From positions 191,316 through 255,315 of the forward strand of contig NZ_JAIUFY010000015.1 in the NCBI RefSeq assembly GCF_020165855.1: a DNA stretch of 64,000 nt, written 5' to 3'. The DNA is from Celeribacter litoreus (GTDB taxonomy: Bacteria; Pseudomonadota; Alphaproteobacteria; Rhodobacterales; Rhodobacteraceae). This document shows, piece after piece, positions 1 through 64,000 of the stretch. Position 1 is the first letter of the stretch; each line of letters starts with the position of its first letter. The notes beneath the pieces are model-generated. The model had not been told where the DNA came from and searched no databases. It saw only the letters and a list, made by a program, of their open reading frames with translations. The position numbers were made by a program, and so were the translations under genes.

Positions 1-126
1 GGCCACTTGTTACCCCCGTCGAGGGGTGTGCATGAATAAATGCTGCTGGAAATAGGATGACCGGAACTGAGACGAAAGTATACAGTTGTATTCCTATAAG
101 CAATTGAAAATGCGATAATTTATCCT

Positions 127-154
127 TTGTTGCACAGAGAAGTGGCGCTATACA
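127..154 (+). promoter_or_regulatory. putative sigma70-type promoter of the DUF3422 gene
   Basis: TTGTTG at 127-132 and TATACA at 149-154 are separated by 16 nt, which fits a vegetative promoter. Transcription would begin around 160, leaving a leader of roughly 30 nt before the ATG at 192. No other convincing element is visible in 1-191. Confidence 0.4.
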
Positions 155-191
155 GGCGGGCACAATAACGCACTGCACTGTGAGACACATC

Positions 192-1478
192 ATGGCCCCG
201 CTCATCGACCACCCGCGCCGATACGAACTCTCGAACGAGTTGCACGCCCGTCCATTCCCGGAGGTGGGCACGAACGCACGTGCCGCCTATCTGGCGATCC
301 GTGCCTCCGGTGATGCCGCGCGTCGGGATCGCGATCTGGATCGGGCGCATCTGTTGTCGCTGTTGGACCGCTACGGGGCCGCGCATCCCGCGCCGGGGGC
401 GACGCATTACATCGGGCCGCTCGGCAAATACCGTCTCAAATGGGAGAGCCACACAGAGTTCGTGACCTACACGATCTTCGCCGACGGTGTGGCAGACCGC
501 GCCTTTGACAAAGGGACGTTTGATCTCTTCCCAGAAGAGTGGTTGGCGGAAGCGCCGGGCCAGCGGATTACCTCTGCGCTCATCCGCGTCGAGACTGTCG
601 CCACGGATGAGGATATCGTTCTGCGGGTGGACAACTGGTTCGAGCGTGAGAGCCTCGCCTGTTCGCGGGTTCTCGACGGGGCCATCGTGGTGGCGAGCGA
701 TTTCCGGATCGATGAGGCGGGGCACATCCGCTTTGCCCTGTTCCCCGCGCCGGATTGTGGTCAGCGCCGGATCGGTCGCGTGCTTCAGCGCCTCTGCGAG
801 ATCGAGACCTACAAAACCGTCTCGATGCTCGGTCTCATTCAGGCGCGTTCCGTCGTGAGCGAGTTGGCTGTGATCGAGAAAGAGCTGTCGGAGATCATGA
901 CGACCCTCACCTCGAAGTCGGAGACGCCGATTGAGAGCCTGCTGGAAGATATTCTCGGGCTTTCAACACGGATTGAGGAGATGGTCACCAAAACCAACTT
1001 CCGGTTCGGGGCGACGGGGGCCTATGAGGCGATTGTCACCCAGCGGATCGAGGTTCTACGCGAGAGCCGGTTTATGGCGCGGCAACTCTTCGGGGAATTC
1101 ATGATGCGGCGCTACGATCCTGCGATGCGCACGGTGAAAGCGGCGAAGGGGCAGTTGGAGAGCCTCGCGGAGCGGACGGCGCGGGCTGCGAACCTTTTGC
1201 GCACGAAGGTGGATGTGGGACGACAGGAGCAAAACCAACGTGTGCTTGAGAGCATGGACCGCCGCGCCGATCTACAACTGCGCCTGCAAGAGACTGTTGA
1301 GGGACTGTCTGTCGTGGCCATCAGCTACTATGCCGTGAGCCTCGTGGGCTATGTCATCTATCCGCTGCTCAAGCCGCTTGGGATGAGCAAAGGCGTCGCG
1401 CTTGCGATGGCGACGCCGGTGGTCGTGTTGGCTGTATGGATGGGGCTGAAACGGATCAAGAAGACCCATCTCGGATAG
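192..1478 (+). CDS. DUF3422 family membrane-anchored protein
   Basis: A 428-residue protein of the DUF3422 family (predicted membrane-anchored, function unknown). The N-terminal signature DHPRRYELSNELHARPFP is typical of the family. The middle (about residues 215-370) is predicted helical or coiled, and two hydrophobic segments lie near the C-terminus (about 370-392 and 398-418), followed by a short basic tail. This predicts a cytoplasmic body tethered to the inner membrane. The ATG at 192 is preferred over the in-frame GTG at 180 because homologues start just before this signature and GAGA lies upstream of it. It is a single gene converging on the ABC importer operon, with a terminator between. 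No enzymatic motif is visible, so no function is proposed. Confidence 0.85.
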   Translation: MAPLIDHPRRYELSNELHARPFPEVGTNARAAYLAIRASGDAARRDRDLDRAHLLSLLDRYGAAHPAPGATHYIGPLGKYRLKWESHTEFVTYTIFADGVADRAFDKGTFDLFPEEWLAEAPGQRITSALIRVETVATDEDIVLRVDNWFERESLACSRVLDGAIVVASDFRIDEAGHIRFALFPAPDCGQRRIGRVLQRLCEIETYKTVSMLGLIQARSVVSELAVIEKELSEIMTTLTSKSETPIESLLEDILGLSTRIEEMVTKTNFRFGATGAYEAIVTQRIEVLRESRFMARQLFGEFMMRRYDPAMRTVKAAKGQLESLAERTARAANLLRTKVDVGRQEQNQRVLESMDRRADLQLRLQETVEGLSVVAISYYAVSLVGYVIYPLLKPLGMSKGVALAMATPVVVLAVWMGLKRIKKTHLG

Positions 1479-1505
1479 GGTGTTTCGACAGCGCCTTTAG
1501 ACAAA

Positions 1506-1542
1506 AAAGACGCGCGGGGGATGCCCTGCGCGTCTTTCGTTT
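1506..1542 (+). terminator. Rho-independent terminator after the DUF3422 gene
   Basis: AAAGACGCGC (1506-1515) pairs with GCGCGTCTTT (1528-1537), with an inner GGG/CCC pairing, followed by a short T-rich run. It lies between two convergent genes, and the A-rich 5' flank means it could also stop minus-strand transcription. Confidence 0.75.
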
Positions 1543-1560
1543 TGGGAATGTCTTTCGGGT

Positions 1561-2469
1561 TTAGCGACCGCGAATGCGCGGGTCGAGCGCGTCGCGGAGG
1601 CCGTCACCGATGTAGTTCACGGCAAGCACGGTCAGCGAGATTGCGAGACCCGGCCAGATGACGCGCTCCGGATACTGTTGGATCATATCCTTCGCATCAA
1701 AGAGCAGGCGGCCCCATGTCGGATAGTCCGGAGGGAAGCCGAGGCCGAGGAAGGACAGCGCACTCTCCGTGATGATCGCGTTGGCGATGCCGAGGGTCGC
1801 AGAGACCATGATCGGGGACATGATGTTCGGCAGGATGTGACGCAGGACCACGCGGCGCGAGGGCGTGCCGATTGAGCGGGCGGCGAGGACGTATTCGCGC
1901 TCTTTGAGGGCAAGCACATCGCCGCGCACGATCCGTGCGGTCTGCATCCATGAGGTGATGCCGATCACGAAAACGATCAGGATGAAGATACCGGTCTCCA
2001 GCCCGAACATCGCCCGCAGCGGATCGCGGAAAAGCATGATGATCACGAGCAGCAGCGGCAGAAGGGGCAGGGCGAGGAACAGGTCTGTCAGACGCATCAG
2101 GAGGCCGTCGAGACGTTTCCAGTAGCCTGCGAGCACGCCGACAAAGGTGCCAAGCACGAGGGACAGGAGCATCGCCGTGAGGCCCACAGAGATCGAGACC
2201 TGACCACCCTGCAACATACGGGCGAGGATATCGCGGCCGAGCTGGTCCGCCCCGAACGGGTGCGCCAGAGACGGGCCGGAGTTGCGGGCGCGGATGTCGA
2301 TATAGGTCGGATCAATCGTCCACAGGAACGGGCCGAGATAGACCGCGGCAATAATGAAGACGAAGAATATCAGTCCCGCCATCGCGCCTTTGTGGGTCTT
2401 GAACTGGTCCCAGACATCCCACCATTGGGAGCGTGGCGGACGGGCGGCTTGGATCGTCGCGTCAGTCAT
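1561..2469 (-). CDS. peptide ABC transporter permease, DppC/OppC type
   Basis: A 302-residue inner-membrane permease of the dipeptide/oligopeptide (DppC/OppC) type. An N-terminal cytoplasmic segment leads into the first membrane helix (about residues 28-50), followed by a periplasmic loop and about five more helices. The EAA coupling loop is seen around RSIGTPSRRVVLRHILPN, which contacts the ATPase subunits. The C-terminus DGLRDALDPRIRGR is typical of this family. It is the last gene of the operon and starts 11 nt after the DppB-type gene. It should form a heterodimeric channel with that partner. The exact substrate (dipeptide, oligopeptide or other) cannot be told from the permease. Confidence 0.93.
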   Translation of the reverse strand: MTDATIQAARPPRSQWWDVWDQFKTHKGAMAGLIFFVFIIAAVYLGPFLWTIDPTYIDIRARNSGPSLAHPFGADQLGRDILARMLQGGQVSISVGLTAMLLSLVLGTFVGVLAGYWKRLDGLLMRLTDLFLALPLLPLLLVIIMLFRDPLRAMFGLETGIFILIVFVIGITSWMQTARIVRGDVLALKEREYVLAARSIGTPSRRVVLRHILPNIMSPIMVSATLGIANAIITESALSFLGLGFPPDYPTWGRLLFDAKDMIQQYPERVIWPGLAISLTVLAVNYIGDGLRDALDPRIRGR

Positions 2470-2480
2470 GGTGATCTCCC

Positions 2481-3488
2481 TTAGTCGTAACGAATGCGGG
2501 GATCGAGGATACCGTAGAGGATATCCGCGATCAGGTTGAAGAGAACGATCAGCACCGCGAAGATGAAGGTCAGGGTTTGCACCATCGGGGCATCAGAGGC
2601 GTAAATTGCGGTGATGAGCATCTGGCCGAGGCCGTTCACCTGAAACACCTGCTCCGTGATGATCGCGCCGCCAAAGATGGTCGGGACGCCGAGGGCGATC
2701 ACGGTCACAACGGGGATCATCGAGTTGCGCAGCACGTGAACGAGCACGACGACCTTTTCGGAGAGGCCTTTGGCGCGCGCGGTGCGCACGTAGTCCTGAT
2801 TGAGATTGTCGAGCATGGAGGCGCGCATGAAGCGGCTGACTTGGGCGGCGTTGTAGAGTGTGAGCACGAAGACCGGCATCGCCATTTGCTTCATCTGATA
2901 CACAAATGAGGACCAGTCCGTGACCTCATGTGTGGTGTCGTAGATCGACGGGAACCAGCCGAGGATCACAGAGAACACCACGATCAGCAGCACGCCGGAG
3001 AAGAAGGTCGGGATCGAGAAGCCGATCATCGAGATGAACGTGCCGATCTGGTCGAACCAGCTGTATTGGCGGTAGGCGGAGATGATCCCGATCGGAACGG
3101 CGATCAGCGTCGCAAAGATATAGGACAGGCCGACGACCCAAAGGGTTTGCGGCATGCGCTCGGCCACGACGGACATCACCGGAGAGCGGGACTGGAACGA
3201 AATGATGCGTTGTTTGCCCTCAGCGAAGTTGGTGCCGAAGAGATGGTCAAACGCCACCTGCGGCTCAACGACGAAGAACTGGTAGAGCCAGTTGAGGAAC
3301 CGGATATGCACGGGTTCACCAAGGCCAAGCGCCTCGCGCATTTTCTCTTTCACCTCCGGCGGGACGGTGAGCGGGATGGAGGCCATTGGATCGCCGGGGG
3401 CCAGATCGAGCAGCAGGAAAATCACCAAAGATATGAACAGAAGCGTCGGGATCGCTAAGAGCAAACGACGGATCGTAAAATGGAGCAT
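2481..3488 (-). CDS. peptide ABC transporter permease, DppB/OppB type
   Basis: A 335-residue permease of the DppB/OppB family. Its N-terminus (MLHFTIRRLLLAIPTLLFIS) is the classic first helix of these proteins. A large periplasmic loop follows (about residues 30-105), then further helices. The EAA loop is at RTARAKGLSEKVVVLVHVLR, and the C-terminus is DILYGILDPRIRYD. The loop after the first helix is longer than in many DppB proteins, as in several alphaproteobacterial members. The gene sits between the binding protein and the DppC-type permease on the minus strand, 11 nt from the latter. Together they form the transmembrane pathway of the importer. Confidence 0.93.
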   Translation of the reverse strand: MLHFTIRRLLLAIPTLLFISLVIFLLLDLAPGDPMASIPLTVPPEVKEKMREALGLGEPVHIRFLNWLYQFFVVEPQVAFDHLFGTNFAEGKQRIISFQSRSPVMSVVAERMPQTLWVVGLSYIFATLIAVPIGIISAYRQYSWFDQIGTFISMIGFSIPTFFSGVLLIVVFSVILGWFPSIYDTTHEVTDWSSFVYQMKQMAMPVFVLTLYNAAQVSRFMRASMLDNLNQDYVRTARAKGLSEKVVVLVHVLRNSMIPVVTVIALGVPTIFGGAIITEQVFQVNGLGQMLITAIYASDAPMVQTLTFIFAVLIVLFNLIADILYGILDPRIRYD

Positions 3489-3529
3489 GTTCGGCGCCTC
3501 GGTTCAGGTCTTAGTCAGTCAGAAAGGAA

Positions 3530-3558
3530 CGGGCGCCCCATATGCGACGGGGCGCCCG
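3530..3558 (-). promoter_or_regulatory. strong intercistronic hairpin downstream of the binding-protein gene
   Basis: CGGGCGCCCC (3530-3539) and GGGGCGCCCG (3549-3558) form a perfect 10-bp stem with a 9-nt loop. On the minus strand it lies a few nucleotides after the binding-protein stop codon and before the DppB-type gene. Only a weak T-rich stretch (TTCCTTTCT) follows, so it is more likely an mRNA-stabilising or attenuating element than a full terminator. Confidence 0.65.
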
Positions 3559-3566
3559 AGAGATAA

Positions 3567-5264
3567 TTAGTCCATGCGGTACCAGTCAGCGGCATTCCAC
3601 AGTTCGGAATCCCAGGAGTTCATGACCACGCCACCGAGGGTGTTGGAGGCAGCGGAGACACGACCACGGTAGACCAGCGGGATGATCGCGTAGTCTTGCA
3701 TCAGCATGTCGTTCATGGCTTTCGCCAGTTCTGCACGTTTCTCGAGTTCACCGGTTTTTGCCATCTCGGCGACGAGTGCGTCGTACTCTTCAGAGCAGTA
3801 GCGCGGCATGTTGTTGCCCTGCCACTGGGTTTCCGGACGCGGTGCCTGTACGCATGCCCAGTTCGCCATGTAGGCTTCCGGGTCGGTGCCGTCGAAGTTG
3901 TTCGCATACATTTCGAGGTCTGCATAGAACTTCTGGAATGTGTCCGGGGAACCGGCATCACCACCGAAGAACACGGATGCGTCGATGTTGCGCAGTTCGG
4001 TTTCAACACCGATCTCGGACCACCACTGTTTGATGATCGCCTGGAAATCCTGACGCACAGCGTTGGTGGACGTCTGGAAAAGCAGCGACAGTTTCACGCC
4101 GTCTTTTTCGCGGATGCCATCAGCGCCCGGAACCCAGCCAGCTTCGTCCAGAAGGGCTTTCGCACCTTCAATATCCTGCACCATACAATCGTCGTTTGCG
4201 GTGGAGGAGTAGATCGCCGGAGCCGGAAGCACGTTACAGGTCACTTTACCAGCCGCGCCGTAGCCGATTTCCACGAGCAGTTCGCGGTCGATGGCCATGG
4301 AGAGAGCTTTACGCACTGCGATGTCGGAGAGGAACGGGTGCGGGTGGGCGGCGGTTGCGCGCTCTTCACCGAGAGCCGGGTTCGGGTCGGTGAAGTTCAC
4401 CATGATCCGTTCGACAAGGGTGCCGAAGGAGGACTCGAGGTGGCCCATGCCCTTGCTTTCCATGTCAGCGAGGACATCGGGCGCGAGCTGGAGGTTCCAT
4501 GCGTAGTCGAATTCGCCGGTTTCCAGAACGGAGCGGCCAGCGGCAGCAGCGTCACCGCCGCCTTTGACGGTCGCGGTTGCGAAGGCCGGTTTCATCGGAT
4601 CGCGGTAGTTCGGGTTGGCGGACATGCTTACGACGTCGTTGGTCTTGAATTCATCCACGACGAACGGGCCGGTGCCGATCGGAGCAAAGTTCTGGTCGGT
4701 GCAGGAGGCCATGGCTTCGCCAACGCAGCTCTCGAACTGGGCTTTCTGGATGATCGGAGCCTGCGCGCCGACGAACGGACCATACGGGAACGGCTTCGGT
4801 ACGCCGAAGGTTACGACGACGGTCAGGTCGTCCGGCGTATCAATGGACACAACGTCGTTATATTTCTCGGTCTGGGCACAGCCGCCGCCCTCGGACGTAC
4901 AGTATTCCCAGGTAAACTTGACGTCTTCGGAGGTCAGGTCGGAACCGTCAGACCACTTGAGACCTTCTTTGAGCTTCCAGGTGATCGTGGTCAGGTCGGC
5001 GGACACGCCACCGTTTTCGACGGTCGGGACGGATTCAGCGAGGAACGGCACCATGGCGCCTGTTTCGTCGTAGCGGGCCAGCGGCTCAAGCACGAGAGAG
5101 CCAACTTCGAGCTCTTTGGTGCCGCCGGAAAGATAGGGGTTCATCGTCGACGGCGCTTGCCAGTAGATGATGTTCACGTGGCCGTCCGCGCCACGTTCGG
5201 CGAATGCGGCCGGAGCAATCGCAAGACCTGCGACGGCGCCCATCAAAATCGTCTTCATATTCAT
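3567..5264 (-). CDS. peptide ABC transporter substrate-binding protein (SBP_bac_5)
   Basis: A 565-residue periplasmic solute-binding protein of the SBP_bac_5 (DppA/OppA) family. A Sec signal peptide covers about residues 1-22 (MNMKTILMGAVAGLAIAPAA, cleavage after AFA). The mature start HVNIIYWQAPSTMNPYLSGG and later LKEGLKWSDGSDLTSEDVKF are family hallmarks. The latter is the conserved KWSDG..LT..DV segment. The protein delivers ligand to the two permeases encoded downstream. The start has a good ribosome site (GGAGAGG about 9 nt upstream). It lies between the ATPase and permease genes, and a stable hairpin follows its stop codon. That fits the usual need for far more binding protein than permease. 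Ligand specificity cannot be read from the sequence. Confidence 0.93.
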   Translation of the reverse strand: MNMKTILMGAVAGLAIAPAAFAERGADGHVNIIYWQAPSTMNPYLSGGTKELEVGSLVLEPLARYDETGAMVPFLAESVPTVENGGVSADLTTITWKLKEGLKWSDGSDLTSEDVKFTWEYCTSEGGGCAQTEKYNDVVSIDTPDDLTVVVTFGVPKPFPYGPFVGAQAPIIQKAQFESCVGEAMASCTDQNFAPIGTGPFVVDEFKTNDVVSMSANPNYRDPMKPAFATATVKGGGDAAAAGRSVLETGEFDYAWNLQLAPDVLADMESKGMGHLESSFGTLVERIMVNFTDPNPALGEERATAAHPHPFLSDIAVRKALSMAIDRELLVEIGYGAAGKVTCNVLPAPAIYSSTANDDCMVQDIEGAKALLDEAGWVPGADGIREKDGVKLSLLFQTSTNAVRQDFQAIIKQWWSEIGVETELRNIDASVFFGGDAGSPDTFQKFYADLEMYANNFDGTDPEAYMANWACVQAPRPETQWQGNNMPRYCSEEYDALVAEMAKTGELEKRAELAKAMNDMLMQDYAIIPLVYRGRVSAASNTLGGVVMNSWDSELWNAADWYRMD

Positions 5265-5354
5265 TTCAACAACCTCTCCTAGTTGAATGCTCAGTTATGT
5301 TCGGTGCGGCGTGTTTGGATGCACGCTCTTTTTGATGTTCGAGTATGAGTTAAT

Positions 5355-6342
5355 TCATGTGTCCGCGTAGAGATGGCAGGCGACCTGATGACCGGCCGCA
5401 ATCTCTTTTCCGGTGGGGTCAATCTCTTTGCAGATGTCCATAACCTGCGGGCAGCGGGTGCAGAAATTGCAGCCCTTCGGCGGTTTGGACGGGGAGGGCA
5501 CATCGCCCTCGAGCAAAATCCGCTCCACCTTTTCTTCCAGCGACGGGTCCGGTTCCGGCACGGCGGACAGGAGCGCCTGCGTGTAAGGGTGCTTCGGCGC
5601 GCGGAAAAGCTCCTCACGCGTCGCGAGTTCCACGACCCGCCCGAGATACATCACGGCCACACGGTCCGCGATATGGCGCACCATCGACAGGTCGTGCGAG
5701 ATGAAGAGGTAGGTCAGCCCGAACTCTTCCTGCAAATCTTCGAGCAGGTTCACTACCTGCGCCTGAATGGACACGTCGAGCGCCGCAATCGGTTCGTCGC
5801 AGACTATGAATTTCGGATTGAGCGCGAGCGCACGGGCAATGCCGATCCTCTGGCGCTGGCCACCGGAGAACTCGTGCGGATAGCGGTTCGCGAAATCACG
5901 GTTGAGACCCACTGCGTCCATCAGGCCCAGAACCTTTTCGCGTTTCTCTTTTTTGGAGAAATCCGTGTGCTCATCAAGCGGCTCGCCAATGATGGCTGCC
6001 ACACTCATGCGCGGGTTCAGGGACGCCTGCGGGTCTTGGAAGACCATCTGCATCGTCGGGCGCATCTCGCGCAGCTTCGGTTGCGGGGTCGGACCAATCT
6101 CGACGCCGTCGATTTTGATAGAGCCTTCTGTGATGTCGTAGAGCCGCAGGATCGCGCGGCCCGCCGTGGACTTGCCACATCCGGACTCGCCCACGAGGCC
6201 AAGGGTCTCCCCCTCGAAAATGTCGAAGGAAATACCATCGACGGCCTTCACCTCGCCAACGCGCTTTTTGAACACGCCCGCATGGATCGGGAAGTGCATT
6301 TTCAGATCGCGCACCTCGACGAGCACGTTTCCGGAGTTGGTC

Positions 6343-6353
<11 letters not shown>
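5355..6353 (-). CDS. peptide ABC transporter ATP-binding protein, OppF/DppF type
   Basis: An ABC ATPase of about 332 residues of the OppF/DppF type. It has Walker A GESGCGKST, the Q-loop FQDPQASLNP, signature FSGGQRQRIGIARAL, Walker B IVCDEP and H-loop ISHD. The C-terminal oligopeptide-transporter extension contains a cysteine cluster (CNFCTRCPQVMDIC) common in these subunits. The ATG at 6353 is chosen because GGAGG lies 8 nt upstream. The upstream in-frame GTG at 6362 would overlap that site. The gene overlaps the end of the OppD-type gene by about 11 nt, which suggests translational coupling. It powers the importer as a heterodimer with that partner. Confidence 0.93.
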
Positions 6354-7395
<1,042 letters not shown>

Positions 7396-7738
7396 GCACA
7401 AACTCCCACTGTTTTGTTTTTATTGTATTTTTTCGTCCGCTTCGGTTTTTCCAAAGTCGGCTTTGACCAGACGGTAACAACTTATTTGCGTCTCGCAAGA
7501 GGTGACGGTGCGTTTTGCGCATATTTTTTTACCAAGGGATAAATTGTTAGGCATCCTCGCTTGACCTCCGCGCGCCGCATCATCAGGTTAGTGGGCAAAG
7601 GGTGCCGGACAGGGGGTGTGCCAAAACACTCCTTGCCTCCTGACGACCCAAAGCGTCCCGTGTGACCGTAATCTTGCGTCGACTCAGATAGTCACTGTCC
7701 AATGTGATTGCGCCGACCTAACCGCCCCGGAGTTGAGA
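7396..7738. promoter_or_regulatory. divergent intergenic region between importer operon and amidohydrolase
   Basis: About 340 bp without a supportable gene separate the two divergent units and must hold both promoters. A TTGACC box lies at 7561-7566 on the plus strand, but the hexamer 17 nt downstream is a poor -10. A short perfect palindrome, TTGCG-tct-CGCAA, lies at 7486-7498 and could be an operator. The part next to the importer start is A/T-rich. An in-frame extension of the amidohydrolase to 7616 exists but lacks homology to the family and is not used. Confidence 0.4.
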
Positions 7739-8902
7739 ATGCCCATCAAGAACCGCCTTGCCGAAATGTTGCCAGAGATCACTGCGTGGCGACGAGACAT
7801 CCACGAGAACCCAGAACTGATGTTCGATCTGCCGCGGACCTCAAAGAAGGTGGCCGATCTGCTGCGCGAGTTCGGCTGTGACGAGGTGGTTGAGGGCATG
7901 GCGAAAACCGGCGTTGTAGGGGTGATCAAGGGCAAAACAGACACCAAGGGCCGAACCATCGGCCTGCGCGCCGATATGGATGCACTTCCAATCCTCGAGG
8001 AAACAGGATCAGAATTTGCGTCGAAAAACCCGGGCGTGATGCATGCGTGCGGCCACGACGGTCACACCTCCATGCTCCTCGGCGCGGCCAAGTATCTCTG
8101 CGAAACCCGCAACTTTGATGGCACCGCTGTCGTGATCTTCCAGCCAGCCGAAGAGGGCGGCGGCGGCGGCAAGGTCATGTGCGATGAGGGCCTGATGGAC
8201 AAGTTCGGCATCGACGAGGTCTACGGGATGCACAACTGGCCGAACCTCGAGGCGGGCACATTTGCGATCCGTCCGGGCCCGTTCTTCGCGGCGGCGGATG
8301 AGTTTGATATCGTCGTGCGCGGCAAGGGTGGCCACGCCGCGAAACCGCATGAGACCGTAGATAGCAGCGTGACCGCCGCACATCTCATCCTCGCGCTCCA
8401 AACCATCGCGTCCCGCAACGTCGATCCGACAGAGCAGATTGTTGTGTCCGTCTGTACCATTGAATCGTCGTCAAAAGCCCACAACGTGCTTCCGGCGTCT
8501 GTCCTGCTCAAAGGCACAGTCCGGACACTCCATGCAGATGTGCGTGATCAGGCAGAGGAACGCCTGAAAGCTATTTGTGCCGGTGTCGGGGCGACCTATG
8601 GAGCGGACATAGATGTGAACTATCACCGCGGCTATCCTGTGATGGTCAACCATGACCGTGAGACCGAATACGCCATCGAGGCCGCGAAGAAGGTCGCGGG
8701 CGATTGCGGTGAATACCCGCTCGTGATGGGCGGCGAAGATTTCGCCTATATGCTCGAAGAACGCCCAGGAGCCTATATCATCGTCGGCAACGGTCCGGGC
8801 GCACCAGTGCACCACCCGAAGTACATGTTCAATGACGAGGTGCTTCCCGCTGGCTGTTCTTGGTACGCCGAAATGGTGGAAAGCCGCCTGCCGGCGGCTT
8901 GA
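7739..8902 (+). CDS. M20 family metallo-amidohydrolase (hippurate hydrolase/aminoacylase-like)
   Basis: A 387-residue M20-family amidohydrolase, the usual length for the HipO/AmaA group. Metal-site motifs are visible: MHACGHDGHT (about residues 100-109), the EEGGGGG segment with the catalytic glutamate, YGMHNWPN, and a late HHP. A dimerisation domain lies in the middle (about 185-300). Members hydrolyse N-acyl amino acids or related amides in the cytoplasm using one or two divalent metals. The start at 7739 is chosen because GGAG lies 6 nt upstream and homologues begin with MPIxNR. It is divergent from the peptide importer, so it may process imported acylated amino acids or peptides, which is inference from position. 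A terminator follows. Confidence 0.9.
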   Translation: MPIKNRLAEMLPEITAWRRDIHENPELMFDLPRTSKKVADLLREFGCDEVVEGMAKTGVVGVIKGKTDTKGRTIGLRADMDALPILEETGSEFASKNPGVMHACGHDGHTSMLLGAAKYLCETRNFDGTAVVIFQPAEEGGGGGKVMCDEGLMDKFGIDEVYGMHNWPNLEAGTFAIRPGPFFAAADEFDIVVRGKGGHAAKPHETVDSSVTAAHLILALQTIASRNVDPTEQIVVSVCTIESSSKAHNVLPASVLLKGTVRTLHADVRDQAEERLKAICAGVGATYGADIDVNYHRGYPVMVNHDRETEYAIEAAKKVAGDCGEYPLVMGGEDFAYMLEERPGAYIIVGNGPGAPVHHPKYMFNDEVLPAGCSWYAEMVESRLPAA

Positions 8903-8928
8903 TTTGAGTATTTGAGCCAAGAAGAAGC
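8903..8928 (+). repeat. 3'-end motif, copy 1 (diverged)
   Basis: TTTGAGTATTT begins directly after the M20 gene stop codon and continues with GAGCCAAGAAGAAG. It matches the start of three further copies at 51701, 51961 (minus) and 60189 (minus), each at a gene 3' end. The second half is diverged in this copy. Confidence 0.45.
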
Positions 8929-8947
8929 CAGCACGGACGATGAAACT

Positions 8948-8977
8948 GCGCTCCCTTTTCGGGGGCGCTTTTCTTTT
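8948..8977 (+). terminator. Rho-independent terminator after the amidohydrolase gene
   Basis: GCGCTCCC (8948-8955) pairs with GGGGGCGC (8961-8968) across a 5-nt loop with one G-T pair. A T-rich run (TTTTCTTTT) follows. It ends the M20 transcript ahead of the convergent moaA gene. Confidence 0.8.
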
Positions 8978-9025
8978 GTCTGGAAGTATCCCGGGGGTGA
9001 GCCGCAGGCGAGGGGGCAGCGCCCC

Positions 9026-10039
9026 CTATCCGCCCGTGTGGCTCATGTGGCGGGACACCTGACCGTCCGGCTTTTGCCGTGAGTAGTCGAAATCGTGTCC
9101 CTCGGGCTTGCGACCAATCGCGCGCTCAATCGCGGCGACGAGAGGGGCGTCGTCATCCGGATTGGCGCGCAGCACATCGCGGAGGCTCGCGTTGTCCTCT
9201 TGGCCGAGGCACATGAAAAGCTCACCAGTGCAGGTCATACGCACGCGGTTGCAGCTTTCGCAGAAATTGTGTGTCAGCGGTGTGATGAATCCGATCTTTT
9301 GTCCGGTTTCTTCGATCCGAACATAGCGCGCGGGGCCTCCGGTGCTTTCGGGCAGATCAGTGAGGGTGAAGCGTTCCGACAGAGTGGCGCGCAGTTCTTT
9401 GAGAGACCAGTATTGTCCGACGCGGTCTTCATTCCCGAGGTCGCCCATCGGCATCACTTCAATGAAGGTCTGATCCATGTCCTCGCGGGCGCACCAGTCA
9501 GTGAGGGTGAAAAGCTCGTCTTCGTTGAAACCCTTGAGGGCAACCGTATTGATCTTGACCCGAAGCCCGGCGTTTCGTGCGGTCTCAATTCCGCGCAGGA
9601 CTTGCTCCAGTCGGCCCCACCGTGTCACCCGCGTGAATTTCTCAGGGTCGAGCGTATCGAGCGAGACATTGATCCGGCGCACGCCCGCGCTGTAAAGGTC
9701 GTTTGCGAACCGGTCGAGCTGGGAGCCGTTCGTTGTCACCGTCAACTCTTTGAGTGCTCCGCTCTCCAAATGGCGCGTCATGCCATCGAAGAATGTCATG
9801 ATCCCGCGACGCACAAGCGGCTCGCCGCCCGTGATCCGAATCTTCTCAACGCCAAGGTTGATAAAGGTCGTGCACATCCGGTCGAGTTCTTCGAGCGTCA
9901 GAAGTTCCTTCTTTGGCAGGAAGGTCATGTTTTCGGCCATGCAATAGACACAGCGGAAATCGCAACGGTCGGTGACCGAAACGCGCAGGTAGGTGATTGC
10001 GCGAGCGAACGGGTCTATGAGGCGAGGTGCGTTTGACAT
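9026..10039 (-). CDS. moaA: GTP 3',8-cyclase MoaA (molybdenum cofactor biosynthesis)
   Basis: A radical-SAM enzyme of about 337 residues that, with MoaC, converts GTP toward cyclic pyranopterin monophosphate, the first step of molybdopterin synthesis. The N-terminal [4Fe-4S] motif is CDFRCVYC. The C-terminal cluster is [18 protein letters not shown], and the chain ends in the Gly-Gly tail needed for activity (SHTGG). [11 protein letters not shown] is also typical. The ATG at 10039 ([20 protein letters not shown]) matches the family start. An upstream TTG at 10075 would add twelve unrelated residues. It lies just downstream of the AlkD-like gene on the same strand and is probably cotranscribed. 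No other mo-genes are in the window. Confidence 0.97.
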
Positions 10040-10080
10040 GCGGGAGACGATAGGCCGGTGCTGCGTGACTTCCAACCGGA

Positions 10081-10725
10081 TTAATCGTTGCTCGCGCGAC
10101 TTTGAATGACGCGGCGCATCATCTTGGCGCGTTTCGGGTCATGTTTGCTCAGGGCGCGGAGCCAATTGTCTGCTGTGCGGGAGACGTCCTTGTCCGCATC
10201 TTCGAGCGCGTGGGTGAGGAACGGAAGAATGTCATCAATGGCGGATTTTTCCTCGACGCTCTGGTGGGTGATTTTCGCGAGCGGAAGAGTGAGGAGCAGC
10301 GCAGCGCGTCGATCAAGCGGGCGTTCCGACTGCGCGAGCGTGAGCACGGTCTCGATGCGTGACAAATCAGCGGACACACGGCGTGCGCCTGCCGATGCGA
10401 GGGCGTCAACGACCAGCCATGCGTTCTCCTCAGAAAGCCATGTGAGGATCTGGGACCAGATGTCTGCGTCCTCTTTGATGCGGGCTTGGGTCAGGAGCTT
10501 GGCCGCCACGATCTTGGCGTCGAAATTTCCGCTCTCCCAGAGGGCCCGTGCGAGCGGGAGGCGGACCGATATGTCGGTCTCCGCGCGCCAGTCCCGCGCG
10601 ACGGTGTCGAGCGTCTGGGGAGGCACGCCGAAATAGTCACCTGAACCGAATTTCTCCGTCAGGTTTTCCGCGCGTTCTGCGTCCCCTGCGGCACGCAGGG
10701 CGGACATGGCAGTTTCGAATTCCAT
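10081..10725 (-). CDS. DNA alkylation repair protein, AlkD-like
   Basis: A helical protein of 214 residues resembling the AlkD/AlkC family of HEAT-like DNA alkylation repair glycosylases. Recognisable segments are [20 protein letters not shown] near the N-terminus and the repeated helical pairs that follow, ending in a basic helix ([12 protein letters not shown]). AlkD enzymes remove positively charged N3- and N7-alkyl bases without flipping them out. The ATG at 10725 has GGGAG 8 nt upstream and is preferred over the GTG at 10734. The stop lies about 40 nt before the moaA start. Assignment rests on the family pattern. I did not verify the catalytic aspartate. Confidence 0.75.
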
Positions 10726-10818
10726 TTGGGACACTCCCGCTGTTCACTGGCGCGCTTTCTCGCAGAAGCAGGCGATTTCCGCAATGGTGTCGTTTGCGGG
10801 GTCAAAATAGACATTTTT

Positions 10819-10846
10819 TTGCCTAATCGAAAAATTAGGCTATGCT
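10819..10846 (+). promoter_or_regulatory. putative promoter with embedded inverted repeat
   Basis: TTGCCT (10819-10824), a 16-nt spacer and TATGCT (10841-10846) form a plausible sigma70 promoter for the secreted protein gene downstream. Within it, GCCTAAT (10821-10827) and ATTAGGC (10834-10840) form a perfect 7-bp inverted repeat spanning from the -35 box to the -10 box. That is where a repressor site would lie. Confidence 0.45.
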
Positions 10847-10923
10847 TTGGACACGGTTAATCATAATTCTGTGAATTGTTGCGATATTATCAGCAAACTA
10901 AAGACTATGAGAGGAATGAATAC

Positions 10924-11688
10924 ATGCGAAGCTTGACGAAACTGCTAATGACGGCCGCTGTTTTTGGTCTGGTCGCACCGGCAGTGACATCCGACCTGTT
11001 CGAAACAGGCGCTGCTTACGCCAAGAGTGAGAACGCCAACGGCGGCAATTCCGATAAGGGCGGTTCCAAAGGAAACTCTGGTTCGAAGGGCAATTCCAGC
11101 AGCTCCAAAGGCAATTCTTCCTCCGCAAAAGACAAAGATAAACCGCTTGCGTCCGATCTGAAGTCACTCAACTCGCTGAAACGCAGCGAGAACGGCTTCA
11201 ACAACTCCAACGATCCGAAACTCGTTCCGCTGAAAGATTACATCGTTGCGGTTGAGGAGTACGAAGACGCGCTCTCTGCGGCCGAGCAAGCCGCAAAAGA
11301 TTACGCTGACAGCTTTGGTGTTCTGGCGGGGTATGCAGAAGATCTCGAGCTCGGCGATGACTCCACGCAGTGGGAGACCGAACTGGGAGATCTGCGGACA
11401 GAACTCGAAGACAATCCGATTGCCGAGGGTGAAGAAGGATACGACGAGTACTCCGACAAGCTCGAGACGCTCGCCGATGCCGAAGCCGCTCTCGCCGATG
11501 CGAAAGCGGACAAATCGATCCTTGATGAAGCCAACGGCAAAGTCGAGGAAACCGAGGAAGCTGCGAGCGAAGAAGCCATGCTGGAGGCCATCGCCGCGGC
11601 CTACAACGCGACCGGCAACGGCCCGATCACACCCGAGGAACTGACGCCGGAGATGATCGAGTTCGTTCAGGAGGAACTCGACCTCTGA
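10924..11688 (+). CDS. secreted low-complexity acidic protein, unknown function
   Basis: A 254-residue protein I do not recognise. A signal peptide covers about residues 1-33 (MRSLTKLLMTAAVFGLVAPA and onward, ending AAYA). A Gly/Ser/Asn/Lys-rich low-complexity stretch follows, with units such as KGNSGSKGNSSSSKGNSSS (about 35-68), then a long acidic, mostly helical region with many Asp/Glu/Ala. It has no cysteine and no membrane segment, so it is probably periplasmic or exported. AGAGGAA about 9 nt upstream supports the ATG at 10924. It is monocistronic, with a promoter-like element upstream and a strong terminator downstream. Similar proteins are annotated as hypothetical in Rhodobacterales. 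Confidence 0.75.
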   Translation: MRSLTKLLMTAAVFGLVAPAVTSDLFETGAAYAKSENANGGNSDKGGSKGNSGSKGNSSSSKGNSSSAKDKDKPLASDLKSLNSLKRSENGFNNSNDPKLVPLKDYIVAVEEYEDALSAAEQAAKDYADSFGVLAGYAEDLELGDDSTQWETELGDLRTELEDNPIAEGEEGYDEYSDKLETLADAEAALADAKADKSILDEANGKVEETEEAASEEAMLEAIAAAYNATGNGPITPEELTPEMIEFVQEELDL

Positions 11689-11715
11689 TCCTCGTTTTCG
11701 AGATTGGACACAAAG

Positions 11716-11745
11716 AACCCGCCCTTTTTCGAGGGCGGGTTTTTC
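11716..11745 (+). terminator. bidirectional Rho-independent terminator
   Basis: ACCCGCCCT (11717-11725) pairs with AGGGCGGGT (11732-11740), flanked by A and T runs on both sides. It separates the secreted protein gene from convergent glmS and can serve both. Confidence 0.85.
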
Positions 11746-11770
11746 ATTTGGGCCTTTTCAGGCGACCGTA

Positions 11771-13594
11771 TTACTCGACCGTCACCGACTTCGCGAGGTT
11801 GCGGGGCTGGTCCACGTCCGTCCCCTTGGCCACCGCCGTGTGATAGGCGATGAGCTGGGCGGGGATCGCGTAAAGGATCGGGGCGAAGAGGTCCGGCACA
11901 TCGGGCATTTGCACGGTTTGCCAAACGCCGTCGGAGGCCACCTCCAAGCCCTTCTTGTCAGAGACCAAGAGAACCTTGCCTCCGCGCGCCATGACTTCCT
12001 GCATGTTCGAGACGGTTTTGTCGAACAGCGCGTCATGGGGCGCAAAGACGATCACAGGGGTGTGGCTGTCGATGAGCGCAATCGGCCCGTGTTTGAGTTC
12101 GCCGGAGGCGTAGCCCTCTGCATGGATATAGCTGATCTCTTTGAGTTTGAGCGCGCCTTCGAGAGCGAGCGGATACATCATGCCGCGCCCGAGGAAGAGC
12201 ACATCGCGGCTCTCTGACAGGTCATTGGAGACCGCGTTGAGCACTTCGTCGAGATCGAGCGCACGGGTCAGAAGGCCCGGGAGCGTGCGAAGTTTGCCAA
12301 GTTGCTCTGCGAGATCCTCGGCGCTCATCTTGCCGCGCTGCACGGCGGCCTCGAGTGCGAGGAGCGCGAGGACGGTGAGTTGGCAGGAGAAGGCCTTGGT
12401 CGAGGCGACGCCCACTTCGACGCCCGCGAGGATCGGGAGGGCGATGTCGCTCTCACGCGCAATAGAAGACTCAGCGACGTTCACGACAGATACAATGCGC
12501 GAGGCTTTTCCAGCCATGTAGCGGAGCGCGGCCAAGGTGTCTGCCGTTTCGCCAGACTGCGACACGAAGATCGCGAGGGTCTTTTCGGCGACAGGCGGTT
12601 CGCGATAGCGGAACTCGGAGGCCACGTCGATTTCGACGGGGATGCGGGCCAGTTGCTCGAACCAGTATTTCGCCGTGTAGCAGGCGTAATAGGCCGTGCC
12701 GCAGGCCACCATGATAATGCGGTCGAACTCTGCAAAGTCGAGGCCGGGATCGGGGAGGGTGATGCTCTTTTCATCTGCGGAGAGATAATAGTTAAGCGCC
12801 TCTGCGATCACGGTGGGTTGCTCCGCGATTTCTTTGGCCATGAAGTGTTTGTGACCTGCCTTTTCGATCCGTGCGCTGTCCATCGCAATCGTTCGGCGTT
12901 CGCGTTGGACCTGCGCGCCGGAGTAGTCGAAAATTTCGACCGAGGTGCGGGTGAGAACGGCGCGGTCGCCTTCGTCGAGGTAGGTGACCTGATCCGTCAT
13001 CGGGGCGAGTGCGATGGCATCAGAACCGACGAACACTTCGCCTTTGCCATGACCGATGGCGAGCGGGGAGCCCTTGCGCGCGGCGACGAGCAGGTCGTTT
13101 TCGCCATCGAACAGGAAGCAGAGCGCGAATGCGCCGTCGAGCGCGTCGATGGTTTTGAACGCGGCGTCTTGCGGTGCGTCACCTGCATCGATGAAGCTCT
13201 GACACAAGAGCGCGACCGTTTCCGTGTCGGTCTCGGTCGAGAAGTGATAGCCCTTTTCCGCCAGTGCGCTGCGCAACTCGCGGAAGTTTTCGATGATCCC
13301 GTTGTGGACAACGGCGACGGGGCCTGCCTTGTGCGGGTGGGCGTTGGTGACACTCGGCGCGCCGTGGGTGGCCCAGCGGGTGTGACCGATACCGGATTTC
13401 CCCGCGAGCGGGTTGTGCACCAAGAGGTCGGAGAGGTTCACGAGCTTGCCCACCGCGCGGCGGCGATCAAGTGTGCCGTTGGAGACGGTCGCAATCCCCG
13501 CGCTGTCATAACCGCGGTATTCGAGCCGTTTCAGGGCCTCGACCAGAATGGGCGCGGCTTCGTGGTTTCCAAGAACACCTACAATTCCACACAT
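11771..13594 (-). CDS. glmS: glutamine--fructose-6-phosphate aminotransferase (isomerizing)
   Basis: A 607-residue GlmS, full length for the family. It makes glucosamine-6-phosphate from fructose-6-phosphate and glutamine, the entry to peptidoglycan and lipopolysaccharide amino sugars. The N-terminal class II glutaminase domain starts MCGIVGVLGN with the nucleophile Cys2. HTRWATHG is the glutamine-binding segment. Two SIS isomerase domains follow (about 280-600), with SQSGETADT, and the end DQPRNLAKSVTVE is canonical. The gene starts 1 nt after the glmU stop, so the two are an operon. No glmS ribozyme is expected or seen, since glmU precedes it directly. Confidence 0.98.
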   Translation of the reverse strand: MCGIVGVLGNHEAAPILVEALKRLEYRGYDSAGIATVSNGTLDRRRAVGKLVNLSDLLVHNPLAGKSGIGHTRWATHGAPSVTNAHPHKAGPVAVVHNGIIENFRELRSALAEKGYHFSTETDTETVALLCQSFIDAGDAPQDAAFKTIDALDGAFALCFLFDGENDLLVAARKGSPLAIGHGKGEVFVGSDAIALAPMTDQVTYLDEGDRAVLTRTSVEIFDYSGAQVQRERRTIAMDSARIEKAGHKHFMAKEIAEQPTVIAEALNYYLSADEKSITLPDPGLDFAEFDRIIMVACGTAYYACYTAKYWFEQLARIPVEIDVASEFRYREPPVAEKTLAIFVSQSGETADTLAALRYMAGKASRIVSVVNVAESSIARESDIALPILAGVEVGVASTKAFSCQLTVLALLALEAAVQRGKMSAEDLAEQLGKLRTLPGLLTRALDLDEVLNAVSNDLSESRDVLFLGRGMMYPLALEGALKLKEISYIHAEGYASGELKHGPIALIDSHTPVIVFAPHDALFDKTVSNMQEVMARGGKVLLVSDKKGLEVASDGVWQTVQMPDVPDLFAPILYAIPAQLIAYHTAVAKGTDVDQPRNLAKSVTVE

Positions 13595-13595
13595 G

Positions 13596-14948
13596 TTATT
13601 GCCCCTTCTGCATCTTCGCTTTGCGCGCTTTTAGCATGTCAAACATTTTGATCGCGAGGCCGGGTTTGTTGGCCTGCTTGGCGCGGGACACCGCGAGGGC
13701 GCCTGCGGGCACATCCGATGTAATCACGGAACCGGAGGCGGTCATAGCCTCGTCTCCCACTTCGACGGGGGCAACGAGCATGGTGTTCGACCCGATGAAC
13801 GCGTTCCGGCCAATCGTCGTGCGGTGTTTGAACACGCCGTCATAGTTACAGGTGATGGTGCCCGCGCCGACGTTCGTGCCGTCTCCGACGTCCGCGTCGC
13901 CGATATAGGTGAGGTGGTTGACCTTCGTGCCTTCGCCGATCTGCGCGTTCTTCACCTCGACGAAGTTGCCGATGTGCGCGTTGTTGGCGAGTTCCGCGCC
14001 GGGACGCAGGCGGGCGAACGGACCGACGGTGGACCCGAGAGAGACATGGCAACCTTCGAAATGACTGAACGCGCGCAGGCGCACGCCGCTCTCGACCGTC
14101 ACGCCGGGGCCGAAGACGACATTGGGCTCCACGATGGTATCGCGGCCAATATATGTGTCGAGGGAGAAGAAGACGGTTTCAGGCGCCACGAGGGTCACGC
14201 CGTTTTCGAGCGCTTCGAGACGCTTTGCAGCTTGGAAGATCCCTTCGGCGCGGGCGAGTTCCACGCGGCTGTTGACCCCGAGCGTCTCCGCCTCATCGCA
14301 AGATACGGCGGTCGCTGTGCGGCCGGTCTCCCACGCGAGTTCCACGATGTCTGGCAGGTAGTATTCACCTGCGGCGTTGTCGTTGCCGACGCGCGCGAGA
14401 AGGTCGAAGAGCACAGCGGCATCTGCGGCGACGAGGCCGGAGTTGCACAGGGTGATTGCACGTTCTGCGTCGGTCGCGTCTTTATACTCGACGATCCGTG
14501 TGAGTTTGTCGCCGTCCATCACGAGGCGGCCATAGCGGGCGGGATCGGCGGCTTCGAACCCGAGGACAACCACATCAGCGGTTTTGCGGGCTTCGGCCAT
14601 CGCGAGGATCGTGTCTTCGGAGATAAACGGCGTGTCGCCATAGAGCACGATCACATCGCCCTCGAACCCGTCGAGCGCGTCTTTCGCCTGCAGCACCGCA
14701 TGGGCCGTGCCGAGTTGCTCGGTTTGTTCCGCGATCAGGATCGTGTCGTCGATCTTCTTGGCTTCCGCAGACACCAGTTCCCCGCCATGGCCAACGACGA
14801 CCACGGTGCGCTCCGGCGCAAGGGCGGAGGCGGAGGCGAGGGCATGGGCGAACATGGGGGCGTTGCCGATCGGGTGGAGCACCTTCGGCAGATCTGAATT
14901 CATGCGGGTGCCTTGTCCTGCGGCAAGGAGAATGAGGGCTGTGGCCAT
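13596..14948 (-). CDS. glmU: bifunctional GlcNAc-1-phosphate uridyltransferase / GlcN-1-P acetyltransferase
   Basis: A 450-residue GlmU. The N-terminal pyrophosphorylase domain has LAAGQGTRM (about residues 8-16). The C-terminal half is a left-handed beta-helix of hexapeptide repeats that carries the acetyltransferase site. The enzyme acetylates glucosamine-1-phosphate and couples it to UTP to give UDP-GlcNAc. With glmS it supplies two of the three steps. GlmM is not in the window. It is divergent from the HAD phosphatase gene at 15129, so the 180-bp gap should contain both promoters, although I could not assign clear boxes there. Confidence 0.97.
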   Translation of the reverse strand: MATALILLAAGQGTRMNSDLPKVLHPIGNAPMFAHALASASALAPERTVVVVGHGGELVSAEAKKIDDTILIAEQTEQLGTAHAVLQAKDALDGFEGDVIVLYGDTPFISEDTILAMAEARKTADVVVLGFEAADPARYGRLVMDGDKLTRIVEYKDATDAERAITLCNSGLVAADAAVLFDLLARVGNDNAAGEYYLPDIVELAWETGRTATAVSCDEAETLGVNSRVELARAEGIFQAAKRLEALENGVTLVAPETVFFSLDTYIGRDTIVEPNVVFGPGVTVESGVRLRAFSHFEGCHVSLGSTVGPFARLRPGAELANNAHIGNFVEVKNAQIGEGTKVNHLTYIGDADVGDGTNVGAGTITCNYDGVFKHRTTIGRNAFIGSNTMLVAPVEVGDEAMTASGSVITSDVPAGALAVSRAKQANKPGLAIKMFDMLKARKAKMQKGQ

Positions 14949-15128
14949 GGTTTGGTCCCGATCTGCTCTTTTCTTTGTCTGCTAGCCGTTTTACCCATGA
15001 GCGGGAGTACCGCAAGGGCGAGATGGCCTACGCAAGCTTCACTATTTCTGACGCCAGATTACAGGCTTGGGCGGGGATTTGCCAAATGCATCCGATGCCG
15101 TCCGATTTGAGAGAGGTTTAAGACCCAG

Positions 15129-15794
15129 ATGAAGACGGTGATTTTCGATCTCGACGGCACGCTGGCGGACACGTCCGCCGATCTGATTGCAGGTGCAAAT
15201 GCCTGTTTTCGCGGTCTGGGGTATGGTGATGTTTTGGACCCTGTGGCCGACGCGCACACGGCCTTTCGCGGCGGACGGGCGATGCTCAACCTCGGGTTTT
15301 CCAAAGTGAAGCCGGGGTTCACGGAAGAGGATGTGATGACCCAATATCCCATCCTGCTCGACGCCTATGCAGAGAATATCGATACGCACACACGTCTTTA
15401 TGACGGGGCGATTGAGGCGATCGAACAACTTCGGTCGGATGGCTACGCCGTCGGCGTCTGCACCAACAAGCCCGAGGACCTCGCGGACCGTCTGCTCACG
15501 CGCCTCGGGGTGCGGGATATGTTTGGGTCGATGATCGGGGCGAAAACGGTTGGTGTCTCCAAGCCGGACCCGAAACCTTATGTCGCGGCTGTCGAAGAGG
15601 CCGGTGGCATTCTCGCGCAGAGTTTTCTCGTCGGGGACACCGAAACGGATCGTTCGACGGCGAAAGCGGCGGGTGTGCCCTGCGCTTTGGTGACATTCGG
15701 GCCGGACGGGGAGGGCGTGCGCTCGCTCGCGCCGGAGGCTTTGCTCTCACACTATAATGACCTCGCGCGGGTCACGCGGGAGTTGATCGGATGA
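15129..15794 (+). CDS. HAD-superfamily hydrolase, phosphoglycolate phosphatase-like
   Basis: A 221-residue HAD hydrolase of the Gph group. Motif I is FDLDGTLADT (about residues 6-15), motif II VCTNKP, the motif III lysine lies in SKPDPKPY, and motif IV is VGDTETD. The cap domain occupies about residues 15-80. Family members dephosphorylate 2-phosphoglycolate or other small phosphate esters. The stop overlaps the start of the DegT-type aminotransferase by 4 nt, so the two are translationally coupled. That raises the possibility of a sugar-phosphate substrate instead of phosphoglycolate. Gph is the default call by sequence, and the true substrate is open. Confidence 0.85.
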   Translation: MKTVIFDLDGTLADTSADLIAGANACFRGLGYGDVLDPVADAHTAFRGGRAMLNLGFSKVKPGFTEEDVMTQYPILLDAYAENIDTHTRLYDGAIEAIEQLRSDGYAVGVCTNKPEDLADRLLTRLGVRDMFGSMIGAKTVGVSKPDPKPYVAAVEEAGGILAQSFLVGDTETDRSTAKAAGVPCALVTFGPDGEGVRSLAPEALLSHYNDLARVTRELIG

Positions 15795-16984
15795 GCGACG
15801 AGATTTTCACCGGTACTTTTACGCAGCAGGAGCCCATCCCCGAAGAGGCGATTGAGGCGGCTGTCGCCGTGATGCGCTCCGGTCGTTTGCACCGCTACAA
15901 CACGCTGCCGAACGAGAAGGGTGAAGTCGCGCTCCTTGAGGAAGAATTCGCAGCCTACACCGGTGCTAAATATTGTCTCGCTGTGGCGTCCGGCGGTTAC
16001 GCGCTCGGCGCGGCATTGCGGGCACTCGAAGTGCAGCCGGGCGAGCCTGTTCTGACCAATGCATTTACCCTTGCCCCCGTGCCCGGTGCGATTGCGGCGG
16101 TGGGGGCAAATCCGGTGTTTGTCGGGGTGACCGAGGGGCTCGTGATCGATCTCGACGATCTGCAGGTGAAGATTGCGGAGACGGGTTCGAAAGTCCTCAT
16201 GCTCTCCCACATGCGCGGCCACATCGTCGATATGGATGCGCTCATGTATATCTGTAATGGCGCGGGCGTCGCCGTGATCGAGGATTGCGCACACACGATG
16301 GGCGCGTCTTGGGATGGGGTGCCTTCCGGTCGTCATGGCGTGATCGGCTGCTATTCGACGCAGACGTACAAGCATATCAATTCGGGGGAGGGCGGGTTGC
16401 TCGTCACCGATGATGAGGAGCTTGCCGCGCGCGCGATCATGTTGTCGGGGTCGTACATGCTCTATGGCAAGCACTCTGCCGGTCCTGCGCCGGAGGTGTT
16501 TGAAAAGATCAAATATGTGACGCCGAACGTGTCGGGGCGGATGGATCACTTGCGTGCCTCTATTCTGCGCGTCCAGTTGCGGAATTTGCCCGAGCAGGTT
16601 GAAAAGTGGAACGCGCGGTATCGCGTCGTCGAGGAAGGGCTGCGCGGCACGCCTGGACTCACGCTGATCGAGCGCCCACAAGCTGAGCAGTATGTCGCCT
16701 CCTCGTTTCAATTTCTTGTGATGGATTGGTCCGACGAGCGGATCGAAGCTCTGGTTGCCGGATGTTTGTCGCGCGGCGTCGAACTCAAATGGTTCGGCGC
16801 ACCGGAACCCGTCGCCTTTACGTCTCGCTACGAGAGCTGGCGCTATGCGGAGCCGCAGAGTCTCCCCGAGAGCGACCGCATCCTGCGCGCCATTATGGAT
16901 ATGCGGTTGCCGTTGACCTTTACCCTGCAGGATTGTGCGCTGATTGCGCGAATTATCTCTGAAGAGGTCGGCAAGCTTGCTTGA
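15791..16984 (+). CDS. DegT/DnrJ/EryC1/StrS-family aminotransferase
   Basis: A 397-residue PLP-dependent sugar aminotransferase-type protein. VIEDCAHTMGASWDG and CYSTQTYKHINSGEGG are the family PLP-site segments. The lysine in TYKHIN is the expected Schiff-base residue, and the glycine-rich end is characteristic. Members aminate nucleotide-linked ketosugars or scyllo-inosose-like compounds. The sequence differs from standard UDP-sugar enzymes in the N-terminal segment (FTQQEPIPEEAIEAAVAVM), and no other sugar-biosynthesis genes are nearby. It overlaps the HAD phosphatase gene by 4 nt. A weak hairpin lies 30 nt downstream. The substrate is unknown. Confidence 0.85.
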   Translation: MSDEIFTGTFTQQEPIPEEAIEAAVAVMRSGRLHRYNTLPNEKGEVALLEEEFAAYTGAKYCLAVASGGYALGAALRALEVQPGEPVLTNAFTLAPVPGAIAAVGANPVFVGVTEGLVIDLDDLQVKIAETGSKVLMLSHMRGHIVDMDALMYICNGAGVAVIEDCAHTMGASWDGVPSGRHGVIGCYSTQTYKHINSGEGGLLVTDDEELAARAIMLSGSYMLYGKHSAGPAPEVFEKIKYVTPNVSGRMDHLRASILRVQLRNLPEQVEKWNARYRVVEEGLRGTPGLTLIERPQAEQYVASSFQFLVMDWSDERIEALVAGCLSRGVELKWFGAPEPVAFTSRYESWRYAEPQSLPESDRILRAIMDMRLPLTFTLQDCALIARIISEEVGKLA

Positions 16985-17014
16985 ACGACCCGAGCGCTGC
17001 ACAATGCTCTTAAT

Positions 17015-17036
17015 TCCGATTTAAACAATCGGATTT
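17015..17036 (+). terminator. possible weak terminator or operator before nuoA
   Basis: TCCGATT (17015-17021), a 5-nt spacer and AATCGGA (17027-17033) form a perfect inverted repeat followed by only TTTA. It may end the aminotransferase transcript, or it may be a protein-binding site upstream of the nuo operon. Confidence 0.35.
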
Positions 17037-17153
17037 ATGCCTCGAATCGCGGGCAGTCCGAGAACTGTCCGGATCAGGCCGTCATTCGTGATCACAAGAT
17101 AAAAAAACTTGCAGACCGCATTGAAACAAAGGGGTTTAGATACGTCCGTTTGG

Positions 17154-17182
17154 TTGACCATATTGTCGCAGGAAGCTAAACC
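17154..17182 (+). promoter_or_regulatory. putative promoter of the nuo operon
   Basis: TTGACC at 17154-17159 and TAAACC at 17177-17182 are separated by 17 nt, consistent with an alphaproteobacterial housekeeping promoter with a strong -35 and weak -10. The leader to the nuoA start would be about 75 nt. A second -35-like TTGCAG lies at 17109 without a good -10. Confidence 0.4.
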
Positions 17183-17265
17183 ACCAAAAGCTAGCAAAGC
17201 AGCGTGCCTGCGTTCGCCCGACAGTTCAGTCCCGCGACGGCAGCGCGCAGATCAAGGAGCCGCTC

Positions 17266-18155
<890 letters not shown>

Positions 18156-18191
18156 GCCCTGAGACGACCGCTACCCATCGCGAAGGACCGT

Positions 18192-19103
18192 ATGGACGCA
18201 ACCCTCGATAACAATGTGACCTACTGCTTCGGCATTGGTGCGCAAAAAGCCGGGACGACTTGGCTTGCGAGCTATCTTCGCAAGCACCCGGATGTGCACG
18301 TGCCGGCGGTGAAAGAGTTGCATTATTTCGACGCGCACTTCGATCCGAAGGTGCGGCGGGCGTATAACCTGCGCACCGCCAAGCTCTCTGAAGTGAAGAG
18401 TGCGGGGGAAGCGGAACGGTTGCAGGCGCTGCTCGACATGATCGATGCACCGGGTGAGGATCACGCGGTGTATCGACGTTTGATGACGACCGGTCGCGGA
18501 AACGCGAAGATCGTCGCGGACATTACGCCGAGCTATGCGCTCTTGTCCGAGGACAACCTCGCGCAGATCAACCGCGACTTCCCGAACTCCAAGTTCATCT
18601 ACATCATGCGTGATCCGATCGACCGCACGCGGTCGCAGCTCAAGATGCTCTACAAAAAGCGTCCGGCAGAGCAATCGGAGCAGAGCTATGTGGATTTCGT
18701 CGACGGGTTCGTGAACGGTGACGCCCATCAGGGCATCGTCGCGCGGACGCGTTACGCGCAGGTGCTCAAGAAATTCGAAGCGGCCATTCCGGAAGAGCAG
18801 CGCCTCGTGCTGTTCTACGAAGAGCTGTTTAGCGACGAAGGCGTGGGCAAAATCTGCGACTTCCTCGGCATCCCGTTTATGCGCGGCGACTACGGTACCC
18901 GCGTGCACGGCGGTCTGACCCCGCGTGCGGATGAGGCCGATGCGCGCCTCGTTGAGGCGCTCGCAGGCCGTCTGGCCCCGATCTACACACAAATGGACAA
19001 GCGCTATGGCGATGCGCTTCCCGAGACATGGAAAGCTGCGCTGAATACGGTGCAGCAGAGTAAGCGTCGGAAGGCATCCCTTCTGTCGCAGCAAGAGAGG
19101 TAA
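18192..19103 (+). CDS. sulfotransferase family protein inserted between nuoB and nuoC
   Basis: A 303-residue soluble sulfotransferase of the Sulfotransfer_1/3 type, which transfers sulfate from PAPS to a hydroxyl or amine. The 5'-phosphosulfate loop is [15 protein letters not shown] (about residues 15-29), and the 3'-phosphate site is [11 protein letters not shown] (about 139-149). [10 protein letters not shown] follows the first loop. The start has GAAGGA upstream. The gene lies 36 nt after nuoB and ends 2 nt before nuoC, so it must be cotranscribed with complex I genes. It is a paralogue of the gene at 19711, with a similar loop, a shared KELHYFD and a similar C-terminal LPE.W motif. The acceptor is unknown. 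A role in complex I is possible but unproven. Confidence 0.9.
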
Positions 19104-19105
19104 TC

Positions 19106-19705
19106 ATGAGTGAGGCCTTGAAAGAACTCGCGGCGACAATCGAGCTGAAACGTCCCGACGACGTGCTCTCGACTGAGGTGGCATTTGGCGAGTTGACCGT
19201 GCGTGTCACCCCGACCGGGATCGTCGATTTCGTCGACTTTCTGAAAACGGACGGAGCATGCAAATTCTCCACGCTCGTGGACATCACTGCCGTGGACCAT
19301 CCGACGCGCGATCAGCGTTTTGACGTCGTTTACCACTTCCTGTCGATGTATCAGAACCACCGCATCCGCGTCGTCGCAGCTGTGCGTGAGGACGAGACGA
19401 TTGCGTCCATCCTTCCGGTGCACCCGTCGGCAGGTTGGTTCGAGCGTGAAGTGTTCGACATGTTCGGTATCATCTTCACCGGCCACCCGGACCTGCGTCG
19501 TCTGTTGACGGACTACGGTTTCCGTGGCCACCCGCTGCGCAAGGACTTCCCGGCGACCGGCTACACCGAAGTGCGCTACGACGAAGAGCTGAAACGCGTC
19601 GTATACGAACCGGTCAGCCTCGTGCAGGAATACCGCCAGTTCGACAACCTGTCTCCGTGGGAAGGTGCGAAATACATCCTTCCTGGCGATGAGAAGGGGG
19701 CGTAA
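19106..19705 (+). CDS. nuoC: NADH-quinone oxidoreductase subunit C
   Basis: A 199-residue subunit of the 30-kDa type in the peripheral arm, contacting NuoD and NuoB. The signature [20 protein letters not shown], followed by [14 protein letters not shown] (about residues 112-152), is clear. It is a stand-alone NuoC, not the NuoCD fusion of enterobacteria. It starts 2 nt after one sulfotransferase gene and ends 5 nt before another, so it is sandwiched between paralogues. Its C-terminal end [17 protein letters not shown] is like that of other Rhodobacterales. Confidence 0.97.
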
Positions 19706-19710
19706 GTCCA

Positions 19711-20604
19711 GTGAGCGATCCGGCAATCATGATCTGTGTAGGGGCGACCAAAGCGGGCACCAGCTCGCTTTACAGCTATTTGCACGATCATCCTGATTGC
19801 CACATCCGGTCTGTGAAGGAACTTCATTACTTCGACACGATCGAGTTTGATAACTTCACCTTCCAGTTCGACGACCTCGCGAGACTGCGCGCTGACCTCG
19901 AGAAACGCCGCGCTGAGGCGCAAGAGAACGATGATCCGTGGCGGGTTGCCAATCTTGTGCGTCGGATGCTTGATGTCGACGAACTCACGCAAATCCTGTC
20001 GAAAGGGGAGGAGGGGCTGAATGATTATCTCTTCTATCTGGTCGATGGGGTGGGGGACCGCAAACTCGTGGCGGACCTGACGCCGGCTTATGGGCTTTTG
20101 CCCGAAGAGCGGCTAAAGCAAATGGCAACCATGGCCCCCGACGTGCGCTTCGTGTTCCTGATGCGCGACCCTGTGGACCGGCTGTGGTCACATGTGCGTA
20201 TGCGCGCGCAGCGAGGCTTGAAAGACGGTGAGGATTTCGCGGAAAAGGCGGACAGAGTTCTGGATCGTCTGGTCACGAAGAACCGCCCGAACCAGATCAT
20301 CCCGCGCGGCGATTACGCCACGATTGTGGAAAAACTGAAACGCTCGGTGCCCGAGGAGAAACGTCTCATTGGCTTTACCGAGGAATTGATGACAACCGAC
20401 GGTCTCGCGACGATTTGCGAGTTTCTGGGCATCTCGGAGAAGACCGTCGAGGAAGAACCCCGCACCCATGAGGGTGTGAAATTGAAACTGAGTGACGCAC
20501 AGCGGCAGAAAGCGGCCCAATATCTGGCCCCGCAATATGCCTATGTGGAGAAGACATTTGGCCGGCTACCCGAACGGTGGCAGGCGAACATGGCGAGGAT
20601 CTGA
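19711..20604 (+). CDS. second sulfotransferase family protein, between nuoC and nuoD
   Basis: A 297-residue sulfotransferase paralogous to the one at 18192. PAPS-site motifs are [15 protein letters not shown] (about residues 9-23) and [12 protein letters not shown] (about 150-161). KELHYFD and [13 protein letters not shown] match the paralogue, while the middle (about 48-105) is longer and diverged. The start is GTG at 19711, 5 nt after the nuoC stop. The gene ends 2 nt before nuoD. The tight spacing on both sides shows stable integration into the operon, not a recent random insertion. The acceptor is unknown. Base composition does not look foreign by eye. Confidence 0.88.
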
Positions 20605-20606
20605 GA

Positions 20607-21848
20607 ATGGACGGCGACATCCGGCAAAACACCTACGATGACGGCTCGCGCGACGCCACCGACGGCGAACAGAAGATCCGCAACTTTAACATCAACTTCG
20701 GGCCCCAGCACCCTGCGGCCCACGGTGTGTTGCGGATGGTTCTGGAACTCGACGGTGAGATCGTAGAACGCGCTGACCCGCACATCGGCCTGCTGCACCG
20801 CGGCACCGAAAAGCTGATGGAAAACCGCACCTACCTGCAGAACCTGCCGTATCTCGACCGCCTCGACTACGTGGCGCCGATGAACCAGGAGCATGCATGG
20901 TGTCTCGCGATTGAACGTCTCGCTGGCGTTGAAATCCCGCGTCGTGCGTCTCTCATCCGTGTTCTGTATTCCGAGATCGGCCGTGTGCTGAACCACCTCC
21001 TGAACACCACCACCGGTGCAATGGACGTGGGCGCTCTGACCCCGCCACTGTGGGGCTTTGAAGAGCGTGAAAAGCTCATGATCTTCTACGAGCGCGCCTG
21101 TGGTGCCCGTCTGCACTCCGCCTACTTCCGTCCGGGTGGTGTGCACCAAGACCTGCCGCCGGAACTGCTCGACGATATCGAAGAGTGGGCCGATCACTTC
21201 CCGAAAGTGCTCGACGACATTCATTACCTGCTGTCCGACAACCGGATATTCAAACAGCGGACCGTGGACATCGGCCTGATCAACGAGCAAGAAGCACTCG
21301 ATTGGGGCTTCTCCGGTGTGATGGTGCGTGGCTCCGGCATGGCATGGGACCTGCGTCGTTCGCAGCCCTATGAGTGCTACAACGAATTCGACTTCCAGAT
21401 CCCCGTTGGCACCAACGGCGACTGTTTCGACCGCTACATGTGCCGCATGCAGGAGATGTACGAGTCGACGAAGATCATCAAACAGGCGATCGCGAAACTG
21501 CGTGAGCCGGAAAACCAGGGCGATGTGCTTGCCCGTGGAAAACTGACGCCGCCGAAACGTGGCGACATGAAAACCTCCATGGAAGCCCTCATCCATCACT
21601 TCAAACTCTACACCGAAGGGTTCAAGCTGCCCGAGGGTGAGGTTTACGCCGCCGTTGAAGCGCCGAAAGGCGAATTCGGGGTCTACCTCTACTCCGACGG
21701 CTCCAACAAACCCTACCGCGCGAAACTGCGTGCGCCGGGCTATCTGCACCTGCAGGCCATGGACTACATGGCCAAAGGGCACCAGCTGGCCGACGTGTCC
21801 GCAATCATCGCCACCATGGACATCGTTTTCGGGGAGGTCGACCGCTAA
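20607..21848 (+). CDS. nuoD: NADH-quinone oxidoreductase subunit D
   Basis: A 413-residue 49-kDa-type subunit forming the quinone-binding pocket with Nuo[15 protein letters not shown] (about residues 29-42) and [20 protein letters not shown] are diagnostic. The C-terminus DIVFGEVDR is the conserved end. The ATG at 20607 has GAGG 9-10 nt upstream. An upstream in-frame ATG (20577) would overlap the sulfotransferase gene. Its stop shares one base with the nuoE start (TAATG), indicating coupled translation. Confidence 0.98.
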
Positions 21849-22930
21849 TGCTGCGCCGTCTTTATTCTGAACAACCCGCCTCTTTCGAATTCACAGAGGC
21901 GAACAAGGCGTGGGCCGAAGGCCAGATCGCGAAATACCCGGAAGGCCGTCAGCAGTCTGCCGTGATCCCGCTCTTGTGGCGTGCACAGGAACAGGAAGGC
22001 TGGCTCACGAAGCCTGCGCTTGAATACGTTGGTGACATGCTTGGCATGCCGTACATCCGCGTGCTCGAGGTTGCGACCTTTTACTTCATGTTCCAGCTTC
22101 AGCCGGTCGGCACCGTGGCACACATTCAGGTGTGCGGTACGACGACCTGCATGATCTGTGGCTCTGGCGACATCATCGAAGTCTGCAAACGCCGCATCAA
22201 TGAAAAGCCGCATGCGCTTTCCGCCGATGGCAAGTTCTCTTGGGAAGAGGTCGAGTGCCTCGGTGCTTGTGCGAACGCCCCGATGGCGCAGATCGGCAAA
22301 GACTACTTCGAAGATCTTACCGCAGAGAACTTCGAGAAACTGCTCGACCAGATGGAAGCAGGCAATGTGCCGGTTCCAGGCTCGCAAGCTGGTCGTTACT
22401 CCTCCGAGCCCGCAGGTGGTCCGGTTGTTCTCGCCGAGCACAAAGGCACCGGCGCGGAATACAACGGTTCTGTTCAGCGCGCAGTTGATATTGGCGACAC
22501 GCTCAAGCGCATCGACGGTACCGAAGTGCCGCTGCTGACGCCGTGGATTTCCAAAGGCGCGGGCCATGGCGAAGTTGCCAAGCCTGCCGCTCCGGCAAAA
22601 TCCGCTGTTCAACAGGCTGCCGAGAAAAAAGCGGCTCCGGCTGCAAAACCGGCTCCCGCTCCTGCTGCCGAGGCTGAAGTTGAAGAAAAGCCAGTGACGC
22701 TCGACGCCGCTCGCGAAGGTGGTGCTGACGATCTCAAAAAGCTCAAGGGCGTTGGCCCGAAGCTTGAAGAAACGCTGAACGAGCTTGGCTTCTACCACTT
22801 CGACCAGATCGCGGCATGGACGCCGGAGCAGGTCGCATGGGTCGACAGCCGTCTGAAGTTCAAAGGCCGGATCGAACGTGATGGCTGGATCGAGCAAGCC
22901 AAGATTTTTGCAGAAGGTGGCGACGCCTAA
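21848..22930 (+). CDS. nuoE: NADH-quinone oxidoreductase subunit E with C-terminal helix-hairpin-helix-like extension
   Basis: A 360-residue NuoE, about twice the length of minimal homologues. Residues 1-175 are the thioredoxin-like domain with [2Fe-2S] ligands in [10 protein letters not shown] (about 97 and 102) and [11 protein letters not shown] (about 137 and 141). An Ala/Pro/Lys-rich linker (about 240-285) leads to a domain at about 293-357 containing [20 protein letters not shown]. This resembles helix-hairpin-helix folds. The same domain ends the next gene's product (23014). Such long NuoE proteins are known in Rhodobacter capsulatus. The core works with NuoF and NuoG in NADH oxidation. 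The role of the tail is unknown. Confidence 0.96.
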
Positions 22931-23013
22931 GGTTTAACGCGCAAAAGACCGAGCGGAACGAGCAATAAGAGAGCCAAACGGCCGACGACTAGGAATGGTA
23001 AAGGAGAAGAAGG

Positions 23014-23676
23014 ATGAGTGAGGTTTCTGTGAAAACCCCGAAAATCTGGCTAATCGCTGCCATCTGCGGTGTGTTGGCGTTTCTGGCGCTCTTGGTGCTC
23101 GCCGGGTATTCCACTGGTGCGTCTGTGATTGTCGGTGTTCTCGTTGCTGCGCTGGTCTCGATCCTGCTGTGGATCGGTTGGTATGAGGATGACGCTGCCG
23201 TGGCAGAGGGACATCCAGAGGCAGACGTGACGACGGATGGTCTCATGCACACCGCTGGTGTCGGCGACGAGCCGGCGACTCCGGTGGCCGACGAGATCGC
23301 GCCGGAACCGCATGCGGCCGACACGCGTGAAGTTCGTTCGTCTGCAGCCGCAGCGACGCCAGAGGCGACACCCGTTTCTGATGAGGGCGGAACCAAACCT
23401 GAGTTCCTCGCGGGGCCGATGGGCGGCGCGGCGGACAATCTCAAGGAGATCAAAGGGGTCGGGCCGAAGCTCGAACAACTCTTGCACTCCATGGGGATTT
23501 TTCATTTTTCCCAGATCGCCGGATGGGGCGATGCCGAAGTGGCGTGGATGGATGAAAACCTGAAAGGCTTTAAAGGCCGTGTCACCCGTGACGATTGGGT
23601 GGCTCAGGCAACGACCCTCGCCGCAGGCGGGGAAACCGAATTCTCGAAACGCGTCGAAGACGGCGACGTGTATTGA
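23014..23676 (+). CDS. membrane protein with C-terminal NuoE-like helix-hairpin-helix domain
   Basis: A 220-residue protein of unknown function. Two hydrophobic segments lie near the N-terminus (about residues 10-28 and 32-52). An acidic, Ala/Pro-rich linker (about 55-140) precedes a C-terminal domain (about 142-206) with [20 protein letters not shown] and GRVTRDDWVAQA. This domain aligns almost end to end with the NuoE tail encoded just upstream, at roughly half identity by eye. That indicates duplication or domain sharing. A strong ribosome site (GGAGAAGAAGG) precedes the ATG. It is probably a membrane-tethered partner of complex I or of its assembly, inferred from position and the shared domain. 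Confidence 0.85.
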   Translation: MSEVSVKTPKIWLIAAICGVLAFLALLVLAGYSTGASVIVGVLVAALVSILLWIGWYEDDAAVAEGHPEADVTTDGLMHTAGVGDEPATPVADEIAPEPHAADTREVRSSAAAATPEATPVSDEGGTKPEFLAGPMGGAADNLKEIKGVGPKLEQLLHSMGIFHFSQIAGWGDAEVAWMDENLKGFKGRVTRDDWVAQATTLAAGGETEFSKRVEDGDVY

Positions 23677-23680
23677 GACT

Positions 23681-23911
23681 ATGAACGCGATGGGGCCGGA
23701 GAAGGACCAGCAGTTGGCGCGAAAGGCACGGATGGTAGCCGTGGTGATCGCAGCAACGATGTTGATCTGGATCGGGGTCCAGTGGATCGGCGGGACATTG
23801 GGACTTGATCCCAGATATGTCTTCCTGTTCGACCTCGCAGCTTTGGCCTCGTTCGTGTGGGCCATGGTGGTGATTTATCAGATCTGGCGCGACAAGCGTC
23901 AGCAGGACTGA
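23681..23911 (+). CDS. small membrane protein, DUF5337-like
   Basis: A 76-residue protein with two predicted membrane helices (about residues 17-37 and 44-66) and a positively charged C-terminus (WRDKRQQD). From memory, this matches the DUF5337 family of small Rhodobacterales proteins found in nuo operons. I could not confirm it by search. The ATG at 23681 lies 4 nt after the stop of the preceding gene. A longer in-frame reading from 23579 overlaps that gene and looks out of frame there, so it is rejected. Position suggests a complex I accessory or assembly role. No enzymatic motif is present. Confidence 0.78.
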
Positions 23912-23924
23912 AGGGATAAGAGCG

Positions 23925-25223
23925 ATGCTCAAGGATCAGGATCGGATCTTTACCAACCTCTACGGTATGAATGACCGTAGTCTCGCTGGTGCGAAAATGC
24001 GCGGGCATTGGGATGGCACGGCTGGCATTCTCGCCAACGGGCGCGACTGGATCATTGACCAGATGAAGGCCTCTGGCCTGCGCGGTCGTGGTGGCGCGGG
24101 CTTCCCGACGGGCCTGAAATGGTCGTTCATGCCGAAAGAGACCGATGGTCGTCCGGCCTATCTCGTCATCAACGCCGATGAATCCGAGCCTGCCACCTGT
24201 AAAGACCGCGAAATCATGCGTCACGATCCGCACACGCTGGTCGAAGGTGCTCTGATCGCCGGTTTCGCTATGGGTGCTTGTGCGGCCTACATCTACATCC
24301 GCGGTGAATACATCCGTGAGAAAGAAGCGCTTCAGGCAGCCATCGACGAAGCCTATGACGCAGGTCTCATCGGTCGTAACGCCTGCAAATCCGGCTACGA
24401 CTTTGACGTCTACCTGCACCACGGGGCAGGGGCCTATATCTGCGGCGAAGAAACCGCTCTGATTGAATCGCTCGAAGGCAAAAAAGGCATGCCGCGCATG
24501 AAACCGCCATTCCCGGCGGGTGCGGGTCTCTATGGCTGCCCGACCACGGTGAACAACGTGGAATCGATCGCCGTTGTGCCGACCATCCTGCGTCGCGGCG
24601 CGGACTGGTTCGCTTCCTTCGGTCGCCCGAACAACGCCGGCACCAAGCTCATGGCCCTCACCGGCCACGTGAACACGCCCTGTGTGTTCGAGGAAGAAAT
24701 GTCCATGTCCGTGCGCGAGATCATCGAAAAGCACGGCGGTGGCATCCGTGGTGGCTGGGACAACCTCAAAGCCATCATCCCGGGTGGCGCCTCCTGTCCG
24801 GTTCTTCCGAAGCACAAGCTCGAAGACGCAATCTTCGACTTCGACTGGATGCGTGAGAACCAATCCTCCTTCGGCACCGGCTGTATGATCGTCATGGACA
24901 ACTCCGTTGACGTCGTGAAAGCCGTGTGGCGTCTCGCGTCCTTCTTCAAACACGAGAGCTGTGGTCAGTGCACCCCGTGTCGTGAAGGCACCGGCTGGAT
25001 GATGCGCGTGATGGACCGTCTTGTGACGGGCGATGCAGAGATCGAAGAGATCGACATGCTGCTCGACGTGACGAAACAGGTTGAGGGCCACACGATTTGT
25101 GCGCTCGGCGACGCGGCTGCTTGGCCGATCCAGGGCCTGATCCGTCACTTCCGTGACGAGATCGAAGATCGCATCAAAGCCAAAAAGACGGGCCGCGTCA
25201 CCGCTGCCTACGCTGCGGAGTAA
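23925..25223 (+). CDS. nuoF: NADH-quinone oxidoreductase subunit F
   Basis: A 432-residue flavoprotein subunit that binds NADH and FMN and holds cluster N3. The FMN/NADH region has [20 protein letters not shown] (about residues 51-70), and [16 protein letters not shown] follows. The [4Fe-4S] ligands are in [16 protein letters not shown] (about 345-360) plus [13 protein letters not shown] (about 390-402). The start is 13 nt after the DUF5337-like gene with an AAGGG ribosome site. Length and motifs are normal for the family. Confidence 0.98.
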
Positions 25224-25232
25224 GGTTTACTG

Positions 25233-25649
25233 ATGAAGCCTTCCGTCGCCCTCCTGCCGCTTACGGTCTTGAGCGCCTGCCAAATGAGCGAGGCGAACGA
25301 GGTTATGCGTGGCATGACAGAAGAGCGACGGGCCGTGGCAAACGAGACCTTCAAAACGATGGAAACAGAGGACCTGTCCGGGATGCTGCTTCTGTCGGAG
25401 AAGATCGCGGATGAGTGCTCGGGCATTTATGTGAACAACCAGACCACGCAGCTATTGTCCTCTCGGGTCGAACGCGCACCGTTCCTACCGGTAGAGGTCA
25501 AGGCGGCTCGGCTGGCAAAAGCCGAGGCGGCGTTCGACGCCCGCCACGGCCTCTCGGGCGTAGACGCAGACATCTGCGCTGCCGCCTCGATGGAAATTAC
25601 CGAGATGACGCCGCTCGGCGCCACGCTCATAGAAGGACCGGTTCTCTGA
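25233..25649 (+). CDS. small predicted lipoprotein, DUF5333-like paralogue 1
   Basis: A 138-residue predicted lipoprotein. The lipobox LSAC lies at about residues 13-16 after a short hydrophobic stretch. The mature part has two further cysteines: in KIADECSGIYV (about 62) and DADICAAASMEI (about 112). The same two-cysteine layout occurs in the proteins at 25912 and 26319, so the three appear to be diverged tandem paralogues. From memory they resemble DUF5333, a Rhodobacterales family found between nuoF and nuoG. The gene starts 10 nt after nuoF, and its stop shares one base with the next start. Function unknown, and periplasmic location predicted. Confidence 0.7.
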   Translation: MKPSVALLPLTVLSACQMSEANEVMRGMTEERRAVANETFKTMETEDLSGMLLLSEKIADECSGIYVNNQTTQLLSSRVERAPFLPVEVKAARLAKAEAAFDARHGLSGVDADICAAASMEITEMTPLGATLIEGPVL

Positions 25650-25915
25650 TGGCATGTCAGACCACATATCAGGCGATCAGCACCACAGGACGGCCGTTGG
25701 CCGGTCTGTGTGTTGTGCCTGTGGTCGATGCTCAGGATGAGTTCGGGGTACTTCCCACTACAAATCTGCAAAAGTCGGACGAGGCGCTCGAACGTCTTGC
25801 CAACAGTCTAAATCATGGGGACAGCGATTTCGCCAATGGCGGATCGTATCTGACAGACGGAGCGATGGCAGCGATGCATGCCGACCGTCCAATTTCAGAA
25901 GGAGTTCTCCTGTGA
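25649..25915 (+). CDS. 88-residue hypothetical protein overlapping its neighbours
   Basis: A reading frame of 88 codons beginning MACQTTYQAISTTGRPLAGL. It starts at the TGATG junction with the preceding stop and ends 4 nt into the next gene's GTG start. It has two cysteines but no clear signal peptide, membrane helix or known motif. The tight overlaps at both ends argue that it is translated. Its short length and lack of family recognition argue for caution. It could also be a degraded remnant. Confidence 0.45.
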   Translation: MACQTTYQAISTTGRPLAGLCVVPVVDAQDEFGVLPTTNLQKSDEALERLANSLNHGDSDFANGGSYLTDGAMAAMHADRPISEGVLL

Positions 25916-26322
25916 AGGCTTTGAAATACTTTGGCTTCTCTCTCGCGATGATGTCCGGCGCTGCGGCTGCTGCGGAACTTCCGCCGCTTCGCGAACAGAA
26001 AGCGATCGACACGAATATGCTCTGGGCAGGTCTTGCCATCGAGACGTCTGACCAGTGCCCGACGCTCGACCTGCGCACCTTTAAGGGGCTGACGTTCCTG
26101 TGGGGCGTGAAGACGGATGCGTCTGATCTCGGATACACCGACGATCAGATCCGCGCCTATGTCGAAAGTGATGCGGAGAAAGACCGTATTCGTGCGCTCG
26201 GCACCAAGTACATCGCAGACGCGGGATTCGATCCGTCCACGCCGGAGGGTCTTTGTGCCTTCGGTGAGGCAGAGATCGCGCGCGGCTCGATCATCGGCTC
26301 TTTCCTGAAGGATGTGAAATGA
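25912..26322 (+). CDS. small exported protein, DUF5333-like paralogue 2
   Basis: A 136-residue protein with a signal peptide (about residues 1-21, ending AAAAA) and a mature domain with cysteines in TSDQCPTLDLR (about 48) and EGLCAFGEAEIARGSIIGSF (about 117). The LCAF.E.EI..GS ending is what I associate with DUF5333 proteins of Rhodobacterales. The start is GTG at 25912 with AAGGAG 8 nt upstream, overlapping the previous frame. The stop overlaps the ATG of the next gene (ATGA). The paired cysteines could form a disulfide in the periplasm. Function unknown, with conserved association with complex I genes suspected. Confidence 0.75.
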   Translation: MKALKYFGFSLAMMSGAAAAAELPPLREQKAIDTNMLWAGLAIETSDQCPTLDLRTFKGLTFLWGVKTDASDLGYTDDQIRAYVESDAEKDRIRALGTKYIADAGFDPSTPEGLCAFGEAEIARGSIIGSFLKDVK

Positions 26323-26723
26323 CGGTTCGTGCGCTCCATATCCTCGCGGCAGCGATGCTCGCCCTTCCTGCACATGCTGCGGGAAGCATCACCGAAGATC
26401 CGGTGGTGATGAACGAGGTGATGCTTTCGACCGTGGCGACAAAGATTGCCGCCGAGTGTCCGAAATATGCGGTGAACCCGACGGCTACCGGCGCTTCGGC
26501 GCAAAAGCTGATGGGACACATCTCGGAACAGGGCTATAGCTCCTCCGAGGTCCAAGATTTGCAGAGCCCCGCCTACATGCAAACCGTGTCGGTGGCTGCT
26601 GATGAATATCTGTCTGCCCAAGGGGTAGATGCGACGAACAATAGGGCGCTTTGCGCCTTTGCGAAACGGGAGCTGAGGGAGGGCACATCCGAGCTCTCCA
26701 TGCTTCTAATGAAGAACAGGTGA
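26319..26723 (+). CDS. small exported protein, DUF5333-like paralogue 3
   Basis: A 134-residue protein with a signal peptide (about residues 1-20, LAAAMLALPAHA) and a mature domain whose two cysteines lie in KIAAECPKYAV (about 48) and RALCAFAKRELREGTSELSM (about 111). The spacing and flanking residues match the gene before it. That supports a tandem duplication. The ATG overlaps the upstream stop by 4 nt, and nuoG begins 6 nt after its end. It is likely periplasmic. No catalytic motif is recognised. Confidence 0.75.
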   Translation: MTVRALHILAAAMLALPAHAAGSITEDPVVMNEVMLSTVATKIAAECPKYAVNPTATGASAQKLMGHISEQGYSSSEVQDLQSPAYMQTVSVAADEYLSAQGVDATNNRALCAFAKRELREGTSELSMLLMKNR

Positions 26724-26729
26724 CGTGAT

Positions 26730-28748
26730 ATGGCAGATACGCGCAAAATTATCATTGATGGGAACGAGGTCGAAGTCGATCCGGCCATGACGATCCTTCA
26801 GGCCTGTGAAGTGGCCGGGATCGAAGTGCCGCGTTTCTGCTACCATGAGCGGTTGTCGATTGCCGGCAACTGCCGCATGTGTCTCGTGGAAGTCGTGGGT
26901 GGCCCGCCGAAGCCGGCCGCTTCCTGCGCTATGCAGGTGAAAGATTTGCGCCCTGGGCCGGAAGGTGCCCCGCCGGTCGTGAAGACGAACTCTCCGATGG
27001 TCAAAAAGGCCCGCGAAGGTGTGATGGAATTCCTCCTGATCAACCACCCGCTGGATTGCCCGATCTGTGACCAAGGTGGCGAATGCGACCTTCAGGACCA
27101 GGCAATGGCCTATGGCGTGGACTTCTCCCGCTACCGCGAGCCGAAACGTGCTTCCACCGAACTGAACCTTGGGCCGCTCGTCGGCACGGCGATGACCCGT
27201 TGTATTTCCTGCACCCGCTGCGTGCGCTTTACGACCGAGGTCGCGGGCATCACCCAGATGGGCCAAACGGGTCGCGGCGAAGACAGCGAGATCACCAGTT
27301 ATCTCAACGAAACGCTCGCCTCCAACCTTCAGGGCAACATCATCGACCTGTGTCCGGTTGGTGCGCTGACCTCCAAACCCTACGCCTTCACTGCGCGTCC
27401 GTGGGAACTGACCAAGACCGAAACCATCGACGTGATGGACGCTCTGGGCTCCAACATCCGCGTGGACACCAAAGGCCGCGAAGTGATGCGCATTCTGCCG
27501 CGCAACCATGACGGCGTGAACGAAGAGTGGATTTCCGACAAAACCCGCTTTGTCTGGGATGGTCTGAAGCGTCAGCGTCTCGACACGCCGTATGTGCGTA
27601 AGGACGGCAAGCTGACCAAAGCGACATGGGCAGAGGCACTCGCTGCTGCTGCCGCTGCGATGAAGGGCAAGAAAGTCACCGGTCTCGTCGGTGATCTGGC
27701 TCCGGTTGAAGCGACTTTCGCGCTCAAGCAACTCGTTGAAGGTCTCGGCGGCTCCGTCGAGTGCCGTATCGACGGTGCGAAACTGCCGGCTGGCAACCGC
27801 TCTGTCTACGCAGGCACCGCGTCCATTGCGGACATCGACGACGCGAAATTCATCCAGCTGATCGGCACCAACCCGCGCGAAGAGGCGCCTGTCCTGAACG
27901 CGCGTATCCGCAAGGCATGGGCGAAAGGCGCTCAGGTTGGTCTCGTCGGTCAAGAAGCCGATCTGACCTATGATTACGCCTATGTGGGGGCTGATCGTGT
28001 AGCGCTCGAAAGCCTGCTGAGCAAAGACTACGGCGACGTGGTTGAGGCGCCGTCTCTCATCATCGTTGGCGCAGGCGCGATCAACGAGGCGGATGGCGAG
28101 GCTGTTCTGGCCGCTGCTCAGAAGCTCGCAGCAAACACCAACTCCAAACTGCTCATCCTTCACACCGCCGCCTCCCGCGTCGGCGCGATGGATGTGAACG
28201 CAGTGACCGAAGGCGGTCTGGACAAGGCGCTCGACGGGGCAGAGGTCATCTACAACCTCGGCGCTGACGAAGTTGAAATCTCCGGCGATGCATTCGTGAT
28301 CTACCAAGGCTCCCACGGTGACCGTGGCGCACACCGCGCGGACGTGATCCTGCCGGGTGCGGCCTACACCGAGGAAAACGGTCTGTTCGTGAACCTCGAA
28401 GGTCGTCCGCAGCTCGCGCTCCGCGCTGCTTTCCCTCCGGGTGAGGCGAAAGAGAACTGGGCGATCCTTCGTGCTCTGTCCGCAGAACTCGGTGCGACCC
28501 TCGGCTACGATTCTCTCGCACAACTGCGCAACGCTCTGATCGAGGCCGCACCGGTCCTCGCAGAGATCGACAGCGTGCCGGAAAACGAAGTTGTTGCCCT
28601 GCCGGAGAAAGATCTCGGCAAAGCGACGTTCCGCAATGCGGTCAAAGACTTCTATCTCACCAACCCGATCGCACGCGCGTCCTCTCTCATGGCGGAACTT
28701 TCCGCGATGGCGAAAGCGCGCGCTGAAACTCCGGTGGCTGCTGAGTAA
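26730..28748 (+). CDS. nuoG: NADH-quinone oxidoreductase subunit G
   Basis: A 672-residue 75-kDa-type subunit of the NADH-oxidising arm. The N-terminal [2Fe-2S] domain has [18 protein letters not shown] (about residues 34-51). Next come [15 protein letters not shown] (about 110-124), the [10 protein letters not shown] region (about 158-167) and [15 protein letters not shown]. The C-terminal two-thirds is the molybdopterin-oxidoreductase-like domain without cofactor ligands, as is usual for NuoG. It is normal length for Alphaproteobacteria. The TAATG junction couples it to the lipoprotein gene that follows. Confidence 0.97.
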
Positions 28749-29143
28749 TGATCAACGGGGTCGCATATCCCACCATGGTGGCGCTTTTGGCGGTCACACA
28801 GCTCTCCGGCTGTGCCCGTCCGTGTTGTAGCGCCCCCGAGGTGAGCCGTGCGGCAACCGGCGCCGTTTTTGACGGTGCATTCGAAAATTCCCTCCTCTCC
28901 GCACGCGGGGAAGAGGCAAAAAATAGTGCGATGGCCAATGCAGATTGCGCCGCCGCACAAACCGCGTCGATCCGGGCAACCGGATTTGCGCGAGATGTGC
29001 GCACAAATGTCGCACAAGAGGGTGGAATTTGGCGCGCGGATGCTGTTTACACCATCTCGCCAGCGCTCCCCGACGGTTCGCGCAAGCTCGACACGACGGT
29101 CGATCTCGCAAGCTGCCGGGACAACGGAATACCGACGGTGTGA
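28748..29143 (+). CDS. small predicted lipoprotein between nuoG and nuoH
   Basis: A 131-residue protein with an N-terminal hydrophobic stretch and lipobox LSGC (about residues 19-22), followed by ARPCC. The mature part contains further cysteines (ANADCAAAQ, DLASCRDN) and a predicted small mixed fold with EGGIWRADAVYTISPALPDG. The ATG shares one base with the nuoG stop, and nuoH begins 11 nt downstream. I do not recognise the family. A lipoprotein at this place in nuo operons is, as far as I recall, common in Rhodobacterales. It is likely anchored to the membrane on the periplasmic side. Confidence 0.68.
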   Translation: MINGVAYPTMVALLAVTQLSGCARPCCSAPEVSRAATGAVFDGAFENSLLSARGEEAKNSAMANADCAAAQTASIRATGFARDVRTNVAQEGGIWRADAVYTISPALPDGSRKLDTTVDLASCRDNGIPTV

Positions 29144-29154
29144 AAGGCTGAAAA

Positions 29155-30192
29155 ATGGTCGAATTTTTCACGACAACTAATCTCGGGATCGCACTGCTCA
29201 CGCTTGGGCAGATCTTGCTGGTCCTCGTGCCGCTCTTTGTGGCACTCGCCTTCCTGATGTATGGCGACCGGAAAATCTGGGCTGCGGTCCAGATGCGCAA
29301 AGGCCCCAACATCGTTGGCGTTTTCGGCCTCCTGCAGTCCTTTGCAGACTTTATCAAATACCTCGTGAAAGAGGTGGTTGTGCCGGCCGGTGCAGACAAA
29401 TTTGTCTTCTACCTCGCGCCGATGATCACCTTCATCACGGCTTGTATTGCTTGGGTTGTGATCCCGTGGAACGACGGTTGGGTCATCGCGGACATTAACG
29501 TCGCGATCCTCTACATCTTCGCTGTGTCTTCGCTCGAAGTGTACGGCGTGATCATGGGCGGTTGGGCCTCCAACTCCAAATACCCGTTCCTCGGTTCGCT
29601 TCGCTCTGCGGCACAGATGATTTCTTATGAAGTTTCTATCGGCCTGATCATCATCGGTGTGATCATCTCCACTGGCTCCATGAACTTTGGTGACATCGTT
29701 GCAGCGCAAGATGGCGCAGGCTTCCTGTCCTGGTACTGGCTGCCGCACCTGCCGATGGTCTTCCTCTTCTTCGTCTCCGCCCTCGCTGAAACGAACCGTC
29801 CGCCGTTCGACCTTCCGGAAGCGGAATCCGAACTCGTCGCCGGTTATCAGGTGGAATACTCCTCGACACCGTTCCTGCTCTTCATGATGGGCGAACTGAT
29901 GGCTGTGGTGCTCATGTGTGCGCTCGTCTCCATCCTGTTCTTCGGTGGTTGGAACTCTCCGGTTGAATTCCTGCCGGATGGCATCTTCTGGCTCGTCATC
30001 AAGATGCTGTTCTTCTTCTTCATCTTCTCGATGGTGAAAGCCATCGTGCCGCGCTACCGCTACGACCAACTGATGCGCATCGGTTGGAAAGTGTTCCTCC
30101 CGCTCTCGCTGGGTTGGGTCGTTCTGGTCGCGTTCCTTGCTAAATTCGAAGTTTTCGGTGCGTTCTGGGCGCGCTGGACGATGGGGGTCTGA
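29155..30192 (+). CDS. nuoH: NADH-quinone oxidoreductase subunit H
   Basis: A 345-residue polytopic subunit with eight predicted helices that links the quinone site to the proton-pumping arm. [17 protein letters not shown] (about residues 37-53) and [20 protein letters not shown] (about 212-231) are family signatures. The acidic residues in the latter loop are thought to take part in coupling. The chain ends in a long helix. Length and motifs are standard. It is followed after 3 nt by nuoI. Confidence 0.98.
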
Positions 30193-30195
30193 TCC

Positions 30196-30687
30196 ATGGC
30201 TGTCGATTACAACCGTGCCGCCAAGTATTTCCTGATGATGGACATCTGGGCCGGCTTCAAAATCGGTCTGCGGTATTTCTTCGCTCCGAAGGCGACGATC
30301 AACTACCCGCATGAGAAAGGCCCGCTGAGCCCGCGTTTCCGTGGGGAGCACGCTCTGCGTCGCTACCCGAACGGCGAAGAGCGCTGCATTGCCTGTAAAC
30401 TTTGCGAAGCGATCTGCCCGGCACAAGCGATCACCATCGACGCCGAACCGCGTGAAGACGGCTCCCGCCGCACCACGCGCTACGACATCGATATGACGAA
30501 ATGCATCTACTGCGGTTTCTGCCAAGAGGCCTGCCCGGTGGACGCGATCGTCGAAGGTCCGAATTTCGAATTCTCCACCGAAACGCGTGAAGAACTGTTC
30601 TACGACAAGGAAAAACTCCTTGAGAACGGTGCGCGCTGGGAAGCCGAGATCGCACGCAACCTCGAACTCGACGCGCCCTATCGCTGA
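30196..30687 (+). CDS. nuoI: NADH-quinone oxidoreductase subunit I
   Basis: A 163-residue ferredoxin-like subunit with two [4Fe-4S] clusters (N6a and N6b). The ligands are in [16 protein letters not shown] (about residues 64-79) and [16 protein letters not shown] (about 103-118). The N-terminal helix and the [14 protein letters not shown] segment match the alphaproteobacterial/mitochondrial TYKY type. Complete and normal. The next gene (CMD-like) starts 19 nt later with an AAGGAA ribosome site. Confidence 0.98.
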
Positions 30688-30706
30688 GGCCCTATAAGGA
30701 AAGCCG

Positions 30707-31114
30707 ATGAACGATTTCACCAAACTTTTCGCTGAGATGATCGAGCAGAGCCAGAAAATGGCGGCGTCGTTCAATCCGGCTCTGGAAAACTTCCAGATGC
30801 CGTCTCTCGACAAGCTGTTCCCGACGATGACGAAGGAACAGATGGAAATGTTCTGGGGCAACACCTTCAATAAGGACGGGCTCGACGCCAAGACACGGCT
30901 TCTCGTCGTGCTGGCCGGTCAGACCGTTCTGGGCGCACAGGCTGAGGCGCCGTTCAAACTGACGGTGCGCCATGCTCTTGAAGCAGGGGCCAGCCAAAAA
31001 GAGATCGCGGAAGTGATCTACCAAATGTCCATGCTGGGCGGTGTCCCGGCTATGTCAAAAGCACTGGAGTTGGCGCAGGCCGTCTTCTCCGAGACGCAGG
31101 AGGACAGTGAATGA
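30707..31114 (+). CDS. carboxymuconolactone decarboxylase-like protein lacking cysteines
   Basis: A 135-residue all-helical protein of the CMD/AhpD superfamily. The core is [20 protein letters not shown] followed by [33 protein letters not shown] (about residues 57-120). The chain contains no cysteine at all, so the CxxC redox site of AhpD peroxidases is absent, and an antioxidant role of that kind is unlikely. CMD proteins without cysteines include true decarboxylases and many of unknown role. The gene lies between nuoI and nuoJ, and its stop overlaps nuoJ by 4 nt. A complex I accessory role is inferred only from position. Confidence 0.82.
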
Positions 31115-31725
31115 CTGTCGCGGATTTCGCATTCTTTTGTTTTGCCATCCTGATGTTGGTGGCCGGGGCCTTTACCGTGGTCTCGAGAAACCCGGTGCAC
31201 TCTGTGCTCTGGCTGATTTTGACCTTCCTGTCGGCGGCGGGCCTCTTTGTCCTGCTCGGCGCGGAATTCGTGGCGATGCTACTCGTGATCGTCTACGTCG
31301 GCGCGGTGATGGTGCTCTTCCTCTTCGTCGTGATGATGCTCGACGTGGACTTCGCGGAACTCAAGGCGGGTATGGCGAAATATCTGCCCTTCGGTCTCCT
31401 GATCGGTGTGGTCCTGATCCTGCAACTCGCCATCGCGTTCGGTGACTGGCATTCCGCTGAGGGTGCCGAAGCACTTCGCCGCTCCGTGACACCGGATCTG
31501 GCTGAGACCCACAACACCGCAGCCATCGGTCGCATCATGTATGACGATTACCTGCTGCTGTTCCAGGTCGCCGGTCTGATCCTGCTCGTGTCCATGATCG
31601 GTGCGATCACGCTGACCCTGCGCCACCGCGCGGACGTCAAGCGCCAGAACGTGCTCAAGCAAATGTACCGTAACCCGGAAGACGCCTTCGAGATGAAAGA
31701 CATCAAACCGGGGCAGGGGCTCTAA
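31111..31725 (+). CDS. nuoJ: NADH-quinone oxidoreductase subunit J
   Basis: A 204-residue membrane subunit with five predicted helices (the last near residues 145-167) and a cytoplasmic C-terminal tail. [20 protein letters not shown] and [20 protein letters not shown] are typical. The pi-bulge-containing helix lies in the second. The ATG overlaps the CMD-like stop (ATGA). A hairpin stands in the 94-nt gap before nuoK. Confidence 0.96.
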
Positions 31726-31742
31726 CGCCTGATATGAAATGC

Positions 31743-31767
31743 CGGGGCGACAATGTGTGCCGCCCCG
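31743..31767 (+). promoter_or_regulatory. intercistronic hairpin between nuoJ and nuoK
   Basis: CGGGGCG (31743-31749) and CGCCCCG (31761-31767) form a 7-bp stem with an 11-nt loop in the largest gap within the nuo genes. No T-run follows, so it is more likely an RNA-processing or stability element than a terminator. Confidence 0.5.
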
Positions 31768-31819
31768 AAACGAACCAGCCGCAATAGAAGCGGCGAGAGA
31801 GAAAAAACTGAGGGACGAC

Positions 31820-32125
31820 ATGGTCGGACTTGAACATTACCTGACAGTCGCAGCGGCGCTGTTTGTCATCGGCATCTTCGGGCTCTTTTTGAACCGAAAG
31901 AACGTCATCATCATCCTGATGTCCATCGAGATGATCCTGCTGTCGGTCAATATCAACCTTGTCGCTTTCTCCTCCTTTATGGGGGATCTGACGGGACAGA
32001 TTTTCACGATGCTCGTGCTCACCGTGGCCGCCGCAGAGGCAGCTATCGGTCTTGCGATCCTTGTGAGCTTCTTCCGCAACCGCGGCACGATCGACGTCGA
32101 AGACGTCAACGTGATGAAAGGGTAA
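31820..32125 (+). CDS. nuoK: NADH-quinone oxidoreductase subunit K
   Basis: A 101-residue subunit with three predicted helices. Conserved membrane glutamates in [16 protein letters not shown] (about residue 36) and [11 protein letters not shown] (about 72) belong to the proton channel. The ATG at 31820 has a GAGGGA site 5-6 nt upstream. A longer in-frame reading from 31739 runs through the hairpin and is rejected. Ends 6 nt before nuoL. Confidence 0.97.
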
Positions 32126-32131
32126 CAGGAC

Positions 32132-34261
32132 ATGGAATCGATCATTCTTTTTGCCCCGCTTGTGGGTGCCATTATTGGCGGCTTCGGCTGGCGGTTGATC
32201 GGCGAGAAGACGGCGCAGTATCTCACCACGGGTCTGCTTTTTCTCGCTGCGATCCTGTCCTGGGTTCTGTTTCTCTCCCACGACGGTCAAACCCATCATG
32301 TCACGGTTCTGCGCTGGATCGACGTCGGCTCTCTCTCGGTCGACTGGGGCATCCGTCTCGACCGTCTGACGACGATCATGCTGATCGTGGTGAACACGGT
32401 CTCTGCGCTCGTGCACCTCTACTCTTTGGGTTACATGGCGCATGACGAGAACTTCGGGGATGACGAGCCTTATCGCGCCCGTTTCTTCGCCTACCTCTCG
32501 CTCTTCACCTTCGCGATGCTGATGCTCGTGACCGCCGACAACCTCGCCCAGATGTTCTTCGGCTGGGAAGGTGTGGGTCTCGCCTCCTACCTGCTCATCG
32601 GTTTCTACATGAAGAAGCCGTCCGCCGGTGCCGCGTCGATGAAAGCGTTCATCGTCAACCGTGTTGGTGACTTCGGCTTTATCCTCGGCATTGCGGGTCT
32701 CTTCCTGCTGACCGACAGCATCCGCCTCGACGACGTCTTCGCGAACGGTCCGGTTCTCGCAGAAACGACCATCCACTTCCTCTGGGGTGACTGGAACGCC
32801 GCAAACCTGCTGGCCTTCCTGCTCTTCATCGGGGCGATGGGTAAATCTGCTCAACTCTTCCTGCACACCTGGCTGCCGGACGCGATGGAAGGCCCGACAC
32901 CTGTGTCTGCCCTCATCCACGCCGCGACCATGGTGACGGCTGGTGTGTTCCTCGTCTGCCGCATGTCTCCGATTTTCGAATATGCGCCGCAGGCCCAGAC
33001 CTTCATCATCTACATCGGGGCAAGCACCGCGTTCTTCGCGGCGACTGTTGGCCTCGTACAGAACGACATCAAACGCGTGATCGCATACTCCACCTGTTCG
33101 CAGCTCGGCTACATGTTCGTGGCTGCCGGTGTCGGTGCCTACGGTCCGGCAATGTTCCACCTGCTGACGCACGCTTTCTTCAAAGCGATGCTCTTCCTCG
33201 GTGCTGGTTCGGTCATCACCGCGATGCACCACGAGCAGGACATGCGCAACTACGGTGCGCTGCGTAAGAAGATCCCGTTCACCTACTGGATGATGATCAT
33301 CGGCACGCTCGCCATCACCGGTGTCGGTATCCCGCTCACTCACTTCGGTTTCGCAGGCTTCCTGTCGAAAGACGCCATCATCGAGAGCGCCTATGCCTCC
33401 GGTGTCGGCTATGCCTTCTGGATGCTGGTCGTGGCGGCTCTGTTCACTTCCTTCTACTCATGGCGCCTGATCTTCCTTACCTTCTACGGCAAGGAACGCG
33501 GCGATCATCACGCGCACGAACATGCGCATGAGAGCCCGCTGGTCATGCTCGTCCCGATCGGAACGCTGTCCTTGGGGGCGATCTTCGCAGGTATGATCTG
33601 GTACAATGCGTTCTTCGGTGACCACGACAAGTTCGTTGAGTTCTTTGGTCTTCCGCACCACGCAGAGGTCGAAATGACCGACGCTCATGGTGAGGCTGCT
33701 CCAGCCCACGGTGAAGAAGCTGCGGCTGACGCGCACGGTGAAACCGATACGCATGCTGTTGCTGCTGACTCTCATGGCGCAGACGACGCGCACGCCGCAG
33801 GTATGGCTCCGCAAGGCGCGATCTATGTGGCCGCTGACAACACCATCCTTGACGATGCGCACCACGCACCGACCTGGGTGAAAGTGTCGCCCTTCGTCGC
33901 AATGGTTCTCGGCTTCCTCGTGGCGCTCTGGTTCTACATCTGGAAACCGGAAACCCCGCGCAAACTCGCCGAAAGCCAGCCCGTCGCTTACCAGTTCCTG
34001 CTGAACAAATGGTACTTCGACGAGATTTATGACGCGATCTTCGTTCGTCCGGCTCTCGCCCTCGGTCGTTTCCTCTGGAAGCGCGGCGACGAGAAGACCA
34101 TCGACGGCGCGATCAACGGTCTCGCCATGGGCATCGTGCCCTTCTTCACCCGCCTTGCAGGTCGGGCGCAGTCGGGCTTCATCTTCACTTATGCATTTAG
34201 CATGGTTCTGGGGATTGTGATCTTGATTACCTGGATGTCGATTGGCGGAGGCGCACACTAA
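32132..34261 (+). CDS. nuoL: NADH-quinone oxidoreductase subunit L with His-rich insertion
   Basis: A 709-residue antiporter-like proton-pumping subunit, longer than the roughly 610 residues of the Escherichia coli protein. The Proton_antipo core contains [17 protein letters not shown] and [20 protein letters not shown]. The C-terminal amphipathic lateral helix and final transmembrane helix follow. Between late helices lie two His-rich segments: [10 protein letters not shown] (near residue 459) and an Ala/His/Asp/Glu stretch (about 508-562, nucleotides 33654-33820) with repeated DAHGE-like units. This explains much of the extra length. Its stop shares one base with the nuoM start. Confidence 0.97.
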
Positions 34262-35793
34262 TGGATAACGTGCTTTCTTTCGTCACCTTCCTTCCGACGG
34301 TTGCCGCCATCGTTCTCGCGCTTTTCCTGCGCGGCGACGATGAGGTTGCCCAACTCAACGCCAAACGTCTGGCCCTGTTCGCGACGGTCATCACCTTCCT
34401 GATCTCGCTCTTCATCCTTACGGGTTTTGATCCCGAGGATACCGGCTTCCAGATGGTTGAAGAGGCCGACTGGATCATGGGCCTCAAGTACAAGATGGGC
34501 GTTGACGGTATTTCCGTGCTCTTCGTGATGCTGACCACCGCGCTCATGCCGCTGACCATCTGGTCGGCATGGGACGTGAAGACCCGCGTCAAAGAATACA
34601 TGATCGCCTTCCTGCTTCTGGAAACGCTCATGCTCGGCGTGTTCATGGCACTCGATCTCGTCCTCTTCTACCTCTTCTTCGAGGCAGGTCTGATCCCGAT
34701 GTTCCTGATCATCGGCATCTGGGGCGGCAAGAACCGCATTTACGCAGCGTTCAAGTTCTTCCTCTATACCTTCCTCGGCTCCGTGCTGATGCTGGTCGCG
34801 ATGATCGCCATGTACATCGACGCAGGCACGACCGACATCGTTCAGCTGCTCGCACATGACTTCTCGTCCTCGACCATCTCGGTCCTCGGGTTCCAAGTCA
34901 TCGGCGGCATGCAGACGCTCGCCTTCCTCGCCTTCTTCGCCTCCTTTGCGGTGAAGATGCCGATGTGGCCGGTGCACACCTGGTTGCCGGATGCACACGT
35001 TCAGGCGCCGACGGCTGGCTCCGTTGTTCTGGCGGCGATCTTGCTGAAAATGGGTGGCTATGGCTTCCTCCGCTTCTCTATCCCGATGTTCCCGGTCGCT
35101 TCCGACATGCTCGCGGACTTTGTCCTCTGGCTCTCTGCTATCGCGATCGTTTATGCCTCGCTCGTGGCACTGGTCCAAGCGGACATGAAAAAGCTCATCG
35201 CGTATTCCTCGGTTGCGCACATGGGCTACGTCACCGCCGGTATCTTTGCGATGAACCAGCAGGGTGTTGACGGCGCGATCTTCCAGATGATCTCTCACGG
35301 TTTCGTCTCCGGCGCGCTCTTCCTCTGTGTGGGCGTCATCTACGACCGGATGCACACCCGCGAAATCGACGCCTTCGGCGGCCTCGTGAAAAACATGCCG
35401 GCCTATGCGCTCGTCTTCCTGTTCTTCACCATGGCGAACGTCGGCCTTCCGGGCACCTCGGGCTTCGTCGGTGAATTCCTGACGCTGATCGGCATGTTCC
35501 AAGCCAACACCTGGGTCGCTCTTGTTGCGGCAACCGGTGTGATCTTCTCGGCGGCCTACGCACTCTGGCTCTACCGCCGCGTCGTTCTCGGCGACCTGAT
35601 CAAAGAGAGCCTCAAGGCGATCAAGGACATGACCCCGCGCGAGAAGTGGATCTTTGCTCCGCTCGTCGCCATGACCTTGCTCCTCGGTGTTTATCCGTCG
35701 CTCGTGACCGATATCACCGGTCCGTCCGTAGAGGCGCTCATCGACAACTATCACGCAGCTCTGCCGATGGTGGCAGAGGCCGCGGCTCACTAA
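34261..35793 (+). CDS. nuoM: NADH-quinone oxidoreductase subunit M
   Basis: A 510-residue antiporter-like subunit with fourteen predicted helices. [38 protein letters not shown] and [16 protein letters not shown] are the family landmarks. Conserved glutamate and lysines lie in the helices, as expected for proton translocation. Complete, with normal length. Starts at a TAATG overlap with nuoL and is followed after about 13 nt by nuoN. Confidence 0.98.
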
Positions 35794-35806
35794 AGGACCT
35801 GTGGAT

Positions 35807-37243
35807 ATGACTTCTTCTGATTTTTCCATCGTCCTACCGGAAGTGCTTCTGGCCATCTACGGCATGGCGGCACTCCTTTTCGCCGTCTACACCGGCAAGG
35901 ATAAACTCGCAGGTCTGATCACTTGGGTGACTGCGGCGGTCTTCGTGATCATCGCTCTGCTCATCGGTCTCGGTGGCAGCGGCTCGAATGTGGCCTTCGA
36001 CGGTATGTTCATCGACGACGCCTTCTCGCGTTTCGGCAAAGTGGGTGTTCTGCTCGCCGGTGCTGCGATCCTCGTGATGTCCTACGACTTCCTCGATAAG
36101 CGCGGTTTCGCAAAGTTCGAGTATCCGATCCTCGTGCTTTTCTCGACGATCGGGATGATGGTGATGGTCTCCTCCGGCGACCTGATGACTCTCTACGTTG
36201 GCCTCGAGCTTATGTCGCTCGCCCTCTACGTGATTGCGTCCTTCCGCCGTGACAGCGTGAAATCGACCGAAGCGGGTCTGAAGTACTTCGTGCTTGGCTC
36301 GCTGTCCTCCGGTCTGCTGCTTTACGGTTCCTCGTTGGTTTACGGCTTCTCCGGCACGACCTCCTTTGCCGGCATCATCACCGTGGTGCAGGACGAGGTT
36401 CCGGTTGGCGTGCTCTTCGGCCTCGTGTTTGTGATCACCGGCCTCGCGTTCAAGGTCTCCGCTGTTCCGTTCCACATGTGGACGCCGGACGTTTACGAAG
36501 GCGCTCCGACCCCAACCACCGCGTTCTTCGCAACCGCGCCGAAGCTCGCCGCCATGGGCCTTTTCGCTCGCGTGCTGCATGATGCCTTCGGTGGCGTTGT
36601 TGGCGACTGGCAGCAAGTCATCGCTGTGATTGCTGTGGCCTCCATGTTCCTGGGTGCATTCGCAGGTATTGGTCAGACGAACATCAAACGCCTGATGGCC
36701 TACTCCTCGATCTCCCACATGGGCTTTGCTCTCATGGGCCTCGCGGCAGGTGATGCGCTTGGCGTGCAATCTGCGCTCGTCTACATGGCTATCTACGTTG
36801 CGATGAACATCGGTGTCTTCGCCTTTATCATGACGATGGAGCGTGACGGTCAGCCGGTGACGGACATCAAAGCGCTGAACCTCTACTGGCGCACCTCGCC
36901 GGTCAAGGCGCTGGCTCTGCTGATCCTGTTGTTCTCGCTCGCAGGTGTCCCGCCGATGCTCGGCTTCTTCGGCAAGCTGTTCGTGCTTCAGGCAGCATGG
37001 TCCGCTGGTCTGACCTACCTTGCTGTGTTCGGTGTGATCGCCTCCGTGATCGGTGCGTTCTACTACCTGCGCATCGTGTACTACATGTACTTCGGCGCAG
37101 AATCCGAGCCGCTCGACAAGACCAAGGCGCCGGTGGCCTATGCACTCCTTGCAGTGTCCGCGCTGATCATGCTCTTCGGGATCATCAATATGTTTGGTGT
37201 CGATGGCATGGCTGCAATCGCTGCAGACGCTCTTGTCAAATAA
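35807..37243 (+). CDS. nuoN: NADH-quinone oxidoreductase subunit N
   Basis: A 478-residue antiporter-like subunit, the last of the fourteen complex I genes. [40 protein letters not shown] and [17 protein letters not shown] are diagnostic. The ATG at 35807 has AAGGA 9 nt upstream. The GTG at 35801 lies too close to that site. The end of the gene is overlapped by the probable start of birA. Confidence 0.97.
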
Positions 37244-37979
37244 TCGCCATAAGTGGCCGGAGGGGGTCGGGCGCACCGTCCTCCCAACGGTCGACAGCAC
37301 AATGTCGGAGGCCGCGCGAGTCGCGGCCTCTTCCGCATTTCCGCAATGGATTATGGCGCATGAGCAAACGGCAGCCCACGGGCGTCGTGGTCGCCATTGG
37401 TCCAATCCTGCAGGGAATTTTGCAGCCACGCTCTTGATGTTTCCGACGGAGGCGCCTGAACTCGTCGCGTTGCGCTCTTTTGCAGCTGCCTTGGCACTTC
37501 ATGATACATTCATTGCCGTGACCGGACGCACGGACCCATTCTCACTCAAGTGGCCCAATGATGTGCTGCTGAATGGCGGAAAAGTGGCGGGTATCCTTCT
37601 TGAACGCGGTCCCTCTCATCTTGCCATTGGGATCGGAATCAATCTCGCCCACGCGCCGGGCGTCTCCGAGGTCGAGGCAGGGGCCGTCGCTCCGGTTTCT
37701 CTTGCTGATGAGACGGGTGCACTGGTAACCCCTGAAGAATTCCTCGACGTCCTTGCGCCGACTTATGCCACTTGGGAAAGCCAATTCACGACTTACGGAT
37801 TTGCCCCGCTTCGTGAAGCATGGTTGTCGCGTGCCGCGCGTCTCGGAGAGGTCATCCGCGCCCGGACGATGACCGAGGAACATACCGGCACGTTCGAGAC
37901 GATCGATGCCTTCGGCAATCTGGTCCTCGCGACCACCAAAGGCAAACTCGCTATTCCTGCTGCTGAGGTCTATTTCTGA
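37203..37979 (+). CDS. birA: biotin--[acetyl-CoA-carboxylase] ligase without DNA-binding domain
   Basis: A class I biotin protein ligase (about 248-258 residues) that adenylates biotin and attaches it to the carboxylase carrier protein. [11 protein letters not shown] and [20 protein letters not shown] form the biotin/ATP site. [19 protein letters not shown] carries the catalytic lysine, and a short C-terminal SH3-like domain follows. There is no N-terminal HTH, so it does not act as the Escherichia coli repressor. The start is uncertain. ATG at 37203 overlaps nuoN by 41 nt, whereas TTG at 37233 would give the family-typical short N-terminus. Cotranscription with nuo is likely. Confidence 0.9.
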
Positions 37980-38758
37980 TGCTGCTTTGTATTGATACCG
38001 GCAACACGAACACCGTCTTCTCGATTTGGGACGGGGAGTCCTTTGTGGCGACTTGGCGCACCTCGACAGAGCATCAGCGCACGGCTGACCAATACTATGT
38101 CTGGCTCTCGACCCTGATGCATTTTCAGAAGATCGAAGCCGACATCACTGAGGTGATCATCTCTTCGACAGTTCCGCGCGTCGTGTTCAACTTGCGCGTT
38201 CTCGCGAACCGGTATTTCAATTGCCGCCCGCTAGTCGTCGGAAAGCCTGAGTGCCTTCTGCCGCATATGCCACGGGTGGATGAAGGTACGACGGTGGGGC
38301 CCGACAGGCTGGTGAACACCGCAGGCGCTTTCGACCGTTTCGGCGGTGATCTCATTGTGGTTGATTTCGGAACTGCGACGACGTTTGATGTTGTTGCCGA
38401 GGACGGTGCCTATGTCGGTGGTGTGATTTCTCCCGGAGTGAACACATCTCTGGAGAGCCTTCACCTCAAGGCCGCCGCGCTACCCCACGTTGACGTGACG
38501 ATGCCGGAGAAGGTCATTGGCACCAATACGGTCGCCTGTATGCAGTCCGGTGTGTTCTGGGGGTATGTTGGCCTCGTGCGCGAAACATGCAATCGTATCA
38601 AAGAGGAATACGCCAGACCGATGCGCGTTGTCGCTACGGGAGGCCTTGCACCTCTGTTCAATCAGGGTCACAAACTCTTCGACGATTTCGATGAGTTTCT
38701 GACGATCCACGGTTTGACCGTGATACACAAATATAACAAGGACATGGGCAACCTATGA
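37979..38758 (+). CDS. coaX: type III pantothenate kinase
   Basis: A 259-residue type III pantothenate kinase catalysing the first step of coenzyme A synthesis. Nucleotide-binding motif DTGNTNTVFSIWD (about residues 5-17), GTTVGPDRLVNTAGAF with the pantothenate-site region, and VVDFGTATTFDVV are clear. It shares one base with the birA stop (TGATG) and overlaps rnj by 4 nt. The order nuoN-birA-coaX-rnj recurs in Rhodobacterales as far as I recall. Confidence 0.96.
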   Translation: MLLCIDTGNTNTVFSIWDGESFVATWRTSTEHQRTADQYYVWLSTLMHFQKIEADITEVIISSTVPRVVFNLRVLANRYFNCRPLVVGKPECLLPHMPRVDEGTTVGPDRLVNTAGAFDRFGGDLIVVDFGTATTFDVVAEDGAYVGGVISPGVNTSLESLHLKAAALPHVDVTMPEKVIGTNTVACMQSGVFWGYVGLVRETCNRIKEEYARPMRVVATGGLAPLFNQGHKLFDDFDEFLTIHGLTVIHKYNKDMGNL

Positions 38759-40416
38759 GCGCGCGTCTTCTCTATCTTCCTTTGGGCGGTGCCGGTGAAA
38801 TCGGCATGAACTGTTATGTCTACGGTTACGGCCCTCTCAATGACGAACGCTATATCGTGGTCGATCTCGGCGTGACCTTCCCGTCGATGGACGGCACGCC
38901 TGGTGTTGACCTGATCTTTGCCGACATTTCCTGGCTCGAAGAGCGCAAGGACCGGATCGACGGGATTTTCATCACCCACGCACACGAAGACCACGTTGGC
39001 GCCATCGGCCATCTCTGGCCACGTCTCGACGCGCCGGTATATGCGCGGGCCTTCACGGCCCACCTTGCCCGCCTCAAATTCGAAGAGCACGGCCACGACG
39101 AGCTTCAGATCAAGACCGTGTCGCGCTGGCCGGAAACGGTCACTTGCGGCCCGTTCACCGTCGGATTTGCGCCGATCTCTCATTCCATTCCCGAAAGTTC
39201 CGCCCTCGTGATCGACACGCCGGCGGGCCGCATTTTGCACTCCGGCGACTTCAAGGTCGACGAGAACCCCGTTGTGGGGGAGCCGTTTGACCGCGAGATG
39301 TTCGAAGAGATTTCCAAAGGCGGGATCAAAGCGCTCGTCTGCGACTCCACCAACGTGTTCAACACCAATCCGGGTCGCTCAGAATCAGAGGTGATTGAGC
39401 CGTTGGCAGAGCTAATTGCCTCGCTAGATGGTATGGTGGCTGCGACGACCTTTGCTTCCAACATCGCACGCGTGAAAACGCTTGCAGAGGCGGGATCCAA
39501 GGCCGGACGGTCCGTTGTCCTGTTGGGCCGTGCAATGCGCCGGATGATCACTGCCGCGATCGAGACAGGCATCATTTCCGACTTCCCGAAAACCGTGTCA
39601 CCCGAGAACGCAGCAGACATTCCGCGTGAAAACCTGATGCTCCTGACAACGGGCTCTCAGGGTGAATACCGCGCCGCCACTGCACAGCTCTCGCGCGGCA
39701 AATACCTCGGCCTCAAGATGGCCGAGGGTGACACGATGATCTTCTCGTCCAAGACCATCCCGGGCAACGAGGTCGCCATCGGGCGTATTCTCAATAGCTT
39801 CTCTGAAATGGGCGTAGAGACGATTTCCGGCCGCGACGACATTCACGTCTCTGGCCACGCGAACCAGCCTGATCTCTCTCTGATGCACGAGATCGTCAAG
39901 CCGCAGGTTGTCATTCCCATGCACGGTGAGCACCGCCACTTGCGGGAGCACGCCAAGATCGCCGAGAGCAACGGCTACCAATCCATCGTTGCGCCGAACG
40001 GGGTCGGGGTCGATATCGGGGGCAACACGCCGAAGATTTCCGAATACGTCGAAACAGGCCGCACCTATCTCGATGGCTCGATCCAGATCGGGGCAATGGA
40101 CGGGATTGTGCGTGATCGCATCCGGATGGCGATGAACGGCCTCGTGGTGGCCACGGTGATCATCGAGGACGATGAACCGCTCGGCGATTGCTGGTGTGAG
40201 GTCCGTGGCCTGCCAGAAACTGGCCTGTCGCGTGCGCCGCTGGTGGATGTGCTCGAAGAGGACGTGAACCAGTTCCTCATGCGCGCAAAGAAGAAGACGC
40301 TGTCTGACGACGACAAGCTCGAAGACGACATGCGCCGCATCATTCGCAAGACGACGCAGGAAGAGGTGGGCAAAAAGCCCGAGGTCCAGATCGTGATCTC
40401 GCGTCTGTCTTCCTGA
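38755..40416 (+). CDS. rnj: ribonuclease J
   Basis: A 553-residue metallo-beta-lactamase/beta-CASP ribonuclease that acts in mRNA decay and rRNA maturation (5'-to-3' exonuclease and endonuclease). The zinc motif THAHEDHVGAIGHL (about residues 72-85) and the beta-CASP region with SGHANQPDLSLMHEIVKPQ are present. A C-terminal RNase J-specific domain completes the protein. The ATG overlaps the coaX stop (ATGA). Two terminators follow, ending the array that began at nuoA. It is the last gene of that unit. Confidence 0.95.
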   Translation: MSARLLYLPLGGAGEIGMNCYVYGYGPLNDERYIVVDLGVTFPSMDGTPGVDLIFADISWLEERKDRIDGIFITHAHEDHVGAIGHLWPRLDAPVYARAFTAHLARLKFEEHGHDELQIKTVSRWPETVTCGPFTVGFAPISHSIPESSALVIDTPAGRILHSGDFKVDENPVVGEPFDREMFEEISKGGIKALVCDSTNVFNTNPGRSESEVIEPLAELIASLDGMVAATTFASNIARVKTLAEAGSKAGRSVVLLGRAMRRMITAAIETGIISDFPKTVSPENAADIPRENLMLLTTGSQGEYRAATAQLSRGKYLGLKMAEGDTMIFSSKTIPGNEVAIGRILNSFSEMGVETISGRDDIHVSGHANQPDLSLMHEIVKPQVVIPMHGEHRHLREHAKIAESNGYQSIVAPNGVGVDIGGNTPKISEYVETGRTYLDGSIQIGAMDGIVRDRIRMAMNGLVVATVIIEDDEPLGDCWCEVRGLPETGLSRAPLVDVLEEDVNQFLMRAKKKTLSDDDKLEDDMRRIIRKTTQEEVGKKPEVQIVISRLSS

Positions 40417-40446
40417 GCGATGCATCACTCAGCGAACTAGAATTTG

Positions 40447-40474
40447 CGGCCTGACGTTTGTCGGGCCGTTTTTC
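40447..40474 (+). terminator. first terminator after rnj
   Basis: CGGCC-t-GAC (40447-40455) pairs with GTC-g-GGCCG (40460-40468) across a 4-nt loop, followed by TTTTTC. It is a good Rho-independent terminator for the plus-strand array. Confidence 0.7.
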
Positions 40475-40487
40475 TTTGCGCAAAAGA

Positions 40488-40515
40488 AAACCCGCGCCGG
40501 AGCGCGGGTTTTTTA
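40488..40515 (+). terminator. second, bidirectional terminator between rnj and the helicase gene
   Basis: AAACCCGCGC (40488-40497) pairs with GCGCGGGTTT (40502-40511) around a CGGA loop, with T-runs on both strands. It can serve rnj and the convergent helicase gene. Confidence 0.85.
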
Positions 40516-40537
40516 ATTCTTGGACGCGAAACTGCGA

Positions 40538-41986
40538 TCAGCCAGCTTGCTTCTCAAACCGCTCTTCAAAGCTCAGCGCGATGAAAGAGGGCAGGTGGTC
40601 TCCGAGGCCAATCACCTTGTCGTTGTCGCGGCGGCCACCACGTTCGCGGCGCGGTTTCTGTTCCTGCTTCGCAGGCTCTTCCTTCGTCGCGGTTTCTTTT
40701 ACTGCGACAGGTGCCGTGTCCTGAGCCTCTTGCTTCGGCTCGTCGGACTTGCGACGGCGGGAGCGGCTGCGCTTCGGCTTCTCGGACTGAGCTTCTGACT
40801 TGGCGGTGTCTTTGCTCTCGTCTTCCGGTGCAGAGGACCCGAGCGGGTTTTCCATGCGCGGGATTTCTTTGGCGACGAGTTTCTCGACGGCGTCAAAGTT
40901 TTTCTCGTCACGCGGCTCAACGAGGGTGATCGCCTTGCCGTCGCGACCTGCGCGACCGGTGCGGCCGATGCGGTGCACGTAGTCTTCCGGATGGCCAGGC
41001 ACGTCGAAGTTGAACACGTGCGTCACGGAGGGCACATCGAGACCGCGTGCGGCGACGTCAGACGCAATCAGGAGCTTGATCTCACCATTGCGGAATTTGT
41101 CGAGCGTTGCGTTACGCTGGCTCTGGTCGAGATCGCCGTGGATCGGTGCGGCGTCGTAGCCGTACTTTTGCAGGGATTTCGCGCAGATATCGACGTCTGT
41201 TTTCCGGTTGCAGAAGATCACAGCGTTCTGGAGCGTGTCGCCCTCAGCGTCGAGCAGGGCGCGGAGCACCTTGCGCTTCTCGGAGGCGGCGCGATCACGA
41301 CGCGATCCTTTGAACATCAGAGCGTGCTGTTCGATGCGCTCGGATGCCGTCGCCTGACGGGCAACTTCGACTTTCGCTGGTGCCGAGAGGAAGGTGTTGG
41401 TGATCCGCTCGATTTCCGGCGCCATCGTCGCCGAGAAGAACAGGGTCTGGCGGGTGAAGGGCGTGAGGCTAAAGATGCGTTCGATGTCAGGGATAAAGCC
41501 CATGTCGAGCATCCTGTCGGCTTCGTCCACCACCATGATCTGAACGCCGGTCAAAAGGAGCTTGCCGCGCTCGAAATGGTCAAGCAGGCGACCCGGGGTC
41601 GCGATCAGAACGTCGACGCCACGGTCGATGAGGGCGTCCTGTTCTTTGAAGCTAACACCACCGATCAGGAGCGCTTTGGTCAGCTTCATGTATTTCGTGT
41701 ATTGATCGAAGTTTTCCGCAACCTGCGCCGCGAGTTCCCGTGTCGGCGCGAGCACCAAAGAGCGCGGCATCCGCGCACGTGCGCGTCCACGGCCGAGCAT
41801 GGTGATCATCGGAAGCACGAAAGAGGCTGTCTTACCCGTCCCGGTTTGCGCGATCCCGAGCACGTCCTTGCCTTCAAGCGCAGGAGGAATCGCACCAGCC
41901 TGAATCGGAGTGGGGCTCTCGTAGCCGGCGTCTTGGACGGCGCGGAGAACTTTCGGGTCGAGGTTAAGATCAGTAAACTTTGTCAA
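40538..41986 (-). CDS. DEAD-box ATP-dependent RNA helicase, RhlE-like
   Basis: A DEAD-box helicase of about 482 residues. The Q-motif is FTDLNLDPKVLRAVQDAGYE, and motif I is AQTGTGKTAS. Motif II is DEAD and motif III SAT. Motif VI is HRIGRTGRAGRDG. A long basic, Arg/Lys/Glu-rich tail (about 385-470) containing RSRSRRRKSDEPK probably contacts RNA. The start is taken as TTG at 41986 (MTKFTDLN), with AAAGG upstream and homologues beginning there. A GTG at 42034 would add sixteen residues. It acts in rRNA or mRNA remodelling. The precise RhlE/CsdA/SrmB class is not certain. Convergent with rnj. Confidence 0.93.
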   Translation of the reverse strand: MTKFTDLNLDPKVLRAVQDAGYESPTPIQAGAIPPALEGKDVLGIAQTGTGKTASFVLPMITMLGRGRARARMPRSLVLAPTRELAAQVAENFDQYTKYMKLTKALLIGGVSFKEQDALIDRGVDVLIATPGRLLDHFERGKLLLTGVQIMVVDEADRMLDMGFIPDIERIFSLTPFTRQTLFFSATMAPEIERITNTFLSAPAKVEVARQATASERIEQHALMFKGSRRDRAASEKRKVLRALLDAEGDTLQNAVIFCNRKTDVDICAKSLQKYGYDAAPIHGDLDQSQRNATLDKFRNGEIKLLIASDVAARGLDVPSVTHVFNFDVPGHPEDYVHRIGRTGRAGRDGKAITLVEPRDEKNFDAVEKLVAKEIPRMENPLGSSAPEDESKDTAKSEAQSEKPKRSRSRRRKSDEPKQEAQDTAPVAVKETATKEEPAKQEQKPRRERGGRRDNDKVIGLGDHLPSFIALSFEERFEKQAG

Positions 41987-42138
41987 TGGTTGCCTTTCGT
42001 GATGTGCGGCTAAAAAGTCGGCCGCTAACACCACGCGGCCCGTCTGGTCGGATTACCAGAGCGTCATTGCGCGCGTTCTACGCCCGAAACCGTAAAAGGT
42101 CAAGGAAAGCCCGTCTTTGCGCTGATTAAGTATGGAAA

Positions 42139-42161
42139 CTGGCGCCGAAAAGGGGCGCCAG
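42139..42161 (-). terminator. terminator of prfC
   Basis: On the minus strand CTGGCGCC and GGCGCCAG (42139-42146 and 42154-42161) form a perfect 8-bp stem with a short loop, followed by TTTCC. It lies directly downstream of the prfC stop. Confidence 0.7.
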
Positions 42162-42166
42162 TCGCT

Positions 42167-43783
42167 TTAGACCATCATTTCTTTCGTCGCCGACAGCGTC
42201 AGTTCCGGATAATCGCGTTCAATCCGGTCGATGTCCCATTGCAGGCGCGTGAGGAACACGGGGTCGCCGTCGTGGTCGTAGGAAATGTGCTGTTTGTTGG
42301 CGTTGATGCACTTGTCCAACTCGGCCTTCGGACCAGTGACCCAACGCGCCGAGGTGAATTGCGACGCGTCAAACCGCACGGGGAGACCGTATTCGAGTTC
42401 GATCCGGCTCGCGAGCACTTCGAACTGAAGCGCGCCCACAACGCCGACGATAAAGCCGGAGCCGATCGCCGGTTTAAAGACCTTCGCAGCACCTTCCTCA
42501 GCAAACTGCATGAGGGCTTTTTCAAGGTGCTTTGCTTTCATCGGGTCGCCCGCACGGACGCCTTGGAGCAATTCCGGCGCAAAGGACGGGATGCCGGTCA
42601 CGCGGATGTCTTCGCCCTCGGTCAGCGTGTCGCCGATGCGCAGCTGTCCGTGGTTCGGAATGCCGATGATATCACCTGCCCAAGCCTCTTCTGCGAGTTC
42701 GCGGTCGGAGGCGAGGAAGAGAACGGGGTTCGAGATCGCCATCGGCTTCTTGGAGCGCACATGGGTGAGCTTCATCCCGCGTTTGAAATGGCCCGACGCA
42801 AGGCGGACAAAGGCCACGCGGTCACGGTGTTTCGGGTCCATATTCGCCTGCACTTTGAAGACGTAGCCCATGACCTTTTTCTCATCAGGGCTGATCTCGC
42901 GCGGGGAGGCATTTTGAACTTGCGGTTCAGGGCCGTATTTGGCGATGCCGTCCATGAGTTCCTGTACGCCGAAGGAGTTGATCGCGGAGCCGAACCAGAT
43001 CGGTGTCAACGTGCCCTGAAGGAAAGCCTCACGGTCGAACGGCGGCAACAATTCACGCGCCATTTCAAGCTCTTCCTTGAGTTGCTCAAGAAGATGCTCC
43101 GGCACATATTCGGCGAGTTTCGGGTCATCAAGGCCCTCAATCTTGATGCTCTCGGCGACCTTGTTGCGGTCAGCGCGGTCCATCAGTTCAAGGCGGTCAT
43201 TGAGCACGTCGTAGCAGCCGAGGAAGTCACGACCGACGCCGATGGGCCAAGAGGCGGGCGTCACGTCAATGGCGAGGTTTTCCTGAATCTCATCGATGAT
43301 TTCGAGCGTATCACGGCTCTCGCGGTCCATCTTGTTACAGAAGGTCAGGATCGGCAGATCGCGTAGACGGCAGACCTCAAAGAGTTTCTGCGTCTGACTC
43401 TCCACGCCTTTCGCCCCGTCGATCACCATGATCGCCGCATCCACGGCGGTCAGCGTCCGGTAGGTGTCTTCGGAAAAGTCCGAGTGGCCGGGTGTGTCAA
43501 CGAGATTGAAGCGGTGGTTCTGAAAGTCGAACGACATGGCAGAAGCCGACACGGAAATCCCGCGATCCTTTTCCATCTGCATAAAGTCGGAGCGTGTGCG
43601 CCGTGCTTCGCCTTTCGCGCGCACCTGACCGGCCATCTGAATCGCGCCACCATACAGAAGGAATTTCTCCGTCAACGTCGTTTTACCGGCGTCCGGGTGC
43701 GAGATGATGGCGAAGGTCCGGCGACGAGCAATCTCGTCCGGCAAATCAAGGGCGGTGTGTGAAGCGTTCGACATGGCGCTCAT
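42167..43783 (-). CDS. prfC: peptide chain release factor 3
   Basis: A translational GTPase of about 538 residues that recycles RF1/RF2 after termination. G1 is SHPDAGKTTLTEKFL, and G2 includes the GISVSASA region. G3 is DTPGHSDFSEDTYR and G4 is NKMDRE, followed by domain II and the RF3-specific C-terminal domain with QFEVLASRIELEYGLPV. The start is chosen at 43783 (MSAMSNASH). ATG 43774 is also possible. An upstream ATG at 43849 would add 22 unrelated residues. Monocistronic. Confidence 0.96.
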   Translation of the reverse strand: MSAMSNASHTALDLPDEIARRRTFAIISHPDAGKTTLTEKFLLYGGAIQMAGQVRAKGEARRTRSDFMQMEKDRGISVSASAMSFDFQNHRFNLVDTPGHSDFSEDTYRTLTAVDAAIMVIDGAKGVESQTQKLFEVCRLRDLPILTFCNKMDRESRDTLEIIDEIQENLAIDVTPASWPIGVGRDFLGCYDVLNDRLELMDRADRNKVAESIKIEGLDDPKLAEYVPEHLLEQLKEELEMARELLPPFDREAFLQGTLTPIWFGSAINSFGVQELMDGIAKYGPEPQVQNASPREISPDEKKVMGYVFKVQANMDPKHRDRVAFVRLASGHFKRGMKLTHVRSKKPMAISNPVLFLASDRELAEEAWAGDIIGIPNHGQLRIGDTLTEGEDIRVTGIPSFAPELLQGVRAGDPMKAKHLEKALMQFAEEGAAKVFKPAIGSGFIVGVVGALQFEVLASRIELEYGLPVRFDASQFTSARWVTGPKAELDKCINANKQHISYDHDGDPVFLTRLQWDIDRIERDYPELTLSATKEMMV

Positions 43784-43881
43784 ATACGTCTGCTCATGGG
43801 ACTGGGCAATGGGGAATGGCGTGGAAACCACCGCCATGGGTGTTTCCACATGGCGCAGTGCGAGTCAGACGCCTCGTGGTG

Positions 43882-45000
43882 TCAGTCCCGGTTGATCAGG
43901 CGCAGGAGATTGTTGGCAGCTTTGGCTTCTCGCACGCCAGGGCGCATTTCGGACTTTCGGCCGGCCTGCGCGACGGTGTGCCCTTCGGCGATGCAGATGC
44001 GCATCGTGGCTGGCAGGAAAGGCTGAGCGCGACTGTCGGCAAACATGCTTTCTGCGGCGAGACCCTCTGCAAAGATTGTTTCGTGCTCGTCAAACATGAG
44101 CTGGAAATAATCGACAAATCCGCCTTCGGCCTGAATGACGTCGTGACCGTTCACGAGATGACGCGCTTTTACGAGCACTTCGGCGCAGCTTTTGGGCCAA
44201 GCGCTCTCCTGGCGGTCGCGGATAAAAATGCGATGGTTCGGTGACAGCATCAGGTCGCCCGTGTTGTCGAATGCGCCCGCTTTAATCACGATCGGGGCGA
44301 ACGCACCCGTGGCGCGCATGGTGGTCATGCCGATCCAGCGCACGGTTCGCGGGCCGTTATCTCGGGTCAGAACGCTGTCGCCGACACTCAGGTCTTCAAT
44401 TGGCTTTTGCAGCCCGTTGGCAAGCGTGATCCGCGTCCCGCGCGAAAAGGCGAGGCAGGCGACTTCTCCGAGGCGGGCGCGCACGTTTTCGGTGTCGAGC
44501 TTGATAAGTGCGTATTCCGCCTCGTGCTTTAGAGGCGCGAAGGGAAGGAAAAGCACGTCCTCGATCATGCCTTTCGCATCGGTTTCCACAACGACGAGGA
44601 TCTCGACCGTCGCACCGCAAAGCCCCATAAGTGTCGCGATGCAGTCGAGATGCAGAGTGTTTCCCGGAGTGCAAATTTCTGAGCCACCTGCAACGGTGAG
44701 ACGCTCTTCGTCCACATGAATGGAAAGTCGCGCTCCGTTGGCGTAGCGGGAAAGTTGATAGCTGTCGGCGAGTTCGATGTCGTCCGCGTGGCGGAGGCTA
44801 TCGCCAAGATTGGCTCCGCTGACCACTTTCAGATCGCAGCCACGGTAGACCACAAGCGTCTGCTCGGGCGCGCTTCTCTCCGCATAAGACGCGATATCTT
44901 TGCTATAAAGACCCACGGAAACCTCCGAACGCACTGGCGTTCCACTATTTAACTTGGCAACTATCCCTTCGTTATTATGGAAACTGCCAAAGTTGAACAT
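43882..45000 (-). CDS. Hint-domain protein lacking the nucleophilic cysteine
   Basis: A 372-residue protein with a C-terminal Hint (Hedgehog/intein) domain of the type common in Rhodobacterales, from about residue 175: GTRITLANGLQKPIEDLSVG, then SVLTRDNGPRTVRWIG and LVNGHDVIQ. In canonical Hint domains a cysteine precedes FxxGT. Here the sequence reads CLAFSRGT, so the residue at that position is alanine. The cysteine two residues earlier is out of register, and self-processing is doubtful. The N-terminal half has no recognised domain. The start is uncertain: ATG 45000 has GGAG 9 nt upstream, while GTG 44916 has an excellent GGAGG 5 nt upstream. Function unknown, possibly exported. Confidence 0.8.
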   Translation of the reverse strand: MFNFGSFHNNEGIVAKLNSGTPVRSEVSVGLYSKDIASYAERSAPEQTLVVYRGCDLKVVSGANLGDSLRHADDIELADSYQLSRYANGARLSIHVDEERLTVAGGSEICTPGNTLHLDCIATLMGLCGATVEILVVVETDAKGMIEDVLFLPFAPLKHEAEYALIKLDTENVRARLGEVACLAFSRGTRITLANGLQKPIEDLSVGDSVLTRDNGPRTVRWIGMTTMRATGAFAPIVIKAGAFDNTGDLMLSPNHRIFIRDRQESAWPKSCAEVLVKARHLVNGHDVIQAEGGFVDYFQLMFDEHETIFAEGLAAESMFADSRAQPFLPATMRICIAEGHTVAQAGRKSEMRPGVREAKAANNLLRLINRD

Positions 45001-45214
45001 TTTTCTGTTCTCCGCGGTGCCACTTACTCACAAAACTTATTCTATGGGCGTTATTGCCCCCCAAGAGTGTCCGAATTGGGGCACGATTGGTTCATTCTGA
45101 CGGAGCTGCGGACACCTCCAAAGCCGCACAGGATTTGTGCGGGCGCGTGAGGCGGGTGACACGGCGGAGACCGTCGCTTACAACCGTTTTTGAAACGCTA
45201 TTCGGGAGTAGATC
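45001..45214. promoter_or_regulatory. divergent intergenic region, Hint gene and SDR gene
   Basis: About 214 bp hold the promoters of two divergent genes. I see no convincing -35/-10 pair and no notable repeat. A small plus-strand reading frame here lacks a plausible ribosome site and is not supported. Confidence 0.3.
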
Positions 45215-45994
45215 ATGGATCTTGGAATCAAAGGTAAACGCGCGCTCGTTTGTGCATCGTCAAAGGGGCTCGGGCTCGGCTGTGCCCGCGCTCTGGCTGA
45301 GGCGGGTGTTGATCTCGTGATGAATGCGCGTGGCGTTGAGGCGCTCGAAGCCTCCGCTGAAGCCATTCGCGCAGAGTTCGGCGTGGATGTTGTCACCGTT
45401 GCTGCCGATATTACGACCGAAGACGGTCGCGCCGCTGTTCTCGAAAAAGCGGCAGGTGTTGATATCCTCGTCAATAACGCCGGTGGCCCGCCGCCGGGGA
45501 TGTGGACCGATTGGGAGCGTGACGATTTCATTGCTGCTCTGGACGCCAACATGCTCGCGCCAATTTCTCTGATCAAAGCGCTGGTTCCGGGCATGATGGA
45601 GCGTGGCTGGGGCCGTGTCGTCAACATCACGTCTGTGTCGGTGAAATCCCCAATCGGTGTTCTGGGTCTTTCGAACTCCGCGCGCGCTGGTCTCACAGGT
45701 TACGTTGCAGGCACGTCGCGTCAGGTCGCGGGCGCAGGCGTTGTCATGAACAACCTTCTGCCGGGCTTCCACGCGACGGATCGTATGGTGGGCATGGACC
45801 AAAATCAGGCCAACGCAACCGGCACAACGCCGGAAGAAGTGCGCGCCGGTCGCAGCCAGGGAATCCCCGCAGGGCGCTATGGCACCACCGAAGAGTTCGG
45901 TGCCACTTGCGCCTTCATGTGTTCGCAATACGCCGGTTTTATGATCGGGCAGAATATCCTGCTCGATGGTGGCGCGACCAACAGCACGATGTAA
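45215..45994 (+). CDS. atypical SDR-family protein (3-oxoacyl-ACP reductase-like) lacking the catalytic Tyr/Lys
   Basis: A 259-residue short-chain dehydrogenase fold. The cofactor loop is CASSKGLGLGCARALAEAG (about residues 12-30) in place of TGxxxGxG. NNAGGPPPG and the active-site region NITSVSVKSPIGVLGLSNSA follow. Where YxxxK should stand, the chain reads SNSARAG, so both catalytic Tyr and Lys are missing. This matches a known SDR subgroup (BKR_like, cd05344 as I recall) with imperfect motifs. It may bind NAD(P) without classic catalysis, or use other residues. A GGGAG site precedes the ATG. It is 25 nt upstream of the arsM-like gene, so the two are likely an operon. Confidence 0.85.
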   Translation: MDLGIKGKRALVCASSKGLGLGCARALAEAGVDLVMNARGVEALEASAEAIRAEFGVDVVTVAADITTEDGRAAVLEKAAGVDILVNNAGGPPPGMWTDWERDDFIAALDANMLAPISLIKALVPGMMERGWGRVVNITSVSVKSPIGVLGLSNSARAGLTGYVAGTSRQVAGAGVVMNNLLPGFHATDRMVGMDQNQANATGTTPEEVRAGRSQGIPAGRYGTTEEFGATCAFMCSQYAGFMIGQNILLDGGATNSTM

Positions 45995-46019
45995 TTGAAA
46001 GTCAGTTAGGGAGAACAAA

Positions 46020-47075
46020 ATGAGCCACGCAGATGTGCAAGAGTATTATGGCAAGGTTCTACAAGGCAGCGGGGATCTCAAAACCAATGCCTGCTGTTCT
46101 CCCGACGATTTGTCGGCAGAGCTGAAAGCGGCTCTGTCGAACGTGCATGACGAGGTTCTCGCCCGCTATTACGGGTGCGGATTGATTGCCCCTGATCTTC
46201 TGGAAGGCGCGCGCATTCTCGACCTCGGCTCAGGCTCCGGTCGCGATGTTTACGCTCTGGCGCAATATGTCGGCGAAAACGGGCAGGTCGTCGGCGTCGA
46301 TATGACCGACGAACAGCTTGATGTCGCGCGGCGTCATGAGGAGTGGCACCGCGAGAAGTTCGGCTATGCGACCTCTAATGTCGCCTTCCATCAGGGCTAT
46401 ATCGAAAAGCTCGACGAGCTGCCGCTTGAGCCCGAGAGCTTTGATGTGATCGTTTCCAACTGCGTGCTGAACCTCGCGCTGGACAAACCCGCCGTGCTGC
46501 GCGAGGCCTATCGCCTGCTCAAACCGGGCGGAGAGATGTATTTCTCTGACGTCTACGCCGACCGCCGTGTGCCAGAGGCACTTCGGGCCGATCCGGTGCT
46601 TTACGGCGAATGCCTCTCTGGCGCGCTCTATTGGAATGATTTTGAGTATATGGCGCGCGCTGCCGGGTTCGGGGATCCGCGCCGTGTGACGCATCGTGAA
46701 CTCACCGTGGAAAATCCGGAACTCGAAGCCAAAGTTGCGCCGATCAAGTTTCTGTCCGCAACCTACCGACTGTTCAAACTCGACCTCGAACCCGAGTGCG
46801 AGGATTACGGGCAGGCGGTGATCTACAATGGCACGGTTCCGGGCGCGCCGCATCGGTTCGAACTCGACGCTGGCCACGTGATTGAAACCGGCAAGGTGTT
46901 CCCAGTTTGTGGCAACACCTTCAAGATGCTGCAAGACACGCGGTTCGCGCCGCATTTCGACTTTATTGGCGATTTTTCGACTCATTATGGCATTTTCGCA
47001 GGGTGCGGAGGCAACAGCCCGTTCGACAGCCTCGGGTCCGATGGTGACGGGTCCGCGTCGGCCTGCGGTTGCTAA
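46020..47075 (+). CDS. arsM: arsenite S-adenosylmethyltransferase
   Basis: A 351-residue SAM-dependent methyltransferase of the ArsM type, which methylates As(III). The SAM motif is ILDLGSGSGRDVYALAQYVG (about residues 66-85). As-binding cysteines are expected at NACCSPDD (about 25-26), SNCVLNLALD (about 151-160) and YGECLSGALYW (about 202-212). The C-terminal third, with PVCGNTFKM, is the extended ArsM domain, and the chain ends with a cysteine-rich tail (SASACGC). No arsR, arsB or arsC is nearby. It follows the atypical SDR gene by 25 nt. The assignment is by motif. Substrate range (other metalloids) is open. Confidence 0.9.
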   Translation: MSHADVQEYYGKVLQGSGDLKTNACCSPDDLSAELKAALSNVHDEVLARYYGCGLIAPDLLEGARILDLGSGSGRDVYALAQYVGENGQVVGVDMTDEQLDVARRHEEWHREKFGYATSNVAFHQGYIEKLDELPLEPESFDVIVSNCVLNLALDKPAVLREAYRLLKPGGEMYFSDVYADRRVPEALRADPVLYGECLSGALYWNDFEYMARAAGFGDPRRVTHRELTVENPELEAKVAPIKFLSATYRLFKLDLEPECEDYGQAVIYNGTVPGAPHRFELDAGHVIETGKVFPVCGNTFKMLQDTRFAPHFDFIGDFSTHYGIFAGCGGNSPFDSLGSDGDGSASACGC

Positions 47076-47130
47076 GACGGTACTGGGCTGATAGGGAGCT
47101 TGAGAGTTTTCGTCAGATAAAGACCGCCCC

Positions 47131-48219
47131 GTGACCGACCCCCGATTGGAAATCCGCAACATCCGCCGCCGTTTTCAGGGCCGCGACGTCGTTTCCGATG
47201 TCTCCCTGAAGGTGATGCCGGGTCAGGTGACGTGTCTGCTCGGTCCGTCGGGCTGCGGCAAATCCACGACGCTGCGGATCATCGCGGGCGTGGACATGCA
47301 GGACGAAGGCGAGATTTTCGTAGATGGTCAGTTGGTGTGCGACACAGTCTTCCGCGTTCCGCCGGAACAGCGTTCCATTGGCCTGATGTTTCAGGACTTC
47401 GCGCTCTTTCCACACCTGACGGTTGGGGAGAACGTAGGGTTCGGCCTGAAAGGGCATAAATCCGATAAAAAGGCCCGCGTCGAGGACCTGCTTGATAAGG
47501 TCGGGCTCTTGTCGGCCTACGGGAAATTCCCGCACGAATTGTCCGGCGGCGAACAGCAGCGTGTCGCACTCGCCCGCGCCCTCGCACCGCGCCCGTCAAT
47601 CATGCTGATGGATGAGCCGTTCTCCGGCCTCGACGAGCGTCTCAAGGACGACATCCGCGACAGCACGCTCGATGTGCTCAAGGCGGAGAACACCGCCGTG
47701 CTGCTCGTCACCCACGAGCCGCACGAAGCCATGCGGATGGCGGATGAGATTGCGCTCATGCGGGACGGGAAGATCGTTCAGCAGGGTGCGCCCTACAACA
47801 TCTACAACGCGCCTGTGGATCGCAAAGCGGCCGCGTTCTTCAGCGATATCAATGTGATCCGTGGCAAGGTCCAATCGCTCTCCGTCTCAACCCCATTCGG
47901 CAAGTTCCTGTGCCCCGGTCAGCCCGACGGCACCGAGGTCGAGATCGTGATCCGGCCACAGCATTTGCGTATCGACTTCGATCGCGACGGCCGTGGACCG
48001 AACCCGACACCGCAGGACGGCACCCCCGCACGGGCCATCGTGGAGCGCGCCCGCTTCATGGGACGTGAGAGCCTCGTGGAATTCCGCATGGACTATGACG
48101 GGTCGAAGCTTAAAGCGACGGTTCCGTCTGTGTTCTTGCCCAAACCGGGACGTGCGATGTGGCTTATGCTCCGCCGCGACCGCTGTTTTGTGTTCCCGCA
48201 AAAAGGCTCAGCCACCTGA
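47131..48219 (+). CDS. orphan ABC transporter ATP-binding protein, FbpC/PotA-like
   Basis: A 362-residue ABC ATPase of the CUT/FbpC type used by Fe3+, thiamine, spermidine/putrescine or 2-aminoethylphosphonate importers. Walker A is GPSGCGKSTT (about residues 35-44), the Q-loop MFQDFALFPHLTV, the signature LSGGEQQRVALARAL, Walker B IMLMDEP and the H-loop VTHEP. A C-terminal TOBE-type regulatory domain runs from about 245 onward. GTG start at 47131. No permease or binding-protein gene adjoins it, so its partners must be elsewhere. Its 3' end overlaps the convergent WYL regulator gene by 12 nt. Confidence 0.88.
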   Translation: MTDPRLEIRNIRRRFQGRDVVSDVSLKVMPGQVTCLLGPSGCGKSTTLRIIAGVDMQDEGEIFVDGQLVCDTVFRVPPEQRSIGLMFQDFALFPHLTVGENVGFGLKGHKSDKKARVEDLLDKVGLLSAYGKFPHELSGGEQQRVALARALAPRPSIMLMDEPFSGLDERLKDDIRDSTLDVLKAENTAVLLVTHEPHEAMRMADEIALMRDGKIVQQGAPYNIYNAPVDRKAAAFFSDINVIRGKVQSLSVSTPFGKFLCPGQPDGTEVEIVIRPQHLRIDFDRDGRGPNPTPQDGTPARAIVERARFMGRESLVEFRMDYDGSKLKATVPSVFLPKPGRAMWLMLRRDRCFVFPQKGSAT

Positions 48220-48921
48220 GGCCTGCGCCCGTCGCCAGATCAAGAAGTCCTCAAGGCGCGCTTCTGCATCCGCAAATATCGCGCCTGTGTCGATGACGGC
48301 TTCAATCCGGTCCAAACGTAACACGTCGAAGTGGCCCGTCGTTTCGCACCACACGCCCATCGTCCAAATGCGTCCCCAGAAGTCGAGCTGCAGCGGATGA
48401 ACCAGTCGCTGACGGAGCGTATCGTCGGAATATGTGATGCGCAGAACTCTGTGCGCACGGACCGCCTCGCGGAGCAGGGGCATATGCCGAAAACCGGATC
48501 GGGCATCCGCGAACGCATAAGGATGAACCGCCGCGCTCCAACCGGCCCCCGTCGCCTCCGTGTTCTCTGGCAAAACCGCGTCAATCTTGGCCGCGAGGCT
48601 CTGCGCGCTCGCCGCAAGTTCCGGATCGGACGCTTCCCCGAGGATCGCCACCGCGAGTGTGAGGGCCTCAAGTTCGGGAAGGGTTAGATTGATCGGCGGC
48701 AAAGTGATGGGCGCCGTGATCCGGTAGCCGACGCCGCGCTCCCCTTCGACCGGAAGGCCCGAGTCCTTGAGCGCTGCCATGTCGCGCCAGATGGTGCGCT
48801 CTGACACGCCAACCTGTTGGGCAAGCGCGCCCGCCGTGTGCAGCGCCCCATCCCGCAAAATCTGGATCAGCGCGTAGAGGCGCTCGCTCTTTTTCGGGCG
48901 GGAGGCTTTTGCGTTGCTCAT
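48208..48921 (-). CDS. HTH/WYL-domain transcriptional regulator (YafY family)
   Basis: A 237-residue regulator. The N-terminal winged HTH (about residues 10-65) contains ALAQQVGVSERTIWRDMAAL. The C-terminal WYL-type domain (about 130-225) includes LLREAVRAHRVLRITYSD and HPLQLDFWGRIWTMGVWCET. WYL regulators sense ligands or nucleic acids and often control DNA-stress or metabolic genes. The gene is divergent from tatABC across a 290-bp region with a candidate operator, and convergent with the orphan ATPase. Autoregulation is plausible. Targets are unknown. Confidence 0.88.
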   Translation of the reverse strand: MSNAKASRPKKSERLYALIQILRDGALHTAGALAQQVGVSERTIWRDMAALKDSGLPVEGERGVGYRITAPITLPPINLTLPELEALTLAVAILGEASDPELAASAQSLAAKIDAVLPENTEATGAGWSAAVHPYAFADARSGFRHMPLLREAVRAHRVLRITYSDDTLRQRLVHPLQLDFWGRIWTMGVWCETTGHFDVLRLDRIEAVIDTGAIFADAEARLEDFLIWRRAQASGG

Positions 48922-49029
48922 GCGTGCCGCGTCCGGGTGCGGCCGATATCTTCAAGTGCAATCATATGAATACGATTTCCCTTCCTCGGCGCGATTCGAC
49001 TGTGATGACCGACGCTAACGCGCTTTCAA

Positions 49030-49047
49030 CTGACATAAACCTGTCGG
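49030..49047. promoter_or_regulatory. candidate operator (CTGACA-N6-TGTCGG) for the WYL regulator
   Basis: CTGACA (49030-49035), 6 nt, then TGTCGG (49042-49047) form a near-perfect inverted repeat. It lies in the divergent region between the YafY-type regulator gene and tatA. The TGACA-N6-TGTCA layout is what I associate with YafY-type binding sites. Confidence 0.35.
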
Positions 49048-49212
49048 TAGGCAATTTCCAGCTTTTCACTCCGCCCCAATTCCGTGCAACTGGCCGCTCG
49101 GGGCGATTTTGGCCTTTTCCTCGGCGCTCAGCCCGCCTAATCCTAGTGTCCGCGAGACATGATTGTGGGGCCGAGGTGGCTCCGACGACAATCCGAAGAC
49201 ATGGAGAAAGAC

Positions 49213-49428
49213 ATGCTCAACAACATCGGCCTTCCGGGCCTTCTGCTCATCGCCGTCGTGGTTCTGGTGCTGTTCGGCCGTGGCAAGATTTCTGGCCTCA
49301 TGGGCGAAGTCGGCAAAGGCATCACGTCCTTCAAAAAGGGCATCAACGAAGGCAATGCCGAAATTGAATCTGAGAAAGCCGAAGCTGCAAAAGACGTGAC
49401 CCCGGAAGACGAAAAAGACAAGGTCTGA
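49213..49428 (+). CDS. tatA: Sec-independent protein translocase subunit TatA
   Basis: A 71-residue TatA: one N-terminal membrane helix ([20 protein letters not shown]), the hinge FGRGKI, an amphipathic helix [13 protein letters not shown] and an acidic tail. TatA multimers form the pathway for folded, twin-arginine-signal proteins. GGAG 7 nt upstream supports ATG 49213 over the ATG at 49201. It heads tatABC. The 90-nt gap to tatB contains no clear terminator. Confidence 0.95.
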
Positions 49429-49518
49429 GACCTGTCCGAGAGGTCGGTCGCCGGCCTCACGACTTTCGACGCCTGCCGTGTGCAGGTAGGGACGTGATTT
49501 GAGACAAGGCGGTGCGTG

Positions 49519-49977
49519 ATGTTTGACATCGGCATGTCAGAACTTTTGGTCATCGGGATCGTGGCGTTGATCGTCGTGGGCCCGAAAGACTTGCCGGGTA
49601 TGTTCCGGACGCTCGGGCGCTTTACGGCGCGGGCGAAAAGCATGGCGCGGGAGTTCTCCCGCGCGATGGAGTCGGCGGCGGATGAAGCCGGCGTAAAAGA
49701 AGCCACGGATGCGATCAAAGGGGCTGCGAACCCGAAGAAATTCGGTCTCGACAAGCTCAATGAAGCCGCGGACAAATTCGAGAAATGGGATCCGATGAAG
49801 GCGCCGGACGGCAAAGCCGCGCCGAAGACGACCGAGGCCCAGAAGGACGAATTGAGCCCCGAGCGCGCTGAGATGGCCCAAAAGATTTCGGACTCTGCAG
49901 CGAAGAAGGCCACCGAGCGTCTGGAAGCAGAAGCCAAGGCCACAGCAGAGACAGAGAAGAAGGAAGGCGACGCATGA
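49519..49977 (+). CDS. tatB: Sec-independent protein translocase subunit TatB
   Basis: A 152-residue TatB. The N-terminal segment MFDIGMSELLVIGIVALIVV is the diagnostic membrane helix, followed by GPKDLPGMFRTLGRF, an amphipathic helix and a long charged tail. TatB with TatC binds twin-arginine signal peptides. ATG at 49519 is used rather than GTG 49516. The stop overlaps tatC by 4 nt. Confidence 0.95.
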   Translation: MFDIGMSELLVIGIVALIVVGPKDLPGMFRTLGRFTARAKSMAREFSRAMESAADEAGVKEATDAIKGAANPKKFGLDKLNEAADKFEKWDPMKAPDGKAAPKTTEAQKDELSPERAEMAQKISDSAAKKATERLEAEAKATAETEKKEGDA

Positions 49978-50867
49978 GCGCGGATGATATCGACGACAGC
50001 GCAGCGCCTCTGATCGAACACCTTGCGGAATTGCGCACTCGGATCATCCGGTCCGCAATCGCATTCATCATCGGCATGGTGATCTGCTTTACCTTCGGGG
50101 GGCAGATTCTCGATTTCCTTTTGGTGCCGATCGAGAAAACGATGCGGTCCCTGGGCAACCCGAACCCTGTGATGCAATACACCGCGCCGCAGGAATACTT
50201 CTTCACACTCATCCGCATCTCCATGGTGGGTGGATTGGCGCTCGCCTTCCCCGTGATCGCAACGCAGCTCTGGCGCTTTGTGGCGCCGGGCCTCTATCGC
50301 AATGAAAAAGACGCGTTCCTGCCGTTCCTCATTGCCTCTCCGCTGCTCTTCATCGCAGGTGCAGCCTTCGCGCAATACGTGGTTGTGCCGCTTGCGATGA
50401 CCTTCTTCCTCGGGTTTGCGGATCTGCCTTCCTTCGTCTCCGCGCTTGTCGCGACGGGCGGCGATGTGGCGACGGCGACCGAAGACACCGGGATCGACAT
50501 CGTCTTTAACGGCAAGGTGAACGAGAGCCTCGACATCACGCTCAAAATGATCGTAGCGTTTGGCCTCTGTTTCCAGCTGCCTGTGCTGCTGACCCTGATG
50601 GGTAAGGCGGGCCTCGCGACAGCCGCCGGTTTGCGCCAGACGCGCAAATACGCCGTCGTCGGCATCCTGACGGTCGCGGCCCTCGTGACCCCGCCGGATG
50701 TCACGACGCAGCTCATCCTCTTTATCGTTGTTTACGGTCTCTATGAGGTCTCCATCTTCCTCGTCGCCCGCGTCGAGAAGAAGCGCACCGCAGAGCTGCG
50801 GGCCGCTGGCATCCTCGATGAGGACGAAGACCTCTATTCAGAGTTCGACGAAGACGATGACAAGTGA
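49974..50867 (+). CDS. tatC: Sec-independent protein translocase subunit TatC
   Basis: A 297-residue TatC with six predicted helices. The N-terminal APLIEHLAELRTRIIRS is the signal-peptide recognition region, and APQEYFFTLIRISMVGG and FALCFQLPVLLTLMGK-like segments (here VAFGLCFQLPVLL) are conserved. It has an acidic C-terminal tail (DEDLYSEFDEDDDK) and an extended loop (about 150-182) relative to the Escherichia coli protein. Its 3' end is overlapped by the DUF815 gene start. Confidence 0.96.
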   Translation: MSADDIDDSAAPLIEHLAELRTRIIRSAIAFIIGMVICFTFGGQILDFLLVPIEKTMRSLGNPNPVMQYTAPQEYFFTLIRISMVGGLALAFPVIATQLWRFVAPGLYRNEKDAFLPFLIASPLLFIAGAAFAQYVVVPLAMTFFLGFADLPSFVSALVATGGDVATATEDTGIDIVFNGKVNESLDITLKMIVAFGLCFQLPVLLTLMGKAGLATAAGLRQTRKYAVVGILTVAALVTPPDVTTQLILFIVVYGLYEVSIFLVARVEKKRTAELRAAGILDEDEDLYSEFDEDDDK

Positions 50868-51699
50868 TCCGATGATCAGAATTGCAGAGGCGCTGGAGCG
50901 TATGGCTCCCGCGCCTCTCGAAGCCCCCGATTTCAACGTCGCAGATGCCTATGTCTGGCAGACCGAACCTGACGCGCTTGTGCCGGTGAAAAAGGTTGCG
51001 AGGGTCGATATATCGCTCCTCGTTGGCATCAATCGCTCCCGTGACACACTTCTGGAAAACACGCGCCAGTTTGCAAAGGGCTTTGCCGCAAACAACGCGC
51101 TACTTTGGGGCGCGCGCGGGATGGGGAAAAGCTCTTTGGTCAAAGCTGCTCACGCGGCTGTTGTTGCCGAGGGCACGCCGCTCAAGATCGTCGAAATGCA
51201 GCGCGAAGACCTGCCCACGGTGGCACGCCTTCTGAACCTGTTGCGCACGTCTGAGCATCGGTTCCTGCTCTTCTGCGATGACCTGTCGTTCAGCCACGAT
51301 GACCAGCATTACAAGTCGCTGAAAGCGGTGCTCGACGGCGGGATCGAGGGGCGCCCCGAGAACGTCTTGTTCTACGCGACCTCCAATCGCCGCCACCTCA
51401 TGCCACGAGACATGATCGAAAACGAGCGCAGCTCTGCGATCAATCCCTCTGAGGCGACCGAGGAAAAGGTGTCCCTGTCCGACCGTTTCGGTCTCTGGCT
51501 CGGTTTCCATCCTTGTTCTCAGGACGAATATCTCGCCATGATCGACGGCTACTGCGCGGAGTATGGTGTCGAGGTCGACGCAGAGACACTGCGCGCGGAA
51601 GCGATCGAATGGCAGGCTACTCGCGGCTCGCGGTCCGGTCGTGTGGCTTGGCAGTTCTTCATGAATCTCGCGGGGCGCAAAGGCGTGAGCCTCGGCTAA
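50857..51699 (+). CDS. DUF815-family AAA+ ATPase
   Basis: A protein of about 280 residues of the DUF815 family, a AAA-like ATPase of unknown role. Walker A is GARGMGKSSLVKA (about residues 83-95), and Walker B is LFCDDLSF. FYATSNRRHLMPRDM matches the sensor-1 region. The start is ATG 50857, overlapping tatC by 11 nt. ATG 50872 is an alternative. A longer reading from 50698 would lie out of frame across tatC and is rejected. Probably cotranscribed with tatABC, which does not prove a link to Tat export. Confidence 0.88.
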   Translation: MTSDPMIRIAEALERMAPAPLEAPDFNVADAYVWQTEPDALVPVKKVARVDISLLVGINRSRDTLLENTRQFAKGFAANNALLWGARGMGKSSLVKAAHAAVVAEGTPLKIVEMQREDLPTVARLLNLLRTSEHRFLLFCDDLSFSHDDQHYKSLKAVLDGGIEGRPENVLFYATSNRRHLMPRDMIENERSSAINPSEATEEKVSLSDRFGLWLGFHPCSQDEYLAMIDGYCAEYGVEVDAETLRAEAIEWQATRGSRSGRVAWQFFMNLAGRKGVSLG

Positions 51700-51700
51700 G

Positions 51701-51727
51701 TTTGAGTATTTAAATCACGAAAAAGAC
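51701..51727 (+). repeat. 3'-end motif, copy 2
   Basis: TTTGAGTATTT followed by AAATCACGAAAAAGAC, beginning 2 nt after the DUF815 stop codon. It matches the copies at 51935-51961 (minus) and 60164-60189 (minus) over about 26 positions with only a variable triplet and single changes. Confidence 0.55.
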
Positions 51728-51758
51728 GGCGCGGCTCAGAAGGGCGGCGTCGTTTTTC
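51721..51758 (+). terminator. probable imperfect terminator after the DUF815 gene
   Basis: AAAAGACG on the left and CGTCGTTTTT on the right can pair with one bulged base around a GC-rich loop, and a T5 run follows. The stem is imperfect, so efficiency is uncertain. Confidence 0.45.
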
Positions 51759-51810
51759 GTTTAAATGCGTCATTAACTTTCAGGAGCTACATTTCACGTG
51801 CGGTACAGGC

Positions 51811-51912
51811 GGGAGCGCCGATGACCGCTCACGGAAAAGACGCCCCGGCCCGTGTGGCCGAAACCCTTCCGGAGTAGTCACAGTGCTACATGCCGGCGGT
51901 CGGGGCGCATCT
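51811..51912. ncRNA. candidate structured RNA (three-helix element), unidentified
   Basis: Several nested complementary segments lie in this gene-free gap. CGCCCCGGCC (51841-51850) pairs with GGTCGGGGCG (51898-51907). Inside are CCGG (51869-51872) with CCGG (51893-51896) enclosing GTAG/CTAC (51874-51877, 51886-51889), and CGGCC (51846-51850) with GGCCG (51856-51860) as an alternative. GAGCG/CGCTC (51813-51830) forms a further hairpin. Read on the minus strand, the outer stem is followed by TCTTTTCC, so it could be a structured terminator for nlpD or a small RNA. No known RNA family is recognised, and no promoter is assigned. Confidence 0.3.
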
Positions 51913-51934
51913 CCATAGTCTGATTAGGGCCTCG

Positions 51935-51961
51935 GTCATTTTCGTGACCCAAATACTCAAA
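51935..51961 (-). repeat. 3'-end motif, copy 3
   Basis: On the minus strand TTTGAGTATTT-GGG-TCACGAAAATGAC begins 1 nt after the nlpD-like stop codon. It faces copy 2 in opposite orientation across 210 bp. Confidence 0.55.
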
Positions 51962-51962
51962 T

Positions 51963-53144
51963 TCAGTTGAGGTAAGGGGTGGGGTCGACTGTCTGGGTGC
52001 CTTTGAAGACCATGAACTGCAACGCGTTGAACTCGTTCGCTGTCACTTTCGCAATCGTCTGGTCCCGCTTGACGCTGTCGCCTTTGCTCACTGAAATCTC
52101 ATCAATGAAGCTGTAGGCGGTCTGTAGCCCGCCGCCGTGATCCAGCACGAGGATTTTCACACCGTCCGCGTTGGTCGAGATGAGCTTGACCGTCCCGTCC
52201 TTCGCGGCCTTCACGGGCGTTCCTGAGGGAGCGGAGAAAAGGATGAACTGCGATGTGGTTTTGTTGTAGTCGCGAATGATCGCACCAGAGACGGGTTTGC
52301 TCATCTCGGAAGAGGACGTCTGGGTCGCGCCGAGATTGACGGCCGGTTCGCTGGCGGTGGCCGGAGGCGCCGCGCTCTCGGGTTCTGGCAGAGGTGCCGC
52401 AGCGGAAGGCGGCTCAGGGGCAACGCTGCCTTCGCCCGGGTCTGTTTCGACGGCCTCTGGCGGGGTGCTCTCGGAGGCTTTGACGGGGATCAGGAGGTAA
52501 CGGCCCTCTTCGACCGAGAGGTCCGATCCGAGCCCGTTCCAATCCGCGAGCGCGCGGACGGAGACCCCGTACATACGGGCGATGGAGTAGGCTGTTTCTC
52601 CTCGTTGGACTTGGTGGCGCACCGGTTCCACGCCATCGAGGGGCGCAGAGGCGGTTGCCTGCGTCATGGTGGCGCCAGAGGGCTGGCCGCTTTCGGCAGA
52701 GGTGATGGCTTCGTCTGCGAGTGTCGCAATATCGATCCGTTCACCGGATGCGATGGTTCCAGACCGTGTGGCGCTCCCGCCGTCGACACGGCGTGGCAGG
52801 GCGATCACTTCGCCGTCGCGCAGGATGACGTCTTCGGAAATACCGTTGTATCGCGCCAATTCAGATGGCGAGAGACCAACGCGATTGGCCACGTCGGTGA
52901 TCGTGTCCCCGCGGCGGGAAATCGCGACCTGATAATTCGGGTAGGAAATGACGCCGTTCGCATCAGGTGCCGGTCTTGCAAAGGTCGACGCTTGTTGAGC
53001 CGCGGGCGCGGTGGAAAACCCGTCTGCGAGGCCGCGCAGATCAAAATCCATCGGCTCTTGGCAGGCCGCGAGGGCCAGAAACGCGCAGGAGGCCAAAATG
53101 GCGCGCGCACCGTTCTTGCGGGGATGCATAGGGATACTCGTCAT
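51963..53144 (-). CDS. NlpD-like lipoprotein with LysM and degenerate LytM/M23 domain
   Basis: A lipoprotein of about 393 residues in the outer-membrane or periplasmic cell-wall class. A lipobox LAAC lies near residue 25-28. Two LysM peptidoglycan-binding motifs (about 72-115 and 175-220) are followed by a Pro/Ala/Glu-rich linker and a C-terminal LytM/M23 domain (about 290-390). The zinc ligands are missing: the HxH motif reads LQFMVF, and no HxxxD is visible. It is therefore likely a non-catalytic activator of amidases, like NlpD or EnvC. It follows surE and pcm, as nlpD often does. The ATG at 53144 has GAGG 9 nt upstream. Confidence 0.88.
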   Translation of the reverse strand: MTSIPMHPRKNGARAILASCAFLALAACQEPMDFDLRGLADGFSTAPAAQQASTFARPAPDANGVISYPNYQVAISRRGDTITDVANRVGLSPSELARYNGISEDVILRDGEVIALPRRVDGGSATRSGTIASGERIDIATLADEAITSAESGQPSGATMTQATASAPLDGVEPVRHQVQRGETAYSIARMYGVSVRALADWNGLGSDLSVEEGRYLLIPVKASESTPPEAVETDPGEGSVAPEPPSAAAPLPEPESAAPPATASEPAVNLGATQTSSSEMSKPVSGAIIRDYNKTTSQFILFSAPSGTPVKAAKDGTVKLISTNADGVKILVLDHGGGLQTAYSFIDEISVSKGDSVKRDQTIAKVTANEFNALQFMVFKGTQTVDPTPYLN

Positions 53145-53208
53145 CGCTCTTGTCCTCAATCCTCGGGGAGGTCCCCGTTCGCCTCTCTTTTAATGGAGGC
53201 TTTGATGG

Positions 53209-53850
53209 CTACTCTTGGCCCATGCCTTCGACCAATGGCACGAAGCGGACGGATCGAAGTTCTTCGTATTCCAGACCGCTTTCGAGTTTCGTCACTTTGA
53301 TGAGACTTTGGACCGTGTCTGACTGTCCCACCGGCAGGACCATGATACCGCCAGTTTTCAATTGCGCCAAGAGGGGGCCAGGTGGGTCCTCTGCGGCGGC
53401 GGTCAAAAGAATGCGATCAAACGGGGCCTGATCCGGCAGGCCGAAAGAGCCGTCGATGGCCATGGCCGTGATATTGGCAAGGTCGAGTTGGTTGAACCGC
53501 ACCTGCGCCTCGCGCACAAGACGGGCGTATCTGTCGACAGTATAGACGCGGCGCGCGAGATAGCTGAGCACTGCGGCCTGATAGCCGGAGCCTGTGCCGA
53601 CCTCGAGCACCTTGTCCCGTGGCTGGACGTTCAGGGCCTGTGTCATGAGGCCCACGACGGACGGCTGCGAAATCGTTTGTCCGCAGGAGATGGGGAGGGG
53701 CATGTCTTCGTAGGCGCGCTCCGCGAAGAGGCCCTGAATAAACATCCCTCGGTCCACCTTTTCCATGGCCGAAAGCGTCCGTGCATCCGTCACGCCCTTT
53801 GAGCGGAGCGTGTAGAGAAATTGCATCTGATCTTCGGCGTCCATGGCCAT
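53209..53850 (-). CDS. pcm: protein-L-isoaspartate O-methyltransferase
   Basis: A 213-residue SAM-dependent enzyme that methylates isoaspartyl residues so damaged proteins can be repaired. The SAM motif is [19 protein letters not shown] (about residues 83-101). [11 protein letters not shown] (about 53-63) and [20 protein letters not shown] are family segments. The ATG shares one base with the surE stop (TGATG). Complete. surE-pcm-nlpD is a stress-survival gene group in many Proteobacteria. Confidence 0.97.
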
Positions 53851-54632
53851 CAGAAGGCGCTCTCCAGTGCAGACAGTTCATCATGCGCTGTGAGATCGGC
53901 GCGCATCGGGGTCACGGAGATGTAGCCGGATAGGTTCGAGGTCACATCGGTGTCCGGTCCGGTGTCCACGGCCTGTTCCGATCCGCGCACCCAAAGAAAG
54001 CGCCGTCCGGTTGGGGAAACCTGCCCCTGCATGCCAAAGCCAGCCGTCTTGCGGCGGCCCTGGCGGACCACTTGAACACCTTTGACCTCGGAGGCGGGAA
54101 TGGGCGGAAAGTTTACGTTGTAGAACAGTTTGTAATCATCGCCGTCGCCCCAAGCCCCATGGTCGAGAAGGCGCTGGACGACGTCCACGCCATGGCGGGC
54201 GGCGGCTTCGAACTGATCATCAAGTTCTGCGTTTTCACGGCCGTAGAACTGGGAGAGCGCGATTGCATTGACGCCCTGAAGCGCCGCTTCCATCGCCCCG
54301 CCAATCGTGCCGGAATACATCGCGTTTTCGCCCGCGTTGTTGCCGCGGTTGACGCCCGAGAGCACGAGGTCGGGACGATCCGGCAAGATGTCGTACATGC
54401 CTGCGAGCACACAGTCCGCCGGAGAACCTTCTGCCGCCCAGCGACGCGGGCCGACTTCGGTGATCATCGTCGGGTGGGTGTAGGAAATGCAGTGTGCAAC
54501 GCCGGATTGCTCGAACGCGGGGGCGACAATCCAGACCTCTCCGTCAGATCCCGCGATCTGATGCGCGATGTCTTCGAGCGTCTTCAGGCCCGGAGCGTTG
54601 ATGCCGTCGTCATTGGTGATCAGGATGCGCAT
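53850..54632 (-). CDS. surE: 5'-nucleotidase SurE
   Basis: A 260-residue metal-dependent nucleoside monophosphate phosphatase. [16 protein letters not shown] gives the metal-binding aspartates (residues 8 and 9). [21 protein letters not shown] carries further metal and phosphate ligands. The ATG at 54632 has GAGGGG upstream. A longer reading from 54668 adds twelve unrelated residues. It heads the surE-pcm-nlpD unit and is divergent from the glyoxalase-fold gene at 54732. Confidence 0.97.
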
Positions 54633-54731
54633 TGGGACCCCTCTTGCTCGAATTCCCTTGTCTTGCATACCTCCTTAAAGCAGCCTCGGAATCGCGGCAA
54701 GCCAAGCGCCGCCAATCGGAAGGAAAAAGAG

Positions 54732-55127
54732 ATGCCGCACCCGAGACTTGATGCGATTGCTATCTCGTCAACCAATGTTGACCGGAGCATCGCCTTTTAT
54801 GCGGCCCTCGGGTTCGACTTTGAGGGCGAAGGCGCGGTCAGAATGGACGGCCATGTGGAACCCGTGCGCAGAGCAGGAGAGCCGCGCCTCATGATCGACG
54901 GTGCCGATCTGATGGAGCGCCTGACAGGTGAAGCGCCGCGTGGGCCCAATCACTCGGTATTTGCGATGCTGTGTGACAGCCCTGCGGAAGTAGACCGCTA
55001 TACTGCACTCCTGGTAGAGGCAGGCGGAACCGTTGTCACGGCACCTTGGGATGCGTTCTGGGGCCAGCGCTATGCAACCGTCGCTGATCCGGACGGGTAT
55101 CGCGTGGACCTGTTTGCTCCGCTTTGA
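54732..55127 (+). CDS. VOC-family (glyoxalase/bleomycin resistance fold) protein
   Basis: A 131-residue vicinal-oxygen-chelate protein with two beta-alpha-beta-beta-beta units. Recognisable segments are AIAISSTNVDRSIAFYAALG at the start and ATVADPDGYRVDLFAPL at the end. WGQRYATVADPDGY matches the usual second metal-site strand. It could be a dioxygenase, isomerase or binding protein, and the class does not fix the substrate. The start follows AGGA 8 nt upstream. A longer reading from 54072 is antisense to surE and not real. Confidence 0.85.
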   Translation: MPHPRLDAIAISSTNVDRSIAFYAALGFDFEGEGAVRMDGHVEPVRRAGEPRLMIDGADLMERLTGEAPRGPNHSVFAMLCDSPAEVDRYTALLVEAGGTVVTAPWDAFWGQRYATVADPDGYRVDLFAPL

Positions 55128-55133
55128 AGTGAC

Positions 55134-55802
55134 TTAGAGGATGCCTGCCTCTTTCAGCAGGCGAGGCGCCTCGACAGACGGGTGGCTTAGGGCCTCCGTG
55201 TCCTGACCCGGGAAAAACCGTGCGCGTGTGGCGGTCGGCATCGCGTTCGGGCGCAGGATGTGGATGTTTGGGGCGGAGGCAACCGTATCGGTTTCCGCTT
55301 TCCAGCTTTGCGCCATCGCGATCTGTGCGGCCTTGGATGCGCCATAGGCGCCAAAGAACTTCTCTCCCGCATGCGGATCGTCAAAGAACAGCGCGTCGGC
55401 AGGGGTAGGGGCCATGTTCAGGAGCGGAGAGACCATCGGGATGAGCTTGCCCGTCGCGATGACGTTGGTGTTCATCGTGCGGTCGAAATCTTTCGGGTCC
55501 ATGTGGTCCGCAGGTGACAGAAGCTGCGCATAAACCGCCGTATGGGCCCAAAGATCAAGATGCCCCCAACGGTCGTAAATCCCGCGGCACAGGTGCGCCA
55601 TCGCATCCGGATTGGTGATGTCCATCGGCGCGAGTGTGGCTTGGCCACCCTTTGCCTTGATCCGGTCATCCAACTCTTCGAGCGCGCCTGTGGTCTTGGC
55701 CACGGCGACGATGTGATAGGTCGGGGCCAATGCCTCTGCGAGGAAAAAGCCGAGGCCGCGCGACGCGCCGGTGATGAGGGCGATTTTGGTGTTCTCTGTC
55801 AT
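55134..55802 (-). CDS. SDR-family oxidoreductase
   Basis: A classical short-chain dehydrogenase of about 222 residues. The cofactor motif is TGASRGLGFFLAEAL (about residues 11-25). The catalytic motif YGASK (about 155-159) is intact, unlike the SDR at 45215. N-A-G is replaced by WAHTAVYAQ in the adenine-binding region. The short end SHPSVEAPRLLKEAGIL resembles ydfG-like or csgA-like members. The substrate cannot be assigned. ATG at 55802. An in-frame reading from 55958 overlaps the DUF2199-like gene and is rejected. Confidence 0.88.
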   Translation of the reverse strand: MTENTKIALITGASRGLGFFLAEALAPTYHIVAVAKTTGALEELDDRIKAKGGQATLAPMDITNPDAMAHLCRGIYDRWGHLDLWAHTAVYAQLLSPADHMDPKDFDRTMNTNVIATGKLIPMVSPLLNMAPTPADALFFDDPHAGEKFFGAYGASKAAQIAMAQSWKAETDTVASAPNIHILRPNAMPTATRARFFPGQDTEALSHPSVEAPRLLKEAGIL

Positions 55803-55833
55803 GCGCGTGGTTTGGCCTGTCGCCGTTTCCGGG

Positions 55834-56352
55834 TCAAGAGGGTTTGAGATCGCTGCGCGAAACTGTCCCGCTGGCTTCATAGAGATCCAGGAGCTGATCG
55901 AGGGAAATCTCGGCAATTCCGTCGAGTGCTGCGGTGGGGCGTTCCGACCCGTCGCCAAAGTCGAGCGTTACGGCTGTGTCTTGTTCCGCCACGGGCATCA
56001 ACGCGTTGGCCAAGGTCGCGAGCGTTGGTTCCGGCACAGGCGCGCCGTCGAGCAAGTCGAGATAGGCGTAAAACACCGGATGCGGCACCTCGACCCAAAG
56101 CGCGACCATCACCGCCTCCTCAGAGCCACGGATCGGGAGCGTGAGCATGGCGCGCAGATAGCGGGCGTCGTCCAGACGGCAAAGCTCAGAGGCAAGCTGA
56201 TCATCGCCCGCTTTCACAAACGGCTGATCGCCGCGTTCGCCGTGTGGCCAATCAGACGGATGATCAAACCCGATGTCGATCACACCGCCATACGGCCCGT
56301 CCGGGTCCGTCAGTGCCCGCCAGCGCGGATCAAGGTCGAGAAGGGAAGGCAT
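55834..56352 (-). CDS. DUF2199-like hypothetical protein
   Basis: A 172-residue acidic soluble protein. The segment DDARYLRAMLTLPIRGSEEA, followed by VALWVEVPHPVFYAYLDLLDG (about residues 62-102), resembles DUF2199 proteins, a family without known function. The chain has no signal peptide or membrane helix. It starts upstream of the SDR gene on the same strand with about 30 nt between, so the two may be cotranscribed. The family call is from memory and moderate. Confidence 0.7.
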   Translation of the reverse strand: MPSLLDLDPRWRALTDPDGPYGGVIDIGFDHPSDWPHGERGDQPFVKAGDDQLASELCRLDDARYLRAMLTLPIRGSEEAVMVALWVEVPHPVFYAYLDLLDGAPVPEPTLATLANALMPVAEQDTAVTLDFGDGSERPTAALDGIAEISLDQLLDLYEASGTVSRSDLKPS

Positions 56353-56446
56353 GTTGGCTCCTATCCTGTTTCGATCTGTCTAACGGCGCCGAACTCAGAA
56401 ATCCATTAGGGAGTGGGCGCTTGTCCGGATCGCGAAGTTTCTCATA

Positions 56447-56481
56447 AAAAACCGCCCGTCCCATGCGAGGGAGGGCGGTTC
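56447..56481 (-). terminator. terminator of purF
   Basis: On the minus strand AACCGCCC (from 56480) pairs with GGGCGGTT (ending at 56450), extended by TCCC/GGGA inside. A TTTTTTAT run follows. Strong Rho-independent signal. Confidence 0.82.
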
Positions 56482-56503
56482 TCAAATCTGAATGTCGGAG
56501 ACC

Positions 56504-57976
56504 TTACTCCGCAGCCGTCTTAAGCTCGAACCCTTTGGCGATCATGTCGGTCGGGGTCACAGGATATTCGCCCGAGAAACATGCGTCGCAATACTGCGGG
56601 TTGTCAGAGTTGCGACCGTTCGCTGCGCCTGCCGCACGGTAGAGACCGTCAAGCGAGATAAACTCAAGACTGTCAACGCCGAGGTGCTCGCGCATTTCTT
56701 CGACGGACATTTGTGCCGCGAGCAGCTTGTCACGATCCGGCGTATCCACTCCGTAGAAACACGGCCACATAGTCGGCGGCGACGCGATGCGGAAGTGCAC
56801 TTCTGCCGCGCCAGCATCGAGGAGCATATCCTTGATCTTGCGGGTCGTGGTACCGCGCACAACAGAGTCATCGACGAGGATAATCCGCTTGTCGCGAATG
56901 AGCGCTCGGTTGACGTTGAGTTTGAGACGCACGCCCATGTTACGGATTTGTTCGGACGGCTCGATGAAGGTCCGGCCCATATACTGGTTCCGGATGATCC
57001 CCATGCCGTAGGGAATGCCGCTCTCGAACGCGTAGCCGATCGCCGCCGGTGTGCCGCTGTCCGGCACGGGGCAAACGAGATCGGCCTCAACAGGCGCTTC
57101 TTTCGCGAGCTCGACACCGATCTGGCGGCGGGTCTCATAGACCGAGCGACCTTCAAGGATGCTGTCGGGACGCGAGAAATAGACGTGCTCAAAGATGCAG
57201 AAGCGGGATGGCTTTTGCTCGAACGGTTTGGAACTCGTGAGCTTGCCGTCGTTGGAGATGACGACCATCTCGCCGGGTTCGATCTCGCGCACGAACTCTG
57301 CCCCGATGATGTCGAGCGCACAGGTTTCGGACGCCAGCACATAGCCTTTGTCGCCAACTTTCCCGAGGACCAGCGGGCGCACGCCACGCGGATCACGCAC
57401 ACCGATGAGTTTGGTGCGGGTCATGGCGACAACAGAGAACGCGCCTTCGACACGACGAAGCGCGTCTTTCATGCGTTCAGGGATGTTGCGCTGCAGGGAG
57501 CGGGCCATCAGGTGAATGATGCATTCCGAATCCGAGCTGGATTGGAAAATCGACCCACGTTCGATCAACTCGCGACGCAGCGCATCGGCATTGGTGATGT
57601 TGCCGTTATGCGCAATCGCCGCGCCGCCCATGGCGAATTCGCCGAAGAAGGGCTGAACGTCACGGATCGCCGTGTTGCCTTTGTTGCCCGCTGTGGAATA
57701 GCGGACGTGGCCAATGCCGATGGACCCTGGCAGGGTCTCCATCACCTTTTGCGAGGTGAAGTTATCGCGCACATAGCCGAAACGGCGTGCGGACTGGAAC
57801 CCCGCTTCCGTGTCATGTGTGACAATGCCGCCAGCTTCCTGACCGCGGTGTTGCAGGGCATGAAGACCAAGCGCAATGAAAGAGGCAGCGTCAGTTACGC
57901 CGATAGCGCCGAAGACACCGCACTCTTCTTTGAGTTTGTCGTCATCGAACGGATGGGATGGGGGCAGGGTGCTCAT
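56504..57976 (-). CDS. purF: amidophosphoribosyltransferase
   Basis: A PurF of about 490 residues that makes 5-phosphoribosylamine from PRPP and glutamine, the first committed step of purine synthesis. The N-terminal glutaminase starts near EECGVFGAIGV, with the nucleophile cysteine exposed by removal of a short propeptide. IGHVRYSTAGNKG and the PRPP site VDDSVVRGTTTRKI (about 355-368) are clear. FPYGMGIIRNQYMGRTFI is also typical. The ATG at 57976 has GGAG 5 nt upstream. A strong terminator follows. cvpA lies upstream with its own terminator. Confidence 0.97.
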   Translation of the reverse strand: MSTLPPSHPFDDDKLKEECGVFGAIGVTDAASFIALGLHALQHRGQEAGGIVTHDTEAGFQSARRFGYVRDNFTSQKVMETLPGSIGIGHVRYSTAGNKGNTAIRDVQPFFGEFAMGGAAIAHNGNITNADALRRELIERGSIFQSSSDSECIIHLMARSLQRNIPERMKDALRRVEGAFSVVAMTRTKLIGVRDPRGVRPLVLGKVGDKGYVLASETCALDIIGAEFVREIEPGEMVVISNDGKLTSSKPFEQKPSRFCIFEHVYFSRPDSILEGRSVYETRRQIGVELAKEAPVEADLVCPVPDSGTPAAIGYAFESGIPYGMGIIRNQYMGRTFIEPSEQIRNMGVRLKLNVNRALIRDKRIILVDDSVVRGTTTRKIKDMLLDAGAAEVHFRIASPPTMWPCFYGVDTPDRDKLLAAQMSVEEMREHLGVDSLEFISLDGLYRAAGAANGRNSDNPQYCDACFSGEYPVTPTDMIAKGFELKTAAE

Positions 57977-58107
57977 CAAAGCTCCGAATCCTTTACCGGA
58001 TGTAATCGCCCCTCCTTTAAGGGGTCTCGATCAAAGTGTCACGAAAGGATCATAAACCAATTGATCACATCTTTGGAGATGATCGCTTGCGAGAGGCGAA
58101 AAAAGAG

Positions 58108-58135
58108 AAAGGCGGCCAGTTGGCCACCTTTTTTC
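58108..58135 (-). terminator. terminator of cvpA
   Basis: AAAGGCGGCC (58108-58117) and GGCCACCTTT (58122-58131) form a 10-bp stem around AGTT with one wobble. On the minus strand CTCTTTTTTC follows. It separates cvpA from purF. Confidence 0.8.
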
Positions 58136-58150
58136 TGATCGGGCTTGTCC

Positions 58151-58705
58151 TTACTGGGTGCAGGTGGACACGAGCGTCTCGTAACGCGCGGTAATCCAAT
58201 CCGGCGCATCCTGCGGCAGGCTTTCGTCAATCTTGTCTTGCGAGCGGGCAAAGACCTTTGCTGTGCGCGAGTTTTCAAGCACTTCGATCGGATCGCCCGT
58301 CGACACGCGGTCCACAATCACAAGCGCAATCGCCACGAGCAAGATGCCGCGCAACACGCCAAAGAGGAACCCGAGCCCCTGATCAATCCCGCCAAGCGCA
58401 GACCGTTGAACCGCGGAGGAGAACAGAGGCGTGAAAATAGACACCACAATGAGCGCCGCCGCGAACACCGCGAAAAAGCCCGTGATGACAGACAATTCGC
58501 AAGATGTGCCGATGTATTCACCGAGGTAGGGCACTTCGCGCACCAGCGGCACGGCCTTCGGTGCGAACATGTAGCCGAGAATGGCTGCAACGATCCATCC
58601 GGCGATTGCCATGCCCTCACGCACGAAACCGCGCGAATAGGCGAGAATGGCCGAAACGACGATGACCAGCGCCACGATGCCGTCGATGAGTGTAAAGCCT
58701 TCCAT
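58151..58705 (-). CDS. cvpA: CvpA family membrane protein
   Basis: A 184-residue inner-membrane protein of the CvpA (colicin V production) family. Four hydrophobic segments are seen (about residues 6-24, 30-46, 66-90, 108-128), starting GFTLIDGIVALVIVVSAILA. GLGFLFGVLRGILLVAIALV is the last. Function is unclear in most bacteria, and links to purine regulation and envelope stress have been reported. It stands 23 nt downstream of radA, so cotranscription is likely, and precedes purF as in many Proteobacteria. Confidence 0.9.
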   Translation of the reverse strand: MEGFTLIDGIVALVIVVSAILAYSRGFVREGMAIAGWIVAAILGYMFAPKAVPLVREVPYLGEYIGTSCELSVITGFFAVFAAALIVVSIFTPLFSSAVQRSALGGIDQGLGFLFGVLRGILLVAIALVIVDRVSTGDPIEVLENSRTAKVFARSQDKIDESLPQDAPDWITARYETLVSTCTQ

Positions 58706-58728
58706 GGCGCCTCACATGTTTGCCGACG

Positions 58729-60099
58729 CTAACCCGCGCCGAAGATATCTCCCACAAAGCCAACAAGATCCCGCATTTGACGGAGCTCCATCCCGCTGGC
58801 CAGTCCCGCCTTTGTTTGGGCGGGGGCTATGGCAGAGGAAAAACCAAGTTTTCGCGCTTCTTTCAACCTGTTTTCCGCCTGACCCACTGGTCTAAGCGCC
58901 CCAGACAGAGAAAGTTCCCCGAAAACAACACAGTCTTTAGGCAGTGCGGCATCTTCGCGCGCCGAAAGAAGCGCGGCGGCGACCGCGAGATCGGCGGCGG
59001 GCTCCGACACTTTCATGCCGCCAGCGACATTGAGATAGACATCCAGACCCGCGAACGGAATGCCGCAGCGGCTTTCCAAAACCGCAAGGATCATGGCGAG
59101 ACGCGATCCGTCCCACCCGACAACAGTGCGGCGCGCCTGCGAATGCGGGGAGGGGGCGACGAGGGCCTGAAACTCCACCAACACAGGCCGCGTGCCTTCA
59201 ATACCGGCAAAGACAACCGACCCGGGCGCCGGTTCGTCCCGTTCGGACAAAAAGAGCGCAGAGGGGTTCGTCACCTCCGACAGACCGTCGCCCGTCATTT
59301 CGAAAACTCCGATCTCATGCGCGGGACCAAAGCGGTTCTTCACAGCGCGCAGCAACCGGAACTGATGGCCGCGCTCGCCTTCGAAATAGAGCACGGTGTC
59401 GACCATGTGCTCGACGACACGCGGACCGGCGAGTTGTCCTTCCTTGGTCACGTGGCCTACGAGAATAACAGATACGCCCCGCGTCTTCGCAAAGGTCGTC
59501 AATTCATGCGCGGCGGCACGCACCTGAGACACAGAGCCGGGCGCACTCTCGACATTGTCGGCCCACATCGTCTGAATCGAGTCGATGATGACAAGATCGG
59601 GCTCTTCTTTCTCCAAGGTCGTGAGGATATCGCGCAGATTGGTCTCCGCACCCAATTTAACCGACGCCTCTGATAACCCAAGCCGCCGCGCCCGCATCCG
59701 CACCTGAGCAGGCGCTTCCTCGCCGGAGATATAGACGACCTTCAAGCCGCTATCTGCAAACCGCGCCGCCGCCTGCAACAGCAAGGTGGACTTTCCGATC
59801 CCCGGATCACCGCCGACCAAAATGGCAGAGGCTTCGACCAGCCCGCCGCCCAACACACGGTCAAACTCCCCGAGACCAGACGCCGTGCGCGGGGGCGGGG
59901 CCTCTTGTGTCGATAGCGTCGAAAGAGGAATTTCCTTGCCGCGCAAACCACCTAACGTCTTCGACGCCGGCCCCGCCTGTGACAGCGGCTTCTCCTCCGC
60001 AATCGTGTTCCACTCTCCACAGCCATCACAGCGCCCCGACCACTTCGTCGTCACCGCGCCGCAATTCGAGCAGACAAAATTCTTTTGCGCCTTGGCCAT
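58729..60099 (-). CDS. radA: DNA repair protein RadA
   Basis: A 456-residue RadA (Sms) involved in recombinational repair and branch migration. The N-terminal zinc finger reads CSNCGAVTTKWSGRCDGCGEW (cysteines near residues 10, 13, 25, 28). Walker A is GDPGIGKSTLLLQ (about 97-109), and Walker B is in the VIIDSIQTM region. The RadA-specific motif KNRFG lies near 258. The C-terminal Lon-protease-like domain has SEPAADLAVAAALLSAR. Complete and normal length. It lies between the pqiA-like gene and cvpA. Confidence 0.97.
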   Translation of the reverse strand: MAKAQKNFVCSNCGAVTTKWSGRCDGCGEWNTIAEEKPLSQAGPASKTLGGLRGKEIPLSTLSTQEAPPPRTASGLGEFDRVLGGGLVEASAILVGGDPGIGKSTLLLQAAARFADSGLKVVYISGEEAPAQVRMRARRLGLSEASVKLGAETNLRDILTTLEKEEPDLVIIDSIQTMWADNVESAPGSVSQVRAAAHELTTFAKTRGVSVILVGHVTKEGQLAGPRVVEHMVDTVLYFEGERGHQFRLLRAVKNRFGPAHEIGVFEMTGDGLSEVTNPSALFLSERDEPAPGSVVFAGIEGTRPVLVEFQALVAPSPHSQARRTVVGWDGSRLAMILAVLESRCGIPFAGLDVYLNVAGGMKVSEPAADLAVAAALLSAREDAALPKDCVVFGELSLSGALRPVGQAENRLKEARKLGFSSAIAPAQTKAGLASGMELRQMRDLVGFVGDIFGAG

Positions 60100-60159
60100 G
60101 GAAAACTCCCGATTGTTCTTGCTTCGTTCTAATCTGCCGCGCGGCGCATCCGCAAGGGG

Positions 60160-60594
60160 TCAGGTCTTTTTCGTGATAAAAATACTCAATCCGAGGCTCG
60201 CCAGAATGCACGCCGTAAACAGGTATAGCCCCCAGCCCACCTCAATCCGTCCGACACCAATGCCCTTCGCCAAGGTGATATAGATCGCGATCAGAAACAC
60301 ATCCGCCATCGCCAAACGCCCGAGATGAAAAAGCCAGGGTTTGAACCGATCTGACATCCGGCCGGAGAGCATCCCCTCCAGAGCAACAATTTTCGCGAGC
60401 GGCGCGATGATGGCAAAAACCACCACTATCACCGCGAGGACCACATCCTTCTCCCAAAGGCTCGCAATCCCCGACAGCACGGAAATCTCGGATAACCCGA
60501 ACAGTGGTAACAACCCCGCCCGCATCAGCGGCGCGACCCACGCAATGGGAAACAGGATCAAGAGTGACAGATTGGCGAGGCGAAGAGGGGACAT
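60160..60594 (-). CDS. paraquat-inducible protein A-like membrane protein
   Basis: A protein of about 144 residues with four predicted membrane helices, resembling half of a PqiA protein (single PqiA domain). SLLILFPIAWVAPLMRAG and FHLGRLAMADVFLIAIYITL match the family. PqiA partners with MCE-domain lipid-transport proteins. Here it sits 27 nt after mlaF, which fits an envelope lipid system. The C-terminal nine residues are encoded by copy 4 of the recurring TTGAGTATTT motif, so the natural end may have been replaced. ATG 60594 is used, with GTG 60609 as an alternative. Confidence 0.82.
   Translation of the reverse strand: MSPLRLANLSLLILFPIAWVAPLMRAGLLPLFGLSEISVLSGIASLWEKDVVLAVIVVVFAIIAPLAKIVALEGMLSGRMSDRFKPWLFHLGRLAMADVFLIAIYITLAKGIGVGRIEVGWGLYLFTACILASLGLSIFITKKT
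60164..60189 (-). repeat. 3'-end motif, copy 4, inside the pqiA-like coding end
   Basis: On the minus strand TTGAGTATTT-TTA-TCACGAAAAAGAC encodes the residues LSIFITKK just before the stop. Copies at 51701 and 51961 lie after the stop codon and not in the reading frame. Confidence 0.55.
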
Positions 60595-60621
60595 GGAGTG
60601 AACCTGCACCTTCCGTCCTGA

Positions 60622-61371
60622 TCAGCGGAGCGTCTCGATCGGACCTTCCGAAGATCCGGTGATAAACTGGTGCAGGTAGGGATCTTCCGCGGTGTCCATC
60701 TCGGACACAGGGCCATGCCAGCGGATTTTGCCGCGATGGAGCATTGCGACTTTGTCAGCAATTGCGCGCACAGAGGTCATATCGTGCGTGATGGTGAGGG
60801 CGGTGGCGCCCATTTCCGTCACGATCTCGCGGATCAATTCGTTGATGACGCCCGCCATAATCGGGTCGAGTCCCGTCGTAGGTTCGTCGAAAAAGATGAT
60901 CTCCGGATCGGCAGCAATGGCGCGGGCGAGGCCTACACGTTTCTGCATCCCGCCGGAGAGTTCCGCCGGAAACAGGTCGGCCACATCCGGCCCCATGCCC
61001 ACGCGGCGGAGCTTTTCAATAGCAATTTCTTTGGCTTCTGCCTTCGGACGTTTAAGCGATCCGCGCAGGAGGCGAAAGGCGACGTTTTGCCAGACCGGCA
61101 GGCTGTCGAACAGGGCCGCGCCCTGAAACAGCATCCCGAACCGCGCCAGAAACGCATCGCGGTCGCCGGTGGCGGTGATGTCCTCACCATCGACCTTGAT
61201 GGTGCCGCTGTCGGGGGTGATGAGGCCGAGCACGCATTTCAGAGTGACGGATTTTCCGGTGCCGGAGCCGCCGATAATAACACAGCTTTCGCCCCGCGCG
61301 ACATTCAGGTCCACCCCGCGCAAAATCTCTTTGGAACCAAAGGCCTTATGCACACCGTCGAGAGAAATCAT
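60622..61371 (-). CDS. mlaF: ABC transporter ATP-binding protein, MlaF type
   Basis: A 249-residue ATPase of the phospholipid-transport (Mla) type. Walker A is GGSGTGKSVTLK (about residues 33-44), the signature is LSGGMQKRVGLARAI, Walker B is IIFFDEP and the H-loop ITHD. TTGLDP follows Walker B as in MlaF. It drives lipid movement with the MlaE permease encoded upstream, overlapping it by 4 nt. mlaD, which completes the complex, is not seen here. Confidence 0.94.
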   Translation of the reverse strand: MISLDGVHKAFGSKEILRGVDLNVARGESCVIIGGSGTGKSVTLKCVLGLITPDSGTIKVDGEDITATGDRDAFLARFGMLFQGAALFDSLPVWQNVAFRLLRGSLKRPKAEAKEIAIEKLRRVGMGPDVADLFPAELSGGMQKRVGLARAIAADPEIIFFDEPTTGLDPIMAGVINELIREIVTEMGATALTITHDMTSVRAIADKVAMLHRGKIRWHGPVSEMDTAEDPYLHQFITGSSEGPIETLR

Positions 61372-62153
61372 GTCGCGAAAAATGCCTGTGTGAGGAGAAA
61401 GTTGGCCGCGAGGATCAGAACGGCGGCGGCCACAACCGAGGTTTTCGTCGCGCGCCCGACGCCCTGTGCGCCGCGGCCGGAGTTCATGCCGAAATAACAG
61501 CCCATGAGTGTGGCGATCCCCCCAAAGGCTGCGCCTTTCACGAGCGAAGATACAATGTCGGGCGTCTCCAGAAAATCTACGGTGTTCTTGAGATAAGTCG
61601 ACGGGTTGAAGTCGAGGGTGTTCATGGACACGAACCAGCCCCCGAAAATGCCGAGGGTGTCCCCAACGGCAACGAGAAGCGGCACGGTGACGAGACCTGC
61701 AAACACGCGCGGGGCGGTGAGGTATTTCATCGGGTCTGTGGAAAGCGTCACGAGGGCGTCGATTTGCTCAGTGACCTTCATGGTCGCAATCTCTGCCGCG
61801 ATGGACGATGTGACCCGTGCGGCCATCATCAGGCCGACCATCACAGGGCCAAGCTCGCGCACCACGCCGAGTGCAACGATTTGTGGCACGACTTCTTCGG
61901 CGCCGTAGCGGGAGCCACCTGCGAAAATCTGGAGGGCAAGCGCACCGCCCGTGAACACGGCAGTGAGGCCCACGACGGGGAGCGAAAGATACCCAACGTG
62001 CACGAGCGCATGCAGGTATTCCCGCACGTAGTAGGGCGGCGTCACGATATGGCGGAACGTGGCCAATGCAAACAGAGTGACATGACCAATCGTCGCAAGC
62101 GCCGACAGCACGACCGCGCCAAGCGCGGCGAGAGGGCGGGTGAGCACCATCAT
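61368..62153 (-). CDS. mlaE: ABC transporter permease, MlaE family
   Basis: A 261-residue permease of the MlaE family with five to six helices. [19 protein letters not shown] and the [19 protein letters not shown] stretch are the family core, including the conserved EQxDAL segment. It forms the membrane channel of an inner-membrane lipid ABC transporter with MlaF. The ATG overlaps the alr stop (ATGA), so alr, mlaE, mlaF and the pqiA-like gene form one unit. Confidence 0.94.
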
Positions 62154-63190
62154 CCGATATACCGGCGGCGATAACGTGCGCCCAGAGAAGTCAGAATTTC
62201 ATAGCCGATTGTCCCGCCAACAGTCGCGAGATCGTCCACGGTCTGCAGCGGGCCGAGCAGATCGAGAGAGCGCGGCACCTGATCCAGATGCGTGATGTCG
62301 ACCGTGATCAGGTCCATAGACACGCGCCCAACGATCGGGCAGGGGGTGTCATTGTCAAACAAGACGGCCTTGCCAGAGATGTGACGTGTGATCCCGTCGG
62401 CATAGCCTGCGGCGACCGTCGCGATGCGGGACGGCTCTTCTGCGGTCCATGTGTTCGAATAGCCGACAGTCTCGCCAGTCTGGACATCGCGGACCTGAAT
62501 GATCGGGCACTCAAGGCGCACGACGGGTTTCGCGTCCTCGTATGGTAAGCCACCGTACAGGCCGATGCCCGGACGCGTGATGTCGAAATGATACTCCGGC
62601 CCGAGGAGGATGCCGCCTGTCGCAGACAGGGCGCGCTTCACATCCAGACCATCGGTCATTTCGCGGAAATTCTTGAGCTGAAGGGCGTTCATCTCATGCT
62701 CAGGCTCATCCGCACAGGCGAGGTGGCTCATGATGAGGTCCGGGCCGGCCTTCATAACCAACTCTTTCACCGTCTCCCACTCGGGCGCTTCGAGGCCCAG
62801 ACGGTTCATTCCTGTGTCGAGCTGGATGCCGAACGGTGCGTTCGGAAGCGCCTCGAAGTGGCGAGTGATCTGGTCGAGCGAATTGAGCATCGGCACAAGG
62901 CTCATGTCCGCAATCATATCGGTGTCACCCGACATATGGCCGCCAAAGACGCCGATCCACGGGGACGGGCCGACAGCTTCGCGCAGTTGCACGCCTTCTT
63001 CCGCTGCGGCGACGAAGAACCGGTTTACGCCTGCCTTGACCAACGCGCGGCCAACCTTGCCTACGCCGAGGCCGTAGGCGTCTGCCTTGATCACGGCGGC
63101 GGTTTCCACGGTATCGGCGGAAAGTGCATCCAATGCGCGCCAGTTGTCGGCGATCGCGGTGAGGTCGATATGAAGAAGTGATGTGCCCAT
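62150..63190 (-). CDS. alr: alanine racemase
   Basis: A 346-residue PLP-dependent racemase making D-alanine for peptidoglycan. The PLP lysine lies in [20 protein letters not shown] (about residues 31-50). The C-terminal domain with GYADGITRH and [16 protein letters not shown] carries the catalytic tyrosine and dimer contacts. The length is near the family norm. It starts 79 nt after the dnaB stop and overlaps mlaE by 4 nt. Confidence 0.96.
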
Positions 63191-63269
63191 AATGGTTTTT
63201 TGGCCGCCCGAGCACAGAGTCGCAAGCGCTATTCGCGCTTAAGGCCCTGCGCAGGCGGTGTGCAGCCTG

Positions 63270-64000
63270 TTAGTAGTCGTTGTTATAACCTTGGTTCTCG
63301 CGGGCGAGGTTCCCGAACCGTGTGAATTCGGCCTCGAATGAGAGTTCGACCGTGCCGATGGGACCGTGACGCTGTTTGCCGAGGATCACCTCGGCTTTGC
63401 CATGCAGACGCTCCATGTCCTGCATCCACTTTTCCATTGCCTCGAGGTTGTCGTCATCGGGCTTTTCACGCTCTTTGTAATACTCTCCGCGGTAAACGAA
63501 CATCACCACGTCGGCGTCCTGCTCGATGGAGCCGGATTCACGAAGGTCGGAGAGCTGCGGACGTTTGTCGTCACGGCTTTCCACCGTCCGCGACAGCTGG
63601 GACAGGGCGATCACGGGGATGTTGAGTTCTTTCGCGATGGCTTTGAGACCCATCGAAATTTCGCCGATTTCCTGCACACGGTTGCCTTCGGTCCGCGACG
63701 TGCCGCGCACGAGTTGGAGATAGTCGACGATCAGGAGATCGAGACCATGCGTCCGCTGCAGACGACGCGCGCGGGCGGCGAGTTGGGAAATCGGGATCGA
63801 CGGCGTGTCGTCGATGTAGAGAGGGCAGGACTCTAGCGTTTTCGCAGCTTCAACAAAGCGGCGGAATTCGTCCTCCGTCATGTCACCTTGGCGGATTTTG
63901 TGCGATGAAATTTCGGAGGCCTCGGCGAGGATACGAGCGGCGAGCTGCTCTGAACTCATCTCGAGAGAGTAGAACCCGACAACGCCGCCTTTGACCGCGC
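63270..64000 (-). CDS. dnaB: replicative DNA helicase DnaB, C-terminal part (cut by window edge)
   Basis: The 3' portion (about 243 codons) of dnaB, open to the edge of the window. The motor domain is visible: FYSLEMSSEQLAARILAEAS, LLIVDYLQLVRG with the Walker B aspartate, and IALSQLSRTVESRDDKRPQL. The arginine-finger region GSIEQDADVVMFVYRGEYY follows, with the C-terminal KQRHGPIGTVELSFEAEFTR. DnaB is the hexameric fork helicase. The N-terminal domain and Walker A lie outside the window, so the ATG at 63959 is internal. Confidence 0.97.
   Translation of the reverse strand, partial: AVKGGVVGFYSLEMSSEQLAARILAEASEISSHKIRQGDMTEDEFRRFVEAAKTLESCPLYIDDTPSIPISQLAARARRLQRTHGLDLLIVDYLQLVRGTSRTEGNRVQEIGEISMGLKAIAKELNIPVIALSQLSRTVESRDDKRPQLSDLRESGSIEQDADVVMFVYRGEYYKEREKPDDDNLEAMEKWMQDMERLHGKAEVILGKQRHGPIGTVELSFEAEFTRFGNLARENQGYNNDY

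Follow-up and report, generated by a model that had tools for sequence, protein, structure and literature searches.

Sulfotransferase genes beside nuoC in the complex I operon of Celeribacter litoreus and other Rhodobacteraceae

Introduction

Accessory open reading frames (ORFs), termed URFs, are inserted in the nqo/nuo operons of Paracoccus and Rhodobacter; we know of no sulfotransferase among them. The heparan sulfate 3-O-sulfotransferases and NDST are animal enzymes with glycosaminoglycan acceptors, and in the heparan sulfate sulfotransferase class the glutamate of a KE-type motif is catalytic. The nuo operon of Celeribacter litoreus described here resembles those of Paracoccus and Rhodobacter in that it likewise carries extra genes between complex I genes.

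A foreign enzyme fold tied to the NuoC homologue of alphaproteobacterial complex I has a precedent. In the cryo-EM structure of the Paracoccus denitrificans complex, a basic patch of CI-PIMT lies at the interface with NDUFS3, the NuoC subunit, and the protein is concluded to be catalytically dead, as stated in the excerpted text of PMC11522691. CI-PIMT, so concluded to be dead, was seen bound in a structure; the nuo-linked sulfotransferase keeps its catalytic residues and is not known to bind complex I. Searches of open-access papers, with few subscription journals among the sources, gave no report of a sulfotransferase that recurs in this fixed place next to nuoC. The excerpt of PMC6731281 mentions the nuo operon in a connection other than sulfotransferases, and the word "sulfotransferase" is absent from the text of PMC4859585, which belongs to the complex I operon literature. 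Sulfotransferases and ORFs inserted in nuo operons are each already known kinds. The place beside nuoC marks out, as a group, probably active sulfotransferases that occur in roughly one in four of the genera sampled in the family, and their occurrence in a core respiratory operon suggests a slot that exchanges genes without disturbing their neighbours.

Two sulfotransferase genes in the nuo operon of C. litoreus

The window, that is, the whole stretch of 64,000 nucleotides that was analysed, covers positions 191316-255315 of its contig in the 3.66-Mb assembly. Two homologous sulfotransferase genes, ST1 and ST2, are interleaved with nuoB, nuoC and nuoD (Table 1), as the preliminary description had it; ORFs, gene order and Pfam assignments all agree. 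The tight packing that it reported is equally borne out, the intergenic gaps being 36 nt (nuoB-ST1), 2 nt (ST1-nuoC), 5 nt (nuoC-ST2) and 2 nt (ST2-nuoD). NuoE was also confirmed by Pfam in the window, and a longer GTG reading of nuoD in the ORF list, from 20577, overlaps ST2. Neither a sigma-70-like site nor a plus-strand terminator-like site was found in a weak scan of 16950-21000.

Table 1. Positions in the window of the nuo genes around ST1 and ST2 and of further ORFs in the operon region
Feature	Positions	Strand	Remarks
DegT-type sugar-aminotransferase-like gene	15791-16984		Directly upstream of nuoA
nuoA	17266-17631	+	Overlaps nuoB; named by place and by matches upstream of nuoB in relatives
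nuoB	17601-18155	+	Pfam Oxidored_q6
ST1, PAPS-dependent sulfotransferase-like (Sulfotransfer_3), between nuoB and nuoC	18192-19103	+	ATG, 303 aa; Pfam
nuoC	19106-19705	+	Pfam Complex1_30kDa
ST2, sulfotransferase in the nuoC-nuoD slot	19711-20604	+	GTG, 297 aa; Pfam
nuoD	20607-21848	+	ATG start; Pfam Complex1_49kDa
220-aa ORF	23014-23676		Between nuoE and nuoF
DUF5333 gene	25912-26322		nuoF-nuoG interval
DUF5333 gene	26319-26723		nuoF-nuoG interval
Carboxymuconolactone-decarboxylase-like ORF	30707-31114		Between nuoI and nuoJ; below curated cut-offs

Foreign base composition as a mark of recent arrival was rejected, the two sulfotransferase genes having a GC content of 0.595 and 0.569 and the window one of 0.593 on average. 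By codon usage ST2 scores as less nuo-like than the nuo genes themselves, which does not argue for high expression.

Predicted fold, conserved residues and selection

Both proteins pass the curated cut-off of Sulfotransfer_3 (27 bits), ST1 with 74.4 bits (2.1e-20) and ST2 with 41.5 bits (2.4e-10), and ST1 also matches Sulfotransfer_1 (1.8e-13). Aligned with each other, they are identical in 100 of 304 columns (33%; E 5e-49 in a single comparison), and the identity ranges from 33 to 37% over comparisons. A structure model of ST2 (mean pLDDT 94) was compared with the PDB, and all 35 rows at E <= 0.001 are sulfotransferases, the best being 3rnl, heparan sulfate 3-O-sulfotransferases, the curacin and olefin-synthase sulfotransferase domains, NDST and tyrosylprotein sulfotransferase; a sequence profile search agrees. 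The best match in both fold and sequence, 3rnl from Alicyclobacillus acidocaldarius (Sulfotransfer_3, PF13469), shares the fold and the PAPS-site motifs with 22% identity in the structural alignment, but has a shorter stretch from the KE motif to the central part. The heparan sulfate 3-O-sulfotransferases and NDST follow, with TM-scores of 0.54-0.61 on ST2 and 14-18% identity, and have the KE-type motif in common with it. The fold of ST2 is thus predicted to be that of a heparan-sulfate-type sulfotransferase.

An alignment of 39 of the 52 nuo-linked copies, ST1 and ST2 included, spans 25-68% identity to ST2; eight near-copies from the genus, G140, G066 and three copies read only as stop-free frames (G034, G050, G061) were dropped from it. 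Five residues do not vary in any of the 39 sequences, namely G11 and T17, both in the PAPS loop, and E37, R152 and S160, and A12, K14, G16, K36 and H39 are kept in at least 90% of them. We take these positions to be the PAPS loop, the catalytic glutamate (E37) and the arginine (R152) and serine (S160) that bind the 3'-phosphate.

In ten chosen species pairs, which are not mutually independent, dN/dS is 0.024-0.231 for ST2 and 0.022-0.106 for nuoC; nuoD gave a value in eight of the pairs. The value for ST2 is the higher in nine of the ten pairs, implying weaker constraint on ST2. Because the PAPS-site and catalytic residues are kept and selection is purifying, ST2 is probably a functional enzyme, with a higher rate of evolution than the nuo genes. 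The corresponding evidence for activity of ST1 consists of its kept residues and open reading frame.

PAPS is made by APS kinase, and a gene for this enzyme was detected in 135 of 149 genomes of the family, that of C. litoreus included; of the genomes that carry a nuo-linked sulfotransferase, all but G019 (91% complete) and G068 (76%) gave a match. Being nearly universal, PAPS supply was dropped as a discriminating test. A helical insert specific to the nuo-linked proteins was considered too and rejected, the span from KE to TPxY being similar in those non-nuo sulfotransferases, a limited part of the set, in which the pattern is measurable.

Occurrence in the genus and the family

An ST2-type gene lies between nuoC and nuoD in 16 of the 19 other genomes of the genus, and its ORF is open in all 16 loci fetched. 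Two of the remaining genomes (G155, G158) have nuoC with no sulfotransferase there, and NuoC was not found in the third (G165, 85% complete). ST2 is the usual occupant of the nuoC-nuoD junction in the genus. At nuoB-nuoC, the gap measures 14-23 nt in the 16 loci and about 15 nt in L301 and L302, and ST1 was seen in none of these 18 loci; neither was a second sulfotransferase copy found between nuoA and nuoG in the 16. The preliminary description had named absence of the genes from all close relatives as something that would count against its reading; for ST2, such an absence is not what was found.

For the family, one genome per genus was taken (149 genomes), 139 of which have NuoC at 1e-20; the ten with no NuoC match lie outside the census, and the nuo regions of the other 138 were read together with the window. 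An open sulfotransferase gene adjoins nuoC in 33 of the 139 genera: between nuoC and nuoD in 31, the window included, between nuoB and nuoC in one (G070), and after nuoC, where the contig ends, in another (G061). The genera were counted on ORFs except for G050 and G034, which were counted on stop-free frames. Decayed copies occur in two further genera: a C-terminal remnant persists in G089, and the frame of G066 is broken. In 106 of the 139 genera no open copy adjoins nuoC, a distribution narrower than that of complex I itself, though one that a lineage-specific subunit could show. Two sulfotransferase copies are present in G116, and two follow nuoC in G272 and G294, in which nuoD lies outside the stretch.

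In a further sample of 244 genomes, in which nuo linkage was looked at in G169, G272 and G294, every listed row belongs to the same family, so that this sample bears on no other. A sample of the class (385 genomes, a few of them of the family) gave three matches outside the family at <=1e-40, none of them on the contig of its nuoC. Linkage to nuo therefore appears so far to be a feature of Rhodobacteraceae, as judged by a search that weaker sulfotransferases in nuo operons elsewhere would escape. Named genomes give the same arrangement. Among the best 80 of 551 relatives, which were picked by similarity to ST2 and so describe its own group, 78 follow nuoC and precede nuoD; of the remaining two, L250 is followed by nuoD and interrupted by the end of its contig, and L273 lacks nuo genes. 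These 80 include Frigidibacter, Rhodovulum, Pseudorhodobacter, Palleronia, Yoonia, Loktanella, Marivivens, Actibacterium, Gemmobacter and Defluviimonas, and seven of the named loci hold two copies. Synteny that recurs over many genera, together with purifying selection on ST2, is more than chance.

The nuoC-nuoD slot

The ORFs of at least 60 aa in the gaps from nuoA to nuoG were searched with a sulfotransferase model, for which ST1 and ST2 served as the source. Its 49 matches, which include the two of the window, those of the 16 other genus loci and the broken copy of G066, all lie in nuoC-nuoD or nuoB-nuoC gaps. No sulfotransferase ORF was found in the nuoA-nuoB, nuoD-nuoE, nuoE-nuoF or nuoF-nuoG gaps; inserted DNA in the census amounts to 133 kb in nuoE-nuoF, 161 kb in nuoF-nuoG and 52 kb in nuoC-nuoD. 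Simple use of a strong promoter, one of the possibilities first proposed for these genes, does not by itself predict restriction to the neighbourhood of nuoC.

The nuoC-nuoD slot is shorter than 100 nt in 52 of the 138 genera in which it is measurable. Other contents recognised by sequence pattern are NTF2-like proteins of about 130 aa (11 cases), GFA-like proteins (6) and small membrane proteins (21), all these names being given on patterns that we take to be characteristic. One of the six GFA-like genes adjoins the sulfotransferase of G020, a further one was spotted by eye in G009, and some of the 21 small membrane proteins share the slot with NTF2-like or GFA-like genes. The sulfotransferase is the commonest large occupant of the slot in the census. 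Since the slot is often short or filled by unrelated genes, an accessory guest gene is favoured. In G039, a nuo-like sulfotransferase copy is located outside nuo (L030, 326 bits), and the nuoC-nuoD gap of this genome is 36 nt. G120 (L159), with a nuoC-nuoD gap of 2 nt, has a sulfotransferase gene a short way upstream of nuoA, in the opposite orientation.

Origin of ST1 and ST2

A tree built from 73 sulfotransferases (G066 with its broken frame, L004, L005, L217 and a duplicate reading of G118 were left out) places ST2 in a clade (95/90) of 17 copies from the genus and one from another genus, G042. ST1 falls outside this genus-wide clade, on a long unresolved branch. Its best match, itself excepted, in 394 family genomes (393 genera) is a nuoC-nuoD gene of another genus, at 39-42% as against 33-37% between ST1 and ST2, and the two are thus not each other's closest relatives. 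As ST1 stands outside the clade and the nuoB-nuoC gap of relatives is so short, ST1 does not appear to be a recent copy of ST2. The preliminary description had derived the pair from duplication; taken as a local, recent event this is not borne out by the tree and the best matches, and the PAPS loop and KELHYFD motif that it read as signs of duplication are general among the 39 nuo-linked sulfotransferases. A common origin of the two genes may be of old date. ST1 is a second occupant, at nuoB-nuoC, and its uptake from another nuo-sulfotransferase lineage, or its survival as an old paralogue, appears more probable than local copying.

No phage source for ST1 was found among 50,697 phage records. 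Thirty plasmid records match ST1, with 27-31% identity in the eight matches listed. The best of them (Sulfitobacter guttiformis, NC_019364.1:87446-88366) is annotated as an alpha/beta hydrolase fold protein; at L201:2174-3859, outside nuo, one ORF joins a sulfotransferase relative with an alpha/beta hydrolase domain.

No single branch of the tree sets the nuo-linked sulfotransferases apart, and a single origin is rejected only at the border of significance (p-AU 0.0476). If capture next to nuoC did happen more than once, this hints that the position has a reason. When the copies from the genus are counted (43 rows), sulfotransferase and Nuo distances correlate with r 0.687, reached in 0 of 2,000 permutations, which indicates mainly vertical inheritance within the genus; residence in a conserved operon would in any case make a gene look fixed to its place. 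When each genus is represented by a single row (27), the distances hardly agree: r is 0.22, a value reached by 280 of 5,000 permutations, and the sulfotransferase and Nuo trees share 1 of 24 bipartitions (random labels give a mean of 0.24 and at most 2). The congruence test left out G020, G025, G063, G092, the first copy of G116, G066 and the nuoB-nuoC copies. The sulfotransferase and Nuo alignments each reject the other's tree (30 rows), and sulfotransferase distances are a median of 3.54 times the Nuo distances (435 pairs).

The sulfotransferase of G166 groups with that of G042 (100/100) at a distance ratio of 1.48, the lowest of the 435 pairs, and at both borders the nuoC and nuoD of G166 are nearer to those of its genus mates G000 (C. 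litoreus), G161 and G151 than to those of G042. Either the ORF alone would have been exchanged or tandem copies would have been lost differently; both fit a slot with unchanged neighbours. A purely historical account, compatible with the functional readings considered below, is that of an old tandem family at nuoC-nuoD shaped by differential loss, not transfer, with ST1 as a relict that moved to nuoB-nuoC. We hold it possible, with the odds rather against it. The loci with two copies, namely seven of the best 80 named ones, G116, G272 and G294, agree with such a family, and ORF-precise exchange with unchanged flanks is what differential loss would leave. However, the sulfotransferases of G166 and G042 are close for their Nuo distance, which favours transfer, a pattern that a slow lineage could mimic, and the 16 other genus loci gave no second copy between nuoA and nuoG.

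Possible functions

We lean, on somewhat better than even terms, to an accessory PAPS-dependent sulfotransferase that is expressed from the nuo operon and has an acceptor other than complex I, probably in carbohydrate or the envelope. ST2, and probably ST1, would be active soluble PAPS-dependent enzymes of the heparan-sulfate/NDST-like (Sulfotransfer_3) fold. As guest genes they would borrow the transcription of the nuo operon and its translational coupling, and the nuoC-nuoD junction of the family would be a slot where accessory genes come in, replace one another and disappear between nuo genes that keep their places. The putative acceptor class, most likely carbohydrate-type or cell-envelope, is suggested by the fold and, weakly, by the relatives outside nuo. 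The third sulfotransferase of the C. litoreus genome adjoins ABC-transporter genes. An RTX-repeat protein occurs in 5 of 25 non-nuo sulfotransferase loci and in 1 of 154 nuo loci, the loci differing in length and the control being unmatched. The RTX calcium-binding repeats are found in L201, L208, L213, L217 and L273, and the gene in L208 ends 40 nt before the sulfotransferase. The restriction to the neighbourhood of nuoC sits oddly with a guest gene and counts against it. If the product is not related to complex I, the gene points to an unmapped sulfated compound and offers a simple locus to delete.

The same restriction, with the tight packing and the purifying selection, would be accounted for by a sulfotransferase that serves complex I or its surroundings, sulfating a Nuo subunit, the quinone pool or a membrane lipid, and that is a neighbour of nuoC for this reason. 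We nevertheless regard such a service as unlikely. The 106 genera and the two nuoC-bearing genomes of the same genus that have no open copy beside nuoC speak against it, as do the unrelated genes that fill the slot elsewhere and the relatives outside nuo in G039 (L030) and L273. The structure from P. denitrificans names four extra subunits with no sulfotransferase among them in the excerpted text of PMC11522691, an argument that holds if that species carries the gene. A related proposal, a family-specific sulfation tied to respiration that would modify complex I, quinone or lipids and would have been placed beside nuoC repeatedly for that purpose, seems less probable again. If the product touched complex I, it would represent a new kind of modification.

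Lower still ranks a supernumerary complex I subunit near NuoC, in which the enzyme fold would have turned structural like that of PIMT on NDUFS3 in Paracoccus; we think it improbable. CI-PIMT provides an alphaproteobacterial precedent, and the gene here adjoins nuoC; however, the catalytic function of CI-PIMT is said to be lost, whereas the nuo-linked sulfotransferases keep their catalytic residues in 39 sequences, and distances about 3.5 times those of Nuo (median of 435 pairs) are unexpected for an interface partner. That the gene is a neutral passenger, a functionless insertion kept as harmless, would suit the patchy distribution and the decayed copies of G089 and G066, but is very improbable, and for ST2 already so in view of its dN/dS in the ten pairs, the kept catalytic residues and the open ORFs in 16 of 16 genus loci.

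Other features of the operon region

The sugar-aminotransferase-like gene directly upstream of nuoA is present there in some relatives. A link between it and the sulfotransferase was considered and dropped, no association being seen in 123 genomes (Fisher p 0.28). The carboxymuconolactone-decarboxylase-like ORF and the two DUF5333 genes, which adjoin each other, lie further downstream (Table 1). The C-terminal part of an NCBIfam NuoE model (positions 271-397) is matched, with a score under its cut-off, by the 220-aa ORF that separates nuoE from nuoF, and on this likeness a C-terminal extension of NuoE may have been copied into a separate gene.
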